This document shows positions 1 to 38,073 of a stretch of DNA of 38,073 nucleotides, one piece after another (position 1 is the stretch's first letter; each line of letters begins with the position of its first letter). Below the pieces are notes generated by a model. It did no database searches. It was not told the origin of the DNA and saw only the letters and a program-made list of their open reading frames with translations. The DNA comes from Armatimonadota bacterium (GTDB lineage: Bacteria > Bacteroidota > Ignavibacteria > OLB7). The stretch is from assembly GCA_020850315.1 (NCBI GenBank), contig JADZEY010000122.1, forward strand, positions 1-38,073, written 5' to 3'. A program made the translations under genes and the position numbers.

Positions 1-235
1 CAACGGAAAAATGGTACTTTTCTTCTGCATTCGGCGTTTCCTGATGGCCTCCTCGTCGGAGGGTGATTGGTTATCACTTCAGGATACGCCGTTTGCTCCC
101 TTATACACAACTTTTGAAGATAACTCGGCAACATACTCTATCTGTAGCTGTTTGCCCTCGGATTGTGTTATCAACTCACAATAGGGGGGGGATTTCCCCC
201 TTATGCCAATTCTATCTTGTTGTTAAGTTACGGGC
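1..235. other. Upstream intergenic region, no convincing gene
   Basis: No supported gene is visible here. A 57-codon open frame at 11-184 on the plus strand has no recognisable domain or signal peptide and is probably chance. A run of eight G followed by ATTT and five C (184-200) can fold into a short hairpin just upstream of the first gene. The segment TATCTTG about 25 bases before the ATG at 236 weakly resembles a Bacteroidota -7 box, but this is only a guess. Confidence 0.4.
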
Positions 236-2659
236 ATGAACCTTACTATCATCCACTACGGTTGGCGTGTTCTGCTGGGCTGCGCTCTTGTTGCGTTTGG
301 CTTGGCGTTGCCAACCCCCTTGCGCTCCCAATCCGGCCACGTCGGAGCCGACTCGCTGAACATGACGTTGTTCGGCCAACTGAATCCTGTGGACACCGTT
401 GGCCCCCATGCCGCCCTTTGGGGCTGGACCGCCCCCGATGGCCGGGAGTACGCACTGTTCGGCAGCCAAATCGGGACGCATATCATTGATATCACCGAAC
501 AGCCAATCCGTGAGGTTGCGTTTATCGAGGGGCCGAGGAATTCTTGGCGGGAGATGAAAACCTACAAGAACTACGCCTACATCGTCTGCGAGGCCCATAC
601 CGAGGGGAAGGGGCTGCAGATCGTTGATCTTTCCGATCTCCCCAACTCTGCACGGCTGATCCGCACCGATACCACCAACTTCATCAGTGCCCACACGATC
701 TACGTGGACGACCACTACCTGTACGTGAACGGAACCCAGCCGGAGGAGGGGAAAGCCAACGGCGGAACAATCATCTTAGACCTTGAGCCGGACCCGACAA
801 CCCCCCGCAGGCTTGGCCAAGTGGACCCCTACTACTTCCACGACAGCTATGCCCGGAACGATACCTTGCTTGGCGCGGCGGTCTATGGACAGGGGTGTGA
901 TATTTGGGACATTAGCAACCCCGCAAGCCCCGTTCGGCTGGCCAATTTCAACTACCCGTACAGTGGAACGCACAACGCAGAGCTAACACCCGACGGCAAC
1001 TACATCGGCACTTCGGATGAGATAAATTTCACCCCGAAGACGCTGAAAATTTGGGACATCCGGGATTTGAACAACATCCATAAAGTGGCGGAGTTCACCC
1101 CGAGTCTGGATGACGTTATCCACAATGTCCACTTCATTGGCCGCTACGCTTACGTTGCCTGGTACACGGCCGGGGTGCGTATTCTGGATATGATTGATCC
1201 GCTTCATCCGCGTGAGGTTGCTTTTTACGATACCTATCCCGGAGCAAGTGGTGGCTACAACGGTGTGTGGGAGGTGTACGGTTGGTTCAAATCGGGGAAG
1301 GTGATTGCCAGCGACCGGAACACAGGGTTGTGGGTGATGAACTTCAACACCACCACTGCCGGCTCAATCTCCGGGATTGTGCGCGACGCAGCAACCAGTC
1401 AACCGGTAGCCAACGCAACCATCACTGTCCCGCAACTGAAGTTGCGGCTTACCACCAATGCCGACGGGGCCTACTACGTCGGCGGCGTTTCCGGAACCGC
1501 CGTTACGCTCACCACCGCCCGATTCCCCTACGCTGGTGTCACCACGCAGGAAGTGCTGAACGGCGACCGTAAGCAGGACATCCTTCTCACCCGACTTCCC
1601 CAAGAATGGATTACCCTCCGCGCCCAAGATCAAGCCGGGATGCCGATTAACGATTTCCTGTTTGCGGTGGAGCCAGTAAGCCGGTCGGAGAAAGCGGAGA
1701 ATGGAGCCGGAAGTCTGCTTCTTTCGCGCGATAGCACCTTCACCCTAACGGTGGGGCGATGGGGGTATCGGATCAGCCGAACAGAAGTGAAAATCCCAGA
1801 AGGGGGGAAGGAGATAACAGTGACGTTGCAGCCCGGCTACGAAGACGATGCAACGTTAGATCTGGGCTGGAGCTTCGACGACCCTGCCGACAACGCCACC
1901 ACCGGGCGGTGGGTTCGGATTGTCCCCTACCTGGGATACTCCAACTCCGGTTGGATACACCCCGATGCCGAACCAACCCGGCAGAACGGATACGTTTTTA
2001 TGACCGGCGAACCGCCCCACGACGCGCCCCCACAAATCAACGACGTGAACCGAGGGCAAACCACGCTTACCTCGCCGCTGATGGATCTATTCGGTTGGAG
2101 CGGCGTGAAAATCCGGTACGATCGCTGGTTTGTTCACTACCCCGCCGACACCGTTCGCGATTCCTTGTGGATTGAGCTTTCCAACGATGGCGGGCAAACC
2201 TGGAAGCTGATGCGTTGGTATGCCGAAGGGCGTTCCGGATGGGCTTCGGATACTCTGGAGCCCGGGGCGTACCTTCCCCTAACCACTCACATGAAATTCC
2301 GAATCCGCGCCCGCGACACGTTGGGGAACAGTTTGCTGTTTGCCGCAATGGATAATTTCAACGTTTTCATCACCCCTTCGCTTGCTGTGCCGGGGGGGAA
2401 GGGGGAAACAGGTATCCAACTGCGTGCAACCGCAACCGGGGTACGCCTTCAAGCCGCAGAAGAATATGCTGGGAAGAAGGTGAGCATTGATCTGGTTGAT
2501 CTTCTGGGAACCGTCCGGCAGCAGCTGATGGATGGAGTTGTTTCGCCAGCCCCGCAAACTCTATCGCTGGACCCCAATCTTCCCCCAGGCTGGTATGCTG
2601 TTCGGTTGCGATTGGATGGCCAGCTACGGCACGTTGAGCCAGTGGTAATCTCCCGATAG
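236..2659 (+). CDS. Secreted choice-of-anchor B family protein with T9SS-like C-terminus
   Basis: This 807-residue protein is probably exported. Residues 1-32 form a signal peptide with a hydrophobic core (GCALVAFGLAL) ending near LRSQS. Residues about 35-375 carry LVIVD-type propeller repeats typical of choice-of-anchor B proteins (for example GTHIIDITEQP, GLQIVDLSDLP, GVRILDMIDP). Residues about 380-460 form a carboxypeptidase-regulatory-like beta-sandwich (GIVRDAATSQPVANATI). Residues about 540-710 resemble the jelly-roll domain found at the C-terminus of secreted metallopeptidases (TTLTSPLMDL, WIELSNDGGQTW). The last 80 residues resemble a T9SS sorting domain, ending PPGWYAVRLRLDG then PVVISR. 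The function is unknown; the domains suggest surface display or adhesion. It is convergent with the next gene, with 38 bases between them. Confidence 0.88.
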   Translation: MNLTIIHYGWRVLLGCALVAFGLALPTPLRSQSGHVGADSLNMTLFGQLNPVDTVGPHAALWGWTAPDGREYALFGSQIGTHIIDITEQPIREVAFIEGPRNSWREMKTYKNYAYIVCEAHTEGKGLQIVDLSDLPNSARLIRTDTTNFISAHTIYVDDHYLYVNGTQPEEGKANGGTIILDLEPDPTTPRRLGQVDPYYFHDSYARNDTLLGAAVYGQGCDIWDISNPASPVRLANFNYPYSGTHNAELTPDGNYIGTSDEINFTPKTLKIWDIRDLNNIHKVAEFTPSLDDVIHNVHFIGRYAYVAWYTAGVRILDMIDPLHPREVAFYDTYPGASGGYNGVWEVYGWFKSGKVIASDRNTGLWVMNFNTTTAGSISGIVRDAATSQPVANATITVPQLKLRLTTNADGAYYVGGVSGTAVTLTTARFPYAGVTTQEVLNGDRKQDILLTRLPQEWITLRAQDQAGMPINDFLFAVEPVSRSEKAENGAGSLLLSRDSTFTLTVGRWGYRISRTEVKIPEGGKEITVTLQPGYEDDATLDLGWSFDDPADNATTGRWVRIVPYLGYSNSGWIHPDAEPTRQNGYVFMTGEPPHDAPPQINDVNRGQTTLTSPLMDLFGWSGVKIRYDRWFVHYPADTVRDSLWIELSNDGGQTWKLMRWYAEGRSGWASDTLEPGAYLPLTTHMKFRIRARDTLGNSLLFAAMDNFNVFITPSLAVPGGKGETGIQLRATATGVRLQAAEEYAGKKVSIDLVDLLGTVRQQLMDGVVSPAPQTLSLDPNLPPGWYAVRLRLDGQLRHVEPVVISR

Positions 2660-2697
2660 AGTTCGGCGGGCTGTGATGCTGCATGGTGGCTGCAATT

Positions 2698-3726
2698 TTA
2701 GCGCAAATCAAGCGGCCCCGGCATTCTGTCCTCGATTGGTGCTGCCGATGATACCTTTGTGGTATCAAGGAACCAACGTTTGGTGTAGGGGTCGGTGCTG
2801 AAGAAGGTGGTCAGCAGTTTTCCGATCTTGGTTTCGCCAAGTGGGCCCGGGTGCACTCCGTCGGCTTCCACATCTTCTGGCAACCAGGTGTGGCCAACGC
2901 TGTTCGGGGTTGCGCCGTTGGTCCAGAACGGTGCTGCCCAGGCAACAAGCGGAGCCTTGCGGTCGTCGCCGTGCCAATCAAGCCGTGGGTCGGTTTCGTT
3001 CATCTGTGCCTCGATCAACCATTTCCACATCCATGAGTTGTAGTAGGCGCGTGGCTCCAGATGCTTCACCAAACCGTCGTCATCTGGTTTTGGGGAAACA
3101 TACTGCGTGGTGTTTCGCCCGGTGACATACACCACCCGCAGGTTTGGGAAGGTGGTGCGGATCCGTTGCAGCAGTTCCACAAACTGATCTTGCTCACGAT
3201 AGACAGCATCAGGAAAACTCAGCGTGTCGCCACGTCCTTCCAGCGATCCGGTCTTCAGCCAGATAACCGACACTTGGTTGAACGATGAACCCGCGTCGCG
3301 CAATTCCCGCCCCACATTGTTCTGAAAATATCGGCCACTGGTATCGTTCATCTTCTCCAGCGAAATCCCCCCTTGCCCGCCGTTGACAAACAGCAGAGCC
3401 GGGTTGAGATTAGGCAGCTTCATCGCCTCGGCAACAAATGCTGGGAATTCCTGCGTTGGGCTGCTGGCACCAAGCAGAAGCAGCACGATTTTGCCAGTTG
3501 GGGAAGCAATCCCGGCCGTGTCAAGCGGGCCAATGCGGATGGTGACATGTTCCAGTGCGGTGGCGTGGGCGCGTGGCGGGGTGTTGCTGCCGTTGGGGTA
3601 CAATCCCCCGGAAAATCCTTTGTACAGGCCGGTTCCCAAAAGGTCAATTGGCGTGAAGGTTTGGGCCGAGATGCTGACCGATGCAGCAACTGAGAAGATC
3701 GTTGTACGCAGAGCAAACCGTGACAT
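2698..3726 (-). CDS. Secreted SGNH/GDSL-family hydrolase
   Basis: A 342-residue protein with an N-terminal signal sequence ending near VSISAQ. The chain has the order of conserved blocks of a secreted SGNH-hydrolase family: LLLLGASSPTQEF (nucleophile block, GAS instead of the usual GDS), VNGGQGG (oxyanion glycine block), VIWLKTG, VVYVTGRN, then PRAYYNSWMWKWLIEAQ and DGVHPGPLGETKIG with the catalytic Asp-x-x-His. Such enzymes are lipase/esterase-like and often remove acyl or acetyl groups from carbohydrates; the substrate here cannot be told. It ends convergently with the choice-of-anchor B gene. The family assignment is fairly firm; activity is an inference because the first block is atypical. 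Confidence 0.8.
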   Translation of the reverse strand: MSRFALRTTIFSVAASVSISAQTFTPIDLLGTGLYKGFSGGLYPNGSNTPPRAHATALEHVTIRIGPLDTAGIASPTGKIVLLLLGASSPTQEFPAFVAEAMKLPNLNPALLFVNGGQGGISLEKMNDTSGRYFQNNVGRELRDAGSSFNQVSVIWLKTGSLEGRGDTLSFPDAVYREQDQFVELLQRIRTTFPNLRVVYVTGRNTTQYVSPKPDDDGLVKHLEPRAYYNSWMWKWLIEAQMNETDPRLDWHGDDRKAPLVAWAAPFWTNGATPNSVGHTWLPEDVEADGVHPGPLGETKIGKLLTTFFSTDPYTKRWFLDTTKVSSAAPIEDRMPGPLDLR

Positions 3727-4058
3727 GGCAGCCTCCAGAAATGGTTATGATGAAGAGGGCTTTTGCCCGATGTCCATGCTGAGAGGCGGCAGTGAGTGAT
3801 TCGTTCCTGGTGATGATAGAAAGTGAGGTCGGCAGGCATTCGTCGTTATTACAAGGGCAGATTAGCTATCGCGGCTGCTTCGCAATGACAATCGACGGAT
3901 TGACGGGTGAGCTTGCTCACCCGCTCATGCTGAGCCTGTCGAAGCATTCTGGCGTGTGGCAGTGTGCGAGTACTGTTCTCTCGGAAACCCCGTGAGATTG
4001 GCTATCGCCGCTGCTGCGCGGTGCTTCGTCGAAGACTCCTTGTAGGAAGCCGCCGCCG
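3727..4058. other. Intergenic region holding dispersed repeats
   Basis: No gene is supported in these 332 bases. The region contains one copy of a dispersed palindromic repeat (3913-3967) that recurs near 12174. It also has an imperfect 20-bp direct repeat, GATTrGCTATCGCsGCTGCT, at 3860-3879 and 3996-4015, one copy on each side of the palindromic repeat. Open frames here are translations of the repeats. Confidence 0.6.
3913..3967 (+). repeat. Dispersed palindromic repeat, copy 1
   Basis: The segment starts with a perfect 8-bp hairpin, GGGTGAGC-TT-GCTCACCC style, followed by CGCTCATGCTGAGCyTGTCGAAGC and a GTGGCAGTG tail. The same string occurs at about 12174-12226 with only a few differences. 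The core CTCATGCTGAG is found inverted at 8652-8662, and a related degenerate form lies at about 8855-8895. This looks like a REP-like intergenic repeat. Confidence 0.75.
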
Positions 4059-4877
4059 CTACCGGAAACAATAGACGGTGAAGAGCCAATCGTACGGGCT
4101 TTGCCATTGCGGGTAGTTGATAGTAGTCCCTTCATAGCGGGTGGTGAATGCCCCCAAGTACGGGTCAATAACGTGCATGGTGCTGTCGGCTTCGTAGCCG
4201 ATAATCACCACGGTGTAGTAGTATTTGGGGTTCTGAAGATATGCGATCACAGGGCGGTGTTGGGCAATCTGCTCCCGCAACGATTCCCACGAGAGTGGAG
4301 CTTGGCTCTGTTCGGAATAGATCCGACCAAACCGCAGTATCGCCCGTTCGATTTTATCTACCGTGGCGTAGTCGTCGCATGGTTGTTTGCAGCAATCGCT
4401 TCCAATGGCATCCCCCATGATTGTGCACGGCGCAACATCCACCCCGCGATACCGCAGCACCGTTGCCACAGCGTTTGCCCACAGCGCATCATGCTCCCCC
4501 ATGGGCAAGTGTTGAACATCAAGAATCATGGAAGGTGGGGGGGGCGCAAATACCTGAATCGTGTCCAGCAGTTCATCGCTAACGCCGTCGCTGTTTTTGC
4601 ACACCAACCGAACAACGTATGTGCCAGTATCGGCATAGCGAACCGATGGTGAGGTTTGGGTGGAGGTAACTCCATTTCCAAAGTCCCACAGATACTCGCT
4701 TGCGGCATACGACTGGTTGCTGAACTCCGTCAGCGAATCCTTGAACGCACGGCATCCAACCCAAAAACGTGCTTCCGGTGCAGGGCTTTCGCTTCCGATA
4801 ACCCCGCAGGAAAGCAGCAAAAGCGATAAAGCAAGAGCCGCCACTGATAGCAGTGTATGATGACGTTGGAATACCAT
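4059..4877 (-). CDS. Lipoprotein with PKD domain and papain-like (C39-like) domain lacking catalytic residues
   Basis: This 272-residue protein begins with a lipoprotein signal: hydrophobic LALSLLLLSC with the lipid-anchored Cys at residue 24. Residues about 37-110 form a PKD domain (WDFGNG, then YADTGTYVVRLVC). Residues about 118-272 resemble the papain-like C39/AvrRpt2-type peptidase fold, with an oxyanion-type Gln at 122, the helix ALWANAVATVLRYRG and the strand VVIIGYEADSTMHVIDP. In active relatives the helix starts with CWAA and the strand is preceded by a His; here these read LWAN and YYYT, so both Cys and His appear to be lost. It may be a binding or inhibitory pseudoenzyme. It is divergent from the OmpA-like gene, with about 74 bases between the starts. 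Confidence 0.72.
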   Translation of the reverse strand: MVFQRHHTLLSVAALALSLLLLSCGVIGSESPAPEARFWVGCRAFKDSLTEFSNQSYAASEYLWDFGNGVTSTQTSPSVRYADTGTYVVRLVCKNSDGVSDELLDTIQVFAPPPPSMILDVQHLPMGEHDALWANAVATVLRYRGVDVAPCTIMGDAIGSDCCKQPCDDYATVDKIERAILRFGRIYSEQSQAPLSWESLREQIAQHRPVIAYLQNPKYYYTVVIIGYEADSTMHVIDPYLGAFTTRYEGTTINYPQWQSPYDWLFTVYCFR

Positions 4878-4951
4878 TGCCAGAAAGGATAAATTCTACA
4901 GCCGATAGACTTGCGTTGCCGCAACAAGAAAATAACACCGTAATCAACACC

Positions 4952-6223
4952 ATGATCATTTGCCTGAACCGACAAGCCCCCGTTGCCTTGCTATTGGCGT
5001 TGGCGATGTGGCACGCCGCAGTTGCCCAACCAGAGCCCCCATTGATAAACGCTTTGGCATTGCCGAACGGAGCCTTCATCATCTCCGCCCCGGCAAGCTA
5101 TGCGGTTTCCGCCAGCACCGACGAAGCTGTGGCCCCATGGTCCCCGGAAGCATTGGTTGACGGCACAACCCGGCTGGGGTGGTGCAGTGCTGCCAATTCC
5201 CCGCTTCCGATAGAGTTCGTTGTTGAGTTATCAGAACCCTACCGGATTGAGCAGCTTCGGTTCAACACCCAATGCCAGAAGGAGTACCAGGGGATTAGCG
5301 CGCGCAAAGTGAATGTGGAGTTCTCGCAGGAATCCCCAGCTTCAGGGTTCAGCACGGCTGGGACGTTTATTCTGCAAGAGCAGAGCAACGCAACGATTCC
5401 GCTGGCAACGCCGGCAACCGCACGCTGGGTGCGTCTGACGATTCTGTCAAATCACGGCAACCCTTCTTTTACGGAACTGATGGAGGTTGAGGCGTTGGGC
5501 CGGCCAATCAGCACTGAGGTTCCCGCCATTGATCTTACCGGGCGGTGGCAGACAAACTGGGGCTGGGTGGATATTCAGCAGGAAGGATCGAACATCACCG
5601 GAAACTACGAGTACCGCAACGGAGTGATCCCACAAGGTGGGATGCAGCGCAGGGTTGCCTCCTTCCGTTGGGTGGAATCCGAAGCAAACGCCGAAGGGCG
5701 CGCAGTGCTGGTGGTGAACGCCGAAGGAAATCGCTTGAACGGCATCTGGTGCCACGGCGACGACCTGTCGCGCTACGGATTCTGGGTCTTCCGCCGTGTG
5801 CAGCAAAGCGTTGGAACCGGGGGGAATATGACCGAGGAGCGCGCCGCTGCACAACTGCATCAAGACATTGACACCAAAGGGCGTGCGATTATTTACGGCA
5901 TTAACTTTGCCACTGGGTCTGCCGACATCCTTCCAGAATCGGAAGGGACGCTACGGACAATCGGGCGATTGCTGACCGACCACCCAACGTTGCAACTGCT
6001 GATTGAAGGGCACACCGACAACGTTGGCGATAGAACCGACAACCAGCGATTATCGCAACGCCGTGCCGAAAGCGTCAGGGCCCACTTGATAGCGCGCCAC
6101 AACATCGCCCCGGCACGACTGCAAGCCGAAGGCCGCGGCGAAGCAGAGCCAATCGGCGACAACAACTTCGAGCTTGGCCGGGCAGCAAACCGAAGGGTGG
6201 AATTGAAGGAACTTCAACAGTGA
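4952..6223 (+). CDS. OmpA-family protein with discoidin (F5/8 type C) domain
   Basis: The chosen ATG at 4952 gives a 423-residue protein starting with a clean signal peptide (APVALLLALAMWHAAVAQ). The open frame extends 33 codons upstream, but that part would overlap the divergent lipoprotein gene. Residues about 60-183 match a discoidin-like galactose-binding domain (EALVDGTTRLGWCS, then ARWVRLTILSNHGNPSFTELMEVEALG). Residues about 195-283 form a separate beta-rich domain. Residues about 310-420 are an OmpA C-terminal peptidoglycan-binding domain (INFATGSADILPES, IEGHTDNVGD, LSQRRAESVRAHL, GRGEAEP). It is probably periplasmic, holding peptidoglycan at one end and a glycan or protein at the other. 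No beta-barrel is present, so it is not a classical porin-type OmpA. Confidence 0.87.
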   Translation: MIICLNRQAPVALLLALAMWHAAVAQPEPPLINALALPNGAFIISAPASYAVSASTDEAVAPWSPEALVDGTTRLGWCSAANSPLPIEFVVELSEPYRIEQLRFNTQCQKEYQGISARKVNVEFSQESPASGFSTAGTFILQEQSNATIPLATPATARWVRLTILSNHGNPSFTELMEVEALGRPISTEVPAIDLTGRWQTNWGWVDIQQEGSNITGNYEYRNGVIPQGGMQRRVASFRWVESEANAEGRAVLVVNAEGNRLNGIWCHGDDLSRYGFWVFRRVQQSVGTGGNMTEERAAAQLHQDIDTKGRAIIYGINFATGSADILPESEGTLRTIGRLLTDHPTLQLLIEGHTDNVGDRTDNQRLSQRRAESVRAHLIARHNIAPARLQAEGRGEAEPIGDNNFELGRAANRRVELKELQQ

Positions 6224-6278
6224 GAGCCGGAGCCAGATAGGGAAAAAACACCGCAACGAATCGAGGGTTCATTGAACG

Positions 6279-6827
6279 ATGAACACGCAATCAACCGCTG
6301 CAAACCGAACCCAACTGTTCATCCGCTTAGAGCGTGCTGAAGATTATTCAGCAGTTGCCGCCATCCTTAGCGCAGCATTTGGCGGCACTGCCGAATCCCA
6401 ACTGGTTACTGCATTGCGGAGCCATTCAGCAGTGAAAAGCCTTGTGGCGGTAATCGGTAAGGCGGTGGTGGGGCATATCGCTTTTTCCCCAGTGACGGCT
6501 CCAGTGACGCTTGGCTATGTCCCTGCCGAAATTTCAGCCTACGGATTGGCTCCCCTTGCCGTAAGTCCAGAATACCAGAGTTTGGGGATAGGAACGGAGC
6601 TTGTTCACGCTGGCTTGAAGCTGATGGAGCAAGCGGGGGCAAACCTGATTGTTGTGCTTGGCGCCCCTGCCTACTACTCACGATTTGGGTTCCGGCCAGC
6701 CGCCCTGTTCAACCTTACCTGCAAGTGGGAAGATCACCAAGACTCGTTTCAGGTGTGGTCGCGGCTTCCTGATGCAGCAATCCCGCAGGGGATGGTTGCG
6801 TACCTGCCGGAGTTCGATGCGTTTTAG
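6279..6827 (+). CDS. GNAT-family N-acetyltransferase (YhbS-like)
   Basis: A 182-residue cytoplasmic acetyltransferase. The acetyl-CoA binding motif A is clear: LAVSPEYQSLGIGTELVHAGL (residues about 89-108), with the Q-x-x-G-x-G/A type loop QSLGIG. The later VVLGAPAYYSRFGFRPA is the typical motif B region of YhbS-like proteins. The first 60 residues (IRLERAEDYSAVAAILSAAFGG) form the usual N-terminal strand-helix-helix. The acceptor substrate is unknown. The gene starts 55 bases after the OmpA-like gene in the same direction, so co-transcription is possible but not shown. Confidence 0.88.
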   Translation: MNTQSTAANRTQLFIRLERAEDYSAVAAILSAAFGGTAESQLVTALRSHSAVKSLVAVIGKAVVGHIAFSPVTAPVTLGYVPAEISAYGLAPLAVSPEYQSLGIGTELVHAGLKLMEQAGANLIVVLGAPAYYSRFGFRPAALFNLTCKWEDHQDSFQVWSRLPDAAIPQGMVAYLPEFDAF

Positions 6828-6952
6828 ACCTCACCCATCCCCGCATCTCGGGTATTCAGGATGTACGGGATGCGTCGCCAAGAACAACGAAATCCCCCCC
6901 CCAACAACCCGTTACCCGCCCCCGGTTCTACCCCCCCATATCTTTGCAAACT
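6828..6952 (+). promoter_or_regulatory. Putative prfC promoter with Bacteroidota-type -7 box
   Basis: The bases TATCTTTG at 6939-6946 match the Bacteroidota -7 consensus TAnnTTTG and lie only 6 bases before the ATG of prfC. No good -33 TTG is visible at the expected distance. If real, transcription would start at or next to the start codon, giving a leaderless mRNA. The rest of this gap is C-rich and has no Shine-Dalgarno sequence before prfC. Confidence 0.45.
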
Positions 6953-8548
6953 ATGAGCGAACTGCAGGAACAAATAGCGCGGCGGCGAACCTTCGCCATC
7001 ATCTCGCACCCGGATGCCGGGAAAACTACCCTTACCGAAAAATTGCTGCTGTACGGCGGCGCGCTCCGCTTGGCGGGGTCGGTTACGGCGCGGCGAAATA
7101 TGCGCAAAGCCACCAGCGATTGGATGGAGCTTGAGCAGCAACGCGGCATCTCCGTCACCAGCACGGTGCTGCAATTTGAGTACAAAGAACACACCATCAA
7201 CCTGCTGGACACCCCCGGCCACGAAGACTTCTCCGAAGACACCTACCGCACCCTAACCGCAGCCGATAGCGCGGTGATGCTGATTGATTCGGCAAAAGGA
7301 ATCGAGCCGCAAACCCGGAAATTGTTCGAGGTCTGCCGCATCCGCCGCATCCCCATTTTCACCTTCATCAACAAGATGGATCGCCCCGGGCGTGCGGCGT
7401 TGGAATTATTAGATGAATTGGAAGGAGAGTTCGGCATCGCGCCCTGGCCGGTGAATTGGCCGATAGGTTCCGGCCCAACGTTCAGCGGTGTGTATGACCG
7501 CCTTCACCACCGCGCCCACTTGTACGAACGCACCGCCCACGGGGCCTACCGAGCACCGGTGGAACTAACCGATTTGAATGATCCGAAACTTGCCGGAATG
7601 ATTGGCCAGCGTGAGCTTTCCGAGCTTCGCGATGACCTTGAGTTGATTGGTGGCGCCGGGGTGGAGTACGACCACCAGCGATTCCTGACCGGTGAAATTT
7701 CCCCCACGTTTTTCGGCAGTGCTGTCAACAACTTTGGGGTTGATCTATTCCTGGAACGCTTCGTTTCCCTTGCCCCCCAGCCGACCCCGCGACGCACCGA
7801 GCAAGGGCCGCTGGATCCGGCATCGGAAACCTTCACAGGCTTTGTTTTTAAGATTCAAGCAAACATGGATCGCCAGCACCGCGACCGTGTGGCCTTCCTG
7901 CGGATCTGTTCCGGAAAATTTGAGCGCGACATGAACGTGACCAACACCCGCAGCGGTCGCCAGGTGCGGTTAAGCCGTCCGCACAAACTGTTTGCGCAGG
8001 AGCGTGAGACGGTGGAGGAAGCATATCCGGGCGACATCATCGGGCTGATGAATCCCGGTGTGTTTGCCATTGGCGACACGGTGACATCGGGGAAGGCGGT
8101 GCAGTTCGAGCCAATTCCCCATTTCTCCCCCGAGCGTTTTGCCAGCGTCCGAACACCCTCGCCAGCAAAGCGGAAATCGCTGCAGAAAGGGTTGGATCAG
8201 TTGCGCGAAGAAGGGGCAATCCAGGTGATGCAATCGCCAAACAGCACCGACCCGATTTTGGCAGCCGTTGGCCAGCTTCAGTTTGATGTTGTGAAGTTCC
8301 GGCTGGAGGCGGAGTATGGTGTTGATGTGATTCTGGCTCCGCTTCCGTTTGTTGCCGCACGCTGGCTGTTCGGCAGCCAAGAAGACCTAAGCAACATGGT
8401 GCTGTACAGCGGCACGGTGGTGGTGAACGATGCCGACGGCCTTCCGGTGATGCTGTTCCAAAGCGATTGGCATATCGGTGCCGCGCAGGAGAAAAATCCA
8501 CGGGTGACGTTCAGCCCAGTGGTTCGGGGTGAGGCGGTTCCGGTGTAA
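6953..8548 (+). CDS. prfC: Peptide chain release factor 3
   Basis: RF3 is a translational GTPase that recycles RF1/RF2 from the ribosome after peptide release. The 531-residue length fits the family. GTPase motifs are intact: SHPDAGKTTLTEK (P-loop, the SHPDAGKT form that marks RF3), GISVTST (switch I), DTPGHEDF (switch II), NKMDRPGR (NKxD) and a GSA motif in FFGSAVNN. The C-terminal half has the RF3 features SGKFERDMNVT and VGQLQFDVVKFRLEAEYGVDV. The ATG at 6953 is preferred over an in-frame TTG at 6944, which lies inside the apparent promoter box. There is no Shine-Dalgarno sequence upstream. Confidence 0.97.
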   Translation: MSELQEQIARRRTFAIISHPDAGKTTLTEKLLLYGGALRLAGSVTARRNMRKATSDWMELEQQRGISVTSTVLQFEYKEHTINLLDTPGHEDFSEDTYRTLTAADSAVMLIDSAKGIEPQTRKLFEVCRIRRIPIFTFINKMDRPGRAALELLDELEGEFGIAPWPVNWPIGSGPTFSGVYDRLHHRAHLYERTAHGAYRAPVELTDLNDPKLAGMIGQRELSELRDDLELIGGAGVEYDHQRFLTGEISPTFFGSAVNNFGVDLFLERFVSLAPQPTPRRTEQGPLDPASETFTGFVFKIQANMDRQHRDRVAFLRICSGKFERDMNVTNTRSGRQVRLSRPHKLFAQERETVEEAYPGDIIGLMNPGVFAIGDTVTSGKAVQFEPIPHFSPERFASVRTPSPAKRKSLQKGLDQLREEGAIQVMQSPNSTDPILAAVGQLQFDVVKFRLEAEYGVDVILAPLPFVAARWLFGSQEDLSNMVLYSGTVVVNDADGLPVMLFQSDWHIGAAQEKNPRVTFSPVVRGEAVPV

Positions 8549-8587
8549 GTATGGTTGGTGAATGTAGTTGAACCCGAACTCATGTAA

Positions 8588-8800
8588 CTCACCTTACGCA
8601 GAGTTTGGATAGTGCAGACTTGCTCGTTCACTGGCTTGCTTCGACAAGCTCAGCATGAGCGGAGGGTGATGTCCAGTGGAACAGCGAAGCATTGAAAGCC
8701 CTTTTCGCCTTTGGCTCCCTCTTCCGTCCGACCAATGGAGTGGAAATAGTAGCATCACCCGCTTGGGAGAGGGCCGGGGTGAGGGCTGGCAGCGAACGAG
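8588..8800 (+). repeat. Dispersed ~200-bp repeat, copy B (truncated at right end)
   Basis: The segment starts with CTCACCTTACGCAGA (8588-8602), which is also a terminal repeat of the inverted copy at 12232-12436. Homology to the reverse complement of that copy then continues through GCAGACTTGC, TGGCTTGCTTCGA, TTTGGCTCCCTCT, CGACCAATGGAGTGGAA and GGGAGAGGGCCGGGGTGAGG to about 8800. A block of about 50 bp carrying a CTCAGCATGAGC repeat is inserted inside this copy. The right terminal repeat is missing, so this copy appears degraded. Confidence 0.75.
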
Positions 8801-8964
8801 GGTAACAGTGAAAGATTGCCTGTTCAGTGGCTCCACTCATACCCTTCGACAGACTCGGGGCAGGCTTCGACGGGACTCACAGCATGAGCGGAGGGTGTGT
8901 TCCGATGGAGCACCCAAGCACTGCAATCACCAAGCTCTATCATGGTGTTGTGTAAGGCCAGTCA

Positions 8965-8999
8965 CGTAAGTGGCAAAATTCTCATGGTTGTCACTTACG
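8965..8999. repeat. Inverted repeat upstream of queA
   Basis: CGTAAGTG at 8965-8972 and CACTTACG at 8992-8999 form a perfect 8-bp inverted repeat with a 19-base spacer, about 57 bases before the queA ATG. The right arm resembles the terminal sequence of the dispersed repeat (TCACTTACGCA versus TCACCTTACGCA), so it may be a repeat remnant rather than an operator or a leader structure. It does not look like a known preQ1 riboswitch. Confidence 0.45.
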
Positions 9000-9056
9000 C
9001 AAAAGCGGGAGCCGATAGGCCAGTGTCAGTATATCCACTTCCATCACACATCCGCG

Positions 9057-10349
9057 ATGCCAACTCCACCAGACCATTTCCACTACCACCTTCCCGATGA
9101 CCGCATCGCCTTGCGCCCGTTGGCCAAACGGGATGACAGCAAGTTGCTGGTGTGCGATGTCCGCGACACCTCCATTTCCCACCACACGTTCCGCCAGCTT
9201 CCTTCCTTGCTTCCCAATGATTCGCTGCTGGTGCTGAACGACACCCGCGTGGTGCGCGCCCGCATTGTGATGCGGAAACCGACCGGCGGACGTGTGGAGT
9301 TCTTTCTGCTAGAGCCGGTGGCCCCTTCCCACGACCCAGCGATTGCCCTTGCGGCCCACGGGGAAGCAACCTGGAATTGCATGGTCGGTGGCGCGCGGCG
9401 GTTTCGCCCGGGGGATTGTGTGGAAGGTGAGTTTCTGATGAATGGAGTTGCCGCACGGCTGGCTGCCACAATGCTTGGCTCGGCTCCCGACGGCTTTGCT
9501 CTGCGTTTCCGGTGGCAACCTGCGGGGCTATCCTTTGCCGATTTGTTGGATGCTGCTGGCTCCGTCCCGCTCCCCCCGTACATCCACCGCACTGCCGACG
9601 AATCCGATTCCGAAACCTACCAGACGGTGTATGCCCAGCAATCGGGGGCGGTGGCCGCGCCAACTGCCGGGCTTCATTTCACCAACCAAACATTTGCCCA
9701 GCTGCGGCAGCGCGGAATCGAAACAGCGCGGGTGACGCTTCATGTTGGCGCGGGAACATTCAAGCAGGTGAAGGGTGAGATAGCAGAGCACGACATGCAC
9801 CAGGAGCAGATATCCATCACCCCCGAAGCGTTGCGCGCATTGATTGAGCAGGGGAAACGCCAGCGGGAATCGGAATGCGCGCCGTTTGTGATGGTTGGCA
9901 CCACCGCACTCCGCACGGTGGAATCACTGTACTGGTTTGGTGTGCGGCTGCTGCGGGATGATGGCGATGCTTGGGCGTTGCCGCAGCTTTCCGTTGGGCA
10001 GTGGGACCCGTACCGTTTGGCTGAGTCGAACCCTCTGTTTCCCCCACCCGACGAAGCATTTCTGGCGGTGGAGGAATGGCGCAACCGTCACGGCGTGGCG
10101 CAGGCTTCGGGCCGAACAAAAATTTTGATTGTTCCTGGCTATCAGTTCCGTGCGTGCGATGCGTTAATCACAAACTTCCATCAGCCGGGAAGCACACTGA
10201 TCTTGCTGGTGGGGGCGTTGCTTGGCCACGCGCTGTGGCAACGGGTGTACGGGGCGGCACTGCACGAAGGTTATCGCTTCCTCAGTTATGGCGATTCATC
10301 GCTGCTGATCCGGGGGCGGTTTGGGGGGATGAAGAGTGTGGTAGAATAA
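9057..10349 (+). CDS. queA: S-adenosylmethionine:tRNA ribosyltransferase-isomerase
   Basis: QueA transfers and isomerises the ribose of S-adenosylmethionine onto 7-aminomethyl-7-deazaguanine in tRNA, forming epoxyqueuosine at wobble position 34. The ATG at 9057 gives 430 residues. Family blocks are plain: NDSLLVLNDTRVVRARI, GGRVEFFLLEPV, YQTVYAQQSGAVAAPTAGLHFT, RVTLHVGAGTFKQVKGEIAEHDMH, VGTTALRTVESL, then DALITNFHQPGSTLILLVGAL and YRFLSYGDSSLLI. It is longer than the roughly 350-residue proteobacterial enzyme because about 60 residues are inserted between VGTTALRTVESLYWFG and KILIVPGYQF, which I associate with Bacteroidota-type QueA. Its stop lies 3 bases from the stop of the convergent murJ. 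Confidence 0.96.
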   Translation: MPTPPDHFHYHLPDDRIALRPLAKRDDSKLLVCDVRDTSISHHTFRQLPSLLPNDSLLVLNDTRVVRARIVMRKPTGGRVEFFLLEPVAPSHDPAIALAAHGEATWNCMVGGARRFRPGDCVEGEFLMNGVAARLAATMLGSAPDGFALRFRWQPAGLSFADLLDAAGSVPLPPYIHRTADESDSETYQTVYAQQSGAVAAPTAGLHFTNQTFAQLRQRGIETARVTLHVGAGTFKQVKGEIAEHDMHQEQISITPEALRALIEQGKRQRESECAPFVMVGTTALRTVESLYWFGVRLLRDDGDAWALPQLSVGQWDPYRLAESNPLFPPPDEAFLAVEEWRNRHGVAQASGRTKILIVPGYQFRACDALITNFHQPGSTLILLVGALLGHALWQRVYGAALHEGYRFLSYGDSSLLIRGRFGGMKSVVE

Positions 10350-10352
10350 TCC

Positions 10353-11978
10353 TTATCCAATCCGTTGCCGAATCTTGCTGAACAACGCTTTCGATTCGGC
10401 GATGCCAAGCCCTGCGGTGGCCACAGCATACACGCCACCGAACGGAACCAACACGGCAACCGCCGTCACCGCAGGGTGCAGCTCCGGTAGCAACAGTTTC
10501 ACCCCCCAGCCACCCCCAGCCGCAACAATCGCCGATCCCCACAGCCGCAGTAGCACCGCAGGGGGAATCCCCGATTCACCGATCTGTCGGTTCAGCTTGC
10601 GGCGCAGCAGGAAGAACTCAACCCACCCGGCAATCCCTGCCGATATGGTCAATCCAGCAACACCCCACCGCTCCTGCAAACCAAGCATTGAAGGGAGATA
10701 GAGCGCGAACGCAATGCCCAACATGGAGGTGAGCATCACCCGTGTGATGGCGTACTTCAACGGGTTGCGGGTGTCGCGCAGGGCGTAGAAGGTGGAGCTG
10801 TACAGCCGCCCCATGGTGGAAGCCAGCAGCCCGACCGAGGACCCAGCAAGGATTCCCCACACGTAGATTGCATCATCGGCGGTGAACTTTCCCGATTGGA
10901 ACAGTGCCGCCGCAATCAGGTCGCCAAATGCCAAGAATGCAATCGCTGAAGGGACAATGAAGAATGCTACCCGACCAAGCCCGGTGTTCAGCCGCGTACG
11001 CAGCGTTTGGTGTATCTGCTCCTGGCTTCCGGTCGTGCGCGACATCTCGGCCAACTCCGTGGCAGAAATTGACATCCCAAACAAGCTTACCGGAAGGGTG
11101 TAAAGAAGCTGGGCGTAGCTTAATCCCGTCACCGCGCCGGTCCCCAGCAAGCTGGCGATCATGGCATCCACATACGCGCTGATCTGCACCACACCACGGC
11201 TGATAAACGCGGGGGTGAAATTCCGCAGGATGGTGCGGACGCTGCTGTCGCGGAAGCCAAACCACAGCTGCAAATCGCTGGCAAGCCGCAGCACCATCGG
11301 AAGCTGAATCAGGAACTGCAACGCGCTTCCGGCAACCGATCCCCACGCCAAAATTTCGGCCAACTCAAACTCGCCAACGCGGCCACCCCAACCAAGCAGT
11401 GCGGCAATCATTGCCACATTCCAGATAACCGGCGCGCTGTAGCTCAGGAAAAAACGGCGGTGGCTGTTCAGCACCCCAAGGCACCATGCTGAAACCACCA
11501 GCAGCCCCGCGCCGGGGAACAGGATGCGAACAAGGCGTATCGTCAGCTCCCGTTTTTCGCCAGCGAAGCCGGGAGCGATAAGGTCAATCAGCAGTGGCGT
11601 GGCCACCAGGCCAATCAACACAATGATGGAGACAACCAGAGAAAGGATGCAGACAATCGCGCCGGCAACGCGCCCGGCTTCCTCCTTCTTCCCCAGCCCC
11701 AGCAAGTTGGCATACACCGGAATGAACGAAGCCGAAAGCGCCCCTTCGCCGAACAGGTTTTGCAGAAAATTTGGGATGCGAAACGCTGCGTTAAAAGCAT
11801 CGGCGGCATCGCTGGTTGCGCCGAAATAGTGAGCAAAAACGCGGGTGCGAACAAGCCCAATCAATCGGCTAAGCAAAATCCCCAAGCCAACCAACAATGC
11901 CGAACGCCCGCTACTGCTTGGCGGTTCTGCGGCGGGTTGTGGCTGGTCGCGAAGCCTTGTGGCTGCTGGGTTGGGCAT
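10353..11978 (-). CDS. murJ: Lipid II flippase MurJ (MviN family)
   Basis: MurJ flips lipid-linked peptidoglycan precursor across the inner membrane. The ATG at 11978 gives 541 residues, the normal family length. The start region GLGILLSRLIGLVRTRVFAHYFGATSDAADAFNAAFRIPNFLQNLFGEGALSASFIPVY (about residues 32-90) holds the hallmark MurJ N-terminal motifs, including the R-x-P-N-x-x-x-x-x-x-G-E-G segment. Multiple hydrophobic segments follow, in agreement with about 14 membrane helices. An in-frame open extension continues upstream to 12485, but it only translates the dispersed repeat and intergenic DNA, so it is not used. The gene is convergent with queA with a 3-base gap, so the two transcripts must overlap or end within the genes. 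Confidence 0.95.
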   Translation of the reverse strand: MPNPAATRLRDQPQPAAEPPSSSGRSALLVGLGILLSRLIGLVRTRVFAHYFGATSDAADAFNAAFRIPNFLQNLFGEGALSASFIPVYANLLGLGKKEEAGRVAGAIVCILSLVVSIIVLIGLVATPLLIDLIAPGFAGEKRELTIRLVRILFPGAGLLVVSAWCLGVLNSHRRFFLSYSAPVIWNVAMIAALLGWGGRVGEFELAEILAWGSVAGSALQFLIQLPMVLRLASDLQLWFGFRDSSVRTILRNFTPAFISRGVVQISAYVDAMIASLLGTGAVTGLSYAQLLYTLPVSLFGMSISATELAEMSRTTGSQEQIHQTLRTRLNTGLGRVAFFIVPSAIAFLAFGDLIAAALFQSGKFTADDAIYVWGILAGSSVGLLASTMGRLYSSTFYALRDTRNPLKYAITRVMLTSMLGIAFALYLPSMLGLQERWGVAGLTISAGIAGWVEFFLLRRKLNRQIGESGIPPAVLLRLWGSAIVAAGGGWGVKLLLPELHPAVTAVAVLVPFGGVYAVATAGLGIAESKALFSKIRQRIG

Positions 11979-12173
11979 GGAATAATGGAGAATGGATGCT
12001 TGGATTGCTCCGGCTGATAGTTGCGCTTTCTGTTCTGCAAAAATGGTTAGGGGGGATTGAACAGGGGGTAAAATTCTATGCTCCGCTACGTTGGTGTGAG
12101 GTGGGTGATGCCTATCAATGACGGAAGTGGAATGACGGAAGGAATTGACGAGAAGAGATTGACGGGTGAGCTT

Positions 12174-12226
12174 GCTCACCCGCTCATGCTGAGCTTGTCG
12201 AAGCGTTCTTGGGAGTGGCAGTGAGC
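12174..12226 (+). repeat. Dispersed palindromic repeat, copy 2
   Basis: Near-identical to the copy at 3913-3967: GGTGAGCTTGCTCACC hairpin, then CGCTCATGCTGAGCTTGTCGAAGC and a GTGGCAGTG tail. It sits directly beside the MITE-like element, so the two repeats may form one compound unit. The hairpin core TGAGCTTGCTCA is also used in the terminator between the kinase gene and tRNA-Leu. Confidence 0.75.
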
Positions 12227-12231
12227 GTAAC

Positions 12232-12436
12232 TCACTCACCTTACGTAGAGCCAAGCTGGATATGGTCGAAGGCACTCGCATTCGCTGCCAGCCCTCACCC
12301 CGGCCCTCTCCCAAACAGGTGATGCTACTGCTTCCACTCCATTGGTCGGGTGGGAGAGGGAGCCAAAGCCGAAGATAGGAAGAGCATCGAAGCAAGCCAC
12401 CGAACCGGCAAGTCTTCATCTGCGTAAGGTGAGTGA
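12232..12436 (-). mobile_element. MITE-like element with 18-bp terminal inverted repeats, copy A
   Basis: The two ends read TCACTCACCTTACGyAGA (12232-12249 and, inverted, 12419-12436), 17 of 18 bases identical. The element is about 205 bp and has no coding capacity. Its reverse complement aligns with 8588-8800, including CCCTCACCCCGGCCCTCTCCC-type and TTTGGCTCCCTC-type blocks. No target-site duplication is obvious. Size, terminal repeats and copy number suggest a non-autonomous miniature element, but no partner transposase is present in the window. Confidence 0.65.
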
Positions 12437-12506
12437 ATAAAAGGCATGACCCCGCTCTGTGCGGAATCATGCCCTTTACAATCACTGAGTTGACCGTGGC
12501 CCCGCG

Positions 12507-13862
12507 CTACTGTTTCGGTGGAATCCCAATGGACTCCACGGCCACAAACTGCGCGCCGTTGTAGCGACCTTCAGTGGGACCGTTCTCCAAGCTGAGCACA
12601 CCGCGTGGGCAAACCGCTGCGCAGATACCGCAACCAACGCAGGAAGCGCGGATGATGTTTTCGCCACGCTGGGCGTAGCTGCGGACATCAATCCCCATTT
12701 CGCAGTAGGTGGAGCAATTCCCGCAGGATATGCACTGCCCGCCGTTCGTGGTGATACGGAATCGCGACATCTTTTTTTGAAGGATTCCCAACACTGCGGC
12801 CATTGGACAGCCAAACCGACACCAAACGCGGGTTCCCATAATTGGGTAGAACCCAACGCCAACCACCCCGCTGAACAGTGCGCCGATAACGAACCCATAC
12901 ACCGAAGAAAACCCCTGCGACACGCTTCCCAACACCTCCCCCTGACTGGCGGAGTTGATCCAAAGCAAAGCCGTGGTGATGGTGATAAACACCAGAACTG
13001 AGTGGATCATCCAGCGTTCAATCTTCCATGCTGTCAGCGACTTGTCGGAGAGTTGGCGCCATTGGTCGCCGGCGGTTTCGGCAAGGCCGCCGCAACCGCA
13101 CACCCACGAACAGTACCACCGTTTGCCGAAGAAATATGTGAGTACAGGGGTTCCGATAAAGGTCATAATCGCGGCCCAGCGGATCATAAACGGAGCCAGC
13201 CCACCCCCCTGAGCAAACTCTTCGTAACCGCTTGGGAACAGGTAGTAGTATTTCAGCGGCCAGAAGTAGGTGAAGTAAAATTCTTTCTGCTGGAACATCA
13301 CCAGCAGGGCCGGAATCAGGAAGGCAAAGAAAAGCTGAAAGAACATCACGCTTGCTGTGCGGATCATCTGGTACCGGTTGTGGCGGTACTTCAGGATTGC
13401 CCGATAGCCCATCACCACAATTGCCAGCGTGTAGAATGTCCCGTACATGAACCACTGATCCGAAGGCTGCCCGCGCAGTGTGTAGCTAAGCGGATCCATC
13501 ATCCGAATCAACCCTTCCAGAGTTTCCGGAAACCAGTAGAGCAGCACGTAGAACCCGGTGATAACAATCGCCAGCATCCATCCAACGCTCCCCCGTGCGG
13601 TGGAGCTGGAGAAGGTGATGCCATTGTTCTTGATCCCCGCAATCCCACCTCCATACTGCTTGACGATGTACAGCAGCCCGCCGCCAATCAGCAGTGCCAT
13701 GCTGACCGATAGCATCAGAATTGGCTGCGTTGCCCCCGCGCCGAAGGTTGCCACAAGCAACGCCAACACGCCAAACCCAATCAGCACCAACGCCATCCGT
13801 TGTGCCTTGCCAACATGCCCCGCAGGGTTGGCCGTCAGTTGAAAACTTGGAGAGTAGTTCAT
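12507..13862 (-). CDS. NapH/NosR-like membrane-bound 4Fe-4S protein
   Basis: A 451-residue membrane iron-sulfur protein. About eight hydrophobic segments can be seen (for example near residues 22-42, 92-112, 137-157, 172-192, 228-248, 284-304 and 325-345). Two cysteine motifs flank transmembrane segments, CSWVCGCGG and CRFGCPMAA, in the manner of NapH/NosR/CcoG proteins, although the first lacks the usual proline. Near the C-terminus two ferredoxin clusters are present: CISCGNCSTYC and CVGCGICAAVCP, both with full C-x2-C-x2-C-x3-C spacing. It probably passes electrons between a cytoplasmic donor and a membrane acceptor. It lies 84 bases downstream of the FAD oxidoreductase on the same strand, its likely partner. 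The end acceptor is unknown. Confidence 0.82.
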   Translation of the reverse strand: MNYSPSFQLTANPAGHVGKAQRMALVLIGFGVLALLVATFGAGATQPILMLSVSMALLIGGGLLYIVKQYGGGIAGIKNNGITFSSSTARGSVGWMLAIVITGFYVLLYWFPETLEGLIRMMDPLSYTLRGQPSDQWFMYGTFYTLAIVVMGYRAILKYRHNRYQMIRTASVMFFQLFFAFLIPALLVMFQQKEFYFTYFWPLKYYYLFPSGYEEFAQGGGLAPFMIRWAAIMTFIGTPVLTYFFGKRWYCSWVCGCGGLAETAGDQWRQLSDKSLTAWKIERWMIHSVLVFITITTALLWINSASQGEVLGSVSQGFSSVYGFVIGALFSGVVGVGFYPIMGTRVWCRFGCPMAAVLGILQKKMSRFRITTNGGQCISCGNCSTYCEMGIDVRSYAQRGENIIRASCVGCGICAAVCPRGVLSLENGPTEGRYNGAQFVAVESIGIPPKQ

Positions 13863-13904
13863 GATGAAAATCGCGAATTGGTTGTCGGAAATGTCTGGAA
13901 TGTC

Positions 13905-13976
13905 GAATGGAGAATGGAGAATGGAGAATGGAGAATGGAGGCTCTACTACTGACCACTGACTACTGACCACTGACT
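13905..13976. repeat. Two heptanucleotide tandem arrays
   Basis: Five perfect copies of GAATGGA (13905-13939) are followed after a short spacer by four copies of ACTGACy (13949-13976) in which the last base alternates C and T. Both units are 7 bp. The second array overlaps the 3' end of the oxidoreductase gene and encodes the tail SQWSVVSGQ, so the last residues of that protein come from repeat DNA. Such short tandemly repeated heptamers are well known in cyanobacteria (STRR sequences). Confidence 0.85.
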
Positions 13977-15293
13977 CCCAACTATCCCCCGCTCCCGCTT
14001 CAGAACCACCGGCGCGCCTGGGTTCTGTTGGTTGTACAGTTTGACGATTTCGGGTTCGTACTGCCGGAAAAACTCCGGGTCAAAGTTGGCTTCGCCTAAA
14101 TGCTGAACCACGTAATCCAGCGTGCGCCCCTCGCGAATCCAGCGTGAGCAGACTTCCTGGCGGTAGCGGATGCCGAACAGGTTGAACCCGTTCACCACAT
14201 GGCTTTGGGCATCGTAGTTGATGCGGATGCAGTGGCGGCCTTCGGGGTGTTCCCAGTAGAGCGTTGCTTCGCCGGGGCGCAGTGTGTTCCCAACGTAGCC
14301 GTAGGTCTGATACTCAATGTCGAAAAACTTGGCGGAGTTGAACCACACGCCACGGTTGTACGGGGTTTGGTTTCCGCAGATGGTGTGAGCCACCACCTCG
14401 CCGTGCATCTTTCCGGTGTACCACAGTTGCTCAACTTTTGGTGCCAGCGGTTTCGGTTCGTGGAACTCGGCGCAGTCGCCGATTGCATAGATGTTCGGGA
14501 TGTTCGTCTGGAAAAAATCGTTCACCAGCACGCCACGTCCGGTTGCTACGTTCGAGCGTTTCACCACTTCGATGTTTGGGCTAACGCCTGCGGTCAGGGC
14601 CACAAACTGGCAGGGGATTTCCTCCCCGGTTCCGGTAATCACGCCACGCACCCGCCCGTTTCCATCGGCAAGTATCTCCTTCAATTCGCTTCCCAGCCGA
14701 AGATCAATCTGCTGTTGCTGGATATGCCGCCCGATGATCTGAGCCTCGTCAACCGGAAGAACGTTGTTCCAATACTGCTGCTCGCGAACCAGAAGAGTGG
14801 TGGGTATCCGGCGGGAGTGAAGCATCTCGGCAACCTCGATACCGATTAACCCACCGCCAACAATCACCCCTCGGCTGATCCCTTTGGTGTTGTGCTCCAT
14901 GGCTTGCAAGTCCTGCCAACTGTACAATCCTTGCACCCCTTCCAGGTCCTGGCCGGGCCAGCCGAATTTGTTCGGTTTGGAACCGGTGGCCAGAATCAGC
15001 ACGTCGTAGCCGATAGCCCGCCCACCACTGATAGCAAGTTTCTGGTTGTCGGTATCAATCGCTTCCACATGGCCGTGCACCAGATCTATCCGGTTTTTCT
15101 GCCAGAACCAATCTTCGTACGGCTTAATGTTTTGGTAGGTCATGTGGCCCATGTACACGTACATCAGGGCCGTGCGGGAGAAGTGATGCTCGGTCTCGTC
15201 GCTGATGACCGTAATCTGGTGATCGCTCAATTTCCTGATGTGCCGTGCTGCGGTGATCCCCGCAACGCCATTGCCGATAATTGCTACGTTCAT
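13947..15293 (-). CDS. NAD(P)/FAD-dependent oxidoreductase
   Basis: A 448-residue flavoprotein of the class I pyridine nucleotide-disulfide reductase fold. The ATG at 15293 places the FAD dinucleotide-binding motif at the N-terminus (MNVAIIGNGVAGITAARHI). The NAD(P)H motif GVIVGGGLIGIEVAEML is at about residues 140-156 and the second FAD motif NIYAIGDCAEF at about 285. No active-site C-x4-C is present, so it is of the ferredoxin/rubredoxin/nitrite-reductase type rather than a disulfide reductase. Together with the iron-sulfur membrane protein downstream it forms a probable operon that could feed NAD(P)H electrons into the membrane. The last nine residues (SQWSVVSGQ) are encoded by a heptamer repeat and are probably not part of the original fold. 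Confidence 0.88.
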   Translation of the reverse strand: MNVAIIGNGVAGITAARHIRKLSDHQITVISDETEHHFSRTALMYVYMGHMTYQNIKPYEDWFWQKNRIDLVHGHVEAIDTDNQKLAISGGRAIGYDVLILATGSKPNKFGWPGQDLEGVQGLYSWQDLQAMEHNTKGISRGVIVGGGLIGIEVAEMLHSRRIPTTLLVREQQYWNNVLPVDEAQIIGRHIQQQQIDLRLGSELKEILADGNGRVRGVITGTGEEIPCQFVALTAGVSPNIEVVKRSNVATGRGVLVNDFFQTNIPNIYAIGDCAEFHEPKPLAPKVEQLWYTGKMHGEVVAHTICGNQTPYNRGVWFNSAKFFDIEYQTYGYVGNTLRPGEATLYWEHPEGRHCIRINYDAQSHVVNGFNLFGIRYRQEVCSRWIREGRTLDYVVQHLGEANFDPEFFRQYEPEIVKLYNQQNPGAPVVLKRERGIVGSQWSVVSGQ

Positions 15294-15659
15294 CTGAAAA
15301 AACTGTGGAAGCCTGCTTGTGTGATTGCTTGGCTGCTGCTGGCCGCCTTGCCGATGTCCGGTTGTTGCGACTGTGGAACGCACCCATTGTACAAATGGAA
15401 TTCCCGTGCCGGGGCGGCCACGTGCGAAATACGGAAAGGTTTGGATATACGGAAGGACGAAATGCCAGTACCTGCCAGAATAATCGTGGAAAAAAGAGGA
15501 GTAAGGAAGGGGGAATAGAGGGGTGGTGGCTGTTACAACTGATAGTTTTCTTCAGTTTTCGGCAAGGCGCAAGCTGGTTAATCTGATTTTGTAACGTAAA
15601 TTCGTGCCAACTCTAAACCAGAGAGCACTTCATACTTGCAATCAAACCTGGGGGTCACA
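15294..15659. other. Divergent intergenic region before response regulator
   Basis: These 366 bases separate the oxidoreductase from the response regulator. A 65-codon frame at 15321-15518 starts with GTG and a hydrophobic segment (VIAWLLLAALPMSGC) that resembles a lipoprotein signal, but its remaining sequence has no recognisable features; confidence in it as a gene is very low. TAAATTCG at about 15595-15602 is one mismatch from the TAnnTTTG promoter box and could serve the response regulator. Confidence 0.4.
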
Positions 15660-16445
15660 ATGGGCCAGACCAAAATTCTTGTGATTGACGATGATTCGGA
15701 GCTGAACGATCTTCTCAGCGATTTCTTCGAGTCACAAGGGGCCAAAGTTATCACGGTCGAACGCCCTTCGATGGGGCTGAAAAAAGTACGCGATTTGCAT
15801 CCAGACGTTGTAGTGCTGGATGTCATGCTGCCGGAGATGGACGGCTTCGAGGTCGCCCAAAAAATCCGCGAAAACTCAGCGGTTCCAATCGTCATGCTTA
15901 CTGCACGTGGCGATGTGAACGACCGCATCACGGGCCTTGAAATCGGTGCCGATGATTACATGCCAAAGCCGTTCGATGTTCGCGAGCTTTGGACCCGTAT
16001 CCAAGCGGTGCTGCGCCGGACCAACAAAAATTTTGGCGTTACCGGCCAGTATGATTTTGATGGGCTTGAGATTGACGTGAACACGCAATCGGTGAAGCTG
16101 GATGGCCAGGTGCTGGATTTAACCACCGCCGAGTTCGAGATGCTCCGCCTGTTTGCCGAAAACCCACAGAAGCCGTTGGATCGCGATTTTATGATGGAGC
16201 AAACACGCGGTATCCCGTGGGAATCGTTCAATCGCTCGGTGGATGTTGTGGTAAGTCGGCTCCGCCAAAAATTGGGGGACGACCCACGCCACCCACGCTT
16301 CCTGAAAACAATCTGGGGAACTGGCTACATGTTCATTGGCCAAACCGGAGAAGAAGAGGAAGCCGTTGCCGAGGAAGCTGCACCCGTAGAAGAAGTTGCT
16401 GCCCCGGAAGCCAAAGAAGAAAAATCAAGCCGCAGAAAACGCTGA
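15660..16445 (+). CDS. OmpR/PhoB-family response regulator
   Basis: A 261-residue DNA-binding response regulator. The ATG at 15660 is preceded by a GGGGG purine run and puts the receiver domain at the N-terminus. The acidic pocket is D10-D12, the phosphoacceptor D54 (VVVLDVMLPEMDG), the switch Thr T81 (IVMLTARGD) and the conserved Lys K103 (YMPKPF). A winged-helix OmpR-type domain follows at about residues 128-230 (LTTAEFEMLRLFAENP, VDVVVSRLRQKLGDDP, IWGTGYMFIG). An unusual tail of about 30 residues rich in Glu, Ala and Lys (EEEEAVAEEAAPVEEV then SSRRKR) follows. The histidine kinase downstream is the obvious partner. Target genes cannot be told. Confidence 0.95.
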   Translation: MGQTKILVIDDDSELNDLLSDFFESQGAKVITVERPSMGLKKVRDLHPDVVVLDVMLPEMDGFEVAQKIRENSAVPIVMLTARGDVNDRITGLEIGADDYMPKPFDVRELWTRIQAVLRRTNKNFGVTGQYDFDGLEIDVNTQSVKLDGQVLDLTTAEFEMLRLFAENPQKPLDRDFMMEQTRGIPWESFNRSVDVVVSRLRQKLGDDPRHPRFLKTIWGTGYMFIGQTGEEEEAVAEEAAPVEEVAAPEAKEEKSSRRKR

Positions 16446-16555
16446 TTGCCGATTGCGCTTGAATCACGCAGATAGACCGTAGAGGTAGATACTGGAGCGG
16501 GGCGGGGGACATAATTCTCCTGCTCCGCTCTCCATCTCCATCACTCTGTTTTTTT

Positions 16556-16588
16556 GGCGTGCAGCCCAAGCAAGTTGGGCTGCACGCC
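16556..16588. repeat. Perfect 14-bp stem hairpin between regulator and kinase
   Basis: GGCGTGCAGCCCAA (16556-16569) and TTGGGCTGCACGCC (16575-16588) are exact reverse complements with a 5-base loop. Seven T lie directly before the stem, not after it, so it is not a canonical rho-independent terminator on either strand. It could attenuate the kinase relative to the regulator, or stabilise the upstream mRNA. Confidence 0.7.
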
Positions 16589-16697
16589 ATTCCCTCGTAC
16601 CGCCCCCCTGCTGAATGTTCCCCTACGCCCGAAAAAATCCTTGTCGAATTGAATTCTGCGAACAGCCTGTTCGCTGCACTATCCTTGCCGTTTGCTG

Positions 16698-18170
16698 ATG
16701 CCGCACAACAGTTCGTCAATCGTTGCCCAGATGGGGCGGCGCACACTTTTCTGGAAAGTGTTGATGTTGGTTTCCATCACCACCGTTGCCAGCACTGTGG
16801 TGATTGCCCTCTACTTCCGCTACGTCCTGCGCGACAGCTACAGGGCATTTTTGCAGGAGCAGAGCAGCAGTTACATGCGGATTGTGGCCGACGATATCTC
16901 CATCCACCCGCCGCATCTTCCGCGCCAGCACCACACCCACCCTGCGCCATTGCTCCCTCCGTTTCCCGATACGGCACGGGCGCGACTGCTCACCCAACGC
17001 TATCCGCTCGACATTAAAATTGAACAGCCCAACGGTGCCATCTGGTCCAGCACCGATCTGATTCCGACCGCCCAAGCTCTTCTTCACGAAACTCCTTCCA
17101 GCGATTTTGATGACGGGACGGAATTTCTGTTCCGCACCTACGAGGACCACCTGTTCGGCATTGTTCACCGCACGGAGGCCACCTACACGGTGCGGATGCG
17201 CTCGGTTCCGCAGGAAACGTCATGGATGATCCCGACGATGTTGCTTGTGGGGGCGTTGTTCCTTTTGTTCACGGCTGCCTACTTCTACGTCCAACGGTTT
17301 TTGCGCCCAATTCGGGAGCTAATGAAAGGGGTGGAGGCGGTAAGCAAAGGGGATTTCGAGTTCCGCATCGGCACCGAATCGAACGATGAGCTTGGCGAAC
17401 TGAGCACGGCTTTCAACCTGATGGCCGAGCAAGTTGCGGCCATTATTGCCAGCAAGCGCCGATTGTTGTTTGATGTCAGCCACGAGCTTCGCTCCCCGAT
17501 TACTCGTATGTCGGTTGCCCTTTCAATGCTGCCAGAAGGGAAGGCTCGCACCTCAATCGAGCGGAACGCGCGCGAGCTGAACACCATGATTACCGAACTG
17601 TTGGAGAATGAACGGCTTGCAGTGTTGGGGGGGAAGATTGTTCACGAGAACGTGGAGATTGTTGGGCTAACCCGTGGGGTTGTGGATTCTTTCACCGAAG
17701 AAGCCACGCGGATAGAGTTCGACACGCTTACCGAAAGCCTTCCAATCGTTGCCGACAGCCAACGGCTGATGATCGCCATTCGCAATGTCATCTCCAACGC
17801 GCTGAAGTATTCTTCCGCCAGCGATGGCCCCGTAAAAATTTCGGTGTTCCCCGATGACGATGGCGTGCGGATTGTTGTGGCCGATTGCGGGATTGGCATC
17901 TCGCCCGAGGCACAAGCAAAAGTCTTCGAACCATTCTACCGCACCGACGATTCCCGCTCGCGTGCGACTGGCGGCTACGGTTTGGGGCTGTCGCTCACCA
18001 AGTCAATCGTGGAAGCACACGGCGGATCAATCCAGCTAACAAGCGTTGTGGAGGAAGGGACCACCATTACGATGTGGATTCCTCCTAAACCACTTCCCCA
18101 ACCAGTGCTGCCTGATATGAAATCGGTGCGAATGCCGGAGAAGCGGATACCGGAGAAGGTGAGGCAGTAA
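16698..18170 (+). CDS. Sensor histidine kinase
   Basis: A 490-residue membrane kinase. It has a first membrane helix at about residues 21-41, a periplasmic sensor segment to about 175, a second helix at about 177-197 and a HAMP linker at about 198-250 (RFLRPIRELMKGVEAVSKGDFEFRI). The phosphoacceptor His is H262 (FDVSHELRSPITRM). The ATPase domain has the N box ISNALKYSS, G1 DCGIGIS, and G2 GGYGLGLS. The sensor loop contains a cluster of histidines (residues 70-81, HPPHLPRQHHTH), which could bind a transition metal. ATG 16698 is used; an in-frame ATG at 16731 is also possible. It is probably partnered with the response regulator, although 252 bases separate the two genes. Confidence 0.95.
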   Translation: MPHNSSSIVAQMGRRTLFWKVLMLVSITTVASTVVIALYFRYVLRDSYRAFLQEQSSSYMRIVADDISIHPPHLPRQHHTHPAPLLPPFPDTARARLLTQRYPLDIKIEQPNGAIWSSTDLIPTAQALLHETPSSDFDDGTEFLFRTYEDHLFGIVHRTEATYTVRMRSVPQETSWMIPTMLLVGALFLLFTAAYFYVQRFLRPIRELMKGVEAVSKGDFEFRIGTESNDELGELSTAFNLMAEQVAAIIASKRRLLFDVSHELRSPITRMSVALSMLPEGKARTSIERNARELNTMITELLENERLAVLGGKIVHENVEIVGLTRGVVDSFTEEATRIEFDTLTESLPIVADSQRLMIAIRNVISNALKYSSASDGPVKISVFPDDDGVRIVVADCGIGISPEAQAKVFEPFYRTDDSRSRATGGYGLGLSLTKSIVEAHGGSIQLTSVVEEGTTITMWIPPKPLPQPVLPDMKSVRMPEKRIPEKVRQ

Positions 18171-18190
18171 CCCAGCCTCCAGAAAATCAG

Positions 18191-18221
18191 AACGCCGGAT
18201 GAGCTTGCTCACCCGGCGTTT
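18191..18221. terminator. Bidirectional terminator-like hairpin
   Basis: AACGCCGG and CCGGCGTT pair, followed inwards by an A/C mismatch and TGAGC/GCTCA around a small loop. Four T follow on the plus strand. It lies between the convergent kinase gene and tRNA-Leu gene and can serve as terminator for the kinase; the minus-strand T tract is weaker (GTTCTGATTTTCT). Confidence 0.65.
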
Positions 18222-18223
18222 TG

Positions 18224-18305
18224 TGCGGAAGGCGGGACTTGAACCCGCACGCCTTTCGGCGCCACCCCCTCAAGATGGTGCGTCTGCCAATTTCGCCACT
18301 TCCGC
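18224..18305 (-). tRNA. tRNA-Leu (anticodon GAG)
   Basis: The minus strand folds into a type II tRNA of 82 bases. The acceptor stem GCGGAAG pairs with CTTCCGC. The D loop includes TTGGCAGAC, the anticodon stem CCATC pairs with GGTGG, and the loop TTGAGGG has GAG at positions 34-36. The variable arm GCGCCGAAAGGCGT and the T-arm GCGGGTTCAAGTCCCGC are both present. The discriminator base is A, as expected for leucine. CCA is not encoded. It reads CUC/CUU leucine codons. Confidence 0.97.
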
Positions 18306-18318
18306 GCTGAAGGGACGG

Positions 18319-18350
18319 CAAATATAGCCCGTGCGAAAACGTTGCCGCAA
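18319..18350 (-). promoter_or_regulatory. tRNA-Leu promoter, Bacteroidota type
   Basis: On the minus strand TATATTTG (18319-18326) matches the -7 consensus TAnnTTTG exactly, with TTG at 18348-18350, 21 bases upstream, as the -33 element. The -7 box ends 13 bases before the 5' end of the tRNA. The position and match are good evidence for a Bacteroidota/Chlorobiota-like primary sigma factor. Confidence 0.65.
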
Positions 18351-18399
18351 GCCGAAGATGTTCGAGATGGTAAATTCTGCTGCTTCTGAGAAAAACGCC

Positions 18400-19218
18400 A
18401 TGCCGATTCCAACTGAACAACTGCTGATGGGCCTTGTTGCCGCCGCCACCATTGCTGCGGCAGCGCGGTATCTGCGCGCTTTGTCGCGGTCGGGGGCCAT
18501 TGCAACAACTGCACTGGGAACAGTGGTGTTCGGGTTTGGTGGGGTTGGTTGGGCAGTCCCGTTGCTGGCGTTTTTTATCCTAAGTAGTGTCCTCTCGCAC
18601 GCCAGCAAACGATTCTCGCCCCGTGATTTTACCGAGGTGTTTGAAAAAGGGGGCCAGCGCGATGCCGGGCAAGTGCTTGCCAACGGTGGAATTGCTGGGG
18701 CGGTGGTGCTGCTGAATTTCTTCTATCCTAACCCGCTCTGGTATGCTGCGTTTGTTGGGGGGCTTGCTGCTGCTGCTGCCGATACGTGGGGAACGGAGAT
18801 CGGCGTGCTGGGTCGGGGGGATGTTCGCTCCGTTCTCACGTTTAGCGTGGTTCCGCCGGGAACTTCCGGTGGGGTGTCGTTGGCCGGAAGCATTGGTTGC
18901 GTTGCTGGGGCAGCCGCTGTGGCGTGCAGTGGGGCGTTCTTTGCCAATGGTTCGCTTGGGTTTATTGCCACCACCGCAATTGCTGGGGTTATCGGCGCGT
19001 TTGCCGATAGCCTGCTTGGTGCAACCCTGCAAGTCAGCTACCGCTGCCCACGTTGCGGCGCCACCACCGAGCGGCGGAAGCACTGCGGCGTGGAAACGGA
19101 GTTAGCCAGTGGCATTGCGTGGGTCAATAACGATGCCGTCAACATTGCTTGCTGTGTGGTGGGTGGGGCGGTGGCCGCGTTGGTGTGGTGGTTGGCTGCA
19201 TCTACTGAAGGCCTTTGA
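18400..19218 (+). CDS. DUF92/TMEM19 family membrane protein
   Basis: A multi-pass membrane protein of 272 residues from the ATG at 18400; in-frame ATGs at 18358 and 18367 are alternatives. It has the DUF92/TMEM19 family signatures: alternating small-residue hydrophobic helices, SRSGAIATTALGTVVFGFGG, EKGGQRDAGQVLANGG, AAAADTWGTEIGVLG, VPPGTSGGVSLAGS and GAFADSLLGATLQV. The family includes plant and cyanobacterial VTE6 phytyl-phosphate kinase, so it may be a prenyl or phytyl phosphate kinase; that is inferred from family knowledge and not established for this lineage. A CPRCG Cys pair near residue 212 is noted. It shares a small divergent region with tRNA-Leu. Confidence 0.82.
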   Translation: MPIPTEQLLMGLVAAATIAAAARYLRALSRSGAIATTALGTVVFGFGGVGWAVPLLAFFILSSVLSHASKRFSPRDFTEVFEKGGQRDAGQVLANGGIAGAVVLLNFFYPNPLWYAAFVGGLAAAAADTWGTEIGVLGRGDVRSVLTFSVVPPGTSGGVSLAGSIGCVAGAAAVACSGAFFANGSLGFIATTAIAGVIGAFADSLLGATLQVSYRCPRCGATTERRKHCGVETELASGIAWVNNDAVNIACCVVGGAVAALVWWLAASTEGL

Positions 19219-19221
19219 GTA

Positions 19222-19291
19222 TAATTCACCGAAAGTGCTATCGAATAAACCCATCCTCGCTACCGACATCCTGCGTAAAATGGGTGAATTA
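19222..19291. repeat. Inverted repeat after DUF92 gene
   Basis: TAATTCACC (19222-19230) and GGTGAATTA (19283-19291) are exact 9-bp inverted repeats spaced by 52 bases just after the DUF92 stop codon. An internal ACCCAT/ATGGGT pair could form a competing stem. It may end the DUF92 transcript, but there is no T tract. Confidence 0.45.
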
Positions 19292-19371
19292 AATCTGGCT
19301 TACCTCTTGTTATTTATACGTGGATGTTGTAATGTTGCGGCGCACCCAGTCATTTTTTAAGGAGCTACATC

Positions 19372-19398
19372 ATGGATCCGCCATGCTATCTTGCCTGA
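19372..19398 (+). CDS. Possible 8-codon leader peptide or decayed gene start
   Basis: A strong Shine-Dalgarno sequence (TTAAGGAG at about 19357-19364) is followed 7 bases later by ATG and a frame encoding MDPPCYLA then TGA. The same frame continues after the stop with a hydrophobic run (ISAFILAVANC). It may be a leader peptide for the Cys-rich gene downstream, or the remains of a signal peptide broken by a nonsense mutation. No other evidence supports it. Confidence 0.2.
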   Translation: MDPPCYLA

Positions 19399-19488
19399 GG
19401 CATTTCTGCTTTTATCCTCGCTGTTGCTAACTGCACCCAACCACACACACAGTACACTGTACATCATTAAAAAAACAAAGGTCTTACC

Positions 19489-20196
19489 ATGTCAACAACC
19501 AACAACCAACAACCAACAACCAACAACCAACAACCAACAACCAACAATAACCCATTACTACCAACCCTGCGAAAGATCATTTGCTTGTTGGTAAGTGTCT
19601 GGAGTATAACAGCGATTAGTTATAGCCAAGAACCCTTGGTTGGGCCATGTACAAAAAATCCAGAGTGCACAGAGCAATGGGAATCAAGAACAGTCACCAG
19701 TAATCTTATCTGGTATTATAATTGCCCTTGCGCTCTCACTGTTGAGTATCGAATACGCACATGTGATAGCTGTGAAATTGTTATTGATAGAATCACCTAT
19801 GATCCACGATGCATATACTGCAGTTATCATTGGGGGCGCGTATTTACGGTTGGTTTGATTACAGCATTGCAAGACCCATCTAGAGCAAGCCAATGTAGAA
19901 TACAGCAAGGTGGAGATTGCATCGAAAATATCAGCGTTGGAGTGGCAGCTTGCTGGAAAAAGGACATTGAAACAGGGTTCCCAGACCTTCGTGCTATGGA
20001 GCCTTGTGCCGTTGGTGCTTGCTGTTTTGCTCGATACAAGGTTTGTTGGGATGTAAGAAGCAATCCTAAACTTGTTGCTATTGAGCGCGAAGAGGTTACT
20101 TGCAATGTGGATCTGAATGATCCAAATCAGCCCTGGTACTTCGGTTGCGATTTTAACCCTTGCCCGCTATTCCCATCGGTCACACCAGAACCATAA
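19489..20196 (+). CDS. Cys-rich secreted protein with heptamer-repeat-encoded N-terminus
   Basis: A 235-residue protein that I do not recognise. The ATG is followed at once by seven copies of AACAACC, which encode the low-complexity TTNNQQP repeats (residues 3-19). A signal-peptide-like hydrophobic segment (RKIICLLVSVWSITAISYSQ) follows at about residues 29-48, so the repeat lies in front of the signal, which is odd. The mature part has about 20 Cys, many in pairs (CDSC, CIYC, GACC), which suggests disulfide bonds. The gene is AT-rich and unlike its neighbours in base use. It is followed after 27 bases by the Asp-box gene in the same direction, probably co-transcribed. Function unknown. Confidence 0.72.
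   Translation: MSTTNNQQPTTNNQQPTTNNNPLLPTLRKIICLLVSVWSITAISYSQEPLVGPCTKNPECTEQWESRTVTSNLIWYYNCPCALTVEYRIRTCDSCEIVIDRITYDPRCIYCSYHWGRVFTVGLITALQDPSRASQCRIQQGGDCIENISVGVAACWKKDIETGFPDLRAMEPCAVGACCFARYKVCWDVRSNPKLVAIEREEVTCNVDLNDPNQPWYFGCDFNPCPLFPSVTPEP
19494..19549 (+). repeat. Heptanucleotide tandem repeat (AACAACC)7
   Basis: Seven perfect copies of AACAACC run from 19494 to 19542, followed by a partial copy AACAATA. The unit is not a multiple of three, so gain or loss of one copy shifts the reading frame of the gene that starts at 19489. This is the structural hallmark of slipped-strand phase variation, but it is not proof of it. Confidence 0.9.
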
Positions 20197-20223
20197 ACCA
20201 CTCACACTAAATCCAATACAACA

Positions 20224-21582
20224 ATGAAACTACTACAATATGGATGGAGCCTGTTCATGGTATGTTCTTTCTGTGCATCCGTACAGATAATGGCACAGAC
20301 AAGAGAATGGAAAGTTCAAAAAATAGTGGAGCGGGGAATATCGTGCATTGCCTGTTTAGATGAGCAACATTGCGTGTTTAGTGGGCAAGAAACACAGTAT
20401 GATGACACGTACATTTTTCAAACAGTAGATGGAGGAAAAACGTGGAGAAAAATTTATGCTGATACAGGGATTTTTCCAAAACGAGCATTGCCGTTGCATA
20501 GCCTTGCGTGGATTTCGCCAGATGTGATTGTCGCCAGTGCCGACAGTAGCTATATTATCCGCTCGGTGGATGGCGGAAAAACATGGACGAAAAACCAAAT
20601 TTATGATGGATTTTATTATGCAAAACCAATGTATTTTTGCGACAGTCTTCATGGAGTTGTATTTGAAGACAAGGAGATAGCGAATGAGGAAAGTAGCCAC
20701 CCATTAATAACATCGGATGGTGGAGCAACATGGCAACATATACCGGGACCAAAAGAACCGATAGAATGGAGCCAAACGGTAATTCAGACCGGTGACTGCA
20801 TTGCCCCTGGAAAATATATTGGATATACACCGAAATTATCAGAGTACGCAATTAGCAGAACAACGGATTACGGAAAAACATGGGATCGTATGTTTAATTC
20901 ATTTTCGCTCCCTAATGGCACAGCATGGTATGGAAATTTTTTCTTTCTGGATAGTATGAATGGGTGGTTCACGCTTCCTGGAAAATTTCAAAAAGGTTAT
21001 GGCTATCCAATGGTCATTGCTCGAACGCAAAATGCTGGTAAAACTTGGGATGTAGTTTTCCAGGACACGTTGCCGATGAGATTAGGAGGGTTCCAAGCAA
21101 TAGCTTTTACTGATTCGCTGCATGGGATTGGGACAACAAGCGGGCGTATATGCCGCACCACTGATGGCGGAGCCTCATGGAGTGTTGATAGCGTTCTACT
21201 GGAAAAAGGTTCTGTAACGCTTGTAGCGCAGATGAAGCAAGAACCGCACGTAGTTACTGGCGGCGGGGGATTGATAGCCTATTTATCTGAAGTAAGCAGT
21301 GCCGAGCAACCACCACCAGCAAGCAAGGGTATTGGGGAAATTGTGGTGCGAAGAATAGGTGAGTATCTGGAAATAAATTTCGCAAGTGAACATGCAACGC
21401 CAGTGCAAGTATGGGGTGATGACCTACAGGGGCAGCGAGTAATAACCGAGCGAACGATAGCGGGTGACCCAGGAAAGGGGAAAATTCGGATAGATATTGG
21501 CGACTTACCATCTGGGGTCTATTTCATCACGGTACAGCAGGGAAAGGAGCAAAGAACCGAAGGGGTGCAAATAGTACGGTAA
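20224..21582 (+). CDS. Secreted Asp-box (BNR/Ycf48-like) beta-propeller with T9SS-like C-terminal domain
   Basis: A 452-residue exported protein with a signal peptide ending near SVQIMAQ. Six Asp-box motifs are visible, at about residues 70, 117, 160, 217, 275 and 315 (TVDGGKTW, SVDGGKTW, TSDGGATW, TTDYGKTW, TQNAGKTW, TTDGGASW). These motifs build a six- or seven-bladed propeller as in sialidases and Ycf48-like proteins. No sialidase catalytic residues were identified, so a binding or scaffold role is likelier. The last 80 residues (EIVVRRIGEYLEINF to LPSGVYFITV, ending VQIVR) resemble a T9SS sorting domain. The gene is AT-rich like its upstream neighbour. Confidence 0.85.
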   Translation: MKLLQYGWSLFMVCSFCASVQIMAQTREWKVQKIVERGISCIACLDEQHCVFSGQETQYDDTYIFQTVDGGKTWRKIYADTGIFPKRALPLHSLAWISPDVIVASADSSYIIRSVDGGKTWTKNQIYDGFYYAKPMYFCDSLHGVVFEDKEIANEESSHPLITSDGGATWQHIPGPKEPIEWSQTVIQTGDCIAPGKYIGYTPKLSEYAISRTTDYGKTWDRMFNSFSLPNGTAWYGNFFFLDSMNGWFTLPGKFQKGYGYPMVIARTQNAGKTWDVVFQDTLPMRLGGFQAIAFTDSLHGIGTTSGRICRTTDGGASWSVDSVLLEKGSVTLVAQMKQEPHVVTGGGGLIAYLSEVSSAEQPPPASKGIGEIVVRRIGEYLEINFASEHATPVQVWGDDLQGQRVITERTIAGDPGKGKIRIDIGDLPSGVYFITVQQGKEQRTEGVQIVR

Positions 21583-21591
21583 TGAACAACA

Positions 21592-21621
21592 GAACGGGCT
21601 TGGCATTTGCCAAGCCCGTTC
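21592..21621. terminator. Hairpin between convergent genes, possible bidirectional terminator
   Basis: GAACGGGCTTGGC (21592-21604) and GCCAAGCCCGTTC (21609-21621) are exact reverse complements with a 4-base loop. The stem starts 9 bases after the Asp-box stop codon. The nearest T tract (eight T) lies about 20 bases further on the plus strand, so the element is not a textbook terminator, but its place between convergent genes suits one. Confidence 0.65.
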
Positions 21622-21686
21622 GATTATCTCCATGCTGTTGTTTTTTTTCGCAATCGTATCTCATCCAAGCATCCATGCATTTTTCA

Positions 21687-24600
21687 TCACCGCACCACTA
21701 CCACTGGCGTTGCAGACCACCCGTAATCGCTTTCCATTACCAGTTGGTAAGTTCCGCTGGGAAGATCGCCAATGGGTATCTGCAGATAGTGCGTCCCAGC
21801 GGCAATCACCTGTGGCGCGGTGCGTGCGTGGATGGATCCATCGTGCGCCACAAATCGGAACCGGACGGTGGCCCAATCGGCGGCCACGATTTGTGCCTGC
21901 ACTTGGTCACGGGCTGGCTGCGGGGCAATTTTCACCAAGCGAGGTTGGGCCACAAACCGCAACCCCGCATCCCAGCAGTTGCCCAACATTGTGAAGTTCC
22001 CATTAACGGTGTCAGCCGCCACATTCCAAGCATTCCAAGTGAACCAGTTGAACCGTATCGGTGTTGTTTTCCGGTCACCAAACATTGCCGTGCAGAGGAG
22101 CGTTGCCAACGTGTCGGAGGTTGCATCTGCCAATCGCCCCACAAGCTCCACGGTGGCATCACCGGTTCGGGGATCAATGGTTTTCTGAATCACGGCCCCC
22201 GCAACAAGGCTGTCGAACCGGAGCAACGCGGTGCTGAAGCTGATGCTGGTGCGGAAGGTGTCGGGGGCTATCCGGTCGAACGCTGTGCGGTCGGCAATCG
22301 CCATCACAATCGGAATTCGCACGGCTTGGCCAACGTAGGCCGATGTTTCGGGAAGGCTTACTGTTGTTGTGGTTCGCTCCCCCGATTCTCCGCTGGCATG
22401 AATGGTGGCCACAACGCCGCACCTCCCTTCAGCCAGCGTCAGTTTCTGGCTGAATTGCCCGGCGGTGGTTGGAAGAAATCGCACGTTCAGCAGTGAGGTC
22501 TGCCCGGGCAAAGGGTTGGGCGGAACTGCACTGGTGATCTGGAACTCACCAGCCGTCACTGGAATATCCCAGCTAATTGCCGTGGTTCCGGTGTTCACCG
22601 CACGGATGGCGACATCGCTTGGTGTGTTGGTCGGGCGGTTTCCCGCAGCAACGATGCTATCCAGCAAAACAAAGCTGATGAACTGGCGATTGGCGTGCAG
22701 CCGAACAGTATCCGGACTGTTAGGCGCATTGCTGCTCAGTATCAGCGTCGCTTGCTTGATTCCCACCGAACCGGGCCAGAACCGCACAACCCCCGAACGC
22801 TTCTCCCCAACCGGAATCCGCAACGGCAACGGCTCTTCAAATCGGAAATTTCCTTCGGGATCGTTCGTGATGTTGGCTGCGTCAATCACCAATTCTGCCC
22901 CGCCGTTGTTCGCAATCTCCATTGCCGCAACCCGCTGCGTGTCGGCAGCGCACCAGAGCGTGTCGAACGTCGGTGGGGTGATGGCCGCTATCGGCTGGTT
23001 TCCAGCAGCGGCCAACGCCACGATTGCCGCACCGCCACAGTTTGGTTGATACGCAAAGGCAATGGCCGCGCTGAATGTTGTGTTGAACGGAGCCACCAGC
23101 AACCGAACATGAAGCTGAACCGAATCCCCCGGCGCGATGCTGCGCGGCAATTGCCCGGCAAGCAGCTTGAACCACGACCCATCGTTCCCACTGATTACTC
23201 CATCCTGCACCGTCACCGGAATTGTTCCGCGATTCCACAAGGTCACAAACGTATCCACTGGCGCGGCTCCGGCCCGGAAGATGATGCTGGGAGCTTGCGG
23301 CGAAAGCATGATGGAGTCGCGCTGGCCGCTCAGAAGAATATCCGCCGGGCTGGTGGGGTCGTTGGAAACCACACGCAGCGTCGCGCTCTTGGCTCCAAAC
23401 GTTGCCGGGGCCAGCCGCACCACAACCTGAACCGAATCCCCGGGCAGAACCGTGACCAGACCGCCCGCAGTGGGAACGCTAACCAGTTGGAAACCTTCAT
23501 TGTTGCCAACAAGATCAATCGCGGTGATTGTTAGCCCCATCGCCCCGGCGTTCCGCAACTGCACAACGGTGTCGTGCGGGGTTGCTGTGCAAGCAATGGT
23601 GGGGAAGGTGATTGGGGCTATCGTACCCAGTGTCGGAATTGCCCCGCTCCGCCCGGTGATGATGGTGCTGGCGGTTCCGCACCACGCCGGAAGCGTGAAC
23701 CGAAGCTCCGCACTGGAGGCTTGGCCCGGCTGCGGGAAGTAGCGAATCAGAAGCGTCAGGCACTCCCCAGGAGCCAACTGGAAATCGCCGCCACCGCTGG
23801 CAAGCTGGAACGGGCCATCGCTTGGGATCAGCTCTGCTTGGCCACGCAGCGTGTCGGCTCCGGTGTTGCAGATGCTTTGGGTGATAGTGGTGTCAAATCG
23901 GGTTGTCCCGTCCGGCTGGTTCCCCATGTCAATCACGCTGTGGTGGGTGAACTGGCAGGGCTGAATCCCAACGCCGAAGATGCTGGCAGTGTCGCGCGCG
24001 CCGCAGCTTCCGGCAACCACCAGTCGGGCGCGAATGGTGTCGCTTCGGGTGGGGCCAAAGCGGAGTTGAAGTGGCAGATATTCCCCGGGCGCAAGATTTC
24101 TGGGCAACCCCGATTGCACCACGCTGAGCATTGCTGCATCGGGACCAATCGCCCAGACCGAATCCACCCGAAGAATTTGGGCGCCGGGGTTGTGGAGCGC
24201 GTTTGGAAAATCCGTCTGGCCGAACTGGTTTACAATCACTGTCCCAACCGATCCGGTTGATCCTTCCAACAGTGCAATCGGCTGGGGGGCAACGTGGAAG
24301 TAGCTTCTGGAGGAATCGCGAAGCTGTTCAATGGGAAGATCAATGGCCCTGACGCGATGGTTGTTCCGGTCGCAGAAGTAAAGGCGGTTATCGCGCACAA
24401 CGGGGGAGGTGGGATAGTTCATCTGGGCAGATACTGGGCCTCCGTTGTCGCCGCTGAATCCTGGCGTTCCGTTTCCGGCAATGGTGGTGATGATTCCGGT
24501 CTGAAGATCAACGCGGCGGATGCGGTTGTTCCCCACATCGGTGATGTAGGCAAACCGCCCGGCCACAGCAATCCCCGATGGGTGATCCAATCGCGCCGCA

Positions 24601-26852
24601 GTGGCGGGGCCTCCATCGCCACCAAATCCGCCAACGCCTCCGTCGGCGGTTCCCGCAAAAATTATTGCTTCCCCTGTGGTAAGGTTCACACGGCGGACAA
24701 TGTTTCCGGCGGTCTCCACCACAAACAGGTGATCGCCTTGCAATGCTAACGCCGTTGGGTTTGCCAGCCGCAGGCTTCGCGCAGCGGTGGAATCCCCGGG
24801 AAGCATCGGGCCAGCAACCGTGGTGATGATGCGTGTCTGCATATCAACCGCCCGCACGCGATCAATTCCGTCCGAGCCGAACAGCGTGGGGCGTAGCCCC
24901 GGCCCAATGTTCCCCAAAACCAGATTCTGCGGCGATCCGAAGGTTGCTTGTAGCGCATTGCCGCCATCGCCGCCGTTCCCCGGCTGGCCGTTTCCGGCAA
25001 GGCTGGTGATTACTCCGTTGCGGCGGTCAATTGTTCGGATCCGGTGGTTCCCGGCATCGGCAATGTAGATGCTTTTTGCATCGGCAATCGCATGGTTCGG
25101 ATTGCGAAGCTGCGCAAGGGTGGCCAATCCGCCGTCGCCGCCGTATCCCGATTGCGTGGTTCCGGCAATGGTGGTAATCACTCCGGTTGGAAGGTGTACC
25201 TGCCGGATTTTGTGCGTCCCTTCTTCGGTAATCAGCATGATGCTATCGGCAATGGAAAGCCCAACCGGCCCCAAAATTTTGCTCTGCAGCGCGGCAATGC
25301 CATCGCCGCCGTTCCCCCCGCCAGCCACTGTTGTGATAATCGAACGCGAGTTGGGAATGGTGGAGACACGAACGCGATACGCGCCAACGGTTGGTGGTTT
25401 CCAGAGGTAGGAGTAGCCTTGCACTGAGGTGATGGTTCGCCAGATGCTGTCGGCTCCGCAATATTCCAACTTCACCGGTGTTCCCGCCGGAACGCCGGAC
25501 CAAAGGATCAGCACCGAATCGCACGGGGTGAACGATTCGCCGCCGGTGGGGCTCAGCAGCCGAAGCTCACCCGTTGGTTGCGGCGTTGCGGTTCCCCCCA
25601 CAACAACCACTGGCAAGCTTGGGCAAGGGAGCGTGGCAAATGTCACAGTTCCGGTGTCGGCGGCGGCGGCGTTGGTTGGCGCGTAGCTGATGCTGACCGT
25701 TCGGCTGCTATCGGGAGGCAAGGCAAATGGCGGGGGCGCGCCCCCCCAATCGGTGACGCTGAATGGTTTTCCGGGAAGGGTCTGGGCGGCGGTAATCATC
25801 ACCGTGTCGTGGCGGGCAGTGATGCGAATGGAAAGCTGGCGTTGCCCGCTTGGTGGAACGGTTCCGAACCAGAGTGAGTTGTTGCTGATCTCAAGCAAGC
25901 CATGTTGGACGGCGGGGGCAAGGTAGTTGCGGCGCTGTTGCAGCTTCAGCGGAAGCAGTTTCATCACAAGGTCACGCTGGTGCTGAATTGCACCGCAGCC
26001 AATGGGGCTAACCCACTGAATCGTGCAGGGGCGATATCCATGCACGGCCAACGCAACCCCACGCATTGCCCCCTTCGACTCTTCTTCGCTGGCGATCATC
26101 TCGAACCACTCCCCTCCGGTTTGCTCAACAATTCGGCGCATTTCAAACGGGATTTTTGCCCGGATGATAGCGGCGTACACCTCAATCTTCCGTGCCTTTG
26201 CCAGCGTGATGATGGAGTCGGCATCAGACTTCCGAATGCTGGATCCATCGGTGACAACCACAATCATTTTGCGGGTGGTTGCGGGCGTTGTTCCGAATGA
26301 TGCGATTGCCCCGGCGGCATCGTCCAACAACGCGTTTGCGGTGTTGGTTCCGCCGGTGTTGAACAGCGATCCCAACGTGGTAGTGATCGGTTCGGCAGTG
26401 CTGATGAAACCGGTCTCGGTGGCAGGGTTGTTGTGGTAGGAGGTCAGCCCAATGGTGTTCCCGGTGGAGAAATCGAAGCTGTTGGCGAAGTCAATCAGCC
26501 CGGCAATGGCCAATGTCAGTTTCCCATTCCCCATGGATCCGCTGCGGTCGGCAAGCAACCGAATAGCAGTTTTTTGCGGCGGAACTTGTGGCGGGCAGCT
26601 GGGGTCCAGCACCGTTGCAACCGGCGCGCCGTTCTCGGTGATCTCAAAATCCTGCGGGGTAAGCCCCGATAGCAAGTTCCCGTTGTTATCCAGCGCAACA
26701 AACCGCGCAGTAACAAGGGGGAACGCGGTGATATCAATATCGAACAGGTCTATCCGTTGTGCGGTGGCCGGTTGTGGCAGCAAGGCCAGCAACCAGCTAA
26801 TCAATCCGCACAACAACGGCATCAGGTTCCGAACGTTGGGAGCTGTGAGCAT
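21687..26852 (-). CDS. Giant secreted VWA-NHL-ASH-cohesin-like protein, paralogue C
   Basis: The ATG at 26852 gives 1,721 residues; the open frame reaches to 26903, but this start gives a normal signal peptide (PLLCGLISWLLALLPQPATAQ) and a length equal to paralogue B. By domain, in open-frame numbering minus 17: beta-sandwich to about 90; VWA domain about 95-273 with complete MIDAS (D-R-S-G-S, T in GGT, TDG); an Ig-like region; an NHL-type propeller about 504-845 with repeated ITTVAG and NHRIR/NNRIRRVDL; about six ASH/choice-of-anchor-D sandwiches to 1,488; a cohesin-like module about 1,495-1,633; and a T9SS type A-like domain (PQPARDQ to LPSGTYQLVM, ending VVVVR). It is probably a surface or secreted adhesin. 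Function is inferred from domains only. Confidence 0.85.
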   Translation of the reverse strand: MLTAPNVRNLMPLLCGLISWLLALLPQPATAQRIDLFDIDITAFPLVTARFVALDNNGNLLSGLTPQDFEITENGAPVATVLDPSCPPQVPPQKTAIRLLADRSGSMGNGKLTLAIAGLIDFANSFDFSTGNTIGLTSYHNNPATETGFISTAEPITTTLGSLFNTGGTNTANALLDDAAGAIASFGTTPATTRKMIVVVTDGSSIRKSDADSIITLAKARKIEVYAAIIRAKIPFEMRRIVEQTGGEWFEMIASEEESKGAMRGVALAVHGYRPCTIQWVSPIGCGAIQHQRDLVMKLLPLKLQQRRNYLAPAVQHGLLEISNNSLWFGTVPPSGQRQLSIRITARHDTVMITAAQTLPGKPFSVTDWGGAPPPFALPPDSSRTVSISYAPTNAAAADTGTVTFATLPCPSLPVVVVGGTATPQPTGELRLLSPTGGESFTPCDSVLILWSGVPAGTPVKLEYCGADSIWRTITSVQGYSYLWKPPTVGAYRVRVSTIPNSRSIITTVAGGGNGGDGIAALQSKILGPVGLSIADSIMLITEEGTHKIRQVHLPTGVITTIAGTTQSGYGGDGGLATLAQLRNPNHAIADAKSIYIADAGNHRIRTIDRRNGVITSLAGNGQPGNGGDGGNALQATFGSPQNLVLGNIGPGLRPTLFGSDGIDRVRAVDMQTRIITTVAGPMLPGDSTAARSLRLANPTALALQGDHLFVVETAGNIVRRVNLTTGEAIIFAGTADGGVGGFGGDGGPATAARLDHPSGIAVAGRFAYITDVGNNRIRRVDLQTGIITTIAGNGTPGFSGDNGGPVSAQMNYPTSPVVRDNRLYFCDRNNHRVRAIDLPIEQLRDSSRSYFHVAPQPIALLEGSTGSVGTVIVNQFGQTDFPNALHNPGAQILRVDSVWAIGPDAAMLSVVQSGLPRNLAPGEYLPLQLRFGPTRSDTIRARLVVAGSCGARDTASIFGVGIQPCQFTHHSVIDMGNQPDGTTRFDTTITQSICNTGADTLRGQAELIPSDGPFQLASGGGDFQLAPGECLTLLIRYFPQPGQASSAELRFTLPAWCGTASTIITGRSGAIPTLGTIAPITFPTIACTATPHDTVVQLRNAGAMGLTITAIDLVGNNEGFQLVSVPTAGGLVTVLPGDSVQVVVRLAPATFGAKSATLRVVSNDPTSPADILLSGQRDSIMLSPQAPSIIFRAGAAPVDTFVTLWNRGTIPVTVQDGVISGNDGSWFKLLAGQLPRSIAPGDSVQLHVRLLVAPFNTTFSAAIAFAYQPNCGGAAIVALAAAGNQPIAAITPPTFDTLWCAADTQRVAAMEIANNGGAELVIDAANITNDPEGNFRFEEPLPLRIPVGEKRSGVVRFWPGSVGIKQATLILSSNAPNSPDTVRLHANRQFISFVLLDSIVAAGNRPTNTPSDVAIRAVNTGTTAISWDIPVTAGEFQITSAVPPNPLPGQTSLLNVRFLPTTAGQFSQKLTLAEGRCGVVATIHASGESGERTTTTVSLPETSAYVGQAVRIPIVMAIADRTAFDRIAPDTFRTSISFSTALLRFDSLVAGAVIQKTIDPRTGDATVELVGRLADATSDTLATLLCTAMFGDRKTTPIRFNWFTWNAWNVAADTVNGNFTMLGNCWDAGLRFVAQPRLVKIAPQPARDQVQAQIVAADWATVRFRFVAHDGSIHARTAPQVIAAGTHYLQIPIGDLPSGTYQLVMESDYGWSATPVVVVR

Positions 26853-26903
26853 GAATGCTGTTGGGAGAGAAGAATGTAGGAGAGAGAAAAACCGGTTGCT
26901 CAT

Positions 26904-27093
26904 CTATAAGCTACCGAGCAGAATGCTTGCACGATGTCGGGGGGGCTACGACCTCTCTTCTTTCCTATCTCTGTGTCTTCTGTGTCTCTGTGGTTTTTCC
27001 TTCCTTCCAGCGAAGAAGAGAATGAACCACAGAGGCACAGAGAACACAGAGGGAAGAGAGAGAGTATTGCGGAGGGTACGCATTCTCCATCTA
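26904..27093. other. Gap between paralogues B and C with CACAGAG inverted repeat
   Basis: The 190-base gap contains two arms related to the widespread AACCACAGAGrCACAGAG-type repeat. The first (about 26969-26996) is inverted with respect to the second (about 27024-27052). The arms differ at a few positions and are separated by about 27 bases, so a long stem of about 28 bp is possible. No gene is supported here; open frames with NHRxTENTEG-like strings are translations of the repeat. Confidence 0.75.
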
Positions 27094-30000
27094 TCACCGC
27101 GCCACCACTACCGGCACTGCCGACCAGCCGTAGTCGGTTTCCATCAGCAACTGGTATGCGCCGCTGGGCAGGCTGCTTACCGGAAGAACCAAGCGGTGAG
27201 TTCCTGCAGAAAGAACCTGTGGCTTGGCTTGTTGTTGGATAGTGCCATCGGAGGCAACCAGATGGAACCGAACGGTGGCCCAGTCGGCAGCCTCAATCTC
27301 TATCATCAGTTGGTCGCGTGCGGGCTGCGGGACAATTTTCACCAGGCGCGGTTGCGCCACAAACCGCAGGCCAGCTTCCCAGCAATCCCCCAGGATCGCA
27401 AACGCCCCGTTGATGGTGTCGGCAGCAACGTTCGGCTTGTTCCAAGCAAACGATTGGAAGGTGAGGGGAGTAATCTTCCGGTCGCCGAGCAGTGCGGTAG
27501 CAAGAATGGTGGCAAGGGTGTCGGTGTTGCGGTAGCTTCCGGCGATGGTGAGGGTGATATCGCCAGTGGCATTGTTGCGGGTTTGGTTCAGCAACTGCGC
27601 CCCGATGACGGAATCGCACCGGAGGATAGCGTTGCTGAAGGAGATGGTGGTTGCAAAGGAATCGGGCGCAATGGCATGGAAAGCGGCAGGGTCGTCAATC
27701 TTTACGGTGATGGGAAGCAGGACTTGCTGGCCAACATACGCCGACGCAACCGGAAGCATCACTGTGGTGGATGTTGGCGCAGCGGCCTCACCCTCCATTT
27801 GTAGCGTTGCTGCCACACCGCATTGCTCCTCAACCAGCCGTGGCCCCCCCGCAAACGTTCCGCTACTGGTTGGGTGGAACCGGACGGCAACGATTGCCGA
27901 CTGCCCGGGCAGCAGCGGGTTTGGCGTTGCCGAAAGAATGGTGAACGGCCCATCGCTCTGCGGAAGTTGCCAGCGGATCACCGATGTTCCGGTGTTCGTG
28001 ACGGCGATGGTTGTGTCAATCGCCACGTTCGGTTGCCGCTGCCCGAACTTCAACTGGTTGGTGGCTGGTTGGAACTGAATCTGCTGCTTCCGTCCGCTCA
28101 AGCTGATCTCCATCGTGCTGTCGGTGCTGTTGTTCGGCAGCCGCAGCCGTGCGTTCCAGCTGCCGGGGCCCGGCGGATGGAAGGTGATGGCCAGTATCTG
28201 CTGCCCGCCGGGGGGTATCTCAATCGGGAATTGCTGGCTGATACTGAACGCTCCGTCGGGATCATCCAACAACTGATGCGAGCGGATGAGCAGCGTGGCT
28301 CCGCCATTGTTCCGCAGCGTGATGCTTCCCACCGTTGCCGAATCACCGTTGCAAACAAGCTCCCGAAACAACGGTGTTGTTGCTGATAGCTGGGGAAGGC
28401 TTCCGCTTGCGGAAAGCTGGATGGAGAGCGGTGGCTGGCCGCAGTCGGGAGCGTAGCGCACGGCCACCGCAGCGCGGTAGGTGGTGTCGGCAGGGAATTG
28501 CAGCAATCGCACAGTAAGCTGCGCTGTCCCCCCGGGAAGAATCGCCCGGGGCGACTGCCCAGATTGAAGGGCAAACATACTGCTGTCGCGTCCGGTGATG
28601 GTGGCTTCGGCCAGCGTCACGGCAACGGTTCCGCTGTTTTGCAGAACAAGCACGGTGTCCTTCGGAACTGATTGATCGGTAGTTGGGAAGGTGATGGAGT
28701 TCACGTTGCTGGCAACACCAACCGCTGCGCGAACGCCATGCAGTTGGATGCTATCGGGGCTGGTGGGGGCATCGGATAGCACCTGCAACGTAGCTGAATC
28801 GCTTCCGGCCCCTGCGGGCTGGTAGCGAACCTGAACAGGGTACACCTCACCCGGCTTCAACAACATTGGTGTGGCTACCGAAGGGCTTTGCGAGCGGAGT
28901 TGGAACTGGCTTCCGCCAAGCAGCTGCAACCCGGTGATGGCCAGGGGAAGCGTCCCGGTGTTTCGCAGCTGGATGGTGGTGTCGCGCGGGTCGCCATCGC
29001 AAAGCAGCGTTCCAAATCCCACACTGCTCACGGCCGAAAGTTGCTGCAACGCAAAGCCGTTTCCAACCAGTACTGTTCGCGCTTGGCCGCAGTAGCTGGG
29101 GACCCCGTACAAAAGCTCGGCCATCACTGCCCCCTGTTCTGTTGGGGCGTAGCGGATGGTGATTGCGTGACATTGGCCTGGATCCAGCACAAAACTCCCT
29201 CCACCGGAAACGATGCTGAACCCGTTCCCTTCGGGGAACATCTGGATGTTCCCTTGCAGCGGCGCGTTTCCGTTGTTGCAGATGCTGGATTCAATCACGG
29301 TGTCCATCGGGGCAATCCCGGTTTGGCGGTCTGGGAACTCTAGAATTTGGATGGCCGCAAACCCGCACGGTTCAGCACCGGTTCCCCGAAGCTGGATAGT
29401 GTCAGCCGCGCCGCACGTTCCGGCGATTACCAGAGTTGCGTTTAGCGGACCAACCCGTTGCGGCACAAAGCTGATGGAAAGGGGAAGGCATTGCTGTGGG
29501 GGGATTGCATTGCCAGTTGGTGGGGTGATAATGTTGAACGAAAGGCGGTCGGGGCCGCTAATGGTTGCCGATGTGACGCTGACCGAAAGCGCGCCCGGAT
29601 TGCAGAGCGCGCCAGCAATGGTGGTGTCGTGCCGAAGCCCGCTGGCCCACGTGCCAAGTTGCAGCGTGCGGTTGTTGGTTCCCGGAAGAATCGCCAGCCG
29701 TAGCCGTTCAACGGTGAAGGCTTGCGAGGAATCGGACTGGGCATCAATCGCAAGATCAATCACCCGAATGCGGTGGTTGTTGACATCGCAGAAATAGAGG
29801 CGGTTCCCCACAATAAGCGGGCTGGTTGGAAGGTTCAGTTCGGCAAGCAGTGGCGAGCGGTCGTCGCCGCCGAATCCTGCGGTTCCGGTTCCGGCAATGG
29901 TGGTGATCGTCCCCGTCACCATATCAACACGGCGGATGCGGTGGTTGAACCCATCGGTGATGTAGGCATATCGCCCACTGACGGCAACCCCCGTTGGGTG

Positions 30001-32259
30001 ATAGAGTTGCGCCGATGTGGCCGGCCCTCCATCGCCGCTGAAACCAGGCGATCCGATCTTCCCATCGAAGGTCCCAGCCACGTGGGAAATTTTGCCAGTG
30101 CGCAGGTCAATCCGCCGGATGATATGGCCGTAGTATTCGGCAACGTACAGTTGCTGCCCCTCAAGATCAAGCCCCATTGGGGCAAGCAATCGGGTGCTTC
30201 GTGCCGATAGTGAGTCCCCTTGCTCAACCAGTCCAGCAACGGTGGTGATGATCCCGGTTGCGGTGTTGACCGCACGGATGGATTGGCTCCCATCGCTAAA
30301 AAACAGGATAGGTTCCGGCGATGTTCCCCACAGCCCAACGGCCATTGCTTCCGGGGTGGTCAGCCGGGCAGCAATCGCTTTCCCTTCGTCGCCGGTGCGG
30401 CCTGGTGTTCCGGTTCCGGCAATCGTCCGGATGATCCCTGTTCCCGATTCAATCAATCGAATCCGGCTGTTCCCGTTGTCGGCAATAAAGATGTTTTGCC
30501 CAATTGCCAGCGCGTACCGGGGGTAGTTCAATGTGGCCGCAAGCGCTTGCCCTGCATCCCCGGAAAATCCTCGCGTTCCCTTCCCCGCAACGATTGTGCT
30601 GAACCCCGTTTGCAGGTTAATCTTCCGAATCTGATTCCCCCCAGCTTCAGCCACAAACAGCAGGCTGTCCCCTTGCAGGCTAAGGCCGTTGGGGCCGTTC
30701 AGCAGCAGCAGTTTTGCGAACGCATTCCCAACGGTCGAGCCGCCGCCGGCCACTGTGGTAATGGTTGAGCGTTCGGTGGCAACCGTGGAGACTTTCACCC
30801 GAAACTTCCCCTGCATGGGTGGCCGCCAGAAGTAGCGCAAGCCAGTGGTGGTGGTGATGTTCCGCCACACGCCATCGCTTCCCGAATAACTGATAACGAT
30901 TGGCGTTACCGGCGAAACCCCCGTCCACTCAATCAACACCGAATCGCAACCAGTAAGCACTTCGGCCCCGGTTGGGCTCACCAACTTCAATCCTTCGGTT
31001 CCAAACGCCGTGACAGGGCCGGCCAGCAGATAGAGCGGGTTGCTGGGGCAGGGGAGCGTGGCAAACGTGAGCCGGGCCGAGTGGTAGTGGCGATCCAACG
31101 GAGAGAACCGAAGCCTCAGCACGCGGCGTTGGCCCGGTTGCAACACAAACGGAGGTGGCGCGCCCCTCCAATCGGCAACGGAGAACGGCTCGCCGGCGGA
31201 GATAGTTGTTCCGGTTAGCGTGATTGAGTCGTTGACGGCGGTGATCGTCACGTTCAGGTCGCTGCTGTCGCCGGGGGGAACATCGCCAAACCAGAAGGTG
31301 GATTGCGTGAAGACCAGTTTGGCCGATAGCGTCGGTGCCGAAAGGTAGCTGGTTCCCTCGGTGAGTTGCAGTGGCCGCAACGTCACTGCCGCAGTGATTG
31401 TTTGGGCGGTGTCACCACACTCCTGCTGGCTAAGCCATTGCAACGTGCAGGGGCTGAAGCTGCGTGTCCACAGGGAGATGGTTTGCATCACTGCGGTCAT
31501 CTGGTCGTCGCTGGTGATCAGGTCGTAAAACTGGCCGCCGGTTTCTTTGCAGATGCGTTGAATTTCCAACGATGCTGGAACCCCAAGAATCACCATGTGG
31601 ATTTCCACCCGCTCGGCGTTTGCTGCGGCGATGATGGAGTCCGCTTGGTGGGGAAGCACATCCGATGGTAAGGCATCGGTGACCATCACCAACACCCGCC
31701 GTCGTGGTGATTGCAACTGGCTAAGGAGCGGTATCCCCCCAGCGATTGGGTTCAGAAATGCGTTGGTGACATTAGTTCCGCCGAAGGCTTGAATGGAGTT
31801 CACAGCGGTGCGCAGCGGTTGCGCGGTAGTCCTGAAGGGGCTGTACAGAAGGGGGTTCAGATTGAACGCCGTTAGCCCAACCGAGCCACCCGCCGCAAAC
31901 GGGTAGTTGTTGATGAACGTCGTCAGCCCCTGCTTCATCCGTCTGAGTTTATCCCCTTCCATCGAGCCGCTTCGGTCCCCCACCAGCAGAACGTTCGCCA
32001 GCGAATCATCATCAATCGGCGGGCAGTTTGTGGCGATTACTTGCTTCACAGGCCGCCCGTTCTCCAGCACCTGAAAGTTGCTGGCCGAAAGTGAAAGAAG
32101 TGGATTCCCCACAGCATCCACCGCTGTGTAGCGTGCCGATACCAACGGGTAGTTCCGGGCATCAACATCCGACAAACGGAAGTACTGCGACTGCGCGGCG
32201 GAAACGGCCGCAACCAGCAGCAGCGATGAAACAAGGAGGCGCGTAGGTAGAAATGGCAT
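27094..32259 (-). CDS. Giant secreted VWA-NHL-ASH-cohesin-like protein, paralogue B
   Basis: The ATG at 32259 gives 1,721 residues and a good signal peptide (LLVSSLLLVAAVSAAQSQ); a longer frame to 32331 would lack one. The domain order equals that of paralogue C. MIDAS D95-R-S-G-S99 and TDA replace TDG at the third metal-site position, where the Asp is kept. The NHL propeller shows ISTIVAG-like, FNHRIRRVDMVTGTITTIAG and NNHRIRVIDL units. The C-terminus has a cohesin-like module (SAYVGQQVLLPITVKIDDP to LLGDRKITPLTF), then PQPARDQ and LPSGAYQLLM, ending VVVAR. The cohesin-like segment is nearly the same as in paralogue A at DNA level. The likely order of transcription is A, B, C, with gaps of 103 and 241 bases. 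Confidence 0.86.
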   Translation of the reverse strand: MPFLPTRLLVSSLLLVAAVSAAQSQYFRLSDVDARNYPLVSARYTAVDAVGNPLLSLSASNFQVLENGRPVKQVIATNCPPIDDDSLANVLLVGDRSGSMEGDKLRRMKQGLTTFINNYPFAAGGSVGLTAFNLNPLLYSPFRTTAQPLRTAVNSIQAFGGTNVTNAFLNPIAGGIPLLSQLQSPRRRVLVMVTDALPSDVLPHQADSIIAAANAERVEIHMVILGVPASLEIQRICKETGGQFYDLITSDDQMTAVMQTISLWTRSFSPCTLQWLSQQECGDTAQTITAAVTLRPLQLTEGTSYLSAPTLSAKLVFTQSTFWFGDVPPGDSSDLNVTITAVNDSITLTGTTISAGEPFSVADWRGAPPPFVLQPGQRRVLRLRFSPLDRHYHSARLTFATLPCPSNPLYLLAGPVTAFGTEGLKLVSPTGAEVLTGCDSVLIEWTGVSPVTPIVISYSGSDGVWRNITTTTGLRYFWRPPMQGKFRVKVSTVATERSTITTVAGGGSTVGNAFAKLLLLNGPNGLSLQGDSLLFVAEAGGNQIRKINLQTGFSTIVAGKGTRGFSGDAGQALAATLNYPRYALAIGQNIFIADNGNSRIRLIESGTGIIRTIAGTGTPGRTGDEGKAIAARLTTPEAMAVGLWGTSPEPILFFSDGSQSIRAVNTATGIITTVAGLVEQGDSLSARSTRLLAPMGLDLEGQQLYVAEYYGHIIRRIDLRTGKISHVAGTFDGKIGSPGFSGDGGPATSAQLYHPTGVAVSGRYAYITDGFNHRIRRVDMVTGTITTIAGTGTAGFGGDDRSPLLAELNLPTSPLIVGNRLYFCDVNNHRIRVIDLAIDAQSDSSQAFTVERLRLAILPGTNNRTLQLGTWASGLRHDTTIAGALCNPGALSVSVTSATISGPDRLSFNIITPPTGNAIPPQQCLPLSISFVPQRVGPLNATLVIAGTCGAADTIQLRGTGAEPCGFAAIQILEFPDRQTGIAPMDTVIESSICNNGNAPLQGNIQMFPEGNGFSIVSGGGSFVLDPGQCHAITIRYAPTEQGAVMAELLYGVPSYCGQARTVLVGNGFALQQLSAVSSVGFGTLLCDGDPRDTTIQLRNTGTLPLAITGLQLLGGSQFQLRSQSPSVATPMLLKPGEVYPVQVRYQPAGAGSDSATLQVLSDAPTSPDSIQLHGVRAAVGVASNVNSITFPTTDQSVPKDTVLVLQNSGTVAVTLAEATITGRDSSMFALQSGQSPRAILPGGTAQLTVRLLQFPADTTYRAAVAVRYAPDCGQPPLSIQLSASGSLPQLSATTPLFRELVCNGDSATVGSITLRNNGGATLLIRSHQLLDDPDGAFSISQQFPIEIPPGGQQILAITFHPPGPGSWNARLRLPNNSTDSTMEISLSGRKQQIQFQPATNQLKFGQRQPNVAIDTTIAVTNTGTSVIRWQLPQSDGPFTILSATPNPLLPGQSAIVAVRFHPTSSGTFAGGPRLVEEQCGVAATLQMEGEAAAPTSTTVMLPVASAYVGQQVLLPITVKIDDPAAFHAIAPDSFATTISFSNAILRCDSVIGAQLLNQTRNNATGDITLTIAGSYRNTDTLATILATALLGDRKITPLTFQSFAWNKPNVAADTINGAFAILGDCWEAGLRFVAQPRLVKIVPQPARDQLMIEIEAADWATVRFHLVASDGTIQQQAKPQVLSAGTHRLVLPVSSLPSGAYQLLMETDYGWSAVPVVVAR
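27589..27762 (-). repeat. Near-identical segment shared by paralogues B and A (B copy)
   Basis: This segment of about 174 bases in the cohesin-like module agrees with 32859-33031 at about 95 percent of positions by eye, including silent codon positions. Other parts of the same two genes are much less similar. This pattern fits recent gene conversion. Confidence 0.75.
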
Positions 32260-32288
32260 ATCCGAACCCCAAGAACCTGTGAAGAATT

Positions 32289-32349
32289 TGCGGATGCAAC
32301 GGAAAAAACTGCGGATGCAAAACGTGGGCATTGGCCTGCAATCGCAGGC
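32289..32349. repeat. Short direct repeats and small hairpin between paralogues A and B
   Basis: TGCGGATGCAA occurs at 32289-32299 and 32310-32320. GCCTGC-AATC-GCAGGC (about 32334-32349) can form a 6-bp stem just downstream of the paralogue A stop. No T tract follows, so it is a weak terminator candidate. The promoter of paralogue B could also lie in this 103-base gap, but none was recognised. Confidence 0.4.
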
Positions 32350-32362
32350 ATCGGCAACGGCC

Positions 32363-35300
32363 TTACCGAACTACCACCAGCGGCACTGATAGCCAGCCGT
32401 AGTCGGTTGCAATCATCAACCAGTGAGTGCCCGATGCTACGTCCCGAACATCAAGCGAAAGGTGATGACTGCCAGCGGCCAGGACGTGTTCCCCCAGGAA
32501 CTGCTCCATCCGGCCATCCAGCCCAACCACACTGAACCGAAGCGTGTTCCATTCCGGCAGCTGAAGTTCAACCGCCACGTGGTCGCTTGCTGGCTGTGGG
32601 GAGAGCTTCAGCAAACGGGGCTGGGCCACAAAGCGCAAGCCAGCTTCCCAGCAATCCCCCAGGATCGCAAAGGTTCCGTTGGTGGTGTCGGCAGCAACAT
32701 TCCACTTGTTCCAAGCAAACGATTGGAAGGTGAGTGGGGTGATCTTCCGGTCGCCCAACAACGCCGTGCCGAGCAGTGTTGCCAGCGTGTCGCTGGTACG
32801 GTAGGCTCCGGCGATCACCAGAGTGAGTTGCCCAGTGGCCTTGTCGCGTGTTTGGCTCAGCAACTGCGCCCCGATGACGGAATCGCACCGGAGGATGGCG
32901 TTGCTGAAGGAGATAGTGGTTGCAAAGGAATCGGGAGCAATGGCATGGAAGGCGGCAGGATCATCAATCTTTACGGTGATGGGAAGCAGGACTTGCTCCC
33001 CAACATATGCCGACGCAACCGGAAGCATCACCTGCGTTGTGGTTTGCCGTCCCGACCGCCCAGAAACCAGAAGCGGAAGCGATTGATCGCACAGTTTTTC
33101 GGCCACCGGAATGGTTTCGGTAGCAATGCCGTCAGCAGCCGGAGCAAATCGCACAGTAAGCAGCGAGCGTTGGCCGGGGGGAGCGATTGGCGGCTCGGCA
33201 GAAATAATGGAGAATGGCCCAACCGAGCGTGGCACATTCCATTCAATCGGGAAGGTCCCGGTGTTGGTTGCCGTGAACGTTTGCTGGGAAGCTCCGCCGC
33301 TGGGGATTGCTCCAAAATCGAGCGATGGCGTGGAGGTAGTGAAGCGAACCGTCTCCTTAATCCCCACCAGCCGCACCTTGATTGCGGTGTCGGCTCCGTT
33401 GTTCACCAGCACCGCGTGGGCTTGCTTCACCCCGTTGGCGCGTGGGCGGAATTGCGCGGTGATTGTTTGCACAGCAAGCGGCGCAAGAACAATCGGCGGC
33501 GTGGCCAGCAGCCTGAACTCACCCTCGGGATCATCTTCAATTCTCACCTCCGTAATCGTCAGCGGGTCGCCCCCTTCGTTCGTTATCTGGAACGTCCCTT
33601 CCGTCAGTGTGTCGCGGTCGCAGACCAGCTGGCGAAGGTTCGGTGTGGTGGCCGTCAGCAATGGGCGTGCGCCCAGCGTGTTCAGCGTCACCTGCAACGT
33701 ATCCGGTCCGCAGCTTGGGCTGAAGGAAAGGCGCAGCATGGCCTGGAACAGCGACCCCGCCGAACGCCCCAATGCCCGCACCGCAAACCGTGCGGAGTCG
33801 CCGGGAAGAATGGTGCGCGGTGTTTGTCCGGGGATCAGCAGAAACTTGTCGGCATCGTTCCCAACAATTCCGGCATCGGTGATGGAGATTGGCAACGTTC
33901 CGCTGTTTCGGATCACCACAAACGAATCAACCGGGAAGCTGGCAGCGGGATGAGCAAAGGTGAGTGAGCTTTGTTCGGCGATTGCGCCAATCGTGTCGCG
34001 CTGGCCGGTGAGCGGGATGTTGAACGGGCTTGCTGGGGCGTTGGATACCACCCGAAGCACCGCAGCTTTTGCGCCAACCGTTGCCGGATTGAACCGCACT
34101 CGCAGCGTGTCGTTTCCGCCGGCGGGGATCACCATCGGCGCGATTGCTGTTGGTGAGTTCAGCACGGAAAATCCTTGGTCGGGGGGAAGTAGCTCGGTGC
34201 TGGTGATGCTTAACGGAACATCACCCACGTTCCGCAGCACCAGCGCGGTGTCGTGCGGGGCGGCGGTGCAAACGGTTGCGGGGAATCCAACGCCAGCAAC
34301 GGCGGCAAGCTGCTGCGGCGCAAGCCCGCGCCCAAGCAGTGTGGTGGAAGCCGTCCCGCATTCGGTGGGGATGTTGTACTCTAACTCTGCCGTCACCCTT
34401 CCCGAAGAGAGCGGTGCAAACCTCACCTGCACATTCAAGCATCCCCCGGGCGGCAGCGTAAACTTTCCATCGCCAGAAAGCAGCCGGAACGCACCGTTCG
34501 GCGGGTTCAACTCCAACCGTCCTGAAATTGGCGCGGCCCCGGTATTGCAGAGCGGAACCGTCAGCACAGTATCCTTTGCTTGGGCATTCAACACAACTTC
34601 GCCAAGCTGGGCAAGTGGGGTGAACGCCAAGCCGCAAGGGGAAAGCCCTTCGCCACGAAGTGCAAGTGTATCGGCAATTCCGCAAGGGCCAAAGATCACC
34701 AGCGTTGCCGAAAGCATTCCCACACGTTGCGGAAGGAACCGGAGCTCGATGGTGCGGCATTCGTTCGGATTCAGCGGGGTCGAGGTCAACCCGGAAACCC
34801 CAGCGAACGAAGCCGAGTCGGGGCCGATAATTGCAAAAGAGTCAATGGCAGTGGTGACGGATCCAACGTTGCAGATGGTTTGTGGCAGCAGCGTGTCGCG
34901 CCCGCTGCCGGCGGCTTGGCGGCCAAAATCAACCGTGTGATTTGCGGTCCAGGGGCGCAGCAGAATGGAAGGACGCACAACCGTGAAGGCTTGGCTGTTG
35001 CTGTCAACCCCTGCATCGGTTGAAAGTTGGAATGCCCGAACCCTGCCGTTGCGAACATCGCAGAAATAGAGTCTGTTGTTATGCACCACTGGCGACATCG
35101 GGAAGTCAATTTTGGCATTGACGGCAAGCCTTCCTTCGCCGTCGTAGCCCGCAATTCCTGTTCCGGCCAATACTCTGGTTGCTCCTGTCACCAGGTTCAC
35201 CCGAAGGATTCGGTTGTTGCTGGCATCGGTGATAAACAGGCTTTGCCCGGCAACGTCCACCCCCGTTGGGGAACGTAGTTGCCATGTGCTAATCGGCTTG

Positions 35301-37516
35301 CTGCCGGGGTCGGTGCTTACGCCAACAAGGTCCTGGATTGTGTTGGTGGCCAGATCGGCACGGCGAACAAGGTTGTTTGCCGATTCAGCAATAAACATCT
35401 GGCTTCCGCGCATCGTGATTCCAATCGGAGCAAGCAGATAGGCCCCGCGTGCGGTTCCCCGTTCCAGCAAAATCCGGTTCCCGGCTTCGGTGGAAATTGT
35501 CCCGTTAGAAAGATTGATTGCGCGGATACGGTAGCTTTCGTCGGAGAAGAACAGCGATGGGGTTGCATTGGGGCCAAGCGTACCAAAAGTGAAACTCAAC
35601 GGGCCGTAGATCATCGCTTGCCGTGCGTCGCCGCCATCGCCGCTGAACCCTGAGATGCCGATACCAGCCGCCGTGCTGATTTCCCCCGTGGCCAAATCTA
35701 CCATGCGGATGCGGTGGTTATCGTGGTCGGCAATGTACAGCCTGTCGTTCATGGCAAGCAGCCCCGCCGGCCCGGCTAATCGCGCCACGGTTGCCGGGCC
35801 GCCATCGCCCCCGTTGCCCGGGATACCGATGCCGGCAACGGTGTTGATAATCCCTGTCTGAAGGTCCACCACCCGCACCCGATGCCCCCCCGATTCGGCG
35901 ATATACAGGCGGTTGTTGCTGATGGAGATTCCCGTTGGGGAATGGAGTTCAGCATTGGTTGCTTGGCCCAAATCACCACCGAAGCCCCCGCCAGCAACGG
36001 TGAACAGGGGGGAAGAGGTGAAATCATCTGCCGAGACACGAATACGGTACGATCCGCTGGTTGGCGGAGCCCACTTCAGTTCCCCACCGGTGGCGGTGTC
36101 AATAAAATGCCACTTCTTATCGCTGCCGAAATACTCCACCCACACCTTCTGGTCGGGGGGAACTCCTGCCCATTGAATCAGGATGCTATCGCAGCCGGAA
36201 TAGGTTGCGCCGCTAATCGGAGACAGCAACTGAATCTGGCCATCCTGCGTCGGCTGGCCGCTTCCGCCAGCAAGGAAAATATCGTTGGCCGGGCAGGGCT
36301 GCGTTGCAAGCCGCAGCACCGAGCTGTAGGTTCCGGCGCGGTCGGCATCGAATCGGACACTGAGCACCCGTTGCTCTCCATCCTGCAAGGTGAACGGCGG
36401 CGTGGTCCCCCCCCAATCGGTGATGGTGAAGGGTTGTCCAGAGGTGATCGTTGCCCCTTCCACCGTGAACGGGCCATGCTTGGCGGTGATGGTGCATTGC
36501 AGCACCCGCCCAGCTCCTTCTGGGTATCCGCCAAACCAGAGGAATGCAGGTTGCGATTCCAGCAGCGCAATGTTTTCGCTGGGGGCTATGTATTGGACCT
36601 CAGCTTTTTTGCCGTACGGAATCAGCCGGATTTCGGCGGTGCGGAAAATGCTTTCAGTTCCGCAAACTGGCTGCACTTTCCAGCGGAGCGTGCAAGGGCC
36701 AAAGCCCTGGTTGCGGATTGCGATTGTGCGGTAAACCCCCTCCATCTCCGCACTGCTACTGACGTTGCTGTACCACGTCCCCCCAGTCTGCTCGGCAATC
36801 TGGCGCAGCGTTGCGGGGATCGTTAGCCCGATAGTGATAACGTGAATCTCAATGCCTAACGCGGTTGCGCGGTTGATGATTTCGGTGGTTTTGGTCAGTG
36901 TTCCTGGCAATCCATCGGTAAGGAACACCAAGATTTTGCGGTGGTTGCTGGGGCGTTCGGCCAGCATTGCAATGCCACCAACAAGCGCGTCCAGAAACGC
37001 TGGATTGTAGTCGGTTCCGCCGTCGGGGCTCATGGTGTCAATGGCGGCGATAAGCGGAGAGGAGCTGGTGCGGAAATCGGAAAGGATGGAGGGTTTGCTG
37101 TTGAAGGCGGTCAGCGCCACCGCGCTCCCTTGCTGGAAATCGAACGTTGTCAGAAATGCACGGGTTCCCCCTTTCACGATGTCCAGCCGTGTGATGCCCG
37201 ACTCCGTTTCTTCGCTCATCGAGCCGCTGCGGTCGTTCACCAGCACCACGCTTGCTGGGCCAGGGTTCACCCCAGGTGAGCATTGCGATTGCAGCACGGC
37301 GGTGGCTTGGACTCCGTTATCGGTGATGGCAAAATCATCGGTGGAGAGATTGGTGATGGGGCTTCCGCCAGCGTCCAGCGCAAGGTATCGTGCGGAGATT
37401 TCAGGGTACGCCGAAACATCCACGCCAAACACCGAAAAGGATTGCGCGAAAAGTGAGGAAACAAGGGAAAGCAGCAGCAGCAGAGAAGCCCAAGCGCAGC
37501 GTAACATGGGGGGCAT
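32363..37516 (-). CDS. Giant secreted VWA-NHL-ASH-cohesin-like protein, paralogue A
   Basis: The first gene of the array encodes 1,717 residues. The ATG at 37516 has an AAGG run upstream at a fair Shine-Dalgarno distance; an ATG three codons later is an alternative. The signal peptide is LLLLLSLVSSLFAQ. MIDAS is D95-R-S-G-S99 with T168 (DGGT) and D201 (LTDG). The NHL propeller lies at about residues 500-820 (GHRVRVVDLQTG, NHRIRMVDLATG, NNRILRVNLVTG). A run of ASH/choice-of-anchor-D sandwiches, a cohesin-like module (SAYVGEQVLLPITVKIDDP) and a C-terminal sorting-like domain (PQPASDHV, ending PLVVVR) follow. It shares its cohesin-like DNA with paralogue B but its C-terminal domain is more divergent. 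Function inferred only. Confidence 0.86.
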   Translation of the reverse strand: MPPMLRCAWASLLLLLSLVSSLFAQSFSVFGVDVSAYPEISARYLALDAGGSPITNLSTDDFAITDNGVQATAVLQSQCSPGVNPGPASVVLVNDRSGSMSEETESGITRLDIVKGGTRAFLTTFDFQQGSAVALTAFNSKPSILSDFRTSSSPLIAAIDTMSPDGGTDYNPAFLDALVGGIAMLAERPSNHRKILVFLTDGLPGTLTKTTEIINRATALGIEIHVITIGLTIPATLRQIAEQTGGTWYSNVSSSAEMEGVYRTIAIRNQGFGPCTLRWKVQPVCGTESIFRTAEIRLIPYGKKAEVQYIAPSENIALLESQPAFLWFGGYPEGAGRVLQCTITAKHGPFTVEGATITSGQPFTITDWGGTTPPFTLQDGEQRVLSVRFDADRAGTYSSVLRLATQPCPANDIFLAGGSGQPTQDGQIQLLSPISGATYSGCDSILIQWAGVPPDQKVWVEYFGSDKKWHFIDTATGGELKWAPPTSGSYRIRVSADDFTSSPLFTVAGGGFGGDLGQATNAELHSPTGISISNNRLYIAESGGHRVRVVDLQTGIINTVAGIGIPGNGGDGGPATVARLAGPAGLLAMNDRLYIADHDNHRIRMVDLATGEISTAAGIGISGFSGDGGDARQAMIYGPLSFTFGTLGPNATPSLFFSDESYRIRAINLSNGTISTEAGNRILLERGTARGAYLLAPIGITMRGSQMFIAESANNLVRRADLATNTIQDLVGVSTDPGSKPISTWQLRSPTGVDVAGQSLFITDASNNRILRVNLVTGATRVLAGTGIAGYDGEGRLAVNAKIDFPMSPVVHNNRLYFCDVRNGRVRAFQLSTDAGVDSNSQAFTVVRPSILLRPWTANHTVDFGRQAAGSGRDTLLPQTICNVGSVTTAIDSFAIIGPDSASFAGVSGLTSTPLNPNECRTIELRFLPQRVGMLSATLVIFGPCGIADTLALRGEGLSPCGLAFTPLAQLGEVVLNAQAKDTVLTVPLCNTGAAPISGRLELNPPNGAFRLLSGDGKFTLPPGGCLNVQVRFAPLSSGRVTAELEYNIPTECGTASTTLLGRGLAPQQLAAVAGVGFPATVCTAAPHDTALVLRNVGDVPLSITSTELLPPDQGFSVLNSPTAIAPMVIPAGGNDTLRVRFNPATVGAKAAVLRVVSNAPASPFNIPLTGQRDTIGAIAEQSSLTFAHPAASFPVDSFVVIRNSGTLPISITDAGIVGNDADKFLLIPGQTPRTILPGDSARFAVRALGRSAGSLFQAMLRLSFSPSCGPDTLQVTLNTLGARPLLTATTPNLRQLVCDRDTLTEGTFQITNEGGDPLTITEVRIEDDPEGEFRLLATPPIVLAPLAVQTITAQFRPRANGVKQAHAVLVNNGADTAIKVRLVGIKETVRFTTSTPSLDFGAIPSGGASQQTFTATNTGTFPIEWNVPRSVGPFSIISAEPPIAPPGQRSLLTVRFAPAADGIATETIPVAEKLCDQSLPLLVSGRSGRQTTTQVMLPVASAYVGEQVLLPITVKIDDPAAFHAIAPDSFATTISFSNAILRCDSVIGAQLLSQTRDKATGQLTLVIAGAYRTSDTLATLLGTALLGDRKITPLTFQSFAWNKWNVAADTTNGTFAILGDCWEAGLRFVAQPRLLKLSPQPASDHVAVELQLPEWNTLRFSVVGLDGRMEQFLGEHVLAAGSHHLSLDVRDVASGTHWLMIATDYGWLSVPLVVVR
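32859..33031 (-). repeat. Near-identical segment shared by paralogues A and B (A copy)
   Basis: Partner of 27589-27762. The DNA differs at only about nine positions by eye. Just outside on either side the two genes diverge quickly, so the conserved tract has fairly sharp edges inside the cohesin-like module. Confidence 0.75.
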
Positions 37517-37754
37517 AACACACCTTCATCATGGTTGATACAACAGCGATCATGGACGTGCAGCAAAATCCCATTCCATCCCCAAAAAAACAAGAGGGGG
37601 ATGGAGTTTTTTTTGCCTCTCTCTCCAAGATTGTCTCCAGCAAAAAAAATGCTCTGCTCCCCAAATTTCCCCTTGCTCCGCACCGATAATTGTTGTAAGT
37701 AGCAACCGCATTCAAGCTACTTCATCAATCGCTCAAATTTGGAGGAAATTCGCC
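37517..37754. other. Divergent intergenic region between paralogue A and the last partial gene
   Basis: These 238 bases should hold the promoter of the giant array on the minus strand and of the plus-strand gene at 37755. They contain a terminator-like hairpin (37575-37614) and a 7-bp inverted repeat, AAGTAGC/GCTACTT (37697-37703 and 37716-37722). No clear TAnnTTTG box was found for either gene. Confidence 0.5.
37575..37614 (+). terminator. Terminator-like hairpin with no gene upstream
   Basis: TCCATCCCC (37575-37583) and GGGGATGGA (37597-37605) form a perfect 9-bp stem, followed after one G by eight T (37607-37614). This is a good rho-independent terminator on the plus strand, but no plus-strand gene lies between it and the giant minus-strand array. 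It may end an unannotated small RNA or antisense transcript, or act as an attenuator for the gene at 37755. Confidence 0.6.
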
Positions 37755-38073
37755 ATGTCTTGCAACTGCCTCTTGCCCGATGCCGCCAACAACTGGCGCG
37801 AGCTTGCCAGCGCAACCCCTCGCAACCCCCTTGACATTATCGCCAACGCCACCCTCAATGGCAACTCCGGGGTCTTCCTCAACAGCACCTCCTTTGCTAC
37901 TCCCCCCAGCGTCTGGCACGCTGCCGGGTCGCCCGTCTCCCTTACAGCCAACCCCACCGATGCCGCGCTTGGCAGCGACCAACAACTCAATGTTGCTAAC
38001 GCCAACCAGTGGCAGTTCAAGAATCCAACGTGGAATAGCGATACCAAACTTGCCCCACCCTTGCGCAAACTGA
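37755..38073 (+). CDS. Partial hypothetical protein, N-terminal part
   Basis: The ATG at 37755 is preceded by a strong Shine-Dalgarno sequence (GGAGGAAA at 37741-37748), and the frame stays open for 106 codons to the end of the window. The visible part begins MSCNCLLPDAANNW and is rich in Asn, Ala, Ser and Thr. There is no signal peptide or transmembrane segment, and I recognise no family. Base use is similar to the rest of the window, so it is not obviously foreign. The gene is divergent from the giant array. Frames on the opposite strand in this region are probably shadows. Confidence 0.65.
   Translation, partial: MSCNCLLPDAANNWRELASATPRNPLDIIANATLNGNSGVFLNSTSFATPPSVWHAAGSPVSLTANPTDAALGSDQQLNVANANQWQFKNPTWNSDTKLAPPLRKL

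Follow-up and report, generated by a model that had tools for sequence, protein, structure and literature searches.

A tandem array of three predicted surface proteins and the recurrence of their VWA-ASH-Ig head across one bacterial class

The window analysed here is the whole stretch of 38,073 nucleotides, and it is contig C122 of a genome of 4.24 Mb that is 99.8% complete, from an uncultured Chlorobiota bacterium. Among named genomes, a Chlorobiota MAG is the closest relative found. Three adjacent genes, called A, B and C below, are found on its minus strand from 21687 to 37516, where their open reading frames occupy 15.8 kb together. What do these three very long proteins do, and are they peculiar to this genome? 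An initial annotation, made from the DNA letters without database searches, had described three same-strand paralogues of about 1,720 residues taking up more than 15 kb, and the open reading frames do lie at that place and on that strand. Gene C (32363-37516, 1717 aa) is transcribed first of the three. Gene B (27094-32331) and gene A (21687-26903) have longest frames of 1745 and 1738 aa, respectively. It is probable that the true starts of B and A are internal Met codons (M25 at 32259 in B and M28 in A), since the resulting "MP" start is common to C and to the B protein of a sister species. With these starts, all three proteins are about 1710-1720 aa in length. The identity over the full length is 43% between A and B, 39% between A and C, and 43% between B and C. 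Thus, the common domain order described below results from common descent and not from chance.

Domain order and predicted export of the three proteins

The Pfam and NCBIfam profile matches agree on one domain order for A, B, and C (VWA, ASH, NHL, then repeated ASH/choice-of-anchor D domains), and an identical order in all three had also been read from motifs in the initial annotation. In full, each protein starts with a signal peptide, a VWA domain, an ASH domain, and an Ig-like domain, which are followed by a six-bladed NHL propeller. Next come about six ASH domains and a cohesin-like domain, and the chain ends in a C-terminal domain of the type IX secretion system (T9SS) type. In gene C (all features on the minus strand), the signal peptide was assigned by eye to residues 1-24 (37445-37516), with Gln next. 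The VWA domain covers residues 90-261 (36734-37249) with MIDAS residues D95, S97, S99, T168, and D201. The first ASH-like sandwich (about residues 314-420; 36257-36577) contains a cysteine residue, Cys408, which is invariant among the homologues, and the Ig-like domain (about residues 426-497; 36026-36241) marks the end of a conserved head. The six-bladed propeller (about residues 503-832; 35021-36010) occupies what will be described as an exchangeable slot. It is followed by the stalk of about six ASH/choice-of-anchor D domains (residues 850-1487; 33056-34969), the cohesin-like domain (residues 1488-1632; 32621-33055), and the T9SS-type C-terminal domain (residues 1633-1717; 32366-32620). In gene B, a VWA domain with an intact MIDAS was located by profile and alignment at 31522-31992, the NHL propeller by Pfam and alignment to C at 29752-30765 (about residues 523-860), and the cohesin-like and T9SS-type C-terminal domains by alignment to C at 27097-27786. 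The corresponding features of gene A, found in the same ways, lie at 26115-26558, 24342-25340 (about residues 522-854), and 21690-22382.

How firm are the individual assignments? By eye, all three proteins have a hydrophobic N-terminus with an A-Q end, in keeping with the "Q-rule" for signal peptides of Bacteroidetes and some Chlorobi-related species (PMC5837995). The VWA domains match PF00092/PF13519 with E values from 3e-7 to 4e-13, and the DxSxS/T/D residues of the MIDAS are complete in A, B, and C, so that the profiles and the residues point to a VWA domain with an intact MIDAS. The many ASH/choice-of-anchor-D sandwiches are borne out by Pfam and NCBIfam; the ASH/Cep192_D4/HYDIN repeats are matched by the NCBIfam choice-of-anchor D model in six to seven stretches (E values from 1e-29 to 2e-42). 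The NHL and TEN_NHL profiles match all three proteins with E values as low as 7e-14. Residues 24-862 of C were modelled with AlphaFold2 from four sequences, at a mean pLDDT of 75. The N-terminal domain of the model is alpha/beta, and the model further contains beta-sandwiches and a propeller, which is predicted at a pLDDT of about 90 and has six blades by strand count. The closest fold match of this propeller is a bacterial teneurin-like protein (9ifo; Z 39.5, rmsd 2.2 over 320 residues with 39% identity); further NHL propellers match at Z values of about 30-39. Structure prediction, which had been proposed as a check on both folds, thus bears out the propeller, whereas the VWA call rests on the sequence profiles and the predicted secondary structure with no separate fold match. 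The match list from the fold search of the C head was filled by propellers.

The Pfam Cohesin model matches none of A, B, and C, and it matches three of the 14 members of the family to which their cohesin-like domain belongs. A profile made from the 14 members finds cohesins and cellulosome scaffold parts as its first eight matches in the PDB (E values from 1.3e-4 to 1.2), and the name given in the initial annotation is kept on this ground. The region of C with this domain (residues 1475-1631) is modelled at a pLDDT of about 30, and its predicted fold was therefore set aside.

Does the genome have the machinery for the predicted export? It encodes SprA (909.8 bits for both stretches together), three PorV-family proteins, and PorU (779.8 bits), all above the cut-offs, as well as at least 150 T9SS sorting domains of TIGR04183. 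Thus, the T9SS genes that the initial annotation had named as a check are present. TIGR04183, the curated type A model, gave no reported match to A, B, or C, and the single-copy orthologues in other genera score 21.8, 15.2, and 17.7 bits against its cut-off of 23. In a model of the last 243 residues of C, the last 86 residues or so are the only well-predicted part (pLDDT above 80) and form a seven-stranded sandwich. Its best fold matches include the C-terminal domains of mirolase (Z 10.7), PorU (10.4), and NucA (9.8), which are tied within one Z unit with other Ig-like sandwiches such as a domain of Vibrio GbpA (Z 10.6). The C-termini of A, B, and C are also homologous to other C-termini in the genome, for example at C68:3929-4456 and C114:8990-9184, which do score above the TIGR04183 cut-off. 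The fold match and this homology uphold the T9SS-type C-terminus, and export of A, B, and C by the T9SS is a prediction well supported by sequence and model.

Origin of the array and concerted evolution of B and C

The sister species, G004, has orthologues of C, B, and A with 87%, 85%, and 83% identity, respectively. Three genomes of two other genera (G001, G002, and G003) have single copies with 31-36% identity, and no flanking genes of these single-copy orthologues are shared with the window. In a phylogenetic tree, A, B, and C group without the single copies, C branches first, and the inner branches are all well supported; where the single copies attach is less certain, as long branches meet there. 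The grouping and the G004 orthologues of all three genes indicate that the array arose by tandem duplication within the genus, before the split of the two species.

The orthologues are under purifying selection: dN/dS between the sister species is 0.15 for C, 0.18 for B, and 0.20 for A (over 1037 codons). Diversifying selection was considered and rejected, because the windowed dN/dS is low throughout, with single windows up to about 0.5 and no variable patch; one window of 36 codons in the signal peptide has a dN/dS of about 1. A diversity-generating retroelement was also rejected, as neither this genome nor that of the sister species has a match to RVT_1. An RVT_1 match in G009, a genome with another array of this kind, is not on the array contig.

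Concerted evolution is seen at the C-terminal ends of B and C. A segment of 458 columns, which runs through the cohesin-like domain into the first part of the C-terminal domain (C residues 1496-1646), has 84.1% DNA identity between B and C against a background of 41-60% elsewhere, and its score was reached by none of 2000 codon-column shuffles. The conversion tract lies at 32579-33031 in gene C, with 84% DNA identity to B, and its partner at 27310-27762 in gene B (both on the minus strand). Over the 156 bases of this tract that are common to four genes, B and C are 94.2% identical, and their counterparts in the sister species, B4 and C4, are 99.4% identical, a provisional figure since the G004 contigs end inside the tract. 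Over the same bases, the identity between the species is 84.6% for B-B4 and 83.3% for C-C4. Thus, the paralogues within a genome resemble each other more than the orthologues do, which is the mark of gene conversion after the species split.

The G004 assembly contains a second A-like gene (L045, at C4 2-5083) that is 98% identical to A. It differs from A with a dS of about 0.1 over the first 1000 codons or so, has zero differences over some 600 codons (about 1020-1620), and has a diverged end. Either this contig belongs to a strain like the one studied here (G000) and was binned with G004, or the gene results from a recent transfer and recombination.

The head family and its exchangeable slot

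Is the array an isolated oddity, as it had first appeared? The region of C residues 26-495 (VWA-ASH-Ig, about 470 residues), hereafter the head, recurs across the class. The class was sampled with 148 genomes from 79 genera, and a profile of the head (A5; 19 sequences, 473 positions; matches at E up to 1e-30) is positive in 46 of the genomes and 26 of the genera; in one of these genomes (G098) only the VWA part is matched. The head often occurs several times per genome, with copy numbers that are lower bounds, as scoring covered no more than 10 candidates in each genome. In a sample of 395 genomes of the phylum, 36 of the 37 head-positive genomes belong to the class, and a full-length head was found in none of the sampled genomes outside it. 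The sole match out of the class (G251, C54:34137-36632) covers the first 297 positions or so, the VWA part, of the profile; it lies in a frame of 1605 aa with three VWA domains in tandem. Within this sample, the head is apparently restricted to one class, which is represented here mainly by draft genomes. Thus, the isolated-array picture has to be given up: the head is spread over the class, and the array represents an expansion, confined to the genus, of a gene present as a single copy in two other genera of the family. The MIDAS residues and four cysteine residues (Cys79, Cys275, Cys285, and Cys408) are invariant in all 25 aligned homologues, which come from several families of the class. 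The four cysteine residues may form disulphides.

The module directly after the head differs among the homologues. By Pfam, it is an NHL propeller in the array and its orthologues. A WD40 module occupies the slot in two further proteins of the window's genome and in proteins of G001, G002, G003, G147, G365, and G424, and an SBBP propeller in G028, G142, G058, G440, and G116; SBBP-like repeats were also seen by eye in L097, L098, L099, L101, and L104. An FGE-sulfatase module was found in G009 and, by reading, in G074, and a Fib_succ_major module in G097. For proteins of G055, G037, and G448, Pfam names no module in the slot. The slot after the conserved head is thus exchanged between unrelated folds. 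The anchors also vary: besides T9SS-type domains, G147 has an OmpA domain, and L075 possibly has an outer-membrane barrel, as assigned by eye.

Tandem pairs of head genes exist in G110, G103, G037, and G074. An independent array was found in G009, which belongs to another family of the class (L145 3337-15699). Its three head genes lie near one another and have FGE-sulfatase, WD40, and FGE-sulfatase modules in the slot, so that the slot differs even between adjacent genes. The last two head proteins and an intervening headless ASH protein of this locus have near-identical T9SS-type C-termini. In G097, the head gene (L149 5139-7264) is broken by undetermined residues, an assembly gap, after which the Fib_succ_major piece follows.

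Proposed function and comparison with known systems

The sequences and models make it rather probable that A, B, and C are fibrillar surface proteins of a single family, which may be adhesins or contact receptors. A "long cell-surface adhesin with a metal-dependent tip", as proposed in the initial annotation, is most likely the best reading; its domain calls and T9SS export stand, without the isolated setting. The proteins would cross the inner membrane via the signal peptide and the outer membrane via the T9SS, and the C-terminal domain would be recognised, and probably removed, by PorU, so that the protein would stay attached to the cell surface, with its head held away from the cell by the ASH stalk. 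If the C-terminal end is at the outer membrane, the MIDAS head would be at the tip, where a metal ion would mediate ligand binding by the VWA domain. The adjacent NHL propeller would offer a second binding face. Conservation of the head next to a module that is exchanged suggests that all heads have the same function, either to bind the same partner or to attach in the same way under force, with the ligand chosen by the slot.

In fibrillar adhesins, VWA ranks with the commonest adhesive domains, and Por_Secre_tail serves as one of the anchors (PMC8286594). Like A-C, these adhesins combine an adhesive domain with stalk domains in several copies, and some of those in Bacteroidetes have a Por_Secre_tail anchor. 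By the definition of at least one adhesive and at least one stalk domain, A-C would belong with them through the VWA domain, if the repeated ASH domains are taken as the stalk. They differ in the VWA-ASH-Ig head with its four fixed cysteine residues and in the exchangeable propeller or other module after it; the main text of the survey mentions neither propellers nor ASH (PMC8286594). Another surface MIDAS protein, the Bd0875-type adhesin of Bdellovibrio, acts at cell contact, and its MIDAS residues are required for normal prey entry (PMC11003981). In contrast to A-C, it is a lipoprotein only 378 residues long; it has a small beta domain and no propeller, stalk, or T9SS domain.

Could the proteins do something other than adhere? 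VWA domains serve also in non-adhesive complexes. The lack of a hot spot of diversifying selection in the head or the propeller counts against an adhesin, since a hot spot might be expected if the partner changes. A uniformly low dN/dS without a variable patch would suit an extracellular matrix or surface coat, in which the cohesin-like and ASH domains would bind partners on the same cell and the VWA domain and the propeller would hold the lattice. The presence of a cohesin-like domain and of several related proteins per genome is consistent with this idea, but a part with a fixed place in a lattice would not be expected to swap its slot among unrelated modules, and I regard a coat as unlikely. 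A force sensor resembling PilY1 is improbable to the same degree. PilY1, the tip protein of the type IVa pilus, is likewise secreted with an N-terminal VWA domain and a beta-propeller; it works in surface contact, and it couples the two domains and acts in surface sensing (PMC13190605, PMC8806160). By analogy, the surface VWA domain and propeller of A-C would report contact, and the four cysteine residues found around the VWA domain in all homologues would lock it mechanically. However, the PilY1 propeller is seven-bladed, whereas A-C have a six-bladed NHL propeller, an ASH stalk, and a T9SS-type C-terminus; PF05567, the C-terminal propeller of PilY1, is absent from A-C, for which Pfam gives NHL instead. 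Pfam also found no minor pilin genes among the neighbours in the window, which ends 557 bases upstream of gene C.

The least probable of the readings is that A-C are recognition parts in inter-bacterial conflict or kin discrimination, with an NHL propeller in common with teneurin-like toxins. The closest solved propeller is indeed that of the bacterial teneurin-like protein mentioned above, and such proteins have been described as putative surface-exposed or accessory toxins (PMC13018210). However, the likeness to teneurins and their bacterial relatives is confined to the NHL part; A-C have the VWA-ASH-Ig head instead and no FN-plug. No YD shell, toxin domain, or immunity-like neighbour was seen by Pfam in the window. 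NHL propellers are widespread, and the similarity does not show function.

With these results, a single odd array becomes part of a defined family that can be recognised by a testable signature, namely the MIDAS, the four cysteine residues, and the head of about 470 residues. The parts are of known kinds; the novelty lies in how they are combined, in the exchangeable slot, and in the fact that the family is apparently confined to one class. A limited literature search found no published description of the domain order of A-C or of the class-wide head, which is weak evidence. More tentatively, and with doubt slightly outweighing belief, the family may form a class-wide repertoire of modular receptors of swappable specificity, with a fixed MIDAS/four-Cys head, at least five slot modules, an ASH stalk, interchangeable anchors, and tandem arrays in which the anchor ends are converted while the heads and slots diverge. 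The swapping of modules, in some cases from one gene to its neighbour in an array, amounts to a natural experiment that bears on which part determines the binding specificity, and concerted anchor ends with divergent heads illustrate one way in which repertoires can grow.

In promoter and terminator scans of the array, the number of sites was not above that in shuffled sequence. A terminator-like hairpin of 13 pairs lies at 21592-21621, between gene A and a convergent gene, and is possibly the end of the array transcript. The convergent gene (20224-21582) encodes a protein of 452 aa with a BNR/Asp-box propeller, whose C-terminus scores 24.0 bits with TIGR04183 against the cut-off of 23 and which is predicted to be another T9SS-type secreted propeller. 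At 236-2659, the window also encodes a protein of 807 aa with LVIVD beta-propeller repeats and a CarboxypepD_reg-like domain.
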